IMG/VR virus record: IMGVR_UViG_3300022209_000002
Location: 1 to 50,253 of that record
From: a virus
Reading direction: 5' to 3' (one strand)
Length of the DNA: 50,253 nucleotides
The notes beneath the pieces are model-generated. The model had not been told where the DNA came from. It saw nothing but the letters and a program-made list of their open reading frames with translations, and made no database searches. Shown here in pieces: positions 1 through 50,253 of the stretch. Each line of letters starts with the position of its first letter. The first letter of the stretch is position 1. Position numbers and translations under genes: made by a program.

Positions 1-135
1 ACCGGCGCTCACCTGCAATTCCTGGAGGGGGAGCGGATCGTCGCTGACCCCGCCGCTGACGGCCAGAGCATCCGAGCCAACGGCACGATCAAGGGAGCGC
101 AGGTCACGGACATGGATGAGGATGCCGGGTCGATC
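1..135. repeat. Terminal direct repeat, left copy (circular overlap)
   Basis: Bases 1-135 are repeated at 50119-50253 with a single T/C difference at position 9. The capsid reading frame continues without a break across the join. This is what a circular genome assembled as a linear contig looks like; the unit length is then about 50118 bp. A true short terminal redundancy of the packaged DNA is possible but less likely, because the repeat lies inside the capsid gene. Confidence 0.95.
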
Positions 136-822
136 GAGGTGACGGGCGACAATACGTTGCTCGCGGCCTGGGTGGCGGACGACTACCTCTTCGCCGGCGA
201 CGATGCAGGTGCCTCGACCCAGACGGCAGCGGGCCAAGACCGCGAGATCGCGGGATGTCTGGCGGCCGTCGACGATGGCGGGATCATCGCCACGTACAAC
301 AACATCGATCGCACCGCGTCGGGCAACCGGCTGTGGAAGTCCATCGTGATCGATGCGTCGGTCGCCCAGTGGGGCGGCCAAATGACCGAAGAGCTGCTCA
401 CGTATGCTGACGATGAAGTGACGACTAAGGGTGCCGGGAAGATCGATACCCTGGTCATGTCGCGATCGGCAGCGCGTGGCTACTGGCAGAGCCTCAAGGG
501 CGACCGGTCGTTCAACGATCCGCGGTCGTTCACTGGCGGGAAGAAGTCTCTGTCGATCTTCTTGGGCGATCGTGACTTGGCTCTCAAGGTGTCGCGGAAG
601 CTCGCTCCGGAGCTCACGTTCGGCTTGCAGTCGGACACGTTCCGTCGGCTCACGCTCGGCCAGTGGGAGTGGGACGACAAGACCGGTAGCATCTGGAACC
701 GCGTGACCGATTCGGTCGGGCGGAAGGATGCGTTCTACGCCGTGGGCAACATGTACGAACAGCTGTTCTGCATGGCGCCCCGGAAGAACGTGCGCATCGA
801 GGGTCTGACCTCGGTGTTCTAG
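1..822 (+). CDS. Major capsid protein, 3' part (begins at 49504)
   Basis: Carboxy-terminal 273 codons of the capsid gene; the frame is open from base 1 and reads on from the right end of the window. The ATG at 112 is internal and not the real start. The product forms the icosahedral head around the portal and scaffold. The gene ends at TAG and is followed by a perfect stem-loop (844-867) before the next gene, which may raise capsid expression relative to genes downstream. Confidence 0.88.
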   Translation, partial: TGAHLQFLEGERIVADPAADGQSIRANGTIKGAQVTDMDEDAGSIEVTGDNTLLAAWVADDYLFAGDDAGASTQTAAGQDREIAGCLAAVDDGGIIATYNNIDRTASGNRLWKSIVIDASVAQWGGQMTEELLTYADDEVTTKGAGKIDTLVMSRSAARGYWQSLKGDRSFNDPRSFTGGKKSLSIFLGDRDLALKVSRKLAPELTFGLQSDTFRRLTLGQWEWDDKTGSIWNRVTDSVGRKDAFYAVGNMYEQLFCMAPRKNVRIEGLTSVF

Positions 823-843
823 TAGATCGAGCCGGTGGGTTTC

Positions 844-867
844 GCTGGGGGCCTTCGGGCCCCCAGC
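844..867 (+). terminator. Perfect 10-bp stem with UUCG tetraloop after the capsid gene
   Basis: GCTGGGGGCC, loop TTCG, then GGCCCCCAGC: a 10-bp GC-rich stem closed by the very stable cUUCGg loop, 22 bases after the capsid stop codon. No T-run follows, so it is better read as an attenuator or 3'-end stabiliser of capsid mRNA than as a full intrinsic terminator. The next gene has its own ribosome site just downstream. Confidence 0.75.
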
Positions 868-893
868 ACCACATCATTCGAGTTGGAGGGACC

Positions 894-1742
894 ATGAGTA
901 TCCAGGATCGGAACGTCCACAAGGACGCCTATCTCAACCGGAAACAGCTCCCGGTAACGATCGTGACCCCGAGCGGTACCGATGAGGACGAAGTGCAGTT
1001 CATGTTCAAGCCGCGGCACAATTTCCGGCTGACGGACCTCTACGCCTATGCGGCGTCGGTTGCCACGACCCTCGCTACGGTCCGGGCGTGCATTGCGAAG
1101 GAGCTCTGCGCGATCGGGGCACCGCAGTTTGGGCAAGGGACTGCCGCCGCCACGTTCCTCATCGAAGCGTTCGCGCATCTCGATGGGGGGCTCCTGGTTG
1201 CCAAGACGGCCACGGCCGCCCAGGCGTTCACGGGCGCCGAAGTAGTGACGGCCGGCTACTGGGGTGTCTGGACCGTACAGATCGACGGAGCCCAGGCCAT
1301 CACGACGAAAGCCGCCGCTGGGGTCATGGCGTTCGCCACCGAGGAAGACGCCATCAAGAACGCCCCGGCACCGGATGCGCTCAACGGCCTGGTCGGCGTG
1401 TTGACGCTCAAGTGTATCACGACCGACTTCACGGCTGGCACAACCAACACCGACTCTGCCGTTGTCGATGAGTTCAACACGATCGATCGCGGTGGACATG
1501 CGGCGACGTTGGCGCTGTTGGCTACCGATCAGGCAGTCAACGCCACGCGGGCTACGCGGTTGAAGGTGGCTGGGATCGGCAATCTATTCGGTGAGGTCGG
1601 CGACTACATCGCGCTCACGGTCCGGTCCGCAGGTACCTCAACCATCACACTGGGTGCTGGATCGGTGGAATACCGTAAGGCCCCGGCACAAGGCGAAGGG
1701 TTCGAGCTCGGCACCGGGCTGACCGCGCCGTTCGTCCCGTAA
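894..1742 (+). CDS. Putative head decoration/virion protein
   Basis: 282 residues with a GGAGGG site at 885-890 right before the ATG. No family recognised with certainty. It is rich in Ala, Thr, Val and Gly with alternating short strands, no membrane segment, and no catalytic motif. Its place directly after the capsid gene is where head decoration, head-fibre or head-completion proteins usually lie. It is separated from the capsid gene by the stem-loop at 844-867, so its dose may be lower. The role is inferred from position only. Confidence 0.75.
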   Translation: MSIQDRNVHKDAYLNRKQLPVTIVTPSGTDEDEVQFMFKPRHNFRLTDLYAYAASVATTLATVRACIAKELCAIGAPQFGQGTAAATFLIEAFAHLDGGLLVAKTATAAQAFTGAEVVTAGYWGVWTVQIDGAQAITTKAAAGVMAFATEEDAIKNAPAPDALNGLVGVLTLKCITTDFTAGTTNTDSAVVDEFNTIDRGGHAATLALLATDQAVNATRATRLKVAGIGNLFGEVGDYIALTVRSAGTSTITLGAGSVEYRKAPAQGEGFELGTGLTAPFVP

Positions 1743-1761
1743 AGAAACGGAGGACGCAGGC

Positions 1762-2079
1762 ATGAAAAACGAGAAGCGGGAAGCGAAGTACAACCCGATG
1801 TCGCATGGCGGCCTGAACCCGACCAAGACTGCGGGAGCAGCCAAGCGATCGGGTGGCTCGATGCTCGAGTCGAGCGTATCGGGCGTGAAGCTCCCGGGCA
1901 AGGCGCCGGTCGGCGGCATGGGTGGAAAGTCACCGAGTGCCGACGCGCCAGCCGCGCAAGCGGCCCGTGCGGGACATATCGCCTCGAGCGGCCAGGCACG
2001 CGGGGGGCCACGGAGTCAGTCCAGCAAGACGAACACGCCGTCAGGTGGCACGGGCGGCGGCAAGCGTGGACGCAAGTAG
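1762..2079 (+). CDS. Small disordered basic protein in head region
   Basis: 105 residues, rich in Gly, Ser, Lys and Ala with almost no hydrophobic core; it ends in GGGKRGRK. It has a GGAGG ribosome site at about 1749-1753. It looks intrinsically disordered and could bind nucleic acid or a capsid surface. No family recognised. The next gene probably starts inside its last codons in another frame. Confidence 0.65.
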   Translation: MKNEKREAKYNPMSHGGLNPTKTAGAAKRSGGSMLESSVSGVKLPGKAPVGGMGGKSPSADAPAAQAARAGHIASSGQARGGPRSQSSKTNTPSGGTGGGKRGRK

Positions 2080-2629
2080 GCTCACGGACGTTTATCGGTT
2101 CCGTGATGCACCACCAGAGGTGGTCGCGCGGTTCCGAACCATCGACCCCCGCGCCGAGCTCGTCTATGTCGGCCGGGGGAAATGGTGGGTTGGGCTGGTC
2201 TACGCTGACATCCCGCTGATCCACCAGGGGCGGCGTGAGCTCATCGCGATCAAGGCGTCGGGTGGGGCGACCTGGCCTGCTATCCGACTATCCAGTTTGA
2301 AGGCCCAAGGGTTCCGGAAGGTCCGGTTGTGGGACATCGATCCGCGGACAGGTGAATGGGTGGAGCTCCAGCGGTTCGACCAGGATCCGCCGTGGACCCG
2401 ATTGATCGAACGGTTTCGCCTCCAGGATTGGGTGTACCGCCACTATCCTAGCTCACCCGCTGCGTGGCGGCGGTTGATGCTCAAACACGAGTTAGGTCAC
2501 ACTGACGACCGGCTCCGAGAGGCACTCAGTCGGACACTTGATCAAGTCCAGCAGTCGACGCGATCGGGAATCATTGCGAAGCTCCGAGGTCGCAAGGTGT
2601 TCGGTTGGCGTCGGAGGCTGGTGAGCTGA
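2066..2629 (+). CDS. Phage structural-region protein, unknown
   Basis: 187 residues from the GTG at 2066, which overlaps the end of the previous gene by 14 bases. The longer open frame back to 1922 lies over the disordered protein and is unlikely to be used. The middle has a compact strand-rich part (GKWWVGLVYADIP, FRKVRLWDIDPRTGEW) and the end is helical and basic (RGRKVFGWRRRL). No known family recognised. It sits among head-completion genes, so a virion or head-assembly role is plausible. Confidence 0.65.
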   Translation: MDASRLTDVYRFRDAPPEVVARFRTIDPRAELVYVGRGKWWVGLVYADIPLIHQGRRELIAIKASGGATWPAIRLSSLKAQGFRKVRLWDIDPRTGEWVELQRFDQDPPWTRLIERFRLQDWVYRHYPSSPAAWRRLMLKHELGHTDDRLREALSRTLDQVQQSTRSGIIAKLRGRKVFGWRRRLVS

Positions 2630-2642
2630 AAGGGTGAACACG

Positions 2643-3038
2643 ATGCCCCACTTTGGACCCAGGAAAGTCGGCGCGGCTCGCTTCAAGGCGAGCGCGCTCC
2701 ACGAGTCGAAGACGAAGAAGTTCGGCCCACGCAAGTTCGGTGTCCGCAAGGCCGCCGAGATGCAAGCGGCGCTCGATGCGGCCGAAGCGGAGGCTGTCGC
2801 GGCCGCCCAGATCCCGGTCAATGGGAACGGCGAACCCGCCACGACCAGCCTAGCACAGCTACGAGAAGCGCTGAGCGACAACCCGGCCGTGGCCGATGAG
2901 TTGTACGCGCTCGAGCTGGCCCGTGCTGGTGGTGCCCGCAAGGGCGCGGTCAAAATGTTTCTGTCGACCGAGCTTGCGCGGCCGGGTGGCGCGCGACCGG
3001 ACCGACAAGAGGAGCTCGAGGCGCTACTCACGGACTAG
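2643..3038 (+). CDS. Small head-region protein with FGPRK repeats
   Basis: 131 residues from the ATG at 2643, with an AAAGGG ribosome site 7 bases upstream; a GTG at 2634 is the alternative. The start carries two copies of an FGPRK motif (HFGPRKVG, KFGPRKFG) separated by a basic linker, then an Ala/Glu-rich helix and a charged tail. The repeated basic motif suggests binding to DNA or to a repeating protein surface. No family recognised. Confidence 0.65.
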   Translation: MPHFGPRKVGAARFKASALHESKTKKFGPRKFGVRKAAEMQAALDAAEAEAVAAAQIPVNGNGEPATTSLAQLREALSDNPAVADELYALELARAGGARKGAVKMFLSTELARPGGARPDRQEELEALLTD

Positions 3039-3047
3039 AGGTGCAAT

Positions 3048-3725
3048 ATGGCGGTGACAGCGGGGCAGGTCATTACCGCCGCGCGGGATCTGCACCAGGC
3101 GTTCACGGATCTACGCACGCCCGACGGTGTGTTGCTGCGACAACTGGGGCACTTCAAGCGCCGGCTGTGGGGCCGGATCACGAACATCAACAGCTCGGTG
3201 CTGGCGGTGACAGAGACCATCCCGCTCAGCACCTACGACTTTGCGACCGGCCATCCGTTTCCGGCGAACGTCTACGTGCTGCCGTCGGGTGAAGTCGAGC
3301 CATCGAACGAGCTCGATCCGAGTGAGCGATCCAAGTTCACGCTGATCGGGATGAATGTTCGGCTCTACAGTCGACCGCTGCTGTCCGGATGGTTCGTCCA
3401 GGACCAGTTGTTCCTCCAGGGATCAGCGCAAGACTGGGCCGGCTTTGTCAACGTGCATCTCGATTACGTGGCGATGCCAACGGGGCCGGTCGGGCTGGCC
3501 GACACGTTCGCACCCGCGCCCGATTCCGTCGAAGCAACGCTGGTCACGTATCTCGCGAACGTCATGGCCAAACGCGGGCACAACGATCCGACGTTGCCAG
3601 CGATCGATCGCCAGCAGTTTCAGGGCGACCACGACGCGGCGTTCGCCCAGTTCCTGATGGAGCAGGGTGAGAAGAGGAAGGCACGCCGGTTCAAGACGCT
3701 TGACGTGTTCCCCGGAGGTGGCTGA
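3048..3725 (+). CDS. Putative head-tail connector/adaptor protein
   Basis: 225 residues. A helical start is followed by a strand-rich middle (FTLIGMNVRLYSRPLLSGWF) and a charged helical end. It is translationally coupled to the next gene (TGATG). The pair lies between the head genes and the nozzle-like gene, the usual place of proteins that dock on the portal. No sequence motif proves the call; it is inferred from order and size. Confidence 0.65.
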   Translation: MAVTAGQVITAARDLHQAFTDLRTPDGVLLRQLGHFKRRLWGRITNINSSVLAVTETIPLSTYDFATGHPFPANVYVLPSGEVEPSNELDPSERSKFTLIGMNVRLYSRPLLSGWFVQDQLFLQGSAQDWAGFVNVHLDYVAMPTGPVGLADTFAPAPDSVEATLVTYLANVMAKRGHNDPTLPAIDRQQFQGDHDAAFAQFLMEQGEKRKARRFKTLDVFPGGG

Positions 3726-4390
3726 TGGCCGTGACGACGACGGGCCAGGACGTGCACAACGGGGCACTCGCGAAGAGCTCCAAGAACGAGCCGAGTAAGT
3801 TCGCTGCCCCCGAGATCATACGGCGGATCAACAAGCGGCTGAGCGGGATCTATCAGGTGGCCGCGCGCGTGAATCCGATCCTCTTCGCCGCAAAATCAGT
3901 GGTCGTCGAAACGACAGGGATGTGGGTTCGACCGGAAGTGGCCCTGTCAGTCGAGATGGCCGAAGATACGACCCCGGATCCCGTCGAGATCGTCCCGTTC
4001 GATGATCAACAGTCGGAAGCGCACCAGCTCTGCGTCTACGAGTTCGGCCAGACGTTCTATGCGATCACGACCGCTGCGGGCACGCCCACTGGCGACCTCA
4101 CCTTCTGGTACGCGCGCCGGCCGACGACCATCACCGCGCTCGCGAACACCCTGGACGCTCAGTGGCGCGAAGACTACAACGAGCTGCTCGAGCTCGAGCT
4201 CGCAATCGACTACTCGCTCAAGGACGGTCGGACGGATGAAGCCGCGGCGCTGATCGCCGATCGCAATACCTGGCTCATGTCCTTCATGCAGTTCGCCCAG
4301 CATCTCACGGGTGGGGAGCGGCGTCGCTTCGAGCGGAAGACGGTGAACATCCAGGAGCTCCTGCCCTTGCTGGCGGGTGGCGCGACCTAA
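3725..4390 (+). CDS. Putative tail adaptor (ring) protein
   Basis: 221 residues. The ATG overlaps the previous stop (TGATG) and its own stop overlaps the next start (TAATG), so three genes are coupled. It shows a mixed strand part (LTFWYARRPTTIT) followed by a helical region with acidic residues (EDYNELLELELAIDYSL). In many phages a protein of this kind forms the ring between portal and tail; the TFWYARRP pattern fits such proteins. The call is an inference from context. Confidence 0.65.
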   Translation: MAVTTTGQDVHNGALAKSSKNEPSKFAAPEIIRRINKRLSGIYQVAARVNPILFAAKSVVVETTGMWVRPEVALSVEMAEDTTPDPVEIVPFDDQQSEAHQLCVYEFGQTFYAITTAAGTPTGDLTFWYARRPTTITALANTLDAQWREDYNELLELELAIDYSLKDGRTDEAAALIADRNTWLMSFMQFAQHLTGGERRRFERKTVNIQELLPLLAGGAT

Positions 4391-6690
4391 TGGCCCCGCG
4401 TCAGCGTCTGTTTCTGCCATTCGGGAGCGGGCTCGATCGGGCCAGTGGCGTCATGGTCGCGGAACCCACGAGCTTCGAGGATCTCCGGAATGTCTTCCTC
4501 TATCGTGGCAAAGCGCAGGTGCGCAAAGGCTACGAACGTACCTCCCAGCTCGTCGACAACGTGGCCGGGATCCTTGATCAAGTGATCGAGCTCGCGCCCA
4601 TCCGGTCGGAGGGGGCCGGCATGGGCGTTGGGTACGATCAGGCGACCCGCGAGCTGCACCTGAACCTCATGTCGATCGGTGGCGAGAACCCCAGCCACCA
4701 AGCCAGCGCTCTCGCCAATGGGCAGCTGTTCACGTTGAGTCTGGCAGCGACCTTCGATCCGCCTGTGCTCGATATGGTGGACACGTACAATCGCATGTTC
4801 ATCGCCCACCAGGAACCGCTGATCGCTGCGCGGAACGCAACGCGCATCTGGAGTCCAGCGGGCAGCCCGGCTGTCCAGGATCTGACCGCGGATCTGGACG
4901 ACGACGACGTGGAGGCCCCCGTCAAGTTTCGTGGGGTCACGCGCTATCTGTCCTATCTCGTTGGCTGGGGGTACGGGACGGAAAGCGATCCGAACCGGCC
5001 CGAGGTTGTCCGAGTGTCGTTAGCGGGCGATCCGAACCTATTCGATCCGCGCCATTGGTTCAAAGCGGGGCAGCGCTCGGAGCCCGTCGTCACGTGCCGA
5101 CAGGCCGGCACGCCGCCGCGCTCCGCGAGCATCCTGGCCTTCAAAGAGACCGAGACCTATGAAATCTTCGGCTATTCGCCCGAGACCTTTGGCATCCGGC
5201 CGGCTGATCGCCAGTTTGGATGTGCTGGGCCTCGGCTGGCCGTTACCGTTGGCGATACGGTCTTCTTCTGGAGCAACCAGGGGCCACGGATGTCGCAAGG
5301 CGGCTCGTCGGTTGATCTCGCCGTCCCACTCGACATCGGTGCGCCACCGCCCGCGACGCTCGTTGATGAGAGCCCGCCGTCCCAGGCGTTCGCCCTCTAC
5401 TACGCGCTCGATCGCGTCGTCTTGTTCGTGTGGGGTCGTCGGGTGTACGCGCTCTCGATCCGGGATCCGTCGAAGCCCAAGTGGAGCTACTACGAGTTGG
5501 GTGAGAACGCCGAACCGTACTGTGGGTCAGAGTTCTACACGACGCTCGCGACCGGTGGGGGCGGCGCGGCGCCGGCCGGGTGGCCGATCATTCAGGACGG
5601 CTCGACCGTCTTGAACCCAATGTCCATCGAGCTCACGTGGTTTAACTCCGGGCATCCGTCGCCTCCCGGCGTGCCGAACGGCAACGAGCAGGTCGAAGTG
5701 TATCTCAAAGACCTGTCGGCCGGTGGCAGCTGGGCGAAGTACGGCGAGGTCATTGTCGATCTGAGTGGTGGCGGGCCCAACTACTCCCAGACCTTCGAGA
5801 TCACCGGCCTCACCGCGCTGAATCGCTACGCAGTCTCGTTGCGCTACCGTGGCGGTGGCCAGTACACGGCAGGCTTCACCGACAGCGATCCGGCGCTCTG
5901 GAACGATCCGGCCTGTCCCACCTGTCCGGATGATCCGCCCGCTTACCGGACCGGACTGCTGACCACGGCGACCCCTCCGGAAGTCGTCACACGGGCCGGC
6001 GACAATACCGGTCTGTGGTCACGAACCAGCGCGAGTACCGAGGATCTGACGATCGAGTTCGTGATCCCGCCCGGCCACGATCATTTGAGTCTGGAGGTCT
6101 ATCGAGAAGATTGGGAAGACGGGAACACCACCGTCCAGAACATCGACGGCATGGGCCCGCCCGATAGTCCTGGGGGCGATCGGCTGGTGACAGCGGAAAC
6201 GCTCAAGGCCACCCTCGCGCCCGGTGTGTCCGAGCATATCGATTTCGCGCCCGTAGGCGAGCTCTACCACAAGTTCCGTGGCCGCTTCAAAAACGCTGAG
6301 AGCACACCCGATTTCAGCGCCAAGGGAGCGTACCAGGAGTGTCACGCCGGGCCCGATCCGCCGCAATGGGGCTCGTTGATCTTGTCCTGTGGGTCCAGTT
6401 CCCGCACGTGTTCCTGGGCCAATGCGGTCACGCCGGTATCGAGTCGGGCCTGTCCACCCGATCCGCCTGTCGGTCATTTGACGCAGGTGTGGGCCAAGAA
6501 CGTGACGCTCGCTGGGTCGTGGACGCTCGTAGACACACAGCCGTCCTACATCACCAACGGCGGATTCGGTGCCCTCGGCGCCAGCCCGAGTCAGGTCGTG
6601 CGCGTGGCAGTCCGACACAAGACCAGCTGTAACGGCGTGATCGATTACAGCCGGTGGGTCAAACCCTATGAAGATTGCGTGTTGAGCTGA
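4390..6690 (+). CDS. Tail nozzle-like protein with Fn3-type domains
   Basis: 766 residues. The first 330 or so resemble phage nozzle/stabilisation proteins: an opening with a list-of-genes-like segment (FEDLRNVFLYRGKAQVRKGY) and propeller-type strands (ILAFKETETYEIFGY, VGDTVFFWSNQGPR). From about residue 410 come two or three fibronectin-III-like sandwiches, one ending near TGLTALNRYAVSLRY. Such proteins close the short tail of podoviruses, and the added Fn3 domains may reach surface sugars. It is coupled to neighbours on both sides. A beta-propeller plus Fn3 layout is inferred from pattern, not from a search. Confidence 0.7.
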   Translation: MAPRQRLFLPFGSGLDRASGVMVAEPTSFEDLRNVFLYRGKAQVRKGYERTSQLVDNVAGILDQVIELAPIRSEGAGMGVGYDQATRELHLNLMSIGGENPSHQASALANGQLFTLSLAATFDPPVLDMVDTYNRMFIAHQEPLIAARNATRIWSPAGSPAVQDLTADLDDDDVEAPVKFRGVTRYLSYLVGWGYGTESDPNRPEVVRVSLAGDPNLFDPRHWFKAGQRSEPVVTCRQAGTPPRSASILAFKETETYEIFGYSPETFGIRPADRQFGCAGPRLAVTVGDTVFFWSNQGPRMSQGGSSVDLAVPLDIGAPPPATLVDESPPSQAFALYYALDRVVLFVWGRRVYALSIRDPSKPKWSYYELGENAEPYCGSEFYTTLATGGGGAAPAGWPIIQDGSTVLNPMSIELTWFNSGHPSPPGVPNGNEQVEVYLKDLSAGGSWAKYGEVIVDLSGGGPNYSQTFEITGLTALNRYAVSLRYRGGGQYTAGFTDSDPALWNDPACPTCPDDPPAYRTGLLTTATPPEVVTRAGDNTGLWSRTSASTEDLTIEFVIPPGHDHLSLEVYREDWEDGNTTVQNIDGMGPPDSPGGDRLVTAETLKATLAPGVSEHIDFAPVGELYHKFRGRFKNAESTPDFSAKGAYQECHAGPDPPQWGSLILSCGSSSRTCSWANAVTPVSSRACPPDPPVGHLTQVWAKNVTLAGSWTLVDTQPSYITNGGFGALGASPSQVVRVAVRHKTSCNGVIDYSRWVKPYEDCVLS

Positions 6691-7859
6691 TGGCGACCAA
6701 AGCGCTCGACACGATGACCGATACGGATGGGGTGCTGATCACGGCCCATACCCCCGACAAGGGATTCGGCACGCCCTGGGTCACGGTTGGCGGCGTGTTC
6801 GACGGCATCTACAGCAACGTGCTCCGGGCGGCCCAGAACTCTTTCGCCGTGTGGGATCTCTACTGCACGGCCGACGTGGTGTTCGACAACTTCGAATATT
6901 TTGCGGACGTAACTCGGCCGAACGATGGGACGACCTCGGCCCATGCCGGGCTGAACTTCCGGCACAACGGGATCCAGAAAAGCTCCTCGACCAACGCGCT
7001 CTCGTTCGTATGGGAGCGGAACACCGGCGACCCGGACACGGTGAACTTGATTATCCGTGAGTGGCTTGGCGTCGGGATCTCGAATCAGGTTTTCCAGACC
7101 GCGTATCCGTGGGCTCGCGCGGTCGGGAAACGGATGGGCGTCCTGGTCAGCGGGCAGTCGATCACACCGTATCTCGAGGACTTGGGTGGTGGGAATCGGG
7201 TGACGTTCGCGCCGGTAACGGCCGTCAACGATTTCAACGATGCCTCGCACCAGCGGTTCGGCCTGTGGTGCCAGGTCTCGAGCGTCGACAACCAGTATTT
7301 CGACAACTTGACGGTCAAGGATTGGGCGCCGGGTGGTGGCACGCCGATCCCGACGATGTTTCTCGGCCGCCGCTATACGAGTGCCGATGTCTGGCGCTTC
7401 GGGGTTGGAGAGTCCGACGGTGCTGGTCCGGAGGGGTCGCCTGTCGGTGACACGATCACCTTCCTGGCCAAGTCGGATCGGTTTGCGCCGGCTGGAGCTG
7501 GCGGCGAGGCGATCTTCACCCAGTTCTGGATTGCTCTGACCTACGACATGACCGTGACGCTACGATTCACACCGATCGTCGACGGCATCGTGTACGACGG
7601 GACGGGCACCAATCCGGACCTGCGACAGACGCTGGCGCTGACGGGAACGCCGGGTGTCCGGAAGACAGAACGCTATGAGTTTGCGCTCTATCTGCCCTAT
7701 GATGATGGAACGGATCCGGATGCGCTGCGCACCGATCTCCGTGGTACCTGGTTCCAGTTGGTGATTGACAATATGACCGTGCTCGGCGCTGGCGACCTCA
7801 TCATCGAGCAGCCAGAAATCGAGTTTGAGATTGTCCGGGAGAGCGAGGCAGCCCAATGA
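6690..7859 (+). CDS. Concanavalin/laminin-like virion protein
   Basis: 389 residues from the ATG at 6690, which shares its A with the stop of the nozzle gene. The first 215 residues look like a lectin-type jelly-roll common in phage tails: the opening DTMTDTDGVLITAHTPD and the closing strand YFDNLTVKDW are typical. The second half is another strand-rich domain (residues about 230-385). A role in surface binding or tail capping is inferred. A short peptide closely matching its opening motif is encoded at 21671-21736 on the other strand. Confidence 0.7.
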   Translation: MATKALDTMTDTDGVLITAHTPDKGFGTPWVTVGGVFDGIYSNVLRAAQNSFAVWDLYCTADVVFDNFEYFADVTRPNDGTTSAHAGLNFRHNGIQKSSSTNALSFVWERNTGDPDTVNLIIREWLGVGISNQVFQTAYPWARAVGKRMGVLVSGQSITPYLEDLGGGNRVTFAPVTAVNDFNDASHQRFGLWCQVSSVDNQYFDNLTVKDWAPGGGTPIPTMFLGRRYTSADVWRFGVGESDGAGPEGSPVGDTITFLAKSDRFAPAGAGGEAIFTQFWIALTYDMTVTLRFTPIVDGIVYDGTGTNPDLRQTLALTGTPGVRKTERYEFALYLPYDDGTDPDALRTDLRGTWFQLVIDNMTVLGAGDLIIEQPEIEFEIVRESEAAQ

Positions 7860-8473
7860 CAGCACCAAGCATGATCCAGCAGATGATGGCGCGCGGCCGG
7901 GGCCAGAAGCCACGGACGTTTCGTGGTGCCAAAGGCGATCTCACGGGCACGGCGCTTGATGAAATCGAGCGGAGCCGCGGGCTCGGCGCGGAAGCCGAGA
8001 GTGAGTTCTTCAAGCGGGCCCTGGCGTTCGATCCCCAGCAGGGAGCAGAGGAATCGGCGCGCGGGATCGTGGCCGGCCTCACGCCGCAGCTAACGCGGAA
8101 TCTCGAGTTCGCGCGCGGCCAAGCAGCCGGCACGGGGCGCCTCGAGACCGGCTTTTTCGACGTTGATCGCGGCCGGCTATTCGAGGACTTCAACGATCGG
8201 GTGGCGTCTGCGGTGGCGGCGAACGCGCTCCAGGCCCAGGGACTCCAGCAACGCGGGATCGAGTCGATCGGCGCCTTCGGCCAGAACGTCCAGAACCGCT
8301 TCGTCAACCTGCTCGGTGGCTCGCTCGATCGTGCCCAGGCCGAAGAGAACGCGGCTAAAGGCGGTGGGCTGTTCGGCAAGCTGATCGGTGGTGCTGCTGG
8401 CCTGGTTGGTGGACCGATCGCGGGGGCGGCTGGCAACTGGCTTGCTGACAAAGCGTTCCCCGGAGGCGACTAA
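7856..8473 (+). CDS. Putative DNA-ejection protein, glycine-rich tail
   Basis: 205 residues, start overlapping the previous stop (ATGA). It is mostly helical with charged faces and ends in a Gly/Ala-rich hydrophobic stretch (FGKLIGGAAGLVGGPIAGAA), which could insert in a membrane. Small virion proteins with such ends, placed before a very large virion protein, are often ejected with the DNA (as P22 gp7/gp20/gp16 or T7 gp14). No direct family match is claimed. Confidence 0.65.
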   Translation: MTAPSMIQQMMARGRGQKPRTFRGAKGDLTGTALDEIERSRGLGAEAESEFFKRALAFDPQQGAEESARGIVAGLTPQLTRNLEFARGQAAGTGRLETGFFDVDRGRLFEDFNDRVASAVAANALQAQGLQQRGIESIGAFGQNVQNRFVNLLGGSLDRAQAEENAAKGGGLFGKLIGGAAGLVGGPIAGAAGNWLADKAFPGGD

Positions 8474-9666
8474 TGACCGTCCCTTTCGGCCCGCGCGTCC
8501 TACCGACGGCTCGCTCACAAATGGGCGGTGCCGAGCGGTTCCTTGATACGGCGACACGCGCCTTTGAAGAGGCGGCGGCGTTCGTCGAGTCGCAACGCGA
8601 GAACACGCGACGCCAGCAGGAGTTTGAGTCAGCGCAACAGCTCTCGGATCTCCGGTCGAGCTCGCTGGCTCAGGAGATCGAGCAACGGAGCGAGGCCGCC
8701 ATGCGTGAGCGGGCGGCCGATCCGCGGTTCGTGACAGGCGAGGCGGCCCGGATCCCGGCGCCGGCGACCGAAGCGCGCCAGGCACCGTTCCCGGAGCAGG
8801 AACAGCCTGACGTGTCGGCTGAGATCTCCCAGGCCCTTCGACCGACGGGCGGGCTCCAGGAGCTCCGACCACCGCGGCCGGGGCTGCGCCCGACGGGCGT
8901 TGAGGGGGAGTTCTTCGATCCAGAGGGTGAACAACGCGCGCAGCAGGGCCAGTTCAGTCAGTCGGCGCAGCGCGTTCAGGAGCTGCTCGAGCGGCTGGCC
9001 ACTCAACAGGAACAAGCCGGCAATCCCGAGCTCGCGAACGCCATCCGGGGACAGGGTGCCCTGGTCACTACCCAGGTCGAGGCCGGGAACAACCCGGCGC
9101 AGGTCGTCCGATCAGCGCTCGAGGATGTCCAGACGCGCGGGCAGCGACAAGGGCAGATCGACTTCTTGATCGAGCAGGTCGGCCCGGAGAACGTCCCGCC
9201 AGGATTCGAGTTGCTAACCGGCGATCAGCAGATCGAGGAGCTCGAGCGGATCCGGACAGAACAGGGTCGGCTCCAACGGGCCACCGAAACGCGCACCGGT
9301 GGTCGGACGGGTGGCACGACCCAGGCGCGAATGACGCCGACAGCCGCCGCGGCGTTGCTCCGGAGCTTCAATGACATCATCAACGAAAACACGGGTGTCG
9401 TGGAAGGGCACCGGGCCACGCCAGCGCAACTGCTCGGCCTGATCGATAAGATGGTCGCGGGGACGGCCACGCCGGAAGACTTCCTGATCTTCGATGAGCA
9501 GGGAGAGAGCATCCCGATCCTACCACCGATCTATGCGGCGACCCCGGAGGGGGAGACCGGGCTGATCCGCATTACGCAGCAGGACTGGGACGATCTGATC
9601 GAAGATGGGCTGACGCCCGACCAGATTCACGAGCTGTACGACGTACCGCCTGATGTGGGCCGGTAA
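8473..9666 (+). CDS. Putative internal virion/ejection protein, helical and disordered
   Basis: 397 residues, rich in Gln, Glu, Arg and Ala. The start is a long charged helix (residues about 15-80) likely to form a coiled coil; the middle is Pro-rich and disordered; the end contains short ordered helices. It sits between the glycine-tailed protein and the 1909-residue protein, and its stop overlaps the next start (TAATG). By position it is the second of three ejection-type proteins. No catalytic motif is seen. Confidence 0.65.
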   Translation: MTVPFGPRVLPTARSQMGGAERFLDTATRAFEEAAAFVESQRENTRRQQEFESAQQLSDLRSSSLAQEIEQRSEAAMRERAADPRFVTGEAARIPAPATEARQAPFPEQEQPDVSAEISQALRPTGGLQELRPPRPGLRPTGVEGEFFDPEGEQRAQQGQFSQSAQRVQELLERLATQQEQAGNPELANAIRGQGALVTTQVEAGNNPAQVVRSALEDVQTRGQRQGQIDFLIEQVGPENVPPGFELLTGDQQIEELERIRTEQGRLQRATETRTGGRTGGTTQARMTPTAAAALLRSFNDIINENTGVVEGHRATPAQLLGLIDKMVAGTATPEDFLIFDEQGESIPILPPIYAATPEGETGLIRITQQDWDDLIEDGLTPDQIHELYDVPPDVGR

Positions 9667-12600
9667 TGCCTGAGACCCCAGCACAACGGTTGGCACGGCT
9701 CCGAGCGGAGCGGGCGAAGCGTTTGCTGGGCCGCGCGCGAATGGCCGGCCAGGTGCGTCGCGGTGCGGCACCCGCTGATGTCACGGTGGCCCGGACCCAG
9801 CGCAAGCTGTCGAAGCTGCTGATCCCCGAACCCGTCACACCACAGGCCGGTCCGGTCCAGCGGGCGCCGGTCTCGCCAGAAGTCCAGCAGCTGCTCCAGG
9901 ACCAGTCGAGCTCTGAGGCCCGTGAACGGCGCCAGGCCGAACGCACAGCCCGGGGGCTCACCGGTACCACTCTGGGGGTTTCCAATGTCCTTCTGCGCGG
10001 CCTGGGGCGCGACCTCGGGGCTCGTACCATCCTCCAGGGAGCGGTCAAAGCCGCGGATCTGATCGGGAAGCCTTTGGGGCTCGAGGCGCATCCCGCCCTC
10101 CGGTCCGTTGTCGAGAAGGCCAACGAGCAGGCGCGGCTCCAGAAGCTCGGTAAGCCCGGCTTTGTCCCGCAGCTCTCGAGTGACATGTTGGGCCTGATGG
10201 CCACCATGATGCTCCTACCGGGCGCTTCGGCGCCAGGCCAGGTAGCGCGATTCGGGCCCCGCGTCCGGCCGCTCATTGCCGGTGGTGTCGGCGGGCGCGC
10301 GATCGTGGGCGCGCTCGAGGAACGGCTCAGCGGGACCGTCGTTAGCCGGGTCGCTCGTCGCGCGGCCGAAGACGCGGCGCGGTTCGGCTACCTCGAAACG
10401 GCCGTCGCGCCGATCCAAGAAGAGAGCCTTGCTGATGCTGCGGCCAGGCAGCGCGGCGGCCTCGTTGGTGGGGCGGTGGCGGGTGGCGGATTCCAGATGC
10501 TCGGCGAGGCAAGTGCGCTCTTCCTGAAACGCCTGTTCACCCATGCCATGCTGCGAAACGCGCGCATGGGTCGAATTGCTGGTCCCCAGGCCGTCACGCA
10601 AACCCCCCGACGCCTGCCGGCGCCGACCGGGGAACCAGCCCCACGGCCGAAGCCGGAAGCCGTCACGACGACCCCGGCAGAGCTCCAGGCAGCACCCAAA
10701 CAGGCGCTGCCCTCTGACGCCACGTTGACGCGCCAGCCACCCCAGGTCCAGGGCGAGCGATCGATTGAAGCGATTGCCACTGACCTCACGAAAGCCTCGA
10801 GGGCTGAGCTCCTCCGTCTTCGGCGGATCGGCTCAGGGACCGACCTGGCACCCCGCGTCGAGAACGAGCTCCAGCGCCGCGCGGGCGTGGCGGCCCAAGC
10901 GCTCACTCCCGAGCTCGAGTCACTGGCCCAACGCACCGCCCAAGTATGGGGCGTCATGGGCGACGCGGCCGGGCGCCAGGTGGTCGCTGCCGAACGTCGC
11001 CGTCTGAATCTGAGCCCCGAAGAGCACGAGGCCGTCAATGTGCGGATCCACGAGCTCCAGACGGAGAAGGCTGTCCGGGATCCAGAGGGTGCTGGTGCCC
11101 CGGTTCCGGAACAGGCGGCCGCCCGGGATCCGCGGCTGGCCAAGCAATCGCAGGAGCAGCTCGTCGAGCGCGCGGTGCGGGCCTACGCACAACTCCAACG
11201 CGAATCCGTCAGGGCTGGCCAGGGCATCCAGCCGTGGACCCGGTTCGATCCGAACATCCAGGATCAGCGATCGGGGACGATCATTAGCCAGGACGCCCGG
11301 GGCGCGATGGGTCGAGCGGCCCAGGCCGAGAAACGGCTTGCCGCGGCCGAAGCGGAGCTCCGAGCCCGTGGTCTGACCAACGACGAAATCAGCGATCTCA
11401 TGGAGCTGCTCGAGGAAGAGCAGCTCACGCGAGAAGGCTTCGAGGTCGAAGTCGAGGGCGGGGTCGTCAGCGAGCCGACGATGGAGCCGACGCCATTCAT
11501 GCCCGAACGGCCAGACTTGGAGCTCACCGGACAGCAACGCCAGATCCAGCAGGGCGAGTTGCTCCCACCGGCCGATCATGCTCAGGCGGCCGCGGAGGCG
11601 CGCGAGCTGCTGCGGATCCTCGATCGCCGGCTGGCCCAAGCGAAGGGCAAGCGCCGGCAGCAGCTGGCCGAACGGATGCTCGAGCTCTACCCGATCGCCA
11701 ACGCGGGCGAAGGGATCTCGGCCGAAGAGCTGCGCACCCGCGCGATCGCGCGCCCGGGTGGCGAGGCTGAGCCGATGGAGGGCCAGGAAGAGCTGTTCTC
11801 GCCGATCCGCGGGGTCGAGCGCGACGCCGAAGCCGTCACCTTCGTCGAACAGATCCGTAACGATCCAGCGATGGAAGAACGGGTGATTGCGGCACTCCAA
11901 GCCGCTCGGCCCCGGATCCCGGACAACCGGATGATCTACCTGCTTCACGGGCCGACAACCGGTGCCGATCCGTCACCGACCTGGGATCGCGCATCGGCCT
12001 TGGCAGCTGAGTACGCCGCTCGAGTCCAGGGCAAGCCGCTCCCGGATACCGGGCTCGAGACCGATCCGATGTTCGCTGCCAGGGATCCGCTGATGGTGAA
12101 GGACGGCCAGATGCCTATTGGCTATCTGTTGCGTGGCCGGACCGAGCCGCCAGCCGATTGGCGACCGGGCGACTCAATCAGCCGGCCCCAGGTGATGCAC
12201 CTGCTCGGCAAGATCACAGAGGCCGCTGGTCGCGCCGTGCCGATCCGATCGGGTCGGGTCAAAGGGCGTCGGGTCGCTGGGTTCTTCCGGGTCGGGCCCG
12301 AAGTGATTCGGACGCGCCAAGCCGACGACATCGCTACCGCCGCACACGAGATCGGCCATGCGACGGAGAAGCTGGTGTTCGGCTGGTCAAAGGGCGGCCC
12401 GTGGAAGAAGCCGCTTGCGTCGGGTGGGATGCAAAAGGAGCTCACGAAGCTCGGCCGGCAGCTCTACGGCAACACGAAGCCGAACGGCGGCTACAAGCGT
12501 GAAGGGTTTGCCGAGTTCTGGCGGCGGTGGCTCGAAGAGGATCCGACCCTCCAGGCTGATGCGCCCTTGTTCTCTGCGTGGTTCGACGCTGAGTTCCTGC

Positions 12601-15395
12601 CAGAGCATCCGGAGATTGGTCTTGCCGGGACCGAGGCGAAGGCGGGGATCCGTCGCTGGCGTGATCAGGGATCGTATGAGCGGGCCCGCATGTCGATGGT
12701 CGATCCGGCGTCACCGGGGGAGCGATTGCGTGCGGCTGGTGAAAGCGCGCGGCGCATCGTGTCGATGGAGAAGCTGGTCGAGATGGCCCAGCCACTCTAC
12801 GAGCTCGCCAAGGAAGCGCAGCGGCAAACGGGCGCGGCGCTGCCCCCGTCGGACGATCCCTATATCACGACCGCGGCGCTCCGGACTGTCCATGCGGCCC
12901 GGACGAAATACATGGTCACGTCGGGGATGATCGACTTGGCTGGCAACAAGGTTGGCCCGCCACTCCAGGACATCCGTGGGTTGGTGACGGGCCGCCATCT
13001 CGATTTCGGCATCTATCTGTGGGCCCGGCGAGCGATCAAGCTCTGGACGGATCCGCGTGGTCCGCGGAATCCGGGCCTGTCGCTCCAAGACGCACAGCAA
13101 CTCGTTGGGGAGCTCGCGTCGCCCCAACTCGAGCTGGCGGCGAGTAAGGTGTACGACTGGAACGCGGGCGGGCTCAACTACGCTGCCCAGGCGTCACCGT
13201 TGTTCCGGGAGATTGTCGAGAAGGTGTTCGGCCGGGATCCGGGCGACTACATCCCGCTCCAGCGGTTCTTCGATGAGCTCGATGATCTGTGGGCTCGATC
13301 GGCGGGTCGCGCTGCTACGAGCCGCAGTCCGGTGAAACGCCTCAAGGGGTCAGGGCGTCGCATCAAGGATCCGTTCCCGCAGATGATTACGCAGATGGAG
13401 CAGCTTATCCGCGCGGCGCATCAACGGCTGATTCTCGATCAGATCGTGAACCTCGCGCGGATCGAGGGCATGGGCCATCTGATCGAGGAAGTCTCGGTCG
13501 ACCAGGTACCGGTTGCCGCGGCAACGATCCAGGAGCTGATCGAGCGGATCAATCGCCAGATGTTCGCTGCGGATCCGACGGCGCCATTCGTCGAGATCGG
13601 GAAGGAAGGCGAGAGCGTCGACTTCAATTTGCTCGGCCAGACGCTCACGTTTTTTGCTCCCGCCCAGCGACCCAAGGGCGTCGATCCCGTGTTGCCGATC
13701 TGGACGGAAGAGGGTCGGGTCCGGTGGTATCGGGTCGATGGCCGGCTCTACGATGCGTTGGGCACCCTGGACGTGTACCGGATTGGCGAGGTCGGTGGTC
13801 TGCCTATTGGCGAGTGGGCGCTCGGCAAGCCCGCGGCGGCCTTTCGGGCTGGGACCACGGGCCTCCGTGCGAGCTTCGGGCTCGTCTGGAATCCGTTGCG
13901 TGACTTCCAGACTATGTGGACCAATTCGGCATCGACGGCCAACGGCGTCAAGCTCTTCTGGTACTGGCTGCGCTCGATGGCTGACGCGGGCCTCAACCGG
14001 GTGGCGGGGCTCGATACGTCGCCCTGGCTCGATGCGTTCCTGTCGCTCGGCGGTGAGATGGCGCAACCGCTCGGTCAGGACATCCCCCATACGCGGCTGG
14101 CAGCGCGCCGGCTGTTCCAAGGTCGAGTGGTGCGAAGTCTCGATCCGCGCAACTGGTTCGAGTGGTACCGAGACATGATCCAATTTCCTGAGATGGCACC
14201 TCGAGTCGCTGAGCTCCGTGCGATCGCCGAAGACATCGGCTGGACGCCTGGCGAGCCGATGTCGCTCGATCAGTCACTCCAGCTTCTGCTGGGCGCGAAA
14301 CAGGTGACGACGGACTTCACCGCAGCTGGCGAGTTCGGCCGCGTGATCAACCGGATGGTGCCGTTCCATAACGCCGCCATCCAGGGCCCGCGAGCCAACA
14401 TCCGGGCGGGACGCCGCAACCCAATGAAGTTCGTGTGGCGTGGCTTCCAGCTCACCGCGGCGACCTTGGGTTTGTGGTGGCTCCACAAGGACGAAGACTG
14501 GTACCGCACGATGCCCTGGCGCGAGAAGTTCCTCCATTGGCATTTCCCGACCGAGTGGCCCGAGCCGACGCTCATCCGGATCCCGCGTGCGTTCGAGGTC
14601 GGTCTCGTCTTCTCGTCGCTGCCGGAAGCGTTCCTCGATTCGTGGTACGTGCAGGATCCGGAAGGCGTGAAGCAATGGTTCAATATATTTCGCCAGTCGG
14701 CGACACCCAACGTGATGCCCGTGCTGATCGGCGAGGCGTTTGAGCAGCTGGCCAACGAGACCTTCTACTTCGACAGGCCGATCGTGCCGATGGGTGAGCT
14801 CCGGAAGCCGGCCGCGGAACAGTTCAACGAGTACACGAGTCGGGTGGCGATCGTGCTCGGCCGGACGTTCAACATCTCGCCACGCCGGATCGACCATGCA
14901 ATCACGGGCGTCTTCGGCTACGTGGCGGCCGATCTCTTGGCCGTACTCGGTCTGGGCGCGCCTGGGCTCGATCGCGAGAAGGAAGCGGCCGACATCCCGG
15001 TATTCGGTCGGATCTTCCAGCGCGGCGGCGAAACGGGCACGCGCCCGCTGCCGATCGAGCAGCTGTACGACCTGCTCGAGTTGGCCGAGCGGCGCCAAGC
15101 ATCCGACGTTGAAACGGAGTCACTGATCGAACGGCAGCGCCGGCTGATGTTGACTGACGCCGCGAAAGCCGTGACGGCCCTCTCCTACGTGCGTCGGTTC
15201 ACGCCAGAGGCTGACGCGCGCAAGGCACTGTTGGCCGAAGCGCTGGCGATCGCTACAGAGGCGGTCGAGAATGACGAGGCCGGCCTTGTGGCGCGGGAGA
15301 AATTTCAGGCGATGCGGAAGACGGCAGAGACACGAAAAGCTGTCGCGAAAGGGATAGAGCAACGAGCCCGCGCGGCCCGGACTGGAAGGCGGTAA
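9666..15395 (+). CDS. Giant polyvalent virion protein with HExxH peptidase motif
   Basis: 1909 residues, the largest gene. Residues 1-600 are helical and Arg/Glu/Gln-rich. A zinc-metallopeptidase signature HEIGH lies at residues 894-898 with a downstream EGFAEF segment that could give the third ligand (gluzincin-like). The last 500 or so residues resemble the large polyvalent-protein domain LPD38: NPLRDFQTMW, VTTDFTAAGEFGRVINRMVP, PFHNAAIQGPRANI. Such giant proteins are carried in the head and ejected into the cell with the DNA; the peptidase might open the wall or cut a host target. The multi-domain layout is read from pattern; domain borders are approximate. Confidence 0.75.
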   Translation: MPETPAQRLARLRAERAKRLLGRARMAGQVRRGAAPADVTVARTQRKLSKLLIPEPVTPQAGPVQRAPVSPEVQQLLQDQSSSEARERRQAERTARGLTGTTLGVSNVLLRGLGRDLGARTILQGAVKAADLIGKPLGLEAHPALRSVVEKANEQARLQKLGKPGFVPQLSSDMLGLMATMMLLPGASAPGQVARFGPRVRPLIAGGVGGRAIVGALEERLSGTVVSRVARRAAEDAARFGYLETAVAPIQEESLADAAARQRGGLVGGAVAGGGFQMLGEASALFLKRLFTHAMLRNARMGRIAGPQAVTQTPRRLPAPTGEPAPRPKPEAVTTTPAELQAAPKQALPSDATLTRQPPQVQGERSIEAIATDLTKASRAELLRLRRIGSGTDLAPRVENELQRRAGVAAQALTPELESLAQRTAQVWGVMGDAAGRQVVAAERRRLNLSPEEHEAVNVRIHELQTEKAVRDPEGAGAPVPEQAAARDPRLAKQSQEQLVERAVRAYAQLQRESVRAGQGIQPWTRFDPNIQDQRSGTIISQDARGAMGRAAQAEKRLAAAEAELRARGLTNDEISDLMELLEEEQLTREGFEVEVEGGVVSEPTMEPTPFMPERPDLELTGQQRQIQQGELLPPADHAQAAAEARELLRILDRRLAQAKGKRRQQLAERMLELYPIANAGEGISAEELRTRAIARPGGEAEPMEGQEELFSPIRGVERDAEAVTFVEQIRNDPAMEERVIAALQAARPRIPDNRMIYLLHGPTTGADPSPTWDRASALAAEYAARVQGKPLPDTGLETDPMFAARDPLMVKDGQMPIGYLLRGRTEPPADWRPGDSISRPQVMHLLGKITEAAGRAVPIRSGRVKGRRVAGFFRVGPEVIRTRQADDIATAAHEIGHATEKLVFGWSKGGPWKKPLASGGMQKELTKLGRQLYGNTKPNGGYKREGFAEFWRRWLEEDPTLQADAPLFSAWFDAEFLPEHPEIGLAGTEAKAGIRRWRDQGSYERARMSMVDPASPGERLRAAGESARRIVSMEKLVEMAQPLYELAKEAQRQTGAALPPSDDPYITTAALRTVHAARTKYMVTSGMIDLAGNKVGPPLQDIRGLVTGRHLDFGIYLWARRAIKLWTDPRGPRNPGLSLQDAQQLVGELASPQLELAASKVYDWNAGGLNYAAQASPLFREIVEKVFGRDPGDYIPLQRFFDELDDLWARSAGRAATSRSPVKRLKGSGRRIKDPFPQMITQMEQLIRAAHQRLILDQIVNLARIEGMGHLIEEVSVDQVPVAAATIQELIERINRQMFAADPTAPFVEIGKEGESVDFNLLGQTLTFFAPAQRPKGVDPVLPIWTEEGRVRWYRVDGRLYDALGTLDVYRIGEVGGLPIGEWALGKPAAAFRAGTTGLRASFGLVWNPLRDFQTMWTNSASTANGVKLFWYWLRSMADAGLNRVAGLDTSPWLDAFLSLGGEMAQPLGQDIPHTRLAARRLFQGRVVRSLDPRNWFEWYRDMIQFPEMAPRVAELRAIAEDIGWTPGEPMSLDQSLQLLLGAKQVTTDFTAAGEFGRVINRMVPFHNAAIQGPRANIRAGRRNPMKFVWRGFQLTAATLGLWWLHKDEDWYRTMPWREKFLHWHFPTEWPEPTLIRIPRAFEVGLVFSSLPEAFLDSWYVQDPEGVKQWFNIFRQSATPNVMPVLIGEAFEQLANETFYFDRPIVPMGELRKPAAEQFNEYTSRVAIVLGRTFNISPRRIDHAITGVFGYVAADLLAVLGLGAPGLDREKEAADIPVFGRIFQRGGETGTRPLPIEQLYDLLELAERRQASDVETESLIERQRRLMLTDAAKAVTALSYVRRFTPEADARKALLAEALAIATEAVENDEAGLVAREKFQAMRKTAETRKAVAKGIEQRARAARTGRR

Positions 15396-15398
15396 ACG

Positions 15399-15620
15399 AT
15401 GGAATTTGAACGGATCCTGATAGCCGTGGGCGTTGCGCTCGGCGTTGCGGTGAATCTCGTCGCCCTGTTCGCCCTGATCTGGAAGTTCGGCGTCTGGAGT
15501 GGGAAGATCACGACGTTGGTTGATGAGTTTGCCAAGAGTCACCGCGAGCATTATGCGACCGCTCACGAGCACGCGCAGCGGTTGTCGCATCTCGAGGGAG
15601 CCCGTGTTGAACCTCATTGA
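15399..15620 (+). CDS. Holin-like small membrane protein
   Basis: 73 residues. One membrane segment at residues about 6-28 is followed by a charged amphipathic helix (KSHREHYATAHEHAQRLSHL). It starts 4 bases after the giant gene and its end overlaps the amidase start, so it lies in the position of a holin or holin partner. A single-pass topology would make it a class III-type holin or an antiholin-like helper. The call rests on topology and neighbour. Confidence 0.7.
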   Translation: MEFERILIAVGVALGVAVNLVALFALIWKFGVWSGKITTLVDEFAKSHREHYATAHEHAQRLSHLEGARVEPH

Positions 15621-16137
15621 CATCCCGAACGCGAACCACGGCGCCCAGCGGGGTCCGGGGGAGATCGACCTGCTCGTGATTCACGGGCATGGCGAGTGGG
15701 TGGTAGATCTGAACAACGACGGCGGGCTAGGTCGTGGCCGGATCTGGCACTGTACGGATTGGCTGCGCGCGATCGGCCTCTCGGTCCATGCGTGGTGTCT
15801 GCCGGACGGCCGGATCGTGCGGGAAGTCGATAGCTGGCGGAAGGCGTTCCATGCGCGCGCGTTCAATCGGCGCTCGATCGGCATGGAGTTTGCGGTCCCT
15901 GGAGTCTGGACCTATGACAAACTACAGCGGGCGTGGAGGACGGGGCACCCGGCCCAGCTCTACACCGATCTCCAGCTCGAGGCGGGAGTCGAGTGGTTTC
16001 GTGCGCGTGCCGTGGAGCACGACATTCCGCGAGCGGCTGCGTCGGTTCGGACTCATCGGCAGCTCGATCCTGGTCGCAAGACGGATCCCGGCATCCAGTT
16101 CCCACTCGAATCCTTCGTAGCCGAGTTCACCCGTTAG
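15604..16137 (+). CDS. N-acetylmuramoyl-L-alanine amidase (endolysin)
   Basis: 177 residues from GTG 15604 (TTG 15607 is the alternative; a GGGAG site lies at 15596-15600). It cuts the amide bond between muramic acid and the stem peptide in the cell wall. It fits the Amidase_2/AmpD family: first zinc ligand H27 in LLVIHGHG, the conserved RRSIGMEF strand, and H151 with D161 in THRQLDPGRKTDPG. It is a single domain without an evident wall-binding part and has no signal peptide, so the holin must release it. It is the last gene of the late block and its stop overlaps the stop of the convergent early block. Confidence 0.88.
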   Translation: MLNLIDIPNANHGAQRGPGEIDLLVIHGHGEWVVDLNNDGGLGRGRIWHCTDWLRAIGLSVHAWCLPDGRIVREVDSWRKAFHARAFNRRSIGMEFAVPGVWTYDKLQRAWRTGHPAQLYTDLQLEAGVEWFRARAVEHDIPRAAASVRTHRQLDPGRKTDPGIQFPLESFVAEFTR

Positions 16138-16394
16138 CGACGATGGTGCACGAGCCTCGTCGCGAGCGCGAGCACCTGGAGTAAGTCGGCGGCGGTCGGT
16201 TCCCCACCACAGAAATGCGATCCCTGGGCCCGGAGGTACGTGACGACGGCCTGCCGTAGCCGTTCGATCTCGGTTGGCCCCCGATCTACCTTGTTGCCAT
16301 CGAGAAAGTCGGCGGGCTTGTCCCGCTTCCCGTAAGCGTATTCGCGCCACGCATCCCGATGACGTTGCATTTGCACCAAGTCGGTGTCACTCAT
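16134..16394 (-). CDS. Small early protein, unknown
   Basis: 86 residues from the ATG at 16394, which overlaps the stop of the upstream gene by 4 bases (ATGA). The longer open frame to 16565 lies over that gene and is not supported. The start is charged (MQRHRDAWREYAYGKRDKPADF) and the rest helical. No family recognised. It is the last gene of the minus-strand block and its TAA overlaps the amidase TAG. Confidence 0.65.
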   Translation of the reverse strand: MSDTDLVQMQRHRDAWREYAYGKRDKPADFLDGNKVDRGPTEIERLRQAVVTYLRAQGSHFCGGEPTAADLLQVLALATRLVHHRR

Positions 16395-16657
16395 CGGTCG
16401 TCGCCTCGCTGCACTGTGATCCCGCAGGTCGTATGCAGCACCCGGATCGTCACCGACACGCCGAATGACTGCCGGCACGAGCGGCAGATGGTCTCGAAGT
16501 TCCGCTCGAGCAGCTGCTCGTTGGTCAGCGTCGGTCGTTCCTCGTAGGCCCCGCAGTAGGGACACACGATGTCGGTCTCATCGTCCAGGTCGAACGCCAG
16601 CGTCTTGCCGGCAGCGATGCGCTCACGGCGCGCTATGCGGTACTGGTCGCGGTTCAT
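16391..16657 (-). CDS. Zinc-ribbon protein
   Basis: 88 residues with CPYC at about 32-35 and CRSC at about 58-61, the four cysteines of a zinc ribbon, after a basic N-terminal helix. It starts in a 4-base overlap with the rusA-like gene. The opening MNRDQ and layout resemble the shorter zinc protein at 25407-25592, so the two may be paralogues. The role is unknown; nucleic-acid binding is plausible. Confidence 0.7.
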   Translation of the reverse strand: MNRDQYRIARRERIAAGKTLAFDLDDETDIVCPYCGAYEERPTLTNEQLLERNFETICRSCRQSFGVSVTIRVLHTTCGITVQRGDDR

Positions 16658-17124
16658 CGCAGAATCTCCGTTGCTCTCACGGTCAGGTAAATTTCGCAGC
16701 GCTCAGGCTCGCCGTACACCTTCATAACCCACTGTTCGACAATTTGAGCGTCGTTCGCATAGACGACGCCTTGCAGCGCATCCTCCACGGCGCGCCAGAG
16801 TTTCGAGGCGTCGGGCTGTACGGCTGGATACCGGGGCGCGCTCGGCCGAAGTCCGCGCTTGCCGAAGTGCCCTTTGGGGCGGGCCAAGTAGAACATCGCC
16901 CTGGCTTGTATCGGGTCGCGGATCAGCGGCCGGCCAGCCATCAGCTCGGCGGCTTCCGCTCGGACCTGTGCTTGCCACGGCTTTGCCTTGCTTGAGGCGT
17001 CGGTGACGGACACGTGGATCTTCCCGCCCTTGCCGCGGATCGGGAATCCGCGCTTCGAGCCAGCCGGCACCGGCCGGCCGTACACCTTGAGCTGTATCGT
17101 CGTGTCCGTCATGTGGGCGGTCAC
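16654..17124 (-). CDS. rusA: RusA-like Holliday junction resolvase
   Basis: 156 residues from GTG 17124, a GTGA overlap with the upstream gene and a good GAGAGG site; ATG 17112 is the alternative. RusA enzymes cut four-way junctions symmetrically and clear recombination branches before packaging. The family core is clear: VYGRPVPAGSKRG near the start, a basic middle, then PDASKLWRAVEDALQGVVY with NDAQIV, carrying the conserved Asp and Lys residues. It lies downstream of exonuclease, recT and initiator genes in the same block, as expected for recombination-linked replication. Confidence 0.88.
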   Translation of the reverse strand: MTAHMTDTTIQLKVYGRPVPAGSKRGFPIRGKGGKIHVSVTDASSKAKPWQAQVRAEAAELMAGRPLIRDPIQARAMFYLARPKGHFGKRGLRPSAPRYPAVQPDASKLWRAVEDALQGVVYANDAQIVEQWVMKVYGEPERCEIYLTVRATEILR

Positions 17125-17513
17125 GGATACCTCTCCCGCTCGCCGTCTTCCTCGCGCGGCAGCTCGAGCTCGGGCTCGGCCTCGGGCTCAGGGTCGGTCG
17201 TTTGGAGCAGCCTGGTGCGCTCGCGGAACTGTTGGTCAGCCAGCTCAACGCCTGGCGCACACTCCGCGCAGGCGGTCGCGTACCACCACGGGTCCGCGTC
17301 ACCCCGGCGCTCAGCGAGCACCCAGAAGTAGCGCGGCCGCGGCCCCTCGAACCACTTGCCGCACGCCAGGCACTTGAGCCGCGCGGGGCGCGGATCGAGC
17401 TCGGCTAGGGGTCCGAGAGCTTCGCTGGGCGGGCTTCCACGTGCTGCGCCAGGTGGGCTTCCACGTCGGCTCGAATCGTCCTGCGGAGCTCCGGGAGGAA
17501 CGCCCCCGTCCAT
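17121..17513 (-). CDS. Zinc-binding early protein with acidic tail
   Basis: The clearly protein-like part is the last 90 residues: CLACGKWF, later CAEC, with aromatic residues between them (PRYFWVLAE, DPWWYATA), then a Glu/Pro-rich tail. No ATG, GTG or TTG lies between the end of the upstream gene and this core, so the start is probably the ATG at 17513 with a GGAGG site, giving 130 residues and a 109-base overlap with the upstream gene in another frame. The start is the uncertain point. A DNA- or RNA-binding role is possible. Confidence 0.6.
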   Translation of the reverse strand: MDGGVPPGAPQDDSSRRGSPPGAARGSPPSEALGPLAELDPRPARLKCLACGKWFEGPRPRYFWVLAERRGDADPWWYATACAECAPGVELADQQFRERTRLLQTTDPEPEAEPELELPREEDGERERYP

Positions 17514-17716
17514 TCCGCCTCCACTTTCTCCACGATCCTGTGGACCGACTCCTCCACCACCTTCGCCAGCTGCATCCGGGTCTCGTGGTGGAGGTAGTCC
17601 CGGAGCCGGTCGATCAACAGCTCGGACTTCTCGATCCGCTCGAGCAGCATCGGGATCAGGTCGTTCATTACCAGCTCCAGCTGCTCGTGGTCCGTCATGG
17701 GTTCGTGCGCGGTCAT
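17405..17716 (-). CDS. Helical coiled-coil early protein
   Basis: 103 residues, starting in a 4-base ATGA overlap with the initiator gene. Nearly the whole chain is predicted-helix in character with heptad-like hydrophobics (LLERIEKSELLIDRLRDYL, VVEESVHRIVEKVEAEW). It has no catalytic motif. By position directly after the initiator it could be a helicase-loader-like partner or a scaffold for the replisome, but nothing in the sequence proves this. Confidence 0.65.
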   Translation of the reverse strand: MTAHEPMTDHEQLELVMNDLIPMLLERIEKSELLIDRLRDYLHHETRMQLAKVVEESVHRIVEKVEAEWTGAFLPELRRTIRADVEAHLAQHVEARPAKLSDP

Positions 17717-18654
17717 TCGGCATCCTCCGCTCCTGTTGGGATGTAGCCGTGCTCGGCCAGGCGGGCGAGGATCTTATCCACGGCCTTCCGTTTCTTGGTG
17801 CCGGCTGCGGCCAGCTTCTCGACGGTCCCGCCTCCCTCTTTGCGTTTGAAGATGTGTTCGAGCTCATGGTACTCGCGGCCATCCTGCTGGTTGTGGTCCG
17901 CGTGGTGGAAGGCCCCCTCGACGGCCAGCAGGCAGTCTTCCAGCCCGTAAATCTGGAGGTAGCGCCTGAGTCGGGTCTTCCGGTCTTCCGTGAGCACAAC
18001 CCGCTTGCCGTTCTTCTTGGCACGCCAGGACCAGAAGGCGAAGACGGTGCGGGCTTCCCACAGCAGCCGGTGGCGATCGAACACGTCGGGCTCGAGGTCG
18101 TGCAGGGTCTCATTCACCCACTGGGCGGTCTCTTTGGCTGGCACGAGCGCTGTTCCGTTCGCAGAACGGGACAAACTCTCACCCTTTTTAGTAGGTGGAG
18201 ATCCTAACTGGGAATCCTTCTTACTTACTGCATCTGCTTCTACATCTGCTTCTGCTTCTACCGTGACATCGTTACGTGTCACGCTTGGTTGTGACATGTC
18301 ACGCTGCTGGCGACGAAAGCGGCTCTGCCGCTGGGCGTTCATAATCTGTTTGCGGGACCGCATCTCTCGGTATTTCTCGTAGTTGAGTAGGAGCCAGCCA
18401 CCCTCGACCTTCTCGACGCGCCGGCCGCCGTAGCTCTGGTCTTTGCTGTCGATGTCGGGGGCCACAAGGATCTCGAGCGCGCGCTTGCACTCCTCGAGAT
18501 TGACACGGGCCCGGTGGGCCAGGCCGGCCGTCGATGCCTCGACAATGCCGTACTCGTTGGCCATCGCAAGCATCGTAATCCAGACGATCCGGGTGCCGAT
18601 GTCTTCCATCCAGACGGACGAATCGAGGATCGAGCCGAACAGCTTCACATACAT
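17713..18654 (-). CDS. Replication initiator (DnaD/lambda O-like)
   Basis: 313 residues. Residues 1-100 form a winged-helix DNA-binding domain of phage replisome-organiser type (KLFGSILDSSVW, ARVNLEECKRALEIL, GGWLLLNYEKYREM). Residues about 115-165 are a low-complexity linker. The last part (VFAFWSWRAKKNGKRVV to YHELEHIFK) resembles the conserved C-terminal domain of phage initiators that contact the host helicase loader. It would melt the origin and recruit the host replisome. The DNA for the linker is AT-rich and carries repeats, matching the lambda arrangement where the origin lies inside gene O. A repeat of the same kind stands just upstream, suggesting self-control. Confidence 0.78.
   Translation of the reverse strand: MYVKLFGSILDSSVWMEDIGTRIVWITMLAMANEYGIVEASTAGLAHRARVNLEECKRALEILVAPDIDSKDQSYGGRRVEKVEGGWLLLNYEKYREMRSRKQIMNAQRQSRFRRQQRDMSQPSVTRNDVTVEAEADVEADAVSKKDSQLGSPPTKKGESLSRSANGTALVPAKETAQWVNETLHDLEPDVFDRHRLLWEARTVFAFWSWRAKKNGKRVVLTEDRKTRLRRYLQIYGLEDCLLAVEGAFHHADHNQQDGREYHELEHIFKRKEGGGTVEKLAAAGTKKRKAVDKILARLAEHGYIPTGAEDAE
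18171..18302. other. Candidate replication origin inside initiator gene
   Basis: Bases 18181-18260 are AT-rich by local standards (34 of 80 are G/C by my count). Next to them lie GTGACA-8-TGTCAC (18263-18282) and the perfect palindrome GTGACATGTCAC (18291-18302). The first matches the operator-like element at 18680-18712 almost base for base. A binding-site cluster beside an AT-rich stretch within the initiator gene is the known lambda-type origin design. Function is inferred. Confidence 0.6.
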
Positions 18655-18679
18655 TTGCGGCCTCGTAGCGGTGAAGGCG

Positions 18680-18717
18680 GGGACCGTGACAATGCGTTAC
18701 TGTCACGGCCCCGTCAA
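18680..18717 (-). promoter_or_regulatory. Candidate promoter-operator for initiator gene
   Basis: Between recT and the initiator gene, reading on the minus strand: TTGACG (18717-18712), a 17-base spacer, CATTGT (18694-18689, a weak -10). An inverted repeat with arms containing GTGACA and TGTCAC (18686-18691 and 18701-18706, spacer 9) covers the spacer and -10. The same element recurs in the candidate origin. It could equally act as a stem-loop in RNA. Promoter call is weak; the inverted repeat is certain. Confidence 0.5.
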
Positions 18718-18722
18718 GAGTC

Positions 18723-19544
18723 CTACTGGTTCGCCTTCGCCTCCTCGAGCTTGAGTTTCAGCTCGTCCTGCCGGATCCTGGTTTCTTCATCGATCTTGGC
18801 CTCGAGCTCCTCCGCGTCTTCGCCCTCGATCGGCCGTGAAATCTTGCCCGCTTCGGCTCGGTTGTCGATCTCGACCAGATCAGCCAGACCGGGGATCTCG
18901 GTCACAGGTAAGCGCTTGTCGGCGAGGTATTTAATCGCCGATTTCAGGCCCATCCGATCGTACCAGTCCCGCCACGGGATGCCGTCTTTCATCGCCGAGC
19001 TGGCGCGGATCCGGTCCACCTCGGTCCGGTTCATTACGTGGAACACCGGGACCGGGGCGTTCCGGAGCCACGCGATCGCGTAGAAGTACAGGATCTCCTT
19101 GGGGCTCGACCGGTCGATCGAGTAGTCCGGCTTGTGGTGAATGGCCATTGTGCTGCCTTCCTGCACGTCGAACTCGTCTTCGGGGAAGACGGTCTTGGCG
19201 TCCAGCATCAGCACGAGCTGGGACCGGTAGCCGAGTGTGATGAACCCGCGGTAGTCCGGGATCATCTGACAGCGCCGCTTGTAGGGCACCAGGTGGGCCT
19301 CGCGGCCCAGCATGAGCCCGAGCCGGGCGGCATCGTAGACGGCATTGAGCACGCTGTTGGGGCTGCACTCGCCCAGGTCGTCATTCCGCGCGACCTCGAA
19401 TTGGGCGATCCGGACCAGCTGGGCGCCCGTGATCCCCGCCGTGCCCGGAATGATCTCGTCCAGTCGGGCCGCCCGCTTGTTGAGCATCTGGACGGCGGTG
19501 AAGTCTTTGCCGTCGATGGTGACGGTCGCAAGGGCTTTACCCAT
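18723..19544 (-). CDS. recT: RecT-family single-strand annealing protein
   Basis: 273 residues from the ATG at 19544, overlapping the end of the exonuclease gene by 8 bases; the open frame upstream to 19637 is not needed. RecT proteins coat single strands and anneal them to a complement. Family features are the CSPNSVLNAVYDAARLGL segment, LVPYKRRCQMIPDYRGFITL, and the GYRSQL motif, then a charged C-terminal tail (EAKIDEETRIRQDELKLKLE). Paired with the upstream YqaJ-type nuclease it forms a two-gene recombination system like lambda Exo/Beta. Confidence 0.9.
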   Translation of the reverse strand: MGKALATVTIDGKDFTAVQMLNKRAARLDEIIPGTAGITGAQLVRIAQFEVARNDDLGECSPNSVLNAVYDAARLGLMLGREAHLVPYKRRCQMIPDYRGFITLGYRSQLVLMLDAKTVFPEDEFDVQEGSTMAIHHKPDYSIDRSSPKEILYFYAIAWLRNAPVPVFHVMNRTEVDRIRASSAMKDGIPWRDWYDRMGLKSAIKYLADKRLPVTEIPGLADLVEIDNRAEAGKISRPIEGEDAEELEAKIDEETRIRQDELKLKLEEAKANQ

Positions 19545-20613
19545 GAGTCGGCTCCTGGTCGCTGATATGATAGACCCGCAGATCCTTGTACCGGCTGGGG
19601 TTCTTCCGGAACGCCTCGAGATCGGCGCGCAGCTCACCGGCCCGCACGTCAGCCTGAATCAGCGCAACGGCTTGGTCTTCTCCCATCCACGTTTGAAGCA
19701 GCTGCATGAGCCACGCCTGCACCCGCAGCGGATCGAGCAGGCCCGCGCCGAGTAGGCGCTTGGGGTCGATCGCACCCTGGCGCTCCCGCTCTTTGAAGTA
19801 GACCCGGGCGCCGGCGCCCTCGAATTGGCCCAGGTGGCCGCACTCGTCCCGCAGCGCTTGGCGCGCCTCCTCGTACAGCTCGTCGGCCTCCTGCTTGAGC
19901 GCTTTCATGTCCTGGAGCTTCTCGATGATGGCCCGCCAGCTCGGGTCCGTCCGGGGCTCGACCTCGCCCTCGACTTCGGGTAGGTCGATCGTCCATTCCG
20001 GGTCGCGTGGCTTGGGTGGCTGCTGGGGTACGACGTGGTTGTACCAGAAGTGCTCGCACACCTCGACGACCTGTTGCTGGATCGCCGGCTCGATCACGAC
20101 GGTTGGCGTGACGAATTGCCACGAGTCCGGCTGGAGGACAGCAAACGTGACCCAACGGTGCTTGCACAGCGTTCCGTAGTGGATGCCCTGGAGCTGGTTG
20201 TGTTCTGGGAGGCCGCGATCGACCACCTTCTTGAAGACGCCGCGCATCATGGTCTTCGCCTCGAAGACGCCGCGCTCGTCCGTGACCTCCTTCACGTCGT
20301 CGCGGGCCATTACCAGCGAGTCCGGGTGGCCGATCATCCATTTGTGCTCCGGATGGCGGCGGAACCGGGCGGGCTGGAGGCGCCGGCCAGAGCGCAGCTT
20401 GTAGAGCTGGCGGATCACAGGCTCGAGGAACCGGCCGCGCTCCTGGACGGGGGTGGGGGCTTCGTCAGGCTCGACTTCTCCCGTCTTCTCGAGGTACACA
20501 TCGAGCGCATTTCGGTACGGATCGACGCCCACGATGGCGCCGACATCCGAGCCACCTATTCCGGTCAGTCGCCGTCGGTGGAACTCGGCTCGGCTGCTCT
20601 TTGGGGTGTGCAT
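19537..20613 (-). CDS. YqaJ-type phage exonuclease
   Basis: 358 residues. Family signs of the lambda exonuclease/YqaJ fold: TGIGGSDVGAIVGVDPYRN near the start, GHPD (about residue 105) and the catalytic FEAKTMM (E-x-K) soon after. The enzyme resects double-strand ends 5' to 3' and hands single strands to RecT, whose gene overlaps its end. The C-terminal third is an added helical part (KALKQEADELYEEARQAL). A good AAGGAG site precedes ATG 20613. Confidence 0.88.
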   Translation of the reverse strand: MHTPKSSRAEFHRRRLTGIGGSDVGAIVGVDPYRNALDVYLEKTGEVEPDEAPTPVQERGRFLEPVIRQLYKLRSGRRLQPARFRRHPEHKWMIGHPDSLVMARDDVKEVTDERGVFEAKTMMRGVFKKVVDRGLPEHNQLQGIHYGTLCKHRWVTFAVLQPDSWQFVTPTVVIEPAIQQQVVEVCEHFWYNHVVPQQPPKPRDPEWTIDLPEVEGEVEPRTDPSWRAIIEKLQDMKALKQEADELYEEARQALRDECGHLGQFEGAGARVYFKERERQGAIDPKRLLGAGLLDPLRVQAWLMQLLQTWMGEDQAVALIQADVRAGELRADLEAFRKNPSRYKDLRVYHISDQEPTHG

Positions 20614-20730
20614 CTTGCCTCTCCTTCGGTCAGGGTCTAAATTGTCCTCTTCGGAGGGTTGTGAACGCTGCTCACGTAGTACGCGCGCGTCCAGTCACCT
20701 CACGCAAGGTTCTGCGGCCAACCGTGTGGG
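20614..20730 (-). other. Intergenic leader upstream of the exonuclease gene
   Basis: A 117-base gap, one of the longest in the early block. It holds the ribosome site for the exonuclease gene and some short inverted repeats (GTGAGCAGCGTTCAC on the minus strand; CGCAAGGTTCTGCG at 20703-20716 on the plus strand, loosely like the early operators). No -35/-10 pair of fair quality is seen, so a promoter here is only possible. Confidence 0.35.
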
Positions 20731-21156
20731 TTAGCGCTCCGACTGGGCGCGCGCTCCTCCCCTCTCGGCCTCGAGCTCCACGGCCACGATCTCAAACCAC
20801 CAGACCAACAGCGTCACGGTCCACTCGTTGTCGTTGGCCAGGATCATGAGCTCTGGGCGGGCCGGCCAGTCGATCGGCAGCCAGGTCCAGGCCCCACCAT
20901 GATCGTCCAGGCGGGCGACAAACCAGTAGTCGACTGCCCGGCTCGATTCGATCCCGTATCGGCCGAGATGGTGCCGCACGTGGTTCGCAGACGCCGGCAC
21001 GATCAGGAACGCATAGTGGCTGGCGTCGCCTGGCTCGAGCTTGACGACCGCGGGCTCGCCGCGGGCCAGCACACGGACCAACTCGCGCAGCTCGATGTTG
21101 ATGGGTTCGGGGTTCATCTGCTTCCCCGTGTGGTACAGCAGGTCTGCGTGCATCAT
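20731..21156 (-). CDS. Early protein, unknown
   Basis: 141 residues, starting in a 4-base ATGA overlap with the HTH gene. It is mixed strand and helix with several tryptophans (GGAWTWLPIDWPARPELMI, LVWWFEIVAVELE). The end is hydrophilic (ERGGARAQSER). No domain recognised. Tight coupling to the HTH gene suggests co-production. Confidence 0.65.
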   Translation of the reverse strand: MMHADLLYHTGKQMNPEPINIELRELVRVLARGEPAVVKLEPGDASHYAFLIVPASANHVRHHLGRYGIESSRAVDYWFVARLDDHGGAWTWLPIDWPARPELMILANDNEWTVTLLVWWFEIVAVELEAERGGARAQSER

Positions 21157-21446
21157 CGCAACACCTCGTCCAGTTTGGATTGGATGGATCGCGAGTAGTC
21201 GACGATCCGGCGCACCACCGCGGCCGGTACGGGTCGGTGGCCGTTCTCCCAGCCGTGCCAGCTCCGGAGGCAGACGCCGGCCCAGGCGGCCGCGCGCGCC
21301 TGGGTCCAGCCGCTCACTTGCTGGTTGTTACGGGCGCGGAACTCGCCGGCCTGGGCAAGCCGCCACGCCTCGAGCTCTGGGCCGCTGAGCGCGCCGCGGC
21401 CGAAGTCACGGCTCTGGATGAGCCGGCGAATGGCGGGGGTACTCAT
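21153..21446 (-). CDS. HTH DNA-binding protein
   Basis: 97 residues from ATG 21446; the longer frame upstream overlaps a zinc-finger gene and is not supported. Residues about 45-85 look like a helix-turn-helix of Xre or antitoxin type (WTQARAAAWAGVCLRSWHGWENG followed by PAAVVRRIVDY; here only the pattern matters). A serine/arginine tail follows. It is the best regulator candidate in the early block and could bind the operators at 25.2 and 27.65 kb, though nothing links them directly. Confidence 0.68.
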   Translation of the reverse strand: MSTPAIRRLIQSRDFGRGALSGPELEAWRLAQAGEFRARNNQQVSGWTQARAAAWAGVCLRSWHGWENGHRPVPAAVVRRIVDYSRSIQSKLDEVLR

Positions 21447-21613
21447 TGCGCCTTCCCGTTGCCACGCCGGCCGGTCGATACGGCGCGGACGCGCTCGAGG
21501 ACGCGGTTGATCGTCTTCTGCACGCATTCGAGGTTCCGGCAATAGGCCAGGTCGTTGACGTGCCCCCATATCTGGTCGCTGCCGCACACGACGCACTTCT
21601 CGGTGGTCGTCAT
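21443..21613 (-). CDS. 56-residue zinc-finger protein
   Basis: A short gene from ATG 21613 to TGA 21443, linked by 4-base overlaps on both sides (ATGA with the membrane protein upstream and with the HTH gene downstream). It reads CVVCGSDQIWG near the start and CRNLEC after it, a compact Cys4 zinc site, then a basic helix (INRVLERVRAVSTGRR). Coupling on both sides makes it convincing despite its size. Confidence 0.72.
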   Translation of the reverse strand: MTTTEKCVVCGSDQIWGHVNDLAYCRNLECVQKTINRVLERVRAVSTGRRGNGKAQ

Positions 21614-21933
21614 GTTTTCCTCGTTTCGTCGATCAGGCGCTCGATTGCGCGCTCCTGGTCGTTGGCCGGTGAGAACCCACTGTCCGGGGTATGGGCAGTA
21701 AGGTCCGTCCCGTTGGCGTCCGTGAACGTGTCATGGGCCAGCGCCGACCTCAACAGCACTCGGGCGCGGATCGCTTGCCGCTCGAGCTCGCGCGCTTCGG
21801 CCTTGTTGATCAGCGCCGCGGCCGCGAGCAGCATGGCCCACGCCTCGTTCTCGAGCAGCGCCAGGCCGAGCACCAGCGCCACCATCGCGGTGTAGATCGG
21901 GCCGGCATACAGCAACCTCCAGACTCCTAACAT
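21610..21933 (-). CDS. Small membrane protein with lectin-like peptide
   Basis: 107 residues. Two hydrophobic stretches at about 6-25 and 29-42 suggest membrane association. The second half has a charged helix, then HDTFTDANGTDLTAHTPDSG, which closely matches the start of the lectin-like tail protein at 6690 (DTMTDTDGVLITAHTPD), and then a short charged end. There is no room for the whole lectin fold. It may be a remnant, a shared docking peptide or chance convergence. It overlaps the zinc-finger gene by 4 bases. Confidence 0.65.
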   Translation of the reverse strand: MLGVWRLLYAGPIYTAMVALVLGLALLENEAWAMLLAAAALINKAEARELERQAIRARVLLRSALAHDTFTDANGTDLTAHTPDSGFSPANDQERAIERLIDETRKT

Positions 21934-21959
21934 GTGGTCTCCCCCTCTCGGAGCTGGGG

Positions 21960-22262
21960 TTAGGCGGTGCCGGCGCGGCGCGAGCGTAGACTCGTGGGTT
22001 TCACGTGCCTGACAGCCCAGGAATAGCCGCAGGACTCGGAACAGAATCGGCCGTTGCCCTCGATGCCCCAGCCGGCCTGGAAGCTCACACTGAACGGGAA
22101 GTCTTCCTGTGTTCGGCGTCGGCGCGGGCGCCGAGCGGGATCCAGGAGGTCGACGAAATCCGCCGCCTCATCATCCGACTCGAAGCTCCGCTCGAGCCGG
22201 TACGCGCGCAACGGTTTGTCGCAGCTCACGCACTTCGGTCCGTCGGTTCGTTGCTTCGCCAT
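21960..22262 (-). CDS. Zinc-binding early protein
   Basis: 100 residues from the ATG at 22262, sharing a base with the exonuclease stop (TGATG). CVSCDKP near the start and FCSESCGYSW near the end give the four cysteines of a zinc site, separated by an acidic, Arg-rich linker. The spacing resembles treble-clef proteins common in phage early regions. Role unknown. Confidence 0.68.
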   Translation of the reverse strand: MAKQRTDGPKCVSCDKPLRAYRLERSFESDDEAADFVDLLDPARRPRRRRTQEDFPFSVSFQAGWGIEGNGRFCSESCGYSWAVRHVKPTSLRSRRAGTA

Positions 22263-22996
22263 CAGATCGCCAGTCTGACCCGATCGTACAGGTCGATGAG
22301 GGTTTGCATCTCCTGGGTGCCGTAGCGGGCCAGCTCGTCCCACTGGCCAGCGAGCGCCCAGCCCAGGACGTGGTGCCCCGCCTCGCGTGCCTCGATACCG
22401 AACGCCTCAGACCACACGCTCAACGTCCCTCGAGCTCGCCGGTCGCCGTCGCTGAACAGCAGCCGCAGGTCGATGTGCTCCTGGTGCCGGTAGGGGTAGA
22501 GCAGCTCGTACCACTTGAACGTCGGCAGCTGGATTCCCAGGAGGGCCGACCGCCAGCGCATCATCGGCAGGTCAAAGCCCTTGCCGTTGAACGTGACTAG
22601 CACCTTCCGGGTCTCGAGTGCCCGGGCCACGAGCCGCCAGCTCTCGCGCAGGATCTCCCGCTCGAGGTCGCGCTGCTCGAGCTCGGTGAACTCATCCCAC
22701 GGGTTTGGATCAGCGATGGTGGACACCTGGACCGTCTTGGTCTGGATCCCCTTGGTGTCGTCAAGCCAGCCCATCGAGACACTCACGACCTGGCCGGTGA
22801 TTGGGTGGCAGGCCGGGATGGTGCCCGTGATTTTCAGCGGGTACTTCCCTTGCTCGATGGCGACGGGTTCGCCGGCCTCGCCCTCGGGCGCGTCAGTCTC
22901 GATGTCGTCGCTGTCCATCTTGTACGGATCGCGCCACCGTCGTTGCGGCACGGTCTCGATGTCCAGGGCGAACGGTGCTCCTCGTGGTGGGGCCAT
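22262..22996 (-). CDS. 3'-5' exonuclease, RNase H-like (DnaQ/PolB exo type)
   Basis: 244 residues from the ATG at 22996, in a TAATG junction with the upstream gene; the frame to 23194 lies over that gene. Motif I is FALDIET (D-x-E) near residue 10, motif II is VTFNGKGFDLPMM with the Asp of the DEDD set, and the end carries RYGTQEMQTLIDLYDRV, fitting motif III. Such enzymes proofread or trim 3' ends. With no polymerase encoded here, it probably acts on host-made DNA or on recombination ends. An acidic insert follows motif I. Confidence 0.78.
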   Translation of the reverse strand: MAPPRGAPFALDIETVPQRRWRDPYKMDSDDIETDAPEGEAGEPVAIEQGKYPLKITGTIPACHPITGQVVSVSMGWLDDTKGIQTKTVQVSTIADPNPWDEFTELEQRDLEREILRESWRLVARALETRKVLVTFNGKGFDLPMMRWRSALLGIQLPTFKWYELLYPYRHQEHIDLRLLFSDGDRRARGTLSVWSEAFGIEAREAGHHVLGWALAGQWDELARYGTQEMQTLIDLYDRVRLAI

Positions 22997-23214
22997 TAGG
23001 GCGCTCCTCGGTGGATGGCTGGCGACGGGTCGCGCGAGCGATCGCGCTTGGGGTGTCGCGTCAGGGTGAGCACGTTGTTGACTGCCTCGAGCAGCGCCGG
23101 CGTCGGGTTCGGCTGATCGAGTGCCGCGTTGAGCAGCCGGCGCGCGGCCTTCCCGTGCTTCTTGTCTTTGTGCTGGTCTGGTGGGCCGTCCCACATCTGG
23201 CTAGGACTCGGCAT
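22996..23214 (-). CDS. Small basic early protein
   Basis: 72 residues from ATG 23214. A polar start (KDKKHGKAARRLLNAALDQP) leads to one clear helix (TPALLEAVNNVLTLT) and a basic end (HPKRDRSRDPS). No family recognised. It couples to the exonuclease gene through TAATG and may help it bind DNA, but that is only an inference from charge and place. Confidence 0.62.
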   Translation of the reverse strand: MPSPSQMWDGPPDQHKDKKHGKAARRLLNAALDQPNPTPALLEAVNNVLTLTRHPKRDRSRDPSPAIHRGAP

Positions 23215-23218
23215 AGCT

Positions 23219-23686
23219 CTACTCCTCCTCGTGTCGACGTAGCCGGGCCATGAAGGCCCGCGCTGCTGGTCGGGCCCAGGCCCGGGCGAGGCGCCGGCGA
23301 TTGTTCCGCTCGTGCTGGGGCTGGCACGCGAACATCCAGCGGCACTCGCGCGGCTTCGCCTCGTGAATCGAACAGAGCCCGTCGGGATGGTGGAGTCCAC
23401 ACGGGCGGCTGGTCCACATCGGCCAGGCCCAGCTGGCGTCCTCGCCGGCCCGGAGGCCGTCGGCAAACGGGATGGGCACCAGTGGCTGCTGGCAGTCGCA
23501 CGGCTCCTCCTGGTCGTGGAGCGGGCACCCGATCCAGTGGTCGAACGCCAAGTGCGTGCGGAACAGCTCGCGCGGGCTGCACCCCAGGTGCTGCGCGAGC
23601 CGTCGCACGTCGTTAGGGCCGAGCCAGCCGGGCATGTGTGTGCAGCAGCTCCGGCAGGCGTCACAGGCGCAGCCGGGCGCCGTCAA
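23219..23686 (-). CDS. YkgJ-like CxxCxxCC metal-site protein
   Basis: 155 residues from TTG 23686, a TTGA overlap with the upstream gene; the open frame to 23869 runs over that gene. The start carries CACDACRSCC, the cysteine signature of the YkgJ/UPF0153 family, which binds a metal or iron-sulfur centre. Further cysteines lie at CPLH, CDCQ, CGLHHPDGLCS and CRWMFAC. The end is basic (NNRRRLARAW). The biochemical role of the family is unclear. A rare TTG start is the weak point. Confidence 0.65.
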   Translation of the reverse strand: MTAPGCACDACRSCCTHMPGWLGPNDVRRLAQHLGCSPRELFRTHLAFDHWIGCPLHDQEEPCDCQQPLVPIPFADGLRAGEDASWAWPMWTSRPCGLHHPDGLCSIHEAKPRECRWMFACQPQHERNNRRRLARAWARPAARAFMARLRRHEEE

Positions 23687-24525
23687 ATCCCGAGAGCCGT
23701 GAGCCCGGGCGATTGCTTCCCCTCTAGGGCTCGCCGGGTGTAAGCGATCGCATCCCGGCCCGCGTTGTTCAGGTGGCGCAGCCACACCACCCGGGTCGGG
23801 CTCCAGCGCCACCCGTAGCGGCGCATGAGCTGGCACGTGGGCCGATCGGGTTTCGTGTCGAACTCCCACCAGATGCGGTTCTCTTCCGGGTGCTCGGTGA
23901 TCTTGTAGCCGGGCCCCTCGATCGCCGGCGTTGGGCTCGCGGTCTCCGGATCCGGTCGGCTTTCCAGCTCCTTGATGCGGTCCCGGACGCGCCGGATGTT
24001 GGCGCCGAGATTCTGGAAGAAATAGCCCGGGTACACCTTGTGCTTGTCCGGTACCCAGGGCGCGCCGGGCTCCTGCTGGCTCTGCATCGTGGCGTCAATT
24101 CGCGCGGCGGTGTCGTCCCTCATGTCCGGGAACCCGCGCAGCGTGCTATGCTTGCGCCAGTAGGCGTTGATCTGTTTCGCCTGGTCGCGTTGGCGCTCCA
24201 TCGTGGCCAGCCCGGCCTGTAGCTTGGCGACCGCGCCGGGGTCGTCGCTGCTGATCCCACCGCTCCCCACTCTGGCGGCGGCCGCCTCGAGCCGCTTGGC
24301 CTCGTCGGTCGCCTCGATCGCCTTGCGGGTGTTGGTGTGCATCTTCTCGATGTCGCGGCGGTGCCGCTTCTCCGAATGGTGGCCGACTAGGATGGGCTGG
24401 CCCTGCATCACCCGGCCCAGGTCGTCGCTCGTGGCGTGCCGGCGCTCGGCTTCGGCGCGCAGTCGTGCGGCCTTGTTCCGCATACGCTCGCGCCGTGCCT
24501 CTTGGCGTGTCTCGTAGTCGTTCAC
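23683..24525 (-). CDS. DUF3560-like protein
   Basis: 280 residues from GTG 24525 in a GTGA overlap. The first 100 residues match the DUF3560 pattern: a charged helical start (YETRQEARRERMRNKAARLR), then PILVGHHSEKRHRRDIEKM. The rest holds coiled-coil-like helices and a C-terminal strand-rich part (ENRIWWEFDTKPDRPTC, YGWRWSPTRVVWLR). DUF3560 proteins occur on plasmids and phages; their role is unknown. The gene follows the promoter at 25.2 kb as second in the operon. Confidence 0.75.
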   Translation of the reverse strand: MNDYETRQEARRERMRNKAARLRAEAERRHATSDDLGRVMQGQPILVGHHSEKRHRRDIEKMHTNTRKAIEATDEAKRLEAAAARVGSGGISSDDPGAVAKLQAGLATMERQRDQAKQINAYWRKHSTLRGFPDMRDDTAARIDATMQSQQEPGAPWVPDKHKVYPGYFFQNLGANIRRVRDRIKELESRPDPETASPTPAIEGPGYKITEHPEENRIWWEFDTKPDRPTCQLMRRYGWRWSPTRVVWLRHLNNAGRDAIAYTRRALEGKQSPGLTALGI

Positions 24526-25136
24526 TGGAGGATCCCTACCAACTGCTCGAGCTGGCTGCTTGTCAGCTGGACGTGATCGAGCCGCCAGCTCTTGCCGTCG
24601 TAGCTGGTCGCGCGATAGATCCCCGGCAGGTACAGCGTCACGCCCTCGCCGTTGCCGTTCTGACTGATCGATCCGCCCAGCTTGGCCACTAACCGTTCGG
24701 CTTCCTGCTGGCGGGTGTCGATCTCTTCCCGGATCTCGCGCGCTCGAGTCACCATCAGCGCAAAGACGCGGCTGTATTCGGGCCAGAAGCGCCGCGCGAT
24801 GTCGGCCGCAATCTTCTCGGGTGTCTTCGTCAGACTCACCGTAATGCTGAAATCGTGCTGGCGGTTCTGGTTGGGCATTTCGTCCCGCGGTAGGATGTCC
24901 CGCGGTAGGAACGCGCAGGTGCCGCGCGGGTCGTCTGGCCACAGTCCGTCAATGTGCAGCCGGCCCTTGGCTCGGGTTGTGTTCATCCAGACGGCTCGGC
25001 CGTCGGCGTGGGTCAGTCGGGCGCTCCATTGGTTGCGGACCTCTTCCTCGTAGCGCTCGTATCGCAACGCCAGCCGGCTTGCTCTGGCGATCGCGCTTGC
25101 GAGCGCTGGTAGGTTCAGCTCTGCGGGCTGCGTCAT
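24522..25136 (-). CDS. Early protein, unknown; first gene after promoter P1
   Basis: 204 residues from ATG 25136 with a GAGGAG site; about 40 bases of leader separate it from the promoter at 25.2 kb. It has a helical start, a strand-rich middle and a helical region (EIREEIDTRQQEAERLVAKL), then short strands. A 13-base tandem repeat in the gene gives the residues LPRDILPRD. No family recognised. As first gene of a strong promoter it is probably abundant early in infection and could be an annealing, nucleotide or host-takeover protein. Confidence 0.7.
   Translation of the reverse strand: MTQPAELNLPALASAIARASRLALRYERYEEEVRNQWSARLTHADGRAVWMNTTRAKGRLHIDGLWPDDPRGTCAFLPRDILPRDEMPNQNRQHDFSITVSLTKTPEKIAADIARRFWPEYSRVFALMVTRAREIREEIDTRQQEAERLVAKLGGSISQNGNGEGVTLYLPGIYRATSYDGKSWRLDHVQLTSSQLEQLVGILQ
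24883..24910. repeat. Short tandem repeat inside a coding region
   Basis: TCCCGCGGTAGGA occurs at 24883-24895 and 24898-24910, period 15, in frame, giving a repeated LPRD peptide in the gene at 24522-25136. It may be a recent slip duplication. Confidence 0.6.
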
Positions 25137-25182
25137 AGTTGCGCTCCTCGCTGCGGGTGGGGGTGGCTCTGCGTGCCACCGT

Positions 25183-25211
25183 ATAATAGACGCGCAAACT
25201 TTGCGTGTCAA
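25183..25211 (-). promoter_or_regulatory. Early promoter P1 with palindromic operator
   Basis: On the minus strand: -35 TTGACA (25211-25206, perfect), 17-base spacer, -10 TATTAT (25188-25183, 5 of 6). The spacer holds CGCAAAGTTTGCG (25193-25205), and the palindrome extends with one mismatch to 25189-25209. Transcription would start near 25176 and lead into the gene at 25136. The same block recurs at P2 with 19 of 20 identical bases. A repressor on the palindrome would block both boxes. Confidence 0.85.
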
Positions 25212-25218
25212 GCTGGGT

Positions 25219-25407
25219 TCAGTCTTCGCGCTGGCACACGAAACACGTGGAGCCCTCGCGCTTGCGGCCGTCCCACTCGTGGCCGCACCTGGGGCAGTTG
25301 GGCGAGGCGGCCGGCTGGGGTCTCGGGATTAGTCCGGCCTTCACAAGTCGGCACGTCGGGGTGTGCCTCCGGTCGTCAACTGTCCATGTGCAATCGCAAC
25401 GGATCAT
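25219..25407 (-). CDS. Small zinc-ribbon protein
   Basis: 62 residues from ATG 25407, in a TAATG junction with the upstream gene. It carries CDC near the start, then CPRCGHEWDG and CFVCQ, the Cys4 site of a zinc ribbon. It is the last gene before promoter P1, whose -35 box lies 8 bases after its stop. Role unknown. Confidence 0.68.
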   Translation of the reverse strand: MIRCDCTWTVDDRRHTPTCRLVKAGLIPRPQPAASPNCPRCGHEWDGRKREGSTCFVCQRED

Positions 25408-25592
25408 TAGAACGCCTCCGGAGCGTAGATGTAGGGCGAGCCGGCGCCCTCGGCGGCGCGCGCCTCGCAGTCGACACACAGGCCCGACGGCATGAGGCGC
25501 GCCGGGGTCTCACACGTCGGACACACACCCAAGGGACGGCCCAGCGTCACGCGCTCAACCCAAAGGCGGGCCCACAGCTGGTCTCGATTCAT
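25407..25592 (-). CDS. Small zinc-binding protein, MNRDQ type
   Basis: 61 residues from ATG 25592 (ATGA overlap upstream). CPTCETPARL and CVDCEARA give a zinc site. The opening MNRDQ, followed by Arg-rich helix and a CP-x-C motif, resembles the protein at 16391-16657, suggesting a duplicated gene pair at the two ends of the block. Role unknown. Confidence 0.66.
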   Translation of the reverse strand: MNRDQLWARLWVERVTLGRPLGVCPTCETPARLMPSGLCVDCEARAAEGAGSPYIYAPEAF

Positions 25593-25861
25593 AGCGCCAC
25601 TCCATACGGCTCGAGGCCGACGGCAACCCGTAGTGCGTCCTCTTGGGCCTCCGCCAGCGTTGGGTAGGCATGCTCGGAATGGTGAATCAAGGTGACCCCA
25701 TCGGGCAGCTCGACAGTGTAGGGCCACAGAGCGGTAGGGTGGCCACAGTGGCGCACCACAGGCCCGACTGGCCGCCCGTTGTGGTGCAGCTGCCAGCTGG
25801 CGCCACACGTCGGATGTCCCGGCCCGGGGCGCTTGGCCCACCGATAGCCTAGCGCGGACAT
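25589..25861 (-). CDS. Early protein with HCGHPT motif
   Basis: 90 residues from ATG 25861, overlapping the upstream gene by 13 bases. It shows CGASWQLHHNGRPVG, HCGHPTALWPYTV and a helical end (TLAEAQEDALRVAV). The HCGHPT-with-aromatics pattern is common in small phage proteins of unknown role, and the Cys and His residues may bind zinc. Confidence 0.65.
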   Translation of the reverse strand: MSALGYRWAKRPGPGHPTCGASWQLHHNGRPVGPVVRHCGHPTALWPYTVELPDGVTLIHHSEHAYPTLAEAQEDALRVAVGLEPYGVAL

Positions 25862-26061
25862 GGCCGGCGCTGCTTCTCGGGTGGCCACGTGTCGGCGCCA
25901 TTCGGGGTCCAGATCAATTCGCTGTCGGCGAACTCGTAGACATAGGCTAGGACGGCCATATTTCGCCGCCTGGCGGTCTCGTATGCCTCTTGATAGGAGT
26001 CGTATGGGTAATCGTCTACCCTGTCGTCACTGTCCACGAGATGATAGCGTATTATGGTCAT
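25849..26061 (-). CDS. Small early protein, unknown
   Basis: 70 residues with a GGGAGGG-like ribosome site. Alternating strand and helix (MTIIRYHLVDSDDRVDDY, YQEAYETARRRNMAVLAYVY) suggest a small folded alpha/beta protein. The end is basic and Pro-rich. No family recognised. Confidence 0.62.
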   Translation of the reverse strand: MTIIRYHLVDSDDRVDDYPYDSYQEAYETARRRNMAVLAYVYEFADSELIWTPNGADTWPPEKQRRPCPR

Positions 26062-26073
26062 GGGGAGCCCTCC

Positions 26074-26283
26074 CTAGCGGCGCCGGCGTGTCTTGCGCCG
26101 GGGCTCGCGGTTCAGGAGTACAGCGGTCACTATCTCGCTGTAGGTGGCCTCGAAAAGCGGGGTGCGGGCCCGGAGCGGGCGCACCGTAAGCGTGCCGGCG
26201 CGCAGCTCGACCACCAACTCACCCAGCCGTCCACAGGATACGACACGGCGGAGCGCCTTGTGGTTGGCTCGAGTCAACGTCAT
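26074..26283 (-). CDS. Small basic early protein, unknown
   Basis: 69 residues. The core is strand-rich (GELVVELRAGTLTVRPLR) and the end very basic (REPRRKTRRRR), fitting nucleic-acid binding. It lies 3 bases from the end of the upstream gene. No family recognised. Confidence 0.58.
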   Translation of the reverse strand: MTLTRANHKALRRVVSCGRLGELVVELRAGTLTVRPLRARTPLFEATYSEIVTAVLLNREPRRKTRRRR

Positions 26284-26286
26284 GGC

Positions 26287-26487
26287 TCACCCGCGCAATC
26301 GGAAGTCGACATCATGGAACCCGGCCCGTCGGAGCTGGCGGAAGAGCTGCCACAGCAGGGCGGCCGGCTGCGGCGACGCCCAGCCCGCCCAAATATGGCC
26401 GTCGTCCCGGCTGAATACTTCGGCGCGCCGCGGGGGCAGCTGCGCCACTCGAGCGGCCAGCGCGCGGTCTAGGGCGGTCGGTCTCAT
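26287..26487 (-). CDS. Small early protein, unknown
   Basis: 66 residues from ATG 26487, which overlaps the upstream stop (ATGA); the longer frame to 26616 covers the upstream gene. It is compact, with many Arg and Trp residues (GHIWAGWASPQPAALLWQLF). No family recognised. Confidence 0.58.
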   Translation of the reverse strand: MRPTALDRALAARVAQLPPRRAEVFSRDDGHIWAGWASPQPAALLWQLFRQLRRAGFHDVDFRLRG

Positions 26488-26978
26488 GGCGTGAGCTCCT
26501 TCACCCGGGCATAGTCGCCGGTCGAAACGTAGTAGGTGCCGGCGTAGGTCCGGCCGTTGTCGCCGTGCACCGTGATTGACTGGCGCTCGGAGTAGCTGCC
26601 AGCAAAGCCGGGGCAACGATACCGGGGCCCAAGCCGGGCGGTTCCCAGTCGATCGCCTACCCAGGTCGTGAACAGGACGGGTCCGCTGTGATCCTTGGGG
26701 AGCGCGACGTAGCCGAGGTAGCGGCTGGGTGGGGTGGTGTGCCAGTCGTACACCTCGAGCGCTGAGCGCTGCGCGTTGCTCGGGGGTAGCGCGTCATTAG
26801 GCACTTCGGACGGGTGCCAGCTGCGGCGCTTGCCCAGCCAGGCACGGAAGCGCGCTTCCTGGCGCCTCACGCGCTCGGCGTCCCGGTTCACGAATCCGGG
26901 CCCGGTCACTACTGGCGGGTTTACGTCGTCGCGCTCGAGCTGGTGTTGCTCGGCGTCCCAGTGGTCTAGCGAAAACAT
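26484..26978 (-). CDS. Early protein, unknown
   Basis: 164 residues. A charged N-terminal helix (RDAERVRRQEARFRAWLGKR) precedes a strand-rich half with many Tyr and Gly (YLGYVALPKDHSGPVLFTTW, NGRTYAGTYYVSTGDYARV). No catalytic motif. It is the third gene of the operon from promoter P2. Confidence 0.65.
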   Translation of the reverse strand: MFSLDHWDAEQHQLERDDVNPPVVTGPGFVNRDAERVRRQEARFRAWLGKRRSWHPSEVPNDALPPSNAQRSALEVYDWHTTPPSRYLGYVALPKDHSGPVLFTTWVGDRLGTARLGPRYRCPGFAGSYSERQSITVHGDNGRTYAGTYYVSTGDYARVKELTP

Positions 26979-26987
26979 GAGCGCTCC

Positions 26988-27215
26988 TTAGACAAGGGTT
27001 AGCTGTTCGGCGCCCTGCGGCGCGCCGGCGCAGCGGGTGAGGAGGCCGGCCGCCATTGCGGCGCGGTCGCGGTCGTGGTGTAGGTCCATTGCGCGGTGGC
27101 CGGAGGGGCGCCGGCACCAGCTACCAACCGGCGCCCGACAGTGGGGACACGCCACCTCGAGCGCGGGGTCTCGTGGCCATTCCTGGCCACATCCGGCGCA
27201 CCGGCTCGGTTTCAT
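26988..27215 (-). CDS. Zinc-ribbon protein with CRRPSGH motif
   Basis: 75 residues from ATG 27215 in a 4-base overlap with the upstream gene. CAGCGQEW and CPHCRAPVGSWCRRPSGH, then HHDRDRAAMAAG, match a frequent phage and actinobacterial zinc-finger module in which a pair of CxxC motifs is followed by C-R-x-P-x-G-x-x and a His-rich helix. Its function is not known; it may bind DNA or modulate host RNA polymerase. Confidence 0.68.
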   Translation of the reverse strand: MKPSRCAGCGQEWPRDPALEVACPHCRAPVGSWCRRPSGHRAMDLHHDRDRAAMAAGLLTRCAGAPQGAEQLTLV

Positions 27216-27580
27216 CGGCCTAGCTCGAGCTGGATCCGCTCGACCGTTATGGCCGGGTGTTGGGCTCGTACGCGCTCCCGCCACTTCTCAGAGTAGGGGC
27301 CGAATCCGGCTGGATCCGCCAGCTCGAGCAGATCGAGCGGACAGTCGATCTCGAGCGGCCCCATATCCTCTGACACGGGCTTGTATCCCCAGCCAGTGGG
27401 GGCCGGCTGGCGATCGAGCAAGTAGCACACAACGATCAAGCGGCCGTCGCTCAATCGCTCGACCGTCCAAAGGTGCGGCCGGCCAGTCGGTGCGACGTGC
27501 GACCGAACGGCCGGGCCCCGGGCCGTCAGCATGGCGATCAGCTGGGCCTTCGTCTGGTTGTGCTCGTAGTACCAACCCAT
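27212..27580 (-). CDS. DUF6927-like early protein; first gene after promoter P2
   Basis: 122 residues. The opening GWYYEHNQTKAQLIAMLT, the middle LWTVERLSDGRLIVVCYLLD and WGYKPVSEDMGP, then DCPLDLLELAD fit a small phage/mobile-element family (DUF6927-like) that begins with GW-x-Y and contains GWGYK. Role unknown. It starts about 42 bases after the probable transcription start of P2, the same leader length as P1. Confidence 0.68.
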   Translation of the reverse strand: MGWYYEHNQTKAQLIAMLTARGPAVRSHVAPTGRPHLWTVERLSDGRLIVVCYLLDRQPAPTGWGYKPVSEDMGPLEIDCPLDLLELADPAGFGPYSEKWRERVRAQHPAITVERIQLELGR

Positions 27581-27724
27581 AGTCGCGCTCCTGGGGTTGG
27601 GGTGGGGTACAGTCTGTGGCCAGTCTCCAATTTAATGCGCAATCTTTGCGTGTCAATAGTGAGATCTTGCAGGCCGGCCAGCCGTCCCGTACCTTGCCTC
27701 CTAATCTCGCGCGGGGTTTTGTCA
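27581..27724. other. Divergent control region between early block and right block
   Basis: 144 bases, the largest gap. It holds promoter P2 and its operator and the leader of the minus-strand operon. For the plus strand only a weak pair is visible (TTGCAG at 27668, 17 bases, TACCTT), not good enough to call. No hairpin with a T-run is seen. Confidence 0.6.
27629..27656 (-). promoter_or_regulatory. Early promoter P2 with the same operator as P1
   Basis: Minus strand: -35 TTGACA (27656-27651), 16-base spacer, -10 TAAATT (27634-27629, 4 of 6). The shared 20-base block, written on the plus strand as GCGCAAWCTTTGCGTGTCAA, lies at 27637-27656 and differs from P1 by one base, but here the palindrome has one more mismatch and the -10 is poorer. 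It reads toward the gene at 27580. The divergent plus-strand gene starts at 27725, so the operator may also affect that side. Confidence 0.72.
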
Positions 27725-28129
27725 GTGACCGGTAAGCTCACGGTAGGGCGCACTCCCAACTTCATACGCAAGCTGTGCGCGGAGCGCTTTCACGACGCGC
27801 TGCCGCTGCTTGACGCGATTATCTGGGGCGGGCTGGACTTGACCCCGGAAGCGGCTGAACGGCTCGGCCTGGGGGATCCTGGGGAGCCGGGTGGGCCTCG
27901 AGAGCGGGCGCAGCTGGTGGCCTCGATCAAGGAACGGCTCTCGGCGATGGAGCTGCTTGCGCGGGTCGGTGTTGGGTTCCGGACGGAGAGCCAGGCCGAT
28001 CGACGGGGCGACGTTGGCGCCGGCGTGATCGCGCTGCCCGACTGGGATGATGAGGTAGGCGAATATGAGGTGATCGAGCCGGGGGATCCGGCAGCGTTGC
28101 CACGTGGGCAAGCCGAACCTGGCGGGTGA
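27725..28129 (+). CDS. Possible small terminase-like (TerS) protein
   Basis: 134 residues from GTG 27725 (TTG 27719 is the alternative). The pattern FIRKLCAERFHDALPLLDAI, then an Ala/Arg helix ending SAMELLARVGVG, resembles the helical core of some small terminase subunits and related phage proteins; the acidic C-terminal end (DWDDEVGEYEVIEP) is also seen in such proteins. The large subunit lies 6 kb away. The 10-base repeat array follows about 210 bases after its stop. No HTH is seen. The call is an informed guess. Confidence 0.5.
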   Translation: MTGKLTVGRTPNFIRKLCAERFHDALPLLDAIIWGGLDLTPEAAERLGLGDPGEPGGPRERAQLVASIKERLSAMELLARVGVGFRTESQADRRGDVGAGVIALPDWDDEVGEYEVIEPGDPAALPRGQAEPGG

Positions 28130-28325
28130 GCTCGAGTCAGCCGGCGAGCTCGAGCCGTTGGTCCGGCAGCTCGTGAGCCAGTCAGCCGGTGCCTCGAGCC
28201 CGGGAGAGCTGGCCTATCGGCGAGCGCTGGCGGCGGCCTACCAGAAAGGGCGGGTGCGGACTATGCGCGACGTGGCGGAGCTCGTGAATCGAGCGCTCCA
28301 GGATGCAATAGGCCGGCTGCTGTGA
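28104..28325 (+). CDS. Small helical protein, unknown
   Basis: 73 residues from GTG 28104, overlapping the previous gene by 26 bases; no clear ribosome site, so coupling is likely. It repeats GELE early, then is helical (AYRRALAAAYQKGRVRTMRD, VAELVNRALQDAIGRLL). No family recognised. The repeat array starts just after its stop. Confidence 0.55.
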   Translation: MGKPNLAGELESAGELEPLVRQLVSQSAGASSPGELAYRRALAAAYQKGRVRTMRDVAELVNRALQDAIGRLL

Positions 28326-28340
28326 CGCCGGCGATCGGTG

Positions 28341-28415
28341 GTGCGTCGTGGTGCAACTTGGTGCAACGGTACGTGACGGAGCGTGACCTAGCGTGACGGA
28401 GCGTGACGGTCACGC
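28341..28415. repeat. Seven-unit 10-bp-period repeat array
   Basis: In exact 10-base steps: GTGCGTCGTG, GTGCAACTTG, GTGCAACGGT, ACGTGACGGA, GCGTGACCTA, GCGTGACGGA, GCGTGACGGT. The last unit continues into a perfect 15-bp palindrome GCGTGACGGTCACGC (28401-28415). The array fills the gap before the next gene and runs into its first codons. One site per helical turn is what an oligomeric DNA-binding protein would need: small terminase (packaging site), initiator or repressor. CGTGAC also occurs in the candidate origin. Confidence 0.8.
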
Positions 28416-28713
28416 CAGCCAGGGGCAACGGCCGGGCGCGGTCGACTGCCGGGGCCCGCATTGCTCGAGCCGGTTCGTCTGGGTGGACTGCCTGAAACGG
28501 GACGGCCAGCTGGGGCGGGTGCCGCTCGAGCTCGAGCCGTGGTCTGGGATCCGGCCAACCGGGTCGCTGCGTGGCCTGTTCGTGCTGCTCGAGCCCGGGC
28601 GGGTGCGGGCGGCGCGGCGTGGCGACACGGGCCCGTTCTATCGGTCCCACTTCGCGAGCTGTCCGGATGCCGCGCGGTTCCGCGGTGCTGGCCGGCAGCG
28701 GGCCCGGAGCTGA
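28393..28713 (+). CDS. Small Cys/His protein, zinc-ribbon-like
   Basis: 106 residues from GTG 28393, the first start after an in-frame stop. CRGPHCSSRFVWVDC near the start and HFASCPDAARFR near the end match a widespread phage family with a C-x-x-x-C pair, a Trp/Val strand, a Pro-rich middle (VPLELEPWSG) and an ending H-x-A-x-CP-x-A. It probably binds one zinc. The start codon lies inside the repeat array, so a protein bound there would also block its translation start region in DNA. Confidence 0.65.
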   Translation: MTERDGHASQGQRPGAVDCRGPHCSSRFVWVDCLKRDGQLGRVPLELEPWSGIRPTGSLRGLFVLLEPGRVRAARRGDTGPFYRSHFASCPDAARFRGAGRQRARS

Positions 28714-28717
28714 GCCG

Positions 28718-29017
28718 GTGCTCTTCGGCGAGCTGCTACCGGGCAACTGGGCCCGACTGGTGGGAGTGCTCGAGCGGGAAGGGCTCGAGCTCACGGTCCA
28801 GCCGGCGCGCGACGTGGTGACGATCGGGACGCCGGACGGCTCGGTGGTCTCGGTCGACGGTGCGGCGCTGCGGGTGGCAGCTCGGCACGGGGACGGGGCG
28901 GTGCTGGCGGTGCTGGACCGGGTGGCTGACTACCTCGAGGCGGCGCGGGATGCGGTCCAGCGGTGCGAGCGGGCCGGCCAGCTGGCGGCGGTCCGGGACG
29001 GCGGGGGCGAGGCGTGA
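28718..29017 (+). CDS. Small protein, unknown
   Basis: 99 residues from GTG 28718, with a GGAG site 8 bases upstream. An alpha/beta start (LFGELLPGNWARLVGVLERE, VVTIGTPDGSVVSVDG) and a helical end (VLDRVADYLEAARDAVQRC). Base composition here is very GC-rich. It ends in a GTGA overlap with the next gene. No family recognised. Confidence 0.6.
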   Translation: MLFGELLPGNWARLVGVLEREGLELTVQPARDVVTIGTPDGSVVSVDGAALRVAARHGDGAVLAVLDRVADYLEAARDAVQRCERAGQLAAVRDGGGEA

Positions 29018-29355
29018 GCGGGCAGCGGGAGCTGGTTGGGCGGGTTGCTCGAGCGGTAGTTGCCGGCATGGCCCGGTACGGGATGGACGTGGTTGGGCGG
29101 TACAGCCGGGAGTTGGTGAGCCCGGAGCTCGTGGTAACGGCGGCGCTCCTGGAGTGGGACCGGCTCGAGCCGTTGGGCCCGTTGGGTCCACCGCTCACGT
29201 GTTCGCTCGAGCAGCCCGGTCTGCTGTGCGGGCCGGCCCGGGCGGTGGGTGGGTCGCTCTCGTGCCTCGAGTCGGGGCACCACCGCGACTGCTACTATCG
29301 CCGGCATCCACGGGGCACGATGCCTCCAACACTACCGGAAGGGGTGACGACATGA
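29014..29355 (+). CDS. Small protein, unknown, Cys-containing
   Basis: 113 residues from GTG 29014 in a 4-base overlap. A helical first half (RELVGRVARAVVAGMARYGMD) is followed by a Pro/Gly/Cys part (CSLEQPGLLC, CLESGHHRDCYYRRHPRG). The cysteines and histidines might bind zinc. It ends in an ATGA overlap with the secreted-protein gene. No family recognised. Confidence 0.58.
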   Translation: MSGQRELVGRVARAVVAGMARYGMDVVGRYSRELVSPELVVTAALLEWDRLEPLGPLGPPLTCSLEQPGLLCGPARAVGGSLSCLESGHHRDCYYRRHPRGTMPPTLPEGVTT

Positions 29356-30050
29356 AGACGATGGAGCTGGTGAAGGCGGCGACGCTGGTAGCCGGGCTCG
29401 TGCTGGTGGCGGGCGTGGTCTCGCGGTGCACGACGGAGGCGGGCGCGTCGGCGGTCCCACCGTCGGCCGTGCGGATCCGGATGGTGGAGCTATGGCAGGC
29501 GCCCGACTCGGCTCGGTTCGTGGTCACGTGGGCGATGCCGGACACGTTGACGCCGGGGCAGCTACCGCTGGCCGGCTTCCGGGTCGAGCTGTGGGACCAG
29601 GTAGGCGACACGGTGTTGGCCAGCCAGGCGGCCGGGCCGGCGCTGCGGTCGGACACGGTACGGCTGGCCTGGATTGCGCCGGGTGACACGCTGGTGCTGC
29701 GGGCGCAGGTGGTGGCGCAGGACACGCGGGGCACGGAGTCGGCGCCCGGGCAGTCGGTGCCGTGGGTCTGGCGGCGGGGGATTGTGGCGCCATCCATCCC
29801 GGGGCCGGTCGAGCTGGTGCCGATCGATTCGACGGTGAGCCTGGCCCGGGTGGACGTGCGGCCGAACGTGGTGGTGGTGGCGCCGGGCGAGCTGGTCCAG
29901 TTCTGCGCGATCGGCGTGCTGGCGGATTCGACCAGCGGGGTGCTGGTGGACTTTCGGCGGCCGGATGGCACGGTCGGCACGCTGGACGCGGCGACTCGGC
30001 TGTATTGCGAGGATGTGTACCAGGTCTGGCTGACGGAGCGGGCGGCCTGA
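29352..30050 (+). CDS. Secreted Fn3-like protein
   Basis: 232 residues. The start is a signal peptide: MELVK, hydrophobic residues about 9-24, and a likely cleavage after ASA (residue 34). C26 follows VSR, which does not fit a lipobox. Residues about 40-140 resemble a fibronectin-III sandwich (ARFVVTWAMPD, AGFRVELWDQVGD, VLRAQVVAQDTRG). A second strand-rich domain has two Cys (QFCAIGV, LYCEDVYQVWL). Exported proteins encoded away from the lysis genes often act in superinfection exclusion or on the cell surface; that is inference. Confidence 0.68.
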   Translation: MKTMELVKAATLVAGLVLVAGVVSRCTTEAGASAVPPSAVRIRMVELWQAPDSARFVVTWAMPDTLTPGQLPLAGFRVELWDQVGDTVLASQAAGPALRSDTVRLAWIAPGDTLVLRAQVVAQDTRGTESAPGQSVPWVWRRGIVAPSIPGPVELVPIDSTVSLARVDVRPNVVVVAPGELVQFCAIGVLADSTSGVLVDFRRPDGTVGTLDAATRLYCEDVYQVWLTERAA

Positions 30051-30063
30051 GCTGGACCGGCAG

Positions 30064-30282
30064 ATGGCGCTGTGGTACGTGGAGGGGTTCGACCGGGTGG
30101 CCTGGCTGCTCCGGGGGCAGGTGCTGGCCCCGCGGGCGTATGCGTTGTGGCAGGACGCCCGGGCGGTGCTCCGACGGACGCAGCCCTACTGGACGCCAGA
30201 GCGCAGAGCGGTTATAGGGGGTGGGGGCAGGCGGTCGATCCAGGCACTTCGGCCTGGCGATCTACGAGATCCAAGGGGGTAG
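30064..30282 (+). CDS. Small protein, unknown (uncertain)
   Basis: 72 residues. The first 45 look protein-like (WYVEGFDRVAWLLRGQVL, AYALWQDARAVLRRTQPYW), the rest basic and Gly/Arg-rich. No good ribosome site. It fills the space between two better genes on the same strand. It may be real, but evidence is modest. Confidence 0.42.
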   Translation: MALWYVEGFDRVAWLLRGQVLAPRAYALWQDARAVLRRTQPYWTPERRAVIGGGGRRSIQALRPGDLRDPRG

Positions 30283-30337
30283 GACTCGCAAGGGCACCTG
30301 TTCCCGCCTCTCACTTTTCTCGGAGGTAAGAGCCTTC

Positions 30338-30610
30338 ATGGACCACACAACGAGACCGGCCGATCTGACGCAGGGCGATCGGCGCGACATGACGGTGCGG
30401 CTGGACGTGATGTTCAAGCTGCACCAGCTGCCCGATGGCCACACCAACCAGGCGAAGCAGCTCCGGGCGATTCGGACGATGGGGCGCGAGCTGTGCCAGG
30501 TGATCGCCGACAACACGCCGCGCTGCGCCGACCAGTCGACGGCGTTCCGGACGGTACGCGAGGCGGTGTTCTGGGCGACGGAGGCGATTTTACGGGAGGG
30601 CGCCATCTGA
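30338..30610 (+). CDS. Acb2/Tad1-type hairpin protein, putative anti-CBASS/Thoeris sponge
   Basis: 90 residues from ATG 30338 with a GGAGGT site; the longer frame upstream is not supported. It resembles the helical Acb2/Tad1 hairpin family: a short start, FKLHQLPDGHTNQAKQL, then LCQVIADNTPRCADQSTAF and EAVFWATEAIL. In that family the matching parts read roughly LF-x-Y-H-x-P, ANCPPS-x-E-x-S-x-AL and MWANAAIAR. Acb2 proteins bind and sequester the cyclic nucleotides that trigger CBASS and Thoeris defence. Here the usual CP is TP, so the match is moderate. It stands with other small genes typical of anti-defence regions. Confidence 0.6.
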   Translation: MDHTTRPADLTQGDRRDMTVRLDVMFKLHQLPDGHTNQAKQLRAIRTMGRELCQVIADNTPRCADQSTAFRTVREAVFWATEAILREGAI

Positions 30611-30876
30611 TGCTGTTGGAGTTCGTCGGGGGCCCGTTGGATGGGCGGCGGGACATCTTCTCGCCACCCGAGGGCTCCACGTTCATCACGTACACGACGG
30701 ACCCGCAGCCGGTGACGACGATGCTGGAGCCGCAGGCGGTTGCCGAGCTCGTGCCGGTCAGGGAGCATCGGTATGCGCGCCGCAAGATGGCCGCATCTGG
30801 TCCGGAGTGGCGCGGCAAGACGGGGTACTGGCAAGAGGTCTGGTGGGAGATTTGGCTTTACGAGGGGGTCACATGA
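30610..30876 (+). CDS. GGPLDG-family small protein
   Basis: 88 residues, sharing its first base with the previous stop (TGATG). The opening LLEFVGGPLDGRRDIF is a familiar start of a small phage family of unknown role; the end has an aromatic stretch (YWQEVWWEIWLYEG). It overlaps the next gene by 4 bases. Confidence 0.68.
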   Translation: MLLEFVGGPLDGRRDIFSPPEGSTFITYTTDPQPVTTMLEPQAVAELVPVREHRYARRKMAASGPEWRGKTGYWQEVWWEIWLYEGVT

Positions 30877-31259
30877 CCAAGCTACTGTTGCGCGTGGCGG
30901 CGTTTCTCGCCCGGCTGGCGCGCCCGCTCAAGGAGCTCTCGGACAGGCACAAGTGGGTGAATTGGGGGCTGGGCCATCCCGGGGGCTATCTGCTGCTGGG
31001 CCCGGTCCCGTTTGCGCTGGGGGCGTTGCTGCTGCGGTGGGTGGGGCTGGACGTGTCGCTCTGGTGGGCGGTGCTGTTCGGGTCGTGGTTCTCGTGGGGC
31101 CACTACATCTACCGCGAGCCCGAGGATTTCTTCTTCCGGATCATGGACTTGGAGCAGGATCCGGCGACGGTCTTGTGGCTCGAGGATCGGCTGATGGATA
31201 TACTCGGGCCAACGATCGTGCACGGCGCCGTCCAGGCGCTGCTGCTACTGGCGCGATGA
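30873..31259 (+). CDS. Membrane protein, unknown
   Basis: 128 residues, ATGA overlaps at both ends. Hydrophobic segments at about residues 38-58 (GYLLLGPVPFALGALLLRW) and 62-80 (LWWAVLFGSWFSWG) and a hydrophobic end (VHGAVQALLLLA). It could alter host membrane properties or belong to an exclusion system. No family recognised. Confidence 0.65.
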   Translation: MTKLLLRVAAFLARLARPLKELSDRHKWVNWGLGHPGGYLLLGPVPFALGALLLRWVGLDVSLWWAVLFGSWFSWGHYIYREPEDFFFRIMDLEQDPATVLWLEDRLMDILGPTIVHGAVQALLLLAR

Positions 31260-31525
31260 GCTTCACGGTCAAGGTCCGTGGGAAGCCCGTCACCTACGGG
31301 GTGAATACCGACCTGGTGGATCGGCACGCCGTCGCACAGTGCTCCGAGTGTGAGTGGAACGACCACACGCACAGCAGGCGGTCTCCTGGTCATTTCAACA
31401 TCAACGTCCATCGTCACGTCGAGCAGACCGGTCACGAGGTCAACGTCTGGCGGGATCGGCGTACCAGCGTGAGTCTGGTACGGTTGAGTCGACATCGACG
31501 GCCGGGCGAGCAAGGAGTAAAGTGA
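31256..31525 (+). CDS. Small Cys/His protein, unknown
   Basis: 89 residues, start in an ATGA overlap. CSECEWNDHTHS followed by HFNINVHRHVEQTGHEV suggests a C2H2-like zinc site. The end is basic (VRLSRHRRPGEQ). Role unknown. Confidence 0.62.
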   Translation: MSFTVKVRGKPVTYGVNTDLVDRHAVAQCSECEWNDHTHSRRSPGHFNINVHRHVEQTGHEVNVWRDRRTSVSLVRLSRHRRPGEQGVK

Positions 31526-31527
31526 GC

Positions 31528-31929
31528 ATGGACCCCAAACCTGGAGCTGCACCGGTGCTGGCCTGTGGCTGCGTTGGCCATTGCGGCGGGCACACCGAAC
31601 AGGGGCCAGCGGAGCCGGACCCCACGGCGAAGATCCGCGATGCTGAGGCAGATCAGCGGCCATACTTCGAGTTTCACAAGCAATTCAGGGCGCCTCCAGA
31701 GCCGATCGACAAGAGCGATTGGACCCACATCGTCAAAACGGACAACTGGAAGCACCGGGCGGCGAACATGCGGTGCCAGACGTGCATGTTCTACGTGCCC
31801 AAGGTGACGCCGAGCCCGCGCACGGCCGTCGGGCGCTGCCGCGAGCGGAGCCCGACGCTCAAGGGCTGGCCGGCTGTGTTCCCGACGGACTGGTGCGGCG
31901 CGCACAAGCTCGATGAGGCCAAGCTCTGA
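31528..31929 (+). CDS. Cys-rich zinc-binding protein
   Basis: 133 residues from ATG 31528 with AAGGAG upstream; GTG 31522 in a GTGA overlap is the alternative. Two zinc-type parts: CGCVGHCGGH at the start, and at the end MRCQTCMFYVPK, GRCRERSPT and PTDWCGAHK, a pattern seen in many phage proteins of unknown function. A middle helix separates them. Confidence 0.66.
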   Translation: MDPKPGAAPVLACGCVGHCGGHTEQGPAEPDPTAKIRDAEADQRPYFEFHKQFRAPPEPIDKSDWTHIVKTDNWKHRAANMRCQTCMFYVPKVTPSPRTAVGRCRERSPTLKGWPAVFPTDWCGAHKLDEAKL

Positions 31930-31967
31930 GAGCCGACCCAATCCGCGATCTGCGGTTCGAGGGGTTC

Positions 31968-32258
31968 GTGAAGGCGACGTTCGGCTGCGTCGCCACGGGG
32001 CCAGCGTGCACAGGCTCGCGCGAGTTCAGCCACCTCGATCACGCGGGCATGGGTAGCAAGCGGGTGCCATCCTACCGGAACGGGGTCGTGAAGTGTACCG
32101 GACACCATCACGAGTATCACCAGCACGGCCGCGAGGCGTTTGAGGAGCGGTTTCACGTGAAACTGTCGGCGGTGGCCGACTGGCTGGCCAGGGAGTTCGA
32201 TGGCGACTTCCTGCTCATGGCCGAAGAGCCACCGATCGGCGTCTGGAGATTGCGATGA
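31968..32258 (+). CDS. HNH-like nuclease/DUF968-type protein
   Basis: 96 residues if started at GTG 31968. The in-frame reading upstream (RADPIRDLRFEGF) continues the family's usual start and is open back to a CTG at 31926 that overlaps the previous stop as CTGA, so the real protein may be 110 residues with a rare CTG start. Family signs are CVATGPAC, FSHLDHAGMGSK, and CTGHHHEYHQHG, the Cys/His set of a beta-beta-alpha-metal fold as in DUF968 recombination nucleases. It may cut branched DNA or defend against other phages. Confidence 0.68.
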   Translation: MKATFGCVATGPACTGSREFSHLDHAGMGSKRVPSYRNGVVKCTGHHHEYHQHGREAFEERFHVKLSAVADWLAREFDGDFLLMAEEPPIGVWRLR

Positions 32259-32773
32259 ATTGGCCAGAGACCCTGCGATTGGAACCGAGCGCCAAACTGG
32301 CGCTCGAGGACGTGGTGAACAGCAATCCGTTCCTCGGTAACTGGATCGAGGGCGAGGCATACGCGAACAACCACCAAGCGCGCGAGATGGGGCGTATCTT
32401 GATCGAGGCGTTCCATCCGGAGATTCAGCACGCCCGGATTGCCTACCTGTTCCGGGAACGGATGCAGACCAAGGGGACGGTCGTGCATGCGAAGGCGAAG
32501 CGGGCCGGTGCGCAGTTGAAACACCTGGCCGACATCGATTTCGTGCTCGAGTTCAACTGGACGGCCTGGCGTGGGCTGGATACGGTGGCTCGAGCGGCGC
32601 TCGTCGACCACGAGCTCACGCATTGCAGCCGGAACGACGACGAAGAGTTCTGCACGGTGCCCCACGACATCGAGGAGTTCCATACGATCGTGGCCCGCTG
32701 GGGACTCTGGAACCGCGATGTCAAGACGTTCTCTGACGTGCTGCATCGCCAGCTGGAGCTGTTGCCGGCGTAA
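32255..32773 (+). CDS. Phage metallopeptidase-like protein
   Basis: 172 residues, start in an ATGA overlap. It has the zinc motif HELTH at about residues 125-129 (LVDHELTHC) and the family sequence FHPEIQHARIAYLFRER, then AKAKRAGAQLKHLADIDFVL and PHDIEEFHTIVARWG. This fits the phage metallopeptidase domain found in many tailed phages. The substrate is unknown. Confidence 0.75.
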   Translation: MNWPETLRLEPSAKLALEDVVNSNPFLGNWIEGEAYANNHQAREMGRILIEAFHPEIQHARIAYLFRERMQTKGTVVHAKAKRAGAQLKHLADIDFVLEFNWTAWRGLDTVARAALVDHELTHCSRNDDEEFCTVPHDIEEFHTIVARWGLWNRDVKTFSDVLHRQLELLPA

Positions 32774-32778
32774 GGGCT

Positions 32779-33180
32779 ATGACTACCCGGCGTGAAGTCG
32801 TTGGGGCGCTCCTAGCGCTGTTTGGGGGCGTCCTGCTGCCTGAACCCGTGCGCGATCTGATTCGCGTAGCGCGCCCTGCGGGGATGTGGGGCACCGCGAT
32901 CTTTCCCGGCGATCAGTTCACCATCACGGCACAGCAGTATTTCGAGTTCTCCGTGTTGAAGCCATCATCGGCGGGTATCATCTCGCGGATCGAGACCGAC
33001 TTCTTGCCTAATCCGGCCGGACCGGAGATCGTTACGTTGAAAGCCACCAAGGCTGAGATTGAAGCCCTGGAACGCATGGTGATCCCCGAGCGTGAGTTCT
33101 TGGCGAGGCTCGAGGCGCGACCGTTCGTGTGGGACGATGATCCCCACCCAATCTGGAAGGGGTCTCATGGCAAAGTCTGA
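32779..33180 (+). CDS. Protein with signal-like start, unknown
   Basis: 133 residues. The start TTRREVVGALLALFGGVLLP has twin Arg then a hydrophobic run, like a Tat-type or a signal-anchor sequence. The rest is soluble, mixed strand and helix, acidic near the end. No family recognised. Two GG-containing blocks after the signal do not match known lysis proteins. Confidence 0.6.
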   Translation: MTTRREVVGALLALFGGVLLPEPVRDLIRVARPAGMWGTAIFPGDQFTITAQQYFEFSVLKPSSAGIISRIETDFLPNPAGPEIVTLKATKAEIEALERMVIPEREFLARLEARPFVWDDDPHPIWKGSHGKV

Positions 33181-33484
33181 GCACTCCCGGGATATGATCA
33201 ATGCGGCGCGACTGACCCGCACCCTTCGGGACAAGCAAGCCGTCGCGGAGGTGGTGGGCGAGAGCACGTTCCATTTGAGTCCTACACAGGGCGCGGAGGT
33301 TATTCGGGGGCTTGGGCTGGGGTTCACCCGGGCGATGTGGGTCTTGGGTCGCGTCCGTGTCACACTGGCGAAGGCTGACCATGCCTGTCCAACCTGTGAC
33401 AAACTGACGGGCGCGCTGGACGATGAGCTCAACCATCACGATCTCCTCACGTTCTTCAAGGATCTGGAGCGGTTTGGGGTATGA
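33167..33484 (+). CDS. Small protein with CxxC motif, unknown
   Basis: 105 residues from ATG 33167 (AAGGGG upstream), overlapping the previous gene by 14 bases. A helical start (SRDMINAARLTRTLRDKQAV), a Gly-rich middle and CPTCDKLTGALDDELNHHD near the end; a zinc site from two Cys and two His is possible. It is about 1 kb before terL, so it is one of several candidates for a small terminase or its helper. Confidence 0.58.
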   Translation: MAKSEHSRDMINAARLTRTLRDKQAVAEVVGESTFHLSPTQGAEVIRGLGLGFTRAMWVLGRVRVTLAKADHACPTCDKLTGALDDELNHHDLLTFFKDLERFGV

Positions 33485-33487
33485 GCG

Positions 33488-34192
33488 GTGATTAACCCGT
33501 ACAAGGAGGCGGCGCCGTGGGCACGACTCGCGCTCCTCGTTACGCTTGGGGCGGCTCTCCTCTACGGCCTCGGTCGCTGGGACCAGGCCATCTCCGATCG
33601 CGCTCGGCAGCTCGAGGACGACACCCGGGCCGCATTGCGCCTGACCCAGCTGCTTCGGGCTCAGCGCGACTCGTTGCGCGCGATCGAGGATTCGCTCGTC
33701 GCGGTTGATTCGGCGCTTGCGGTACAGGAGAGGCGTGCAACTGTCGCTCTTCGAGAGCTGGCGGCACTGGATCGTCGCGAAATGGACAGCGTGGCGGCGG
33801 CCTCCGTGGCGAGTCTGTTGCCAGCATTGCGGCTCCGACCGTTCATCAGCGGGGCAGACACGCTCTATGCTACGGACGAAACAGGGGTTCGTGTTCTGGC
33901 CGGTCGGCTGCTGCGTCTGGATCAGGTGGAGCGAGAGTTGGCCCAAACTCGAGTGGTGGCTACTACCCGCACCCAACGCATCGCGACGTTGGAGCTCGCC
34001 TTGGGGGCCGCTCAGCTGCGCGCAGATACGGCCGAGGCGCGGGTGAGGGTGTTGGAGCCGTTACTCGAGCGGTGGCAAGCGCAACGTGAATGTCGTATCC
34101 TCTGGCTCGTGCCCTGCCCGTCCCGGACAATGGCGTTCGTGCTTGGGGCTGGTGTGGGCGTGGCGGGCACCCTGGCCCTTGGAGGTCTCTGA
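33488..34192 (+). CDS. Coiled-coil membrane protein, spanin-like
   Basis: 234 residues from GTG 33488. An N-terminal membrane segment (residues about 13-28) is followed by a long coiled coil (30-200) and a second hydrophobic stretch at the end (TMAFVLGAGVGVAGTLALGG). A membrane anchor plus periplasmic coil is the design of inner-membrane spanins, but two anchors would be unusual. The following gene is a two-pass membrane protein, so this could be a second lysis-type cassette. Confidence 0.6.
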   Translation: MINPYKEAAPWARLALLVTLGAALLYGLGRWDQAISDRARQLEDDTRAALRLTQLLRAQRDSLRAIEDSLVAVDSALAVQERRATVALRELAALDRREMDSVAAASVASLLPALRLRPFISGADTLYATDETGVRVLAGRLLRLDQVERELAQTRVVATTRTQRIATLELALGAAQLRADTAEARVRVLEPLLERWQAQRECRILWLVPCPSRTMAFVLGAGVGVAGTLALGGL

Positions 34193-34461
34193 TGCTGGAA
34201 CACAACGGCGAAACCATTCGTGGCGGGCGGGTGATCCGGACGGTGTTGGCGATCTTCCTAATCCTCGTTTCAGCGGCCATGCTGATCGTGAAGTTCGTGG
34301 TCATTCCGCTCAAGACAAGCGCGATGCCGTCGATCGAGCTCACCGAGTCGATCTTCCATCTGCTCGTGATTGTCGTCGCGGTGGTTGTCTATGACCATCG
34401 GACCGGCAAGGCGCTATTCGCGGGACTCGGCAACCTCAAATTGCCGTTTGGCGGCAAGTAG
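34192..34461 (+). CDS. Two-pass membrane protein, holin-like
   Basis: 89 residues, TGATG start with GGAGG at 34181. Membrane segments at about residues 15-38 (LAIFLILVSAAMLIVKFVVI) and 52-67 (FHLLVIVVAVVVY), charged loop and end. Size and topology suit a class II holin, next to a spanin-like protein. It is directly followed by terL. Function is inferred. Confidence 0.6.
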   Translation: MLEHNGETIRGGRVIRTVLAIFLILVSAAMLIVKFVVIPLKTSAMPSIELTESIFHLLVIVVAVVVYDHRTGKALFAGLGNLKLPFGGK

Positions 34462-35988
34462 TTGAAGATCCGGCTCGAGGAGGGGCAGCGCCTCCTCTGG
34501 AAACCGATCTCCAAACGCCAAGTCGAGCTACTGCGGTCCACCGAAGATGAGGTGTTCTTCGGTGGCGCCAAGGGTGGCGCGAAGTCCGAAGCTGTTCTGA
34601 TGAAGCCGCTCAAGCAGGTCCATCTCGAGCGGTTCAAGGCACTCATCCTGCGGCAGACCTTCCCCGAAGTCCAGGAACTCATCGATCGATCGCATCGGTA
34701 CTACACCGACATGGCCGAGCGGCCGGTCTGGAACGGGTCGCTGAAACGGTGGACCTTCCCCAATCCCAATACCACGTTTGGCACGGGTGGCGGGATCATC
34801 CAATTCGGTCACTGTAAGACCAAAGAAGAGGTCAAGCTCTATCACGGGGGCGAGTGGGCACAGATCAATTACGATGAGGTCGCCGACGTGAAGGATGAGG
34901 CGGTCTGGATTGAGCTGATCGCCGAGAATCGGTGTCCAAACCCGCTCGTGCGCCGCCAGATGATTGGCACGGGCAACCCGGGGAAGCCGGGCCATCCGTG
35001 GTGTAAACGGCGCTTCATCGATCGCTGTGGCAAGCAGGGGCAAACGATCTATCGATACGACCTCAAATTGCCGAACGGCGACGTGGTGCAGCGCACGCGC
35101 CGTTTCATTCCCTCGAGAGTCACCGACAATCCGATCTACGCCAACGATCCCGTCTACATGGCCGCGCTCATGTCGCTCCCCGAAGTGCTGCGGCGCCAGC
35201 TGCTGTTCGGCGACTGGGATGCTGGCTTCGGCCTCGCGCTCGAGGAGCTCGATGAGATGGTGCACATCATCCCGAGCTTCAAGGTGCCCGCCAGTTGGAC
35301 CCAGTTCGGCGCGTTGGACTGGGGCTACCAGCACCCGTGGGTCTTTGGCCACTATGCGAGCGATGAAGACGGTCGGCTCTACAAGCTCAACACCATCCGG
35401 GGTCGGTGGATGAGCGATCGGCTGATTGCCGAACGGATCAACGACAAAGTGCCGGTCCAGGAGCTCTCCTACATTGTGGCGGGCCACGACTGCTGGGCCG
35501 AGGTCAAAGCCCGGAGCGACGACATCACGCCGTCAACTGCCGAACGGTTCCAGGCAGCCGGGATCATCCTGAGCCACGCCAACATCTCGCGCGCGCCCGG
35601 ACTCAGGAATTTCCGGGAGCAGGTCGCTTGGAAGGGAATCGACTCGGGCGGGACCGATGGCGAGCCGAATTTCTTCTGGATGGACACGCCGACCAACCGG
35701 AAAGCGTTCGAGGCGTGCGCCTCAATGGTTGTTGATCCGGACGACGCCGAAGACGCGCTCGGTGTGGATGCGAACCCTATGACGGGGGAAGGTGGGGACG
35801 ACGACTACGACGAGACCCGGTATGCGCTGGCCAGCCGGCCGCGCCGAGCGCAACCGACGTGGCAAGAGGGGGATGTACGGGCCTTTTCCAAGGCGGTCCT
35901 CGAGTACGAGATGGAGCTGGGTCGCCGCCACCGGTCTCGAGTCACCGTCCGGCGCCGTGGCGCCTACGTGTCGCTCGATGGCTACTAG
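34462..35988 (+). CDS. terL: Large terminase subunit
   Basis: 508 residues starting at TTG 34462, right after the previous stop; no better start precedes the ATPase core. It is the motor that cuts the concatemer and pumps DNA into the head. Walker A is GAKGGAKS (about residues 35-42, with Ala in place of the second-last Gly), Walker B is AQINYDE (about 133-139), followed by the coupling motif GTGNPG. The nuclease domain has GALDWGYQHPW and a late acidic cluster (DDDYDETRYAL). The Terminase_6-like layout is typical of headful-packaging phages. Confidence 0.9.
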   Translation: MKIRLEEGQRLLWKPISKRQVELLRSTEDEVFFGGAKGGAKSEAVLMKPLKQVHLERFKALILRQTFPEVQELIDRSHRYYTDMAERPVWNGSLKRWTFPNPNTTFGTGGGIIQFGHCKTKEEVKLYHGGEWAQINYDEVADVKDEAVWIELIAENRCPNPLVRRQMIGTGNPGKPGHPWCKRRFIDRCGKQGQTIYRYDLKLPNGDVVQRTRRFIPSRVTDNPIYANDPVYMAALMSLPEVLRRQLLFGDWDAGFGLALEELDEMVHIIPSFKVPASWTQFGALDWGYQHPWVFGHYASDEDGRLYKLNTIRGRWMSDRLIAERINDKVPVQELSYIVAGHDCWAEVKARSDDITPSTAERFQAAGIILSHANISRAPGLRNFREQVAWKGIDSGGTDGEPNFFWMDTPTNRKAFEACASMVVDPDDAEDALGVDANPMTGEGGDDDYDETRYALASRPRRAQPTWQEGDVRAFSKAVLEYEMELGRRHRSRVTVRRRGAYVSLDGY

Positions 35989-36006
35989 CGTGGAGGGGAG
36001 TGCTTT

Positions 36007-36222
36007 ATGCTTGAGCTTCTGGCGTTTAGTGCTATCTTCGTGGGAGCCGTTGCGATTGCCCTCGCTTTTCTTGTAGGCGGCGCCCTGCTGGCCTTTTGGG
36101 CGGTCGCACATGGTCATGTCCAAATCCAAACCTGGCAAGAAGGTTCCAGCCCACACCTCTGGACCGGTCACAATCGGCCAGTGGCTTCGGTCAGCCCCAA
36201 AACGTCCCGTCACGCGATCTGA
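36007..36222 (+). CDS. Small membrane protein
   Basis: 71 residues with GGAGGGG at about 35993. Residues 2-35 are hydrophobic (LLAFSAIFVGAVAIALAFLV). The last 35 residues overlap the next gene in another frame for about 107 bases and look less protein-like, so the functional part may be the membrane helix alone. Confidence 0.55.
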   Translation: MLELLAFSAIFVGAVAIALAFLVGGALLAFWAVAHGHVQIQTWQEGSSPHLWTGHNRPVASVSPKTSRHAI

Positions 36223-36484
36223 GTTCCTGCGGATCTGTGAGGGGCTCGAGCTGGTGACGCGCCAGGACATGATCAAAGCGCTCCAGCAGTACGAGCGGAT
36301 CCGCCGTCAGATGGCGTGGTACCGGCGCCTCTGGCGCTGGCTCAAAGCCCAGGTCGTGACTCGACAGAAGGGCATCGACGATCTGACTCCCGATCAGCGC
36401 GCCGCCTTGCAGGAACAGCTGGCCGTGGCTGCCGCACGCGAGGCCCCACCGACAACGAAGGAGACACCGCCCAATGGTACTTGA
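36116..36484 (+). CDS. Basic helical protein, unknown
   Basis: 122 residues from ATG 36116 (36110 is the alternative); the ribosome site is poor and the start lies in the preceding membrane-protein gene. A basic start (SKSKPGKKVPAHTS) leads to helices with many Arg and Gln (YERIRRQMAWYRRLWRWLK). It might act with terminase or capsid; no family recognised. Confidence 0.6.
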   Translation: MSKSKPGKKVPAHTSGPVTIGQWLRSAPKRPVTRSEFLRICEGLELVTRQDMIKALQQYERIRRQMAWYRRLWRWLKAQVVTRQKGIDDLTPDQRAALQEQLAVAAAREAPPTTKETPPNGT

Positions 36485-36839
36485 GATCGCACTCTGGATC
36501 CTGCTTGGGATCCTGGCGGGCCTGGGTCTTGCGGCGGTCCTCCATGAACGGATCCTCCGGGCCGAGCGCGCGCAATGGATGGCCTTCATCGAGCGAGGCG
36601 TGTTCGACAAAGTACCGGCGAAGTCCTACCGACCAGAGACCGCCGAGGAGCGGATCGACCAGGCGGCCAAAACGATCCAAACGCACTGGTCTCAACAGTC
36701 GGTGGCTCGCGGGGTCAGCGACCTTGCCGACACGTACCGGGCCGAGGGGCTCCCGGTGCCCAAGCGGAGCGACCTCAAACGCGAAGTCGAGCTCATGCTC
36801 AATGCCGCGGCGCAGGGCGAGGCGGCGATCGATGTCTGA
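36474..36839 (+). CDS. Small membrane-anchored protein
   Basis: 121 residues with AAGGAG at 36459 and 11 bases of overlap with the previous gene. An N-terminal membrane anchor (EIALWILLGILAGLGLAAVL) precedes a charged helical part (ETAEERIDQAAKTIQTHW). It may tether a partner to the inner face of the membrane. No family recognised. Confidence 0.62.
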   Translation: MVLEIALWILLGILAGLGLAAVLHERILRAERAQWMAFIERGVFDKVPAKSYRPETAEERIDQAAKTIQTHWSQQSVARGVSDLADTYRAEGLPVPKRSDLKREVELMLNAAAQGEAAIDV

Positions 36840-37080
36840 GTCACGAGTCGCGCCGAACGAGCCCTTCACGATCATGGAGCAGCTGGTCGCCATTCTGGTC
36901 GGTCGTGGCCACGAGTATCCGGAGATTGCCACCAGGCTGGACGTGAAGAAATCGACGATCAAGTTCCATGCGGAAAACGCCGCCGCCAAACTGCCGGGCA
37001 CCGATGCGCCACGGATGAAGTTGCAGATCTGGTGGCGTGGGGCTGGCCGGGAGATCCTCGCTCCCCCCTCGAAGCGGTAG
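36832..37080 (+). CDS. LuxR/GerE-type HTH protein
   Basis: 82 residues from ATG 36832, overlapping the previous gene by 8 bases. The middle fits a GerE helix-turn-helix: FTIMEQLVAILVGRG, EYPEIATRLDVKKSTIKFHA, then NAAAKLPG, matching the usual order E-x-x-VL-x-L-x-x-x-G, EIA-x-x-L-x-x-S-x-x-TVK-x-H, KL. Only the DNA-binding domain is present. Between terL and the fibre genes it could control late transcription or be a terminase-type DNA binder. Confidence 0.72.
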   Translation: MSESRVAPNEPFTIMEQLVAILVGRGHEYPEIATRLDVKKSTIKFHAENAAAKLPGTDAPRMKLQIWWRGAGREILAPPSKR

Positions 37081-37144
37081 CGCCCCAACTCCAGACGGTC
37101 CTAGCTTGGGGTGTTCGCCGTCCTCTTGAACCCCGGAGCGTGCC
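37081..37144 (+). other. Short gap with CCCCAA/TTGGGG inverted repeat
   Basis: 64 bases between the HTH gene and the first fibre gene. It has the arms CCCCAA and TTGGGG around a loop of about 19 bases and then a GGAG site for the next gene. The loop is long and no T-run follows, so it is a weak regulatory candidate only. Confidence 0.35.
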
Positions 37145-37930
37145 ATGTCTACCGTCCTCGACATCTTTACCAACGCCCAGCAGAAGGGCGTCCCGTCACC
37201 AGAAGGCAACCCCAAAGTCAAGAACGTCTACACGCCAACGAACGGCGTCCCGCAACGGGAAGCTGTCAACGTCCAGTACATCCCGGTCGCCCCCTGGGAT
37301 CCCATTCGACTCCGCATCCTGATCGACAAGACGGCCGTGCTCAATCTCGTGTTTCTGGATGGGATCGGTCAGGAGCTCGGACCCGGCTTGCGAGCGGTCA
37401 GTGGGCCGCTGGCGTTCACGGGCCAGCCGGGCAACACGCAAACCGTGGTCCTGAACAGCAAGACGTACACGTTCCAAACGACGCTGACTGACAGCGATGG
37501 GAACGTGCAGATCGGGGCCGACACAGCTGAGTCGATCGCGAACCTCGTGGCGGCGGTCAACCTCGAGGCAGGCGCTGGGACGAAGTACGCGCTGTCAACG
37601 ACCCTCCACCCGACCATGCTCGCCACGGGAACGGCAACCGTGTTCACCGTCTATGCGAAGTCGCTGGGGACCGGTGGCGATGCGCTCACGACGACCGAAA
37701 CGATCACCAACGCGACCGGCTTTACCGCCACGCTGGCGGGTGGGGCCGATGGCGACATCACCGTGGACGGGACGGCGATCACGGCTGATACGCCGCTCAC
37801 GGTCGACATCCCGGGAACGGAAGGCGCCTCGCCTGAGCATGTGGGCGAGCCGTGGCTCAAGGTGTACGTGACCGGTCTGGACGCCGCGGCGGTGGTCACG
37901 TACTTCGATGCGATGGGCTGGTACGGCTAA
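37145..37930 (+). CDS. Tail/fibre protein, first of a paralogous pair
   Basis: 261 residues. The middle (about 95-210) is a strand-rich domain beginning with LNSKTYTFQTTLTD and ending TATLAGGADGDITVDG, which is common in phage tail proteins. The C-terminal end (EHVGEPWLKVYVTGLDAAAV, YFDAMGWYG) matches the end of the next protein, suggesting an old tandem duplication. It lies between terL and portal, an uncommon site for fibre genes. Confidence 0.7.
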   Translation: MSTVLDIFTNAQQKGVPSPEGNPKVKNVYTPTNGVPQREAVNVQYIPVAPWDPIRLRILIDKTAVLNLVFLDGIGQELGPGLRAVSGPLAFTGQPGNTQTVVLNSKTYTFQTTLTDSDGNVQIGADTAESIANLVAAVNLEAGAGTKYALSTTLHPTMLATGTATVFTVYAKSLGTGGDALTTTETITNATGFTATLAGGADGDITVDGTAITADTPLTVDIPGTEGASPEHVGEPWLKVYVTGLDAAAVVTYFDAMGWYG

Positions 37931-38754
37931 TGCCTTCTCCTCCGGCCGTCACGCTTCCCTATCAGGGCCCGCAGCCGGGCTCCCCGTCACCCCGGGGATC
38001 GGCGCGGCCCCGTCGCGTCTATCTGCGCTGGCAGCCGCCTTTCGCGCCGAACAGGCAACAGCTCGCGTGTTTCCTGCCCGACAACGAGGTGGTGGTCCCG
38101 ATCGCACAATGGCGCGGCTTCCGGCTCCGCTTTGCGGTCCAGCGCGATTGTGTACTCCGGCTCGTGTTCTGCGATCGCTACGGGAACCCACGCACGAGCG
38201 CCAAGCAGGCGTCCACGATCTTCGATTGTGAAAACTTTTTCCAGACGCAGACCTTCACGATCAACGGAGTGGGGTACGGCTGTGTTATCAACTTGAGTGG
38301 CTGTTCGGATCGCCAGTTCATCATTATTGACAGCGACTACGGCCGATCGATTGCCGCGACCATCAATCGCGGCGATCCCGTTGATCCCCCATCTGGCTAC
38401 CGGACATGGTGCACCGGCACCGCCGCGAACCCCGATGTGTTCGCGACCCGGATTGACGCCAACACCATCCTGCTGACCGCGCACCTCTACGGCGCGGCCG
38501 GAAACGCGATTACGACGGTCACGGACCAGGGCAGTTTCTCGGAAGGCGCCACGCTTGCCGGTGGGGTCGATGGCGACAAGCTCGCGGCTGATGGGACGGT
38601 GCTCACGGGCGATCTATTCTTCACCGGCGCTGGGCAGTCGGTCTACATCTCGCCGGCTGAGCACATTGGCGAGGAGTTCATCAAGGTCGGTCTGGCTGGC
38701 ATGTCGGCAGATTGTCGGAATTGGTACTTCGATGCCTATGGGGTTGGGGCATGA
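37930..38754 (+). CDS. Tail/fibre protein, second of a paralogous pair
   Basis: 274 residues in a TAATG junction. Same plan as the gene before it: a strand-rich domain from FTINGVGYGCVINLSG to GATLAGGVDGDKLAADGT and an end EHIGEEFIKVGLAGMSADC with YFDAYGVGA. It has extra cysteines. Sequence has diverged well beyond the shared domain, so the two may bind different partners or sugars. Function as surface binder is inferred. Confidence 0.7.
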   Translation: MPSPPAVTLPYQGPQPGSPSPRGSARPRRVYLRWQPPFAPNRQQLACFLPDNEVVVPIAQWRGFRLRFAVQRDCVLRLVFCDRYGNPRTSAKQASTIFDCENFFQTQTFTINGVGYGCVINLSGCSDRQFIIIDSDYGRSIAATINRGDPVDPPSGYRTWCTGTAANPDVFATRIDANTILLTAHLYGAAGNAITTVTDQGSFSEGATLAGGVDGDKLAADGTVLTGDLFFTGAGQSVYISPAEHIGEEFIKVGLAGMSADCRNWYFDAYGVGA

Positions 38755-39602
38755 CCGATCCCCTCGGATCCGGAATCGTTGGGCTCAGTCGCTCGGCCAA
38801 GGAGCTCGACTTCGGCTGGGCGCGAGCAGGCGAGGATCAGGAGCAGTTCTACCAGCGGCTGACGCGGAACCTGCGCCAGATCGATGCGCAGCTCCAGAAC
38901 CAGTTTGCGCCCAATCCGGCGCGGTTCCTGGGACTCAAGTTCGCCTACTTCGGTGGCGTGCTCGACACGGGCGACTGGACGGTGATTCCCGACGGCGACC
39001 TCGTGTTGCCGAACAACGCCACGAGCTACGTCGAACGGTCGGACAGCGGGACGGTGCGGGCAGTCGCGGTGGGCTTCACGTATCCCGACTGGATCCCGAT
39101 GGCGCAGGTACGCACGCGCGCCGGCGAGATCAGCGACGTGCTCGATCGACGCCCGGAGCTCGGTGGTGCCCCAAGTGGGAGCGCCGGTCTGGTCACGTTC
39201 AGTCAGATTCTTGGAACGATTCTCAACGTGCAGGTACCGCTGTCAGCGGTCAGCCAGTGGCAAGCGTTTCTGACCATTCTCAGCACGCAGATCCCGGAGC
39301 CCTGGACGGTCGACACGATCAACGAGCGCACGCTCGATGCCGGTGTCACGATCGAGGGCGTGCTGCTCAAAGATGGGGAGATCGAAGTGGCGAAAAAGGC
39401 ACTACGACTCGATGATACCGGCGTGACGCCGAAGCTGCTCTATCTCGGCAAGGCAGCGCCCGGATCAGCGGAAGGGTCGGCGGTATGGGCGATCCAACGG
39501 ATCACGTTTGCCAGCGACGGTGACGCCGATGTTGAGTGGGCTGATGGGAATGGAAACGAGGATAACATTTGGACGAACCGGTTGGCTATCTCGTACAGTT
39601 AG
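38751..39602 (+). CDS. Fibre-region protein with N-terminal helix
   Basis: 283 residues, ATGA start. A helical N-terminus (EQFYQRLTRNLRQIDAQLQN) could form a trimeric coil, followed by strand-rich parts (WTVIPDGDLVLPNNATSYV, FTYPDWIPMAQV) and a beta end. Such a layout suits a short tail fibre or an adaptor. No family recognised with certainty. Confidence 0.65.
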   Translation: MTDPLGSGIVGLSRSAKELDFGWARAGEDQEQFYQRLTRNLRQIDAQLQNQFAPNPARFLGLKFAYFGGVLDTGDWTVIPDGDLVLPNNATSYVERSDSGTVRAVAVGFTYPDWIPMAQVRTRAGEISDVLDRRPELGGAPSGSAGLVTFSQILGTILNVQVPLSAVSQWQAFLTILSTQIPEPWTVDTINERTLDAGVTIEGVLLKDGEIEVAKKALRLDDTGVTPKLLYLGKAAPGSAEGSAVWAIQRITFASDGDADVEWADGNGNEDNIWTNRLAISYS

Positions 39603-39613
39603 CTAGGAGCCTC

Positions 39614-40084
39614 ATGGTCAGATTCTTGTGGTATCCGGAGGACACCTACGCGATCTCTGAGTGGCGCTACATCGACAAGCTGCTCAGTTGTCTCGGGTAC
39701 GCACCGACCATCGTTGACAGGCTGGGAAGGTTTCGGCCCACCTCACCAGCGGCATTGACGAATCCGCAGGTGGCGCTGCACATCTTCGGCTCGACGGTGG
39801 CCGCACGCAATCACTACGCCGGCGCGGGCTACACGTTCGTCACGACCCATCCTGACGCCACACTCAACGTCAAAGACTTCCAGCACCCAACCACGGGCGA
39901 TATCCTCTATGCGGTCGGGTCGGATATGGATGGGTTCGACGGGCGTTCGTTGGCACAACTGGAAGCGATCAGTACCGTCCTGAGCCTCAAAACCAAAGTG
40001 ACATCCTATGAGTTATTCGCGCAGGTAGCGCTGCCCATGCTGGCGATGGACCGCTGGTGTCGGACGCCGGAGGATTGGGTGTAG
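39614..40084 (+). CDS. Protein in fibre cassette, unknown
   Basis: 156 residues from ATG 39614 with TAGGAG upstream. It looks like a compact alpha/beta protein (VRFLWYPEDTYAISEWRYID, GAGYTFVTTHPDATLNV, DGFDGRSLAQLEAIS). It may be an enzyme or chaperone for the fibres; no active site is evident. It ends 1 base before the next ATG. Confidence 0.6.
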   Translation: MVRFLWYPEDTYAISEWRYIDKLLSCLGYAPTIVDRLGRFRPTSPAALTNPQVALHIFGSTVAARNHYAGAGYTFVTTHPDATLNVKDFQHPTTGDILYAVGSDMDGFDGRSLAQLEAISTVLSLKTKVTSYELFAQVALPMLAMDRWCRTPEDWV

Positions 40085-40085
40085 C

Positions 40086-42449
40086 ATGGCCGTTCCAGTT
40101 ATCAATGCCGGTGGGTTCACCCTGATCAGCGCTGCGAACAGTACGTCCCCCTGGATCGACGGGTGGGGCTCTGACGCGAAGAATTGGGAGCTCACGACCG
40201 ACATCAAGTTGGAGGGCACGGGGTCCATCGGGATCGGGAACAAGTTTACCGGCGAGTCGGGGTATGGCGTTAACTACGTCCCGACATTCAACGCGACGAC
40301 GAACCTGATCTTCATTTGGCTCTGGATCGTGTCTGATTCCTGGATCAACACGAAGGCCAATCACGGGTGCTACATCCGGCTCTCGAGTCAAGCCAACTGG
40401 ACGAACTACTACGACTACGACGTGGGTGGGTCCGATGTGGCGTGGGTCGGCAAGGGCTGGCGGCTGATCGTTCTTGATGCCAACCGAACCCCGGATCGGA
40501 CAAGTGGCACGGCGCCCACGCTGACAGCGATCTCTCGGATCGGCATTGGGTGGAACTTCCTGCAAACGTCTGCGAAGTCCATCGTCGCGTCGGTCGATAA
40601 GGTTTTCTTCGGTAACTCCGTCGAAGTGAGCTCGCTCGACTTCATCGACGGTACGAACGGGATCGACTTCAACGAGAACGGTGCGTCAGCGGATACCATC
40701 GATCGGAACGACGGTGGATCGTGGATCACCGGGGGTGTGGAGATTGGCGACTTCATTCGGGTCGATGGCTCAACCGGCAACGAGGGCGTGTTCGAGGTCT
40801 TTGGCGTGAGTGCCGCCACCCTCACGCTCTCGATCGGCGATTTCACGGTCGACGACCTAGCGAACACGACGGCCCGTGTGGCCCTGTTCGTCACACTTGA
40901 GGACATCTACCAGAAAGACGGCCCGACCGATGATCTCTGGTGGGGCCCGGTCGCAAAGAACCGCGACGGTTCGTTTGAGGTGAACTACCACACGATTCTA
41001 GGCGACGTGTCCGGTGCGTTGAGCTGTCACTTCCTGTCACGCGGCGACTTGGTATATGGGGCAGATCAACCACTCAATGATGTTGCCGCCGACCTCACGC
41101 TCGAAACGCAGGTTGATACCGGTCGGGTGCGCGTGCTCATGGGCGAGAGCTCGGGGACGGGCGACGGTCGGGTTGGGTTCGGTGGGTCGGTCTTTACCCA
41201 GGACAACCGGGCCTTCGGCCAGAGTTTCAGCGTCGATTTCAGTGACGCGACGTTCGTGGAAGTCTACGGGACGACGTTCCTCAACATCTTCCCCGGGACG
41301 GCCAAGTTCCCAACGGCCGCCTCGAGCGGGTACCTGGCCTCGACCGGGTTCGTGAATACCGGGCAGGTCGACCCTGGGCGGCTCGAGTGTCGCGGGCTCT
41401 CGTTCTCGGGCTACCCACAACGATACCTCGATACCTACCCGGTCGAAGCTGACGCGGCGCTCCTGTGGGGCCCCAACGCCGACATCAAGAACAGCAACAT
41501 CCTGGCGAATACCCGGGCGATCGAACACGAGACTGTGGGGACGTTCGCCTACGACAATCTCAAGTTTGCCGGCAACGAGATCGATGTGATCAACTCGATC
41601 GCCGCGAGCCTCGAGATTAATCTCGACGACTCGGTGATCGATGCCACCTTGCTGCTCGACAACACGAACAACGGGGGCGCGCAGAGCTTCACGGTCGGTG
41701 GCACGAACCGGCAGCTGGCATCCCTGGCGGCGTATATGGGTAGGGTCGGCACGCCGACCGGGACTGTCGAAATGCGGCTCTATTCCGACTCAGGTGGATT
41801 GCCGGCAACCCTGCTCGCGACCTCGACGCCACGGACCGCAGCCGACCTCGTGCTGTCCGTGTTGCAATACAGTTTTTCATTCGACGATCCCGATGAACAA
41901 TTTCTCCTTCTGGCGGGCATCACCTATCACTGTGCCGTCGTCTACACCGCAGGGACCGCGACCGACTACGTGCGCGTGGGCCTCCGAGCTGGTGGTGGGC
42001 TGGCCGGGACGTACTCGATTCTCAATGGCTCGTGGGCGTCAGGTGGGACACCGGACATCCCGATCGAAGTGCGCTACGGTGGGCGCGTGATCATCAACGC
42101 GAGCAACGGCGCGAACCCGTCAACGGTCTCGAATGAGGGCGAGGGGGCCGGTGGTATTCAGGGGCACACGATCATCAACAATCCCGTCACGTTCACCGTC
42201 ACGGCCCTCCGGACCAACGATCGTGTTATCTGGATCCGGGTCAGTGACGGCGCCGAGCTCGAGAACAAACTCGAGACCTCCGGCAGCGCGACCTATCAGT
42301 ACAACTACAGCGGCGATGTCGATGTCTATGTCCAAGTGCTGAGCGGCGACTACTTGAGAAAGAACACCGTGACGCCGATCACGCTTAGCAGTACAGATGC
42401 GGGCTTCCCGGCAGTCCAAGCTAACGACCCGGTATATGCGAATCCTTAA
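40086..42449 (+). CDS. Large tail fibre/spike-like protein
   Basis: 787 residues, beta-rich. A repeated-strand region in the middle (about 300-520, for example FVEVYGTTFLNIFPG, GRLECRGLSFSG, ADIKNSNILANTRAI) could be a beta-helix, the fold of many tail spikes. Residues about 540-660 hold a jelly-roll-like domain (RQLASLAAYMGRVG, YSFSFDDPDEQFLLLAGI). It ends in PVYANP, the same last residues as the next gene. It probably binds or cuts a surface polysaccharide. Confidence 0.7.
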   Translation: MAVPVINAGGFTLISAANSTSPWIDGWGSDAKNWELTTDIKLEGTGSIGIGNKFTGESGYGVNYVPTFNATTNLIFIWLWIVSDSWINTKANHGCYIRLSSQANWTNYYDYDVGGSDVAWVGKGWRLIVLDANRTPDRTSGTAPTLTAISRIGIGWNFLQTSAKSIVASVDKVFFGNSVEVSSLDFIDGTNGIDFNENGASADTIDRNDGGSWITGGVEIGDFIRVDGSTGNEGVFEVFGVSAATLTLSIGDFTVDDLANTTARVALFVTLEDIYQKDGPTDDLWWGPVAKNRDGSFEVNYHTILGDVSGALSCHFLSRGDLVYGADQPLNDVAADLTLETQVDTGRVRVLMGESSGTGDGRVGFGGSVFTQDNRAFGQSFSVDFSDATFVEVYGTTFLNIFPGTAKFPTAASSGYLASTGFVNTGQVDPGRLECRGLSFSGYPQRYLDTYPVEADAALLWGPNADIKNSNILANTRAIEHETVGTFAYDNLKFAGNEIDVINSIAASLEINLDDSVIDATLLLDNTNNGGAQSFTVGGTNRQLASLAAYMGRVGTPTGTVEMRLYSDSGGLPATLLATSTPRTAADLVLSVLQYSFSFDDPDEQFLLLAGITYHCAVVYTAGTATDYVRVGLRAGGGLAGTYSILNGSWASGGTPDIPIEVRYGGRVIINASNGANPSTVSNEGEGAGGIQGHTIINNPVTFTVTALRTNDRVIWIRVSDGAELENKLETSGSATYQYNYSGDVDVYVQVLSGDYLRKNTVTPITLSSTDAGFPAVQANDPVYANP

Positions 42450-42461
42450 CGGAGCACTACA

Positions 42462-44312
42462 ATGGCCAAAATTGTTGATCCTGACCAGCTAAACCAAGCG
42501 ACAGAGGTTGTGTTCTCCACCTCTGCCAAAACGGTGCAGCTCTTGGTGGCCGGGAACCTGAACGACAATTCGCCCGGGCGCACCTCCGGTGTCACGCACC
42601 AGGCTGTGTACTCGTTCACGAAAGAAGAATGGCTCGCCACGGCCGGGCTCCAATCCAGTCGGTTCCCGTTCGACCCGATCTTCGAGGCGAAATTCGATTG
42701 GGTGCACGATTGGCAACCAGCGGACGCGCAGACGCTCGATCTACTGAGAGATGGTGGCTTGCGGGTCGTGCTGCTCGATGATGAGTACGCCTGTCTCATC
42801 TCGCTCCAGGACTTCAACGTTACCGCGGATCAGGCGTACTACTACAACGATTCGACCAGCCGTTTCACGGGAACACGGCTCGATTTCGATAAGACCGGCG
42901 AGCTCAACGAAAACATCCTGATCTACGACGGGACCAACGACTACCGCGACTTCCTCAAGCTGTTCCTCCGGATCCAGGGCAAGACCCACGGCTACGGCGA
43001 TCTGCCCATTGACCAGGGCATCACGCCTCTGACCTATCAGGCATACAGGATCCCGCTCTCGAACGTGGTGGACATCAACGTGACCGAGAGCGACGCCAAC
43101 ATCGACACCATTAGTCCGTACACAGAAATGCGGTTGTCGCTGTTGCTGGGGAGTGGGTTCACAACCTGGGGTAATAGCGTGGTCTACCCAGCTGGCGCGG
43201 TGGTGCTCGACGCGATCCGGCAGAGCGGCGGCTCGAGCAACGGGACGTGGTGGTTCACGCCGGCTGGCGGCACATCGTCAGGGACCGGGACCGCCGACGA
43301 TACGGGCGTCACCGATTGGGAGTCCTACGCCGGCGAGGAGCAGATCGGCGATGAGTGGTTCGCATTCAACCGAATCATCGACCTCACCTCCGGTACCGGC
43401 ACCAGGACGGAGATTTACGAGTGGGGCGAGCGGCAACTGAGAAAGACGGGCAACATCAACGCGGCCGCGCTCGGGACGCCGAACCAGGACGACACGCAGA
43501 CGTATGACGGCGAGCTCGCGATGGATCTGTTCGAGTTCGTTGGCGACAACCTCGTGACGCGCGGCGGCGTGCTCGTTCGGGACTTCGATCCGAATGACAC
43601 CAACAATCTCCAGCTGGGCGACATCACCGTTGACGGTGGCGGGTTAGACCAAGATGGTGTTGCTGTCACCACGACGCTGCGCACGTACCCGTTCGTGTCG
43701 GCCGGCACGCTGGTCTTCTCAACGAACCTCGTGGATGAGCCGGACGTGGACACGATCTACAAGATGTTCTTCCAGCGCACGAGGCGGTACACCAATAACG
43801 ATTTCGCTGTCACGGCGTCGTCGGGCGACACCATGACGCTGACCTCGGGGACGCTCGATCTCACGACGTACTTCGCCAACACCGAATACGTCTTGATCAG
43901 CGGATTCACGGGCAATCCGGATGAGAACAACGGCTTGTTCCAGGTGAGCAACGTCGCGGCCGGAAGCATGGATTGTCGGCGCGTGAACGGCATCAATCCT
44001 GTCAACGAAACGGTCGGCGATACCGTGAACCTCGACACGGACCCCTACGATTCGCCCGATGCGCTCGTCGTGAACGACAACGGCGGGTCGCCGATCACGG
44101 GCCAGATCACGGCGGGGTCGATCGCGTTCGACTTCGATTACGACGGCAACGTGCAGGGTGGCAGAACGCCGAGTGAGGATGCGCCCGTCGCGGTCATTGC
44201 TGAGGCGCTTGATGGTGCTCAGTGGGTCGACGGCCTGTTCACGATCACGGAGGCGACCGGCCTCAATTTCCCGCTGAACGCGCCAACGGAAAGGGTATAC
44301 GCGAATCCATAA
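42462..44312 (+). CDS. Second large tail/fibre protein ending VYANP
   Basis: 616 residues. The first 110 residues (VYSFTKEEWLATAGLQSSRF, FDWVHDWQPADAQTLDLLRD) resemble the family seen in the small protein at 44712. The rest is strand-rich (TEMRLSLLLGSGF, YEWGERQLRKTGN). The end RVYANP repeats that of the previous protein, perhaps a shared assembly or chaperone-recognition tag. A structural tail role is inferred. Confidence 0.68.
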   Translation: MAKIVDPDQLNQATEVVFSTSAKTVQLLVAGNLNDNSPGRTSGVTHQAVYSFTKEEWLATAGLQSSRFPFDPIFEAKFDWVHDWQPADAQTLDLLRDGGLRVVLLDDEYACLISLQDFNVTADQAYYYNDSTSRFTGTRLDFDKTGELNENILIYDGTNDYRDFLKLFLRIQGKTHGYGDLPIDQGITPLTYQAYRIPLSNVVDINVTESDANIDTISPYTEMRLSLLLGSGFTTWGNSVVYPAGAVVLDAIRQSGGSSNGTWWFTPAGGTSSGTGTADDTGVTDWESYAGEEQIGDEWFAFNRIIDLTSGTGTRTEIYEWGERQLRKTGNINAAALGTPNQDDTQTYDGELAMDLFEFVGDNLVTRGGVLVRDFDPNDTNNLQLGDITVDGGGLDQDGVAVTTTLRTYPFVSAGTLVFSTNLVDEPDVDTIYKMFFQRTRRYTNNDFAVTASSGDTMTLTSGTLDLTTYFANTEYVLISGFTGNPDENNGLFQVSNVAAGSMDCRRVNGINPVNETVGDTVNLDTDPYDSPDALVVNDNGGSPITGQITAGSIAFDFDYDGNVQGGRTPSEDAPVAVIAEALDGAQWVDGLFTITEATGLNFPLNAPTERVYANP

Positions 44313-44710
44313 TGGAGAAATGGGAGCAGTACCCGAAGCTGCCTCACCTGTCGGGGGCGGCGCTCGCGAAGATGGAGCGCCGGCGCCGGCATCGTGGTGT
44401 GCGCTACTGGCTCTTTCGACTCCAGAACTCCGAGGAGTATGGCAAGCCGCCAGACGGGCCAGAACACTTGCCCGGATTCACGGAGTTTTGGTTGGAGCAG
44501 CGGCCGGAGTACGCGATGGATCCGAATGGCAAACAAGTGCCCGTGCCGGAGGGGAAGCACGTGCCGACCGCGCTGCTGGGCGGCTATGCCATGTTCGCAA
44601 CGCTGTGGGATGTCGATGAGGACTTGAAGGTATACCTCAGACATTCAAGCGTCTGGAATGAGTGGAATCTCGTGATGCAGCGAGTCGTGCCCGTGCTGGG
44701 CGAGCGATGA
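44312..44710 (+). CDS. Fibre-cassette protein, unknown
   Basis: 132 residues in a TAATG junction. Basic start (LAKMERRRRHRGVRYWLFRL), Pro/Gly middle and helical end (SSVWNEWNLVMQRVVPVL). It could be a fibre assembly factor or connector. No family recognised. Confidence 0.6.
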   Translation: MEKWEQYPKLPHLSGAALAKMERRRRHRGVRYWLFRLQNSEEYGKPPDGPEHLPGFTEFWLEQRPEYAMDPNGKQVPVPEGKHVPTALLGGYAMFATLWDVDEDLKVYLRHSSVWNEWNLVMQRVVPVLGER

Positions 44711-44711
44711 G

Positions 44712-45155
44712 ATGGCAGCGAAACTCACCGCGGATCCGGACACGCGCATCATCGAGATCACCGAGGCGCCTGTCGCGGGGCTCTTGAGTCTCGTAGTGGA
44801 GACCGACATCTATTCCGATCTCAAGGAGGATTGGCTTGCCGGTGCGACCCTCCACCCGCTGCGATTCCCGCTCTCGTCACAGGGGGAGTTTAAGACGCCA
44901 GCGACACAGATCGGTCCCTATGTGTTCATCAACAATGCGGAGGGGTGGCGGATCCTGCCGTATGACGCGGACCACGAGCTCACGATCATCGGTAATCTCG
45001 TGCCGAACGATCTGACGGTACCGTTGTACCTGTCCCGCGCGACCCGCACCATTCTCGTGCGATCGGAAGAATCCGCACAGGCGCTCACGGTACTCGTGGA
45101 CGGCGCGGGTGGCGGCCTCACGCTGAGCGAATTTCTCGCACTCAAGGACGCATAG
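44712..45155 (+). CDS. Minor tail-type protein
   Basis: 147 residues. The middle DIYSDLKEDWLAGATLHPLR, YVFINNAEGWRILPYDADHE and LTIIGNLVPN resembles a phage family found near tail genes. The N-terminal part is related to the start of the 42462 protein. It is one base after the previous stop overlap and precedes the portal. Confidence 0.65.
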   Translation: MAAKLTADPDTRIIEITEAPVAGLLSLVVETDIYSDLKEDWLAGATLHPLRFPLSSQGEFKTPATQIGPYVFINNAEGWRILPYDADHELTIIGNLVPNDLTVPLYLSRATRTILVRSEESAQALTVLVDGAGGGLTLSEFLALKDA

Positions 45156-45157
45156 CC

Positions 45158-47509
45158 ATGCCTACAGCACCACCAGGAGCCGGACGCGGGACGGGCGCTC
45201 GAGGCGGGGGCGCCGTCGCCCAACGGTTCTCCTACAAAGACATCCCGGACATTCGCAAGCAGCCACGGGAGCCGGACAAGGACGACGGCCAACGGATCGC
45301 CTGGGCGACCTCGTTGTGGGATGCGCAGGATGAGCTCTTGCGGATCCGGGACCGGATGATCGAGGAGAATCTCCGGATGTTGGCCGGCCAGCAATGGACG
45401 GTTTACAACAACCGGATCGGGCGGTTCGTGGACGTGACGCGCTGGATGACCGACGAAGAGAAGCGCTGGCGCCAGCGACCCGTATTCAATCGGCTCTTGC
45501 TGTGGTTTATGATCACGCACGCCCGGATGAACGAGAACCCGCCGATCATCACGTTCCTACCGGGCCCCGATCGGATCGACGCCGAAGCGGCCATCACGAA
45601 CGACATTATCTGGAAAGCGAAATGGCGTGAGATCGGTCTCACGGCCATTTGGGATCGAGCATCAGCTTGGCTCGTGCCGAGTGGCACCGTCTATCTACGC
45701 AGTCGGATCGATCCCGAGAAGGGCAAGCTAGTTCCGCGACAGGGACGCTCGCAGCTGCCAATGATGGGGCCAGAGGGCCCAATGATGGACGGCGAAGAGC
45801 CGATGGTGACGGAGGAAGAGTTCGACGACGTGCCATTCGGTGAGGACTTCGAGCCGCTGATGGAAATGACGCCGGACGGCACCCGGACCAAGGGACAGCC
45901 GTTCGTCGAACGCAAGGGCGATCTGAACGTCGACGTGTTCAATGCGCTCCAGGTTCGGGGCGAATGGAGCCCGCGGCCCTGGCATGAGAAGCGCTGGCAC
46001 CAGATCCGCACCTTCTTGACGCCGCAAGAGATCATGCACACCTGGGGCGTCGACACGATTGGTGAAGCCGAAACGGCTGCCGATTCAACCGGTGCACTCG
46101 AGCGGATCCTGTTCGGCAAAGGGTTTTTCGGTGCTGCCGACGCCTTCTTCGGGTCCGACTTCGCGGGTGCCTCGATGCCCGAGCAGCTGGTCGAAGTGTT
46201 CGAGCTCTGGCATCGGCCGATCATGCTGCCGAGTGCTCCCCGGATGCGTGAGTCGGTGGAGGGGCCTGGTGGGCGGGTGCTGGTCTGTACTCGTAACAAG
46301 GTGCTCAATGACGACGTGCGGCCCTTCCCCTTCAAGTACACGAGCGGCCTACGCCGTTTTGAGTTCGTGAATGTACCGGGACGCCCCGGGGGTGGCACGA
46401 CGCCTCAAGAGGCGATGAACGGGGCACAGCGGGCCTACAACCGCGGCTGGGCGCAGATCCTCGAGCATCGGAATCTGGTCACGAATCCCAAAGGGATCAT
46501 CGATTCGATGTCCGGACTCGAAGAGAACGATGTTGACAACGAGCCGGGTACGTGGCATGTCGTCACGCGCCGGCCGAACGTCCCAGCGATGGAGTACGTC
46601 GCGCCGCCGCCGCTTGGCCAGGATGTGTACCAGACCCAGGCGCTGCTGTTGAACGAGATCACCGATCTTGGGGCGCTTTCCGGGACAGAAGGCGACGCGC
46701 CGACGGAGGACGCCTCTGGCGAGCTCGTGAAGGAGCTCCGGTTCAATGCCGACCGGTTTGTTGGTCCGACGATGCGGCGCGCGGTCGAGGAGTTCGGTCG
46801 CTTGGCCGAAGACTGGCAAGCGATGTTGCCGTTTGTCTTCGATGAAGAGGAGCTGTTCAGCTACGCGGGCGAGGACAATACGGCCAGAACCATCCTGATC
46901 CTGCCGACCCTGTTCACTGAGGGGAAGGTCAACGTCCAACCGGACATCGAATCGATGCTGCCGGAAGGCCGTGGCGAGCGCCAACAGCGCATCGCCGCCT
47001 TGTACGCCAACGGGCTATTCGGGCAGCCGGGCTCGCCCGAAGCGATCAAGCGGTTCTTTGACCTATCCAGCTTCCCGCACCTCGATCGGGCCCGGAAGTT
47101 CGGCGGGGTCCATCGCATCACGGCCGAGCAGGAGAACGGCCAGATCCTGCAAGGAATGGACGTGCGCCAGATCCCCGTGTTCGAGTGGTACGACGACGCA
47201 ATTCACCTGATGGTACACGAGGACTTCATGGCCAGTCCGGAGTATCTGAAACAGGAAGAGCCGATCCGGAAGGCGTTCGAGTTCCACCGCGGGATGCACA
47301 TTATCAATATCCAGCTCAAGGCAGCACAGATGATGCCGCCGAACGCACCCTCCCCCTCTCCGAGCGGTACCCAACGTGGGCAACCGGGCGCAAGTTCCGG
47401 TGCGGGCGGGCCTTCCGGGTCGATGGAACGAGGGCCACGGGGTCAGGCGGAAGTCCCGACGGGCGCCGGTCAGGGTGGCGCCGCGCAATTCGGCTCGTTC
47501 GGAGGGTAG
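45158..47509 (+). CDS. Portal protein (P22-like)
   Basis: 783 residues, close to the large podovirus portals. It forms the ring at one head vertex through which DNA enters and leaves. The core has conserved parts (RPVFNRLLLWFMITHARMNE, AWLVPSGTVYLRSRIDPEKG, LRRFEFVNVPGRPGGG) and a helical barrel region (NRGWAQILEHRNLVTNPKGI). The last 70 residues are Gly/Pro/Ser-rich and disordered. It precedes scaffold and capsid genes in the usual order. Confidence 0.85.
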   Translation: MPTAPPGAGRGTGARGGGAVAQRFSYKDIPDIRKQPREPDKDDGQRIAWATSLWDAQDELLRIRDRMIEENLRMLAGQQWTVYNNRIGRFVDVTRWMTDEEKRWRQRPVFNRLLLWFMITHARMNENPPIITFLPGPDRIDAEAAITNDIIWKAKWREIGLTAIWDRASAWLVPSGTVYLRSRIDPEKGKLVPRQGRSQLPMMGPEGPMMDGEEPMVTEEEFDDVPFGEDFEPLMEMTPDGTRTKGQPFVERKGDLNVDVFNALQVRGEWSPRPWHEKRWHQIRTFLTPQEIMHTWGVDTIGEAETAADSTGALERILFGKGFFGAADAFFGSDFAGASMPEQLVEVFELWHRPIMLPSAPRMRESVEGPGGRVLVCTRNKVLNDDVRPFPFKYTSGLRRFEFVNVPGRPGGGTTPQEAMNGAQRAYNRGWAQILEHRNLVTNPKGIIDSMSGLEENDVDNEPGTWHVVTRRPNVPAMEYVAPPPLGQDVYQTQALLLNEITDLGALSGTEGDAPTEDASGELVKELRFNADRFVGPTMRRAVEEFGRLAEDWQAMLPFVFDEEELFSYAGEDNTARTILILPTLFTEGKVNVQPDIESMLPEGRGERQQRIAALYANGLFGQPGSPEAIKRFFDLSSFPHLDRARKFGGVHRITAEQENGQILQGMDVRQIPVFEWYDDAIHLMVHEDFMASPEYLKQEEPIRKAFEFHRGMHIINIQLKAAQMMPPNAPSPSPSGTQRGQPGASSGAGGPSGSMERGPRGQAEVPTGAGQGGAAQFGSFGG

Positions 47510-47512
47510 GCC

Positions 47513-48223
47513 ATGACGGCACCGCGTCCTGATCGCTCGCCCGACTATCTGCGCGGGTTCCAAGACCAGCGCCGCGACCTGATGCGGCAGTTCCTCGAGG
47601 CGGGGGACGAAGAGAGCCAGCGCCAGTTGCGCGGCCAGCTCCAAGCGCTCGATCGGATCATCGACCGTTTTGAAGGGACGGTGCCCGAAGCCGAGCCAGA
47701 ACCTGCGGCCGGCGAGCCTCCGGTGCCTGGTGGCCAGTTCTCGTTGCAGCAGGTACCACGAGAACGGATGATGGCTGGGACGCCACGGGCGAGCCTAGCC
47801 ACTCGCCAGCCCTCCTTGCCTGGTCGGCCGGTCCTGGCACGCCGGGACGCCACCATGAGTCCACGGGTGGAGCTCGCGCCCACGACCCGAGCACCATTTT
47901 CGCAGCCGAAAGCTGCAATGATGTGGCAGGGGATGTTTGAGGAACCCGGCCTCACGTTCGGCGAAGCATCCCAAAACTTCAATGAGGCCGAAGCCCGACT
48001 GTGGCGCCTCCAGCAAGGACAGGACATGCCCCTGAAACGCGGTACATCCCAGGCCACGATCAGCGAGAACATCGCCGAGATGATCGAGAGCGGCCGCCCA
48101 CAGAAGCAAGCGGTAGCGGCGTCACTCGATACCGCTCGGAAGAGTGGTGCCAAGATTCCTAAGCGGTCCCGCGCCTCTGCGCGTCGCCGCAAGAAGAAGC
48201 GCGCCAGGGCGCGCTCACGCTAA
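47513..48223 (+). CDS. Head-region protein with basic tail
   Basis: 236 residues with a GGAGGG site. A helical start (DYLRGFQDQRRDLMRQFLEA), Pro-rich middle, then ISENIAEMIESG and PQKQAVAASLDTARK, a pattern found in several phage head proteins (a short conserved helical segment ending QKQAVA-x-A-L). It ends in RRKKKRARARSR, which may contact DNA inside the head. It could be a head-completion or DNA-condensing protein. Confidence 0.68.
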   Translation: MTAPRPDRSPDYLRGFQDQRRDLMRQFLEAGDEESQRQLRGQLQALDRIIDRFEGTVPEAEPEPAAGEPPVPGGQFSLQQVPRERMMAGTPRASLATRQPSLPGRPVLARRDATMSPRVELAPTTRAPFSQPKAAMMWQGMFEEPGLTFGEASQNFNEAEARLWRLQQGQDMPLKRGTSQATISENIAEMIESGRPQKQAVAASLDTARKSGAKIPKRSRASARRRKKKRARARSR

Positions 48224-48238
48224 CGAAGCGGAGGTTCC

Positions 48239-49480
48239 ATGACGGCCCCAGTCAAGCCTGATCCGGGCGCGACGACGCCCCCATCGGGCACCGACGAACC
48301 GAGAGTGTCCCCGATCGCGGCAGCGCTCGCTGCGGCCCGCGAAGCCCAACGATCGGGCAAGCCCATGCTGCCGGCATCCACCGATGAGGAGACTCCCCCA
48401 GCGGAGGAGCCGGGAGAGACCCCGGACGATACGGATGAGGACGATGGCACCGACGACGCTGCGGGCACTGAGGACGAAGGCGAGGCAGAAGGGGAAGACG
48501 AAGCGGAATCCGACGACGACGAAGCGAAACCGCCCGAATCGGAAGATGGCAAGCCGCCTGACACGACAGTTGAAGCTGGCGAGGCAGGTGAAGGCGAGGT
48601 CGATCCTGACCTGATCGTTGCGTTGCCACCGCGGCGCGAGGGTGACGATGAGTTCGAGCTCGTGGTCGAGAACAAAGAGGCGGCCGAGCGAATCCGCCAG
48701 TTGCGGAACGGTTATCTGGCTGGCTCTCAAGTTCGCGCACTCCAGGAAACGATCGACCAGGAACGCGCGCAGATCGAGGAGCTCGAGGTCTGGATTGGCA
48801 CCGATCCGGCCGGCTTCATCCTCCAGAACGTGCCGGCGACGGTTATCGAGGATGTGGCACTGTCGTTGGTCTTCTCGCCCGACCTGTTCGAGAAGGTCAA
48901 GGACAAGCTCCAGACGGCGGTAGAAGACGATCGCGAACGCCGCGTCCTCATGGCCGAGCTCAAGGCGAAACGGTCCGACGCGAAAGACACGCTGCGCCAG
49001 GTACTCGAGACACGCAAGTTCGCGAAGGGGCAGGCCATCCTGGTGCGGGATGCGATCGCCAAGATGGTGCCGGTGACGGATGGGATTACGGACACCCGGC
49101 GCCAGGCGATCATTCAGACGCTGGAATCAGCTGCGGCCGATACGATCAGAAAGAAAAGGATCGCGAAGGTCGAAATAGATGATGTGCCGATCATGTTGGC
49201 GGCACAGCTGCGCGCGGCGGGGATCGATCCGCTGGCGGCAGCGCAAGCACTCCACGGCGACCCTTCTTCCCAGCCCGGCAAGCGCCCCGCGAAGAAGAAG
49301 CCACAGCCCACACGACAAGAGCTCAAGGCGGCGAGCGAAAAACGGAAACGAGCTACCGCGTCAACGCCTCCAGGCGGCGGCGCCCCGGCCGGCCGAACGA
49401 AGCTCCCCAAGGGCCAAACGCTGGAAGAACGGTTCAAGCTGGCGCGCGAGAAAGGGCTCGGCGCGCTGCTGGGCCGGTAG
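48239..49480 (+). CDS. Scaffolding protein
   Basis: 413 residues with GGAGG upstream. The first 125 residues are extremely acidic (DDTDEDDGTDD, EGEAEGEDEAESDDDEAKPP), then long helices (residues about 145-330) and a basic, Pro/Lys-rich end. An acidic start, helical core and basic tail just before the capsid gene is the classical scaffold profile: it guides shell assembly and is then lost. Confidence 0.8.
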   Translation: MTAPVKPDPGATTPPSGTDEPRVSPIAAALAAAREAQRSGKPMLPASTDEETPPAEEPGETPDDTDEDDGTDDAAGTEDEGEAEGEDEAESDDDEAKPPESEDGKPPDTTVEAGEAGEGEVDPDLIVALPPRREGDDEFELVVENKEAAERIRQLRNGYLAGSQVRALQETIDQERAQIEELEVWIGTDPAGFILQNVPATVIEDVALSLVFSPDLFEKVKDKLQTAVEDDRERRVLMAELKAKRSDAKDTLRQVLETRKFAKGQAILVRDAIAKMVPVTDGITDTRRQAIIQTLESAAADTIRKKRIAKVEIDDVPIMLAAQLRAAGIDPLAAAQALHGDPSSQPGKRPAKKKPQPTRQELKAASEKRKRATASTPPGGGAPAGRTKLPKGQTLEERFKLAREKGLGALLGR

Positions 49481-49490
49481 CACACAACTC

Positions 49491-49496
49491 GAGGAG
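49491..49496 (+). promoter_or_regulatory. Ribosome site that fixes the capsid start
   Basis: GAGGAG 7 bases before ATG 49504. The alternative ATG at 49609 has no such site, so this decides for the longer capsid protein with a hydrophobic N-terminus. Confidence 0.75.
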
Positions 49497-49503
49497 ACAT
49501 CGA

Positions 49504-50253
49504 ATGAGGCTGACTACGAGCTTCAAGCGTTTCTTCATCGTGTGTGCGGTTGGGGCTGTCGCCTATGTGTTGGCGGGGCCGATCGCGTTGAGCGGTCTGC
49601 CAATCATCATGGGAGACATCACGACTACCGCCGATCTCGATGAAGCGCTCAAGATCATCTTCTCGGATCCGCTGATCAACAACATCGTCGAGGATTCAGA
49701 GTTCATGGACATCTTCAAGGTGGACATGAACGTGCAGGCCGACGACACGACGGGCGGGCGGTACATCGAGATGGGTCACTACTTCCGGCTTCCTGCTGGG
49801 GTGGGTGCCCGTGCCGAGAATGAGTACATCCCCGTGCCTGACGATCCGCGATTCGAGAATAGCCGGCTGTTCCTGCGCAAGTTGCAGGGCACAGTCGAAA
49901 TGACCGGCGACACCATGCGACGCGTCCGGTCAGACGAAGGTGCGTTCCTCAATTACATGGAACGGGCGTTGCCCGATCTGGTGACGCGCCTGGTCAACGA
50001 GATCGATCGGATGTACGTGTCCGACGGCTCGGGAGTAAAGGCCCGGATCGCCTCTATTTCGGGCTCAGGTGGGGTCTATACCGTGGTGGTCAACCGGACC
50101 TATGGCGTCGACGGCTTCACCGGCGCCCACCTGCAATTCCTGGAGGGGGAGCGGATCGTCGCTGACCCCGCCGCTGACGGCCAGAGCATCCGAGCCAACG
50201 GCACGATCAAGGGAGCGCAGGTCACGGACATGGATGAGGATGCCGGGTCGATC
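49504..50253 (+). CDS. Major capsid protein, 5' part (continues at 1-822)
   Basis: This is the amino-terminal part of the shell protein. Joined through the terminal repeat to bases 1-822 it makes a 478-residue protein, a normal size for a capsid protein. It follows the scaffold gene, as usual. The ATG at 49504 has a GAGGAG ribosome site at 49491-49496. Residues about 9-33 are strongly hydrophobic after KR and look like a signal or membrane segment, which is odd for a capsid protein. A second in-frame ATG at 49609 would remove it but has no ribosome site. The family call rests on gene order, length and recognisable capsid-like stretches such as GGRYIEMGHYFRLPAG and VEMTGDTMRRVRSDEG. The function is inferred, with good confidence. 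Confidence 0.85.
   Translation, partial: MRLTTSFKRFFIVCAVGAVAYVLAGPIALSGLPIIMGDITTTADLDEALKIIFSDPLINNIVEDSEFMDIFKVDMNVQADDTTGGRYIEMGHYFRLPAGVGARAENEYIPVPDDPRFENSRLFLRKLQGTVEMTGDTMRRVRSDEGAFLNYMERALPDLVTRLVNEIDRMYVSDGSGVKARIASISGSGGVYTVVVNRTYGVDGFTGAHLQFLEGERIVADPAADGQSIRANGTIKGAQVTDMDEDAGSI
50119..50253. repeat. Terminal direct repeat, right copy (circular overlap)
   Basis: Second copy of bases 1-135, 134 of 135 identical. It ends inside the major capsid gene at the same codon position as base 135, so joining the ends restores one reading frame. Confidence 0.95.

Follow-up and report, generated by a model that had tools for sequence, protein, structure and literature searches.

Replication origins that lie inside the gene of their own initiator have been described for several phages. 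In lambdoid phages, iterons (each of them an imperfect inverted repeat) and an AT-rich region are located within gene O (PMC7466680), the replisome organisers of phages TP901-1 and Tuc2009 bind direct repeats inside their own genes, which serve as ori (PMC8965321), and in phage SPP1 the initiator gp38 binds at oriL, which is found inside gene 38 and consists of direct repeats and a DNA unwinding element (PMC6316719). As in-gene origins are established in the lambdoids, SPP1, TP901-1 and Tuc2009, the type of origin considered here is already known. The RepE protein of plasmid F binds as a dimer to inverted repeats before repE (PMC13028717).

The locus analyzed here is part of a viral DNA sequence of 50,253 nucleotides (IMG/VR record IMGVR_UViG_3300022209_000002), hereafter referred to as the window. 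Like the lambda ori in gene O, it has clustered repeats in the middle of an initiator gene (18263-18302 within 17713-18654) with an AT-rich tract adjoining, and an O-like C-domain is present in one relative of the window gene (L041). Unlike in lambda, the window protein has no recognizable O N-domain, the tract is made up of CAGA hexanucleotides, a copy of the site is located upstream of the gene, and most relatives of the gene have hexamers phased at 10/11 bp instead of the 19-bp iterons of lambda. The window shares with TP901-1, Tuc2009, r1t and SPP1 the repeats in the initiator's own gene and the AT-rich element, and orf11 of r1t also has the same DNA layout, but the N-domain sequence of the window protein differs and its sites are inverted as well as direct. 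Furthermore, tracts of the Gram-positive organisers are of an A/T type, whereas those of the window's family are of a CAG type (a C precedes AGA in 87% of the units against a background of 29%, which holds in the lower-GC subset). As with RepE of plasmid F, sites of one type make up an origin-like array and also precede the initiator gene as an inverted pair; the F origin lies outside the gene, however, and the origin-like array of the window inside it. The basal unwinding system of Bacillus subtilis (DnaA-trios/DnaD recognition element; PMC10201434) likewise combines double-strand initiator sites with a subsequent tract of short period, possibly read as a single strand, but no DnaA box was found in the 50,253-nt window and the (ACAGAT)n tracts of some relatives have no TnnT on their complement. 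A reading of the tract as a DnaD recognition element (TnnT) was rejected for this reason, since it did not fit all relatives.

The initiator gene and its neighborhood

The coordinates of all features are compiled in Table 1. For the 313-residue initiator protein, AlphaFold2 predicted a winged-helix N-domain (residues about 5-92), a long helix extending to residue 120, a linker (residues 131-172) and a C-domain that was modeled as helical with moderate confidence. The pLDDT values were mostly 93-98 for the block of residues 11-120 and mostly below 50 for the linker. An earlier sequence-only reading of the window had placed the repeats in the linker-coding part of the gene, and this location was correct, residues 131-172 being mostly disordered in the prediction. 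The N-domain was superposed on winged helices of the CAP/CRP type (VIA-align, Z 8-9 over about 63 residues), which suggests a DNA-binding type of fold and nothing beyond, and is read here simply as 'winged helix'.

Searches with the initiator protein gave no Foldseek match in the PDB at E ≤ 0.001, nothing informative in a PDB sequence search, nothing in the PHROG search at E ≤ 1e-3, no match to lambda O models, and no useful tblastn match among named phages and plasmids. The sequence-only reading had described the protein as DnaD-type. The winged-helix N-domain and the resemblance of the family to DnaD-like or O-like phage initiators make this description loosely apt, but in model searches the window protein reached phrog_186 at E = 0.08 only and matched no Pfam DnaD model.

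The gene is embedded in a replication-recombination block (recE-recT ... rusA) encoding a RecE/YqaJ exonuclease, RecT and a RusA resolvase. No helicase or helicase loader was recognized among the window ORFs searched. A helix-turn-helix (HTH) protein is encoded near the initiator locus (21153-21596), and a PolB-type exonuclease gene (22262-23194) is found near a minus-strand gene (23683-24942) with a DUF3560 domain (PF12083) and a primase PHROG match (phrog_19458). The same phage, identical across the query stretch, was encountered in a contig binned in a Gemmatimonadota MAG (L084/L085; JAOTVV010000018.1, 60,016 bp), in which the initiator gene is present twice with the copies about 50 kb apart, an arrangement that fits a circular or terminally redundant genome.

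Table 1. Features of the initiator locus (window coordinates; strand as -, or. where none applies).
Feature	Position	Strand	Evidence
Initiator/replisome-organiser gene, 313 aa	17713..18654	-	ORF, AlphaFold2 model, PHROG annotations of relatives, gene context
recT (single-strand annealing protein), neighbor upstream of the initiator gene	18723..19556	-	phrog_148 E = 1.9e-42, PF03837 E = 5.8e-29
Candidate initiator site pair GTGACA-N8-TGTCAC, half-site-like GTTACG inside	18263..18282	.	Sequence, shuffles, recodings
Candidate initiator site pair GTGACATGTCAC, perfect 12-bp palindrome	18291..18302	.	Sequence, shuffles, recodings
Third copy, GTGACA-N9-TGTCAC (GTGACAATGCGTTACTGTCAC), candidate autoregulatory operator, strong hairpin	18686..18706	.	
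AT-rich stretch, candidate DNA unwinding element	18171..18264	.	Holds the lowest-GC 80-mer of the window
Hexanucleotide tract GTAGAA GCAGAA GCAGAT GTAGAA GCAGAT GCAGTA (coding strand)	18226..18261	-	

Palindromes, AT-rich stretch and tract

Both palindromic elements named in the sequence-only reading, GTGACA-8-TGTCAC and GTGACATGTCAC, are present, and a third copy that had been missed (GTGACAATGCGTTACTGTCAC) lies in the 68 bp that separate recT from the initiator gene, 31 nt before the start codon of the latter. The pattern GTGACA-N(0-12)-TGTCAC occurred three times in the window, in all cases at the initiator locus, and 0 times in 100 shuffles, the number of the three sites expected by chance being about zero. 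The pairing and clustering are the unusual part, because the GTGACA half site alone was not enriched in the window (25 occurrences vs. 23.9 expected). When the linker was recoded synonymously 200,000 times with the codon usage of the gene itself, one palindrome was obtained at most (2,433 times), and neither two palindromes nor four half sites ever appeared. Coding constraint therefore fails to explain the palindromes, which encode residues about 118-131.

The AT-rich stretch encodes residues about 135-162. The reported 80 bases with 34 G/C beside the palindromes were confirmed at 18171-18250, which contain exactly 34 G/C and represent the lowest-GC 80-mer of the window. The six 80-mers with at most 34 G/C are all confined to 18171-18264, the most AT-rich place of the 50-kb phage. 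The GC content at third codon positions (GC3) of the 16 tract codons (residues 135-150) was 0.25 compared with 0.80 expected, and on the complement of the tract CTG or CTA recurs in one 6-nt register (18228, 18234, 18240, 18246, 18252, and 18258). A GC-skew plot, which had been proposed as a check of the origin, was calculated for the window and showed no usable extremum at 18.2 kb; since the skew follows the gene strand, it cannot locate the origin here.

Relatives of the initiator gene

Viral contigs were scanned for the double-palindrome DNA pattern alone, which retrieved one other phage (L003/L010), and the matched gene was a homolog with an N-domain 56% identical to that of the window protein and with sites at the same place in the linker. 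A profile constructed from these two N-domains yielded 80 viral and 6 genomic loci. One further candidate (L002), with neither a homologous ORF nor palindromes, was rejected as a relative. The PHROG annotations of the relatives were replication initiation, O-like, primosomal or DnaD-like; the organiser model phrog_4880 was matched by 3 of 58 relatives, as was phrog_186 at E ≤ 1e-3 (3/58). The C-domain of L041 matched the O protein of HK022 and Sf6, and a DnaT C-domain was identified in one relative. Among a set of relatives (L041, L087, L073/L074/L080/L081, L019, and L038), the N-domain and putative origin linker were joined to exchangeable C-domains (O-like, DnaT), and some of these proteins stop right after the linker at about 140-160 aa, i.e., they comprise the presumed DNA reader and origin only.

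Layout shared by the linkers

In most relatives, a hexamer particular to each is repeated at 10/11-bp steps in the linker, for example GTAACG (six copies in L018 at steps of 11, 10, 11, 10, and 11 bp), TGTCCC, GTCAAC, GTGGAC or TCCGAC, and its copies within single genes fall in different codon frames. The form of the window among these relatives is GTGAC/GTCAC in both orientations. Autocorrelation of the hexamers in 69 non-redundant homologs relative to a synonymous-codon null gave z-scores of 27.5, 17.7, 13.5, 9.1, 10.0, and 9.2 at lags 10, 11, 20, 21, 31, and 32, respectively, and one representative per 70% N-domain identity (n = 28) gave 15.1 at lag 10, 7.3 at lag 11, and 10.2 at lag 20, where all z-scores take the loci as given and kinship is reduced by the 70% filter alone. 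Judging from these lags, the spacing tracks the DNA helix and not the codons.

The sequence-only reading had set the inverted palindromes of the window against the plain direct iterons of lambda and had suggested a different way of loading the initiator. This contrast fails because the lambda iterons, too, are inverted repeats, if imperfect ones (PMC7466680). Moreover, direct repeats at 10/11-bp steps are found in most relatives, and the window, with few sites (four GTGACA half sites plus GTTACG) in a mixed orientation unusual for the family, represents a minority form.

The array is adjoined by a hexanucleotide tract of the form (N)CAGA(N), with at least three units in 51 of 70 cases. The encoded peptide is usually AEAEAE, in other cases KQKQKQ or SRSR, and SVSVSV where the tract is on the opposite strand. 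The GC3 of the tract across the family was 0.12, compared with 0.56 predicted by the codons used for these residues in the rest of the gene (p = 2e-9), and 0.09 vs. 0.60 for the representatives (n = 28, p = 1e-6). The distance from array to tract was exactly 15 nt in 9 of the 13 GTAACG loci. In Pseudomonas phage Marin (L284) and Aeromonas phage pAEv1818 (L285), arrays of TGTCAC/CGTCAC at 10/10/11 bp were observed in the part coding for the N-domain, and thus outside the linker, so that the position of the array within the gene can shift.

Sites upstream of the start codon

Considering the 50 loci in which the hexamer is present at least three times, 27 showed their own hexamer again in the 80 nt preceding the start codon (55 copies), compared with 3.5 copies (3.0 loci) expected in a control using the hexamers of other classes. 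Linker and upstream sites therefore change together, as it is the phage's own hexamer and not a foreign one that recurs upstream; on sequence grounds, such a co-change would be expected if the product of the gene itself reads both. When residues of the N-domain were sorted by eye against hexamer class, no clean rule emerged, and the N-domain is for this reason referred to as the putative reader of the sites. In the window, an inverted half-site pair is present before the initiator gene (18686-18706), as in iteron-type autoregulated initiators. A promoter scan around 18686-18706 gave nothing.

The linker as a putative origin and alternative explanations

Judging from the sequence patterns described above, the replication origin of this phage very likely coincides with the linker-coding part of its initiator gene and consists of a site array and an unwinding element, with an autoregulatory operator in addition. 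An origin-like element inside the initiator gene had already been proposed in the sequence-only reading, and this proposal is supported by the same placement in about 70 homologs, by the known phage systems and by r1t orf11. The linker is disordered, and its DNA is thus free to carry an origin. The winged-helix N-domain would bind the GTGACA/TGTCAC half sites, arranged as hexamers on one face of the helix or, in the window, as inverted pairs. Strain from the nucleoprotein complex formed by the bound protomers would open the AT-rich CAGA-type tract beside it, and the helicase or its loader would be recruited by the C-domain. By binding the third copy, which lies in the gap behind recT, the initiator may repress its own gene, like RepE of plasmid F.

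The site copy just upstream of the start codon, the recurrence of the hexamer at this place in many relatives, and the HTH protein encoded nearby would also be compatible with a purely regulatory role, in which transcription would be controlled at the palindromes, serving as operators for the initiator or some other regulator of the phage, and replication would start at another place. However, the densest sites are found in the middle of the gene, with a conserved tract and the genome's most AT-rich stretch next to them. This arrangement is a proven origin in SPP1, TP901-1, Tuc2009 and lambda, and a pure operator leaves the directional tract unexplained; we therefore regard this role as improbable. 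It is very unlikely that the palindromes act as RNA or DNA stem-loops (terminators or cruciforms): the upstream copy does fold well (z = -5.2), the mid-gene pair somewhat (z = -2.4), and one terminator-like match was obtained at 18262-18283 on the strand opposite to the initiator gene, but the upstream copy has no T-run behind it on the strand of the gene and the direct repeats of most relatives are unable to form hairpins.

The DNA repeats could also be a by-product of a low-complexity linker peptide (VT.., AEAEAE), given that the linker is of low complexity and often periodic at 7 residues (21 nt). Yet the period of 10/11 bp is no multiple of three, the synonymous nulls fail to reproduce the repeats, A/T occupies the third positions in genes otherwise rich in GC, one DNA sequence yields different peptides depending on frame and strand, and copies are located in the upstream non-coding DNA. 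An origin of the repeats at the protein level has hardly any probability in our estimation, and as their sole cause it was ruled out by the synonymous and frame tests.

Array and tract in other initiator families

A scan for GTAACG arrays that was blind to the encoded protein gave at least 120 stretches, and 123 loci were examined among the matches listed. Sixty of these 123 loci, among the matches listed, were closely followed downstream, on the strand of the array, by at least three AGA units repeating every 6 nt, and the opposite tract orientation was found in 1 of 123 among the matches listed and 0 in shuffles. Many of the tract-bearing genes among the matches listed were replisome organisers of the NCBI model TIGR01714 (e.g., in L107 and L120) or belonged to other initiator families. 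Orf11 of r1t has four copies of GGAACC at 11-bp steps and a AGATAAGAATAGATT tract, and Escherichia phage Tritos has five copies of TGTCAC at steps of 10/10/11/10 bp with an ACAGAT/AAAGAT tract. For TP901-1 rep, no 10/11-bp hexamer array was identified by the criterion used here. Gram-positive organiser genes of the TIGR01714 type and r1t orf11 (L107, L113, L120, L124, L276-L281, and L273, the latter being r1t) combined array and AGA tract despite differing N-domains, and the linker peptides DIDIDKELDKE, EEEREEE, and DKNRLDKNR of Gram-positive organisers follow from the DNA tract.

It is conceivable, though in our view rather doubtful, that one general two-part origin code is written in the disordered linkers of several unrelated phage initiator families, namely a directional, helically phased and phage-specific hexamer array followed at a near-fixed distance by a strand-specific AGA hexanucleotide tract. 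The tract would then be read as a single strand and not be a mere AT-rich melting zone, and the CTG found every 6 nt in the window's family might be a primer-start or helicase-loading strip. Gammaproteobacterial primases use CTG efficiently as a start triplet (PMC5204125). The switch from CTG to CTA that is expected under the primase idea is at best weak in Firmicutes-type tracts, where the bases preceding AGA hardly deviate from background (T 26% vs. 21%, C 16% vs. 22%), and the primase reading therefore stays tentative. No description of the general layout of hexamers and AGA tract was found in the open-licence PMC papers searched, and compared with this literature the two-part layout looks new.

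If the reading of the linker as an origin is correct, raw sequence would suffice to recognize the origins of very many phages in which the start of replication has not yet been located, as the layout shows up within the initiator gene. Odd linker peptides of phage initiators (AEAEAE, KQKQKQ, DIDIDKE) would likewise reflect a constraint at the DNA level and not protein function. The phage-specific hexamers, repeated in the putative upstream operator, would represent a natural set for learning how winged-helix initiators choose their sites. The tract raises the question whether its repeated triplet serves for melting only or is read as a single strand by a helicase loader or primase. Finally, the replication gene of Campylobacter phage CJLB-5 (L289; MW057932.1) resembles a Gram-positive replisome organiser and has an A/T-type tract, and Campylobacter as the host on record may be wrong.

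Follow-up and report, generated by a model that had tools for sequence, protein, structure and literature searches.

A 10-bp-phased array of initiator-type repeats in the late gene block of a Gemmatimonadota-linked phage is a candidate remote initiator-binding site

Results

Genome organization and the genes around the array

The window analysed here is a whole virus record of 50,253 nucleotides. Its ends overlap (positions 1-135 and 50119-50253; 135 bp at 99.3% identity), so the record maps as a 50,118-bp circle. A near-identical contig from a Gemmatimonadota metagenome bin (L023; G009:C31, JAOTVV010000018.1) differs at 12 positions in the 8 kb compared and carries the initiator gene twice, at a spacing of 50,118 bp. 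Eight of these 12 mismatches fall at a variable spot, window positions 24882-24910, which holds a 15-bp tandem duplication (GTCCCGCGGTAGGAT). The bin, together with initiator homologues in three other genomes of the phylum, suggests a Gemmatimonadota host; in one Gemmatimonadota genome the homologue lies on a 2.27-Mb contig, a probable prophage.

Most confidently called genes between about 16.4 and 27.6 kb run leftward and encode RusA, the initiator, RecT, a YqaJ/RecE exonuclease and a primase-like protein. From 27.7 kb onwards the genes run rightward, with TerS-like, 73-aa, zinc-ribbon, TerL (34462-35988), portal and major head protein genes. The array lies 0.65 kb inside this rightward (late) block, between the 73-aa and zinc-ribbon genes (Table 1). 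It had been described as filling the gap behind the TerS-like gene and covering the start of the next one. The predicted GTG start of the zinc-ribbon gene (28393) does fall within the array, but the array does not directly follow the TerS-like gene because the 73-aa gene intervenes. The TerS-like protein itself gave no PHROG match and no TerS-type Pfam match, and its structure model was weak (pLDDT 57). The surrounding region, 28000-31000, is a compositional outlier, where GC reaches 0.73 and GC skew 0.20, with T in excess over A. Across the window, GC skew tracked gene direction and gave no separate origin signal.

Table 1. Positions of the array, the putative origin and neighbouring genes in the window.
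Feature	Position	Strand	Basis or remark
O-like replication initiator gene	17713..18654	-	PHROG match of homologues, model, alignments
Purine-rich, AT-rich putative unwinding element	18173..18261	-	GC
Iteron cluster in initiator gene, CAGCGTGACATGTCACAACCAAGCGTGACACGTAACGATGTCACG	18262..18307	-	Sequence and motif searches
Inverted pair CGTGACA-N9-TGTCACG, putative autoregulatory site	18685..18707	.	About 30 bp upstream of initiator start
TerS-like gene, first of rightward block	27725..28129	+	TerS identity unproven
73-aa gene just upstream of array	28104..28325	+	Conserved in L003
Three GGTGC(AAC)NN units, 10-bp spacing	28340..28369	+	Read from sequence; on the flank expected for an unwinding element
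Four CGTGAC units, exact 10-bp register; iterons predicted to bind the initiator	28370..28409	+	Sequence, periodicity, 8-mer AGCGTGAC common to in-gene origin
Zinc-ribbon-like gene, phrog_5984	28393..28713	+	Predicted GTG start inside array
Palindrome GCGTGAC-G-GTCACGC, head-to-head units with 1-nt centre	28401..28415	.	Same geometry as GTTGAC-G-GTCAAC in L182

Structure of the array

The array begins with three GGTGC-type units, GGTGCGTCGT at 28340, GGTGCAACTT at 28350 and GGTGCAACGG at 28360, whose GGTGCAAC occurs at no second place in the window. Four xxCGTGACxx units follow at 28370, 28380, 28390 and 28400 (cores 28372-77, 28382-87, 28392-97 and 28402-07), and an inverted GTCACG at 28409-14 ends the array. 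Variation among the four CGTGAC units is confined to linker positions, the CGTGAC core being constant. With five copies within 43 bp, this is the densest CGTGAC/GTCACG cluster of the window. The self-match at a lag of 10 reaches 39/55 over 55 bp, the window maximum, against maxima of 27-32 in 60 Markov simulations. The array noticed by the initial annotation is thus real and forms the strongest 10-bp periodicity in the window. The exact 10-base register claimed for it holds inside each unit type but breaks between the two types, where successive GTG cores stand 12 bp apart (28361 and 28373), a displacement of 2 bp. The two unit types may reflect two proteins, as the initial annotation suggested. 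Similarly, the terminal 15-mer GCGTGACGGTCACGC, reported as a perfect palindrome, has perfect 7-bp arms and one unpaired centre base. The array sequence is unchanged in L023.

GC content around the array is 0.64-0.80, and no AT-rich unwinding element was seen beside it in 70-bp GC windows covering 28.1-28.7 kb, which makes an autonomous origin at this place doubtful.

The array shares its core motif with a putative origin inside the initiator gene

The window initiator had only weak matches in PHROG and Pfam, none of them significant; its homologues L182 and L194 match PHROG 16167, 'replication initiation protein'. A viral scan with the initiator alone yielded no relatives. Its structure model was weak (pLDDT 51), and a fold search with this model returned non-significant matches only, several of them winged-helix proteins. 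The predicted architecture is a winged helix, a disordered linker whose coding sequence carries the putative origin, and a helical C-terminal part.

The initiator gene contains CAGCGTGACATGTCACAACCAAGCGTGACACGTAACGATGTCACGG, followed by a purine-rich stretch starting TAGAAGCAGAAGCAGATGTAGAAGCAGATGCAG. The lowest-GC 70 bp of the window (18173-18242, GC 0.41) adjoin this iteron cluster. Iterons inside the initiator gene and an adjacent AT-rich tract are both features of a lambda-type origin, and their presence together points to such an origin at about 18.2-18.3 kb. The 28.3-kb array lacks this in-gene arrangement, being 10 kb from the initiator gene and embedded in GC-rich DNA.

The CGTGAC/GTCACG core is common to the array, the in-gene cluster and the site upstream of the initiator gene. 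These three places are also the only ones in 50 kb that contain GTGAC-N1..12-GTCAC, with four matches against about one expected by chance; for the tighter GTGAC-N1..2-GTCAC, two were observed and 0.18 expected in the window. The 8-mer AGCGTGAC occurs six times in 50 kb, three times in the array, twice in the in-gene cluster and once elsewhere, and random 85-bp segments shared it in 0.9% of draws. The array (28.38 kb) lies 10.1 kb from the in-gene origin (18.28 kb). It thus resembles oriR of phage SPP1 in carrying the same core as the in-gene origin at a distance of kilobases in the same genome, and departs from it in having no AT-rich unwinding element beside the repeats.

The motif changes together with the N-terminal domain of the initiator

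Relatives were obtained by a TerL search, and further initiator homologues were taken from Gemmatimonadota genomes. The comparison of motif and initiator covers five initiators, a small set made up of the window protein and four homologues. L192, with 49% N-terminal identity to the window initiator, has four GTCACG copies in its gene in exact 10-bp register, and L193 (46% N-terminal identity) likewise uses GTCACG. L182, with a diverged N-terminus (28%), has GTTGAC/GTCAAC at both the in-gene and the upstream sites, and GTTAC/GTAAC is the motif of L194 (39%; its alignment contains a large insertion). The upstream site of L182, GTTGACgGTCAACagcGTCAACggttGTCAAC, is organised like the minus strand of the window array, gCGTGACcGTCACGctccGTCACGctagGTCACG/CGTGACcGTCACGctccGTCACGctagGTCACGctccGTCACG. 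In this set the motif follows the N-terminal domain of the initiator, and layout and motif alike behave as initiator sites should.

Motif clusters in the L182 genome are found only within the initiator gene and upstream of it. A remote second cluster was found neither in G002, nor in 40 kb of G013, nor in the 11.6-kb G309 contig, nor in the E. coli phage Tritos.

Phased CGTGAC arrays in other viral genes

Three CGTGAC copies at 10-bp spacing were found in at least 120 viral stretches, compared with 36 for the reversed control CAGTGC; the events counted are not independent, since many of the matching contigs are near-identical prophages, and the reversed control is not a clean null because at least one of its ORFs (L155) resembles an initiator by eye. 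Among the matches listed, 180 of 220 sites lay in ORFs, all with GTCACG in the gene sense, and 96 ORFs formed one cluster, whose representative matched PHROG 'replication initiation protein' at E 7e-254. The representative is annotated in phage Tritos (OV696610) as 'Replication protein, N-terminal phage replisome organiser'. In the genes of the cluster a purine tract follows the array, as in a lambda-type origin.

The reversed control matched 10-bp GCACTG/CAGTGC arrays in phage genes (L155, L158, L172 and L173), and other hexamer codes at 10-bp spacing may exist. The CGTGAC core was also seen in a second, different replication setting: AGCGTGAC arrays lie at or just past the 3' end of genes that look by eye like AAA-ATPase or primase-helicase genes (L012:692, L013:843, L014:10766, L015:4695 and L092:1858), with a G+C-rich hairpin near the array in L012, L013 and L014. 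A nucleotide search of phage records with the array region gave no match, nor did a phage and plasmid search with the array from L013. In the open-access literature we found no description of 10-bp GTCACG/CGTGAC iterons in phage initiators.

The array locus in TerL relatives and alternative readings

Among the TerL relatives, L003 keeps all three neighbouring genes, its TerS-like protein being 61% identical to that of the window; in L004 and L006 the set is less complete. None of these three relatives has the array at the corresponding position. Since no remote cluster was seen in G002, 40 kb of G013 or Tritos either, the array looks like a lineage-specific addition. Near the early/late junction of L006 there is an apparently unrelated initiator-like gene (2189-2740, minus strand; judged by eye), and a swap of the replication module in this lineage is possible.

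The array could be a transcriptional operator, from which the initiator or another regulator would repress the zinc-ribbon gene and the rightward genes downstream of it, or set their timing. Its position over the predicted start codon and near the beginning of the rightward block would fit such a role, as would the similar inverted pair upstream of the initiator gene, which autoregulation would predict. In L003, however, the same gene pair stands without an array, the zinc-ribbon homologue starting at the stop codon of the 73-aa gene in a start-stop overlap, and in the window the likely divergent promoter region is about 0.65 kb upstream of the array. An operator appears less likely than not, and is the strongest of the alternatives.

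It is improbable that the array is a non-functional tandem expansion that grew by slippage out of the GTGACG stop/start junction between the flanking genes. The seed CTGCTGTGACG is present at the same junction in L003, relative to which the array is an insertion, and tandem repeats with 10-bp units arise easily. Slippage nevertheless leaves unexplained the terminal inverted unit, the match to the in-gene origin and the match to the L182 layout, and it does not account for unit differences that spare CGTGAC and fall only at the linkers. The identity of the array in the near-identical L023 is modest evidence in the same direction.

Least probable of all is a packaging (pac/cos) site, a role that the initial annotation had listed among its candidates and in which the TerS-like protein would bind as a ring: a TerS ring would suit phased units, the array stands 210 bp from the end of the TerS-like gene, with TerL 6 kb farther downstream, as the SPP1 pac stands near its terminase small subunit gene, and the circular map (135-bp overlap; 50,118-bp repeat spacing in the related contig) is compatible with headful packaging, yet the SPP1 pac overlaps terS while another gene separates the array from a TerS-like gene of unproven identity, the array and the replication origin have their core in common, and the check on relatives that the annotation had called for showed that the array is not conserved with the TerS-like gene, its absence from three TerL relatives with comparable neighbours arguing against a conserved pac site.

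Discussion

Motif identity, register, a layout common to relatives and the fact that motif and initiator change together are established for the sites described here. We consider that the array is probably (at roughly three chances in four) a remote set of binding sites for the phage's own O-like initiator, a reading drawn from the sequence comparisons. A replication-related role, with a secondary origin among the candidates, had been proposed at the outset, and it gains support because the units match repeats both in the phage's own in-gene origin and in homologous initiator genes.

The main origin would be lambda-like and lie inside the initiator gene, at about 18.17-18.31 kb. The initiator would also occupy the array, with units presented once per helical turn and a head-to-head pair at the end, and the array may thereby serve as a second place of assembly that holds the initiator apart from the origin. 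Alternatively, initiator bound at the array may act as a roadblock that stalls the fork and aids the switch from theta replication to concatemer (sigma) synthesis. By analogy with SPP1 oriR we place such a second site or fork trap (second origin) first among the possible roles, at somewhat less than even odds, ahead of an operator on the rightward genes and, last, of an inert or titrating array.

The closest precedent for the preferred initiator-site reading is SPP1. Its gp38 binds direct repeats in gene 38 (oriL) and at oriR, about 13 kb away (PMC6316719), and fork collision with gp38 at oriR has been proposed to trigger the switch to concatemers, assisted by an exonuclease, an annealing protein and a RusA-type resolvase (PMC6316719, PMC5615212). 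As in SPP1, repeats in the initiator's own gene are accompanied here by a distant second set (10 kb), and the phage encodes an exonuclease, an annealing protein and a RusA-type resolvase; this two-site precedent, with the same kinds of companion protein, is why we read the array as a remote initiator-binding site. Two differences are that the AT-rich unwinding region of SPP1 oriR has no counterpart at the array, and that binding was measured in SPP1 and is predicted here.

The in-gene part of the system, with iterons and an AT-rich tract in mid-gene at 18.2-18.3 kb, is like the origin in gene O of lambda and Stx phages in the available portions of two accounts (PMC3985674, PMC7466680). These portions give four 19-bp iterons for lambda, as opposed to 6-bp cores at 10-bp spacing here, and they mention no further array at a distance. 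Among E. coli prophages such as Tritos, initiators of the PHROG 3729 type have in-gene GTCACG at 10-bp register followed by a purine tract; they are only marginally homologous to the window initiator (hhalign probability 2.3%, E 0.02) and, unlike the present case, their arrays are confined to the initiator gene, with no remote array in Tritos. Both an in-gene origin and a second remote site are thus known in phages, and what varies here is the 10-bp hexamer form, the lack of an unwinding element and the host lineage.

More generally, and with the odds against us, we conjecture that phages with O-like or replisome-organiser initiators share a hexamer code, with one core per helical turn, which changes with the N-terminal DNA-binding domain, and that in this phage the remote array, which lacks an unwinding element, uses the code as a dedicated fork trap or as an initiator reservoir that determines when the phage switches to late replication. 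If the initiator reading of the array is correct, the phage would add a further independent case of the SPP1-type two-site arrangement, in an uncultured Gemmatimonadota-linked lineage. The fork-trap role would be testable, the array being a compact insertion without a counterpart in the nearest relative. Hexamers phased at 10 bp in O-like genes would also provide a sequence rule by which the origins of many uncultured phages could be read.
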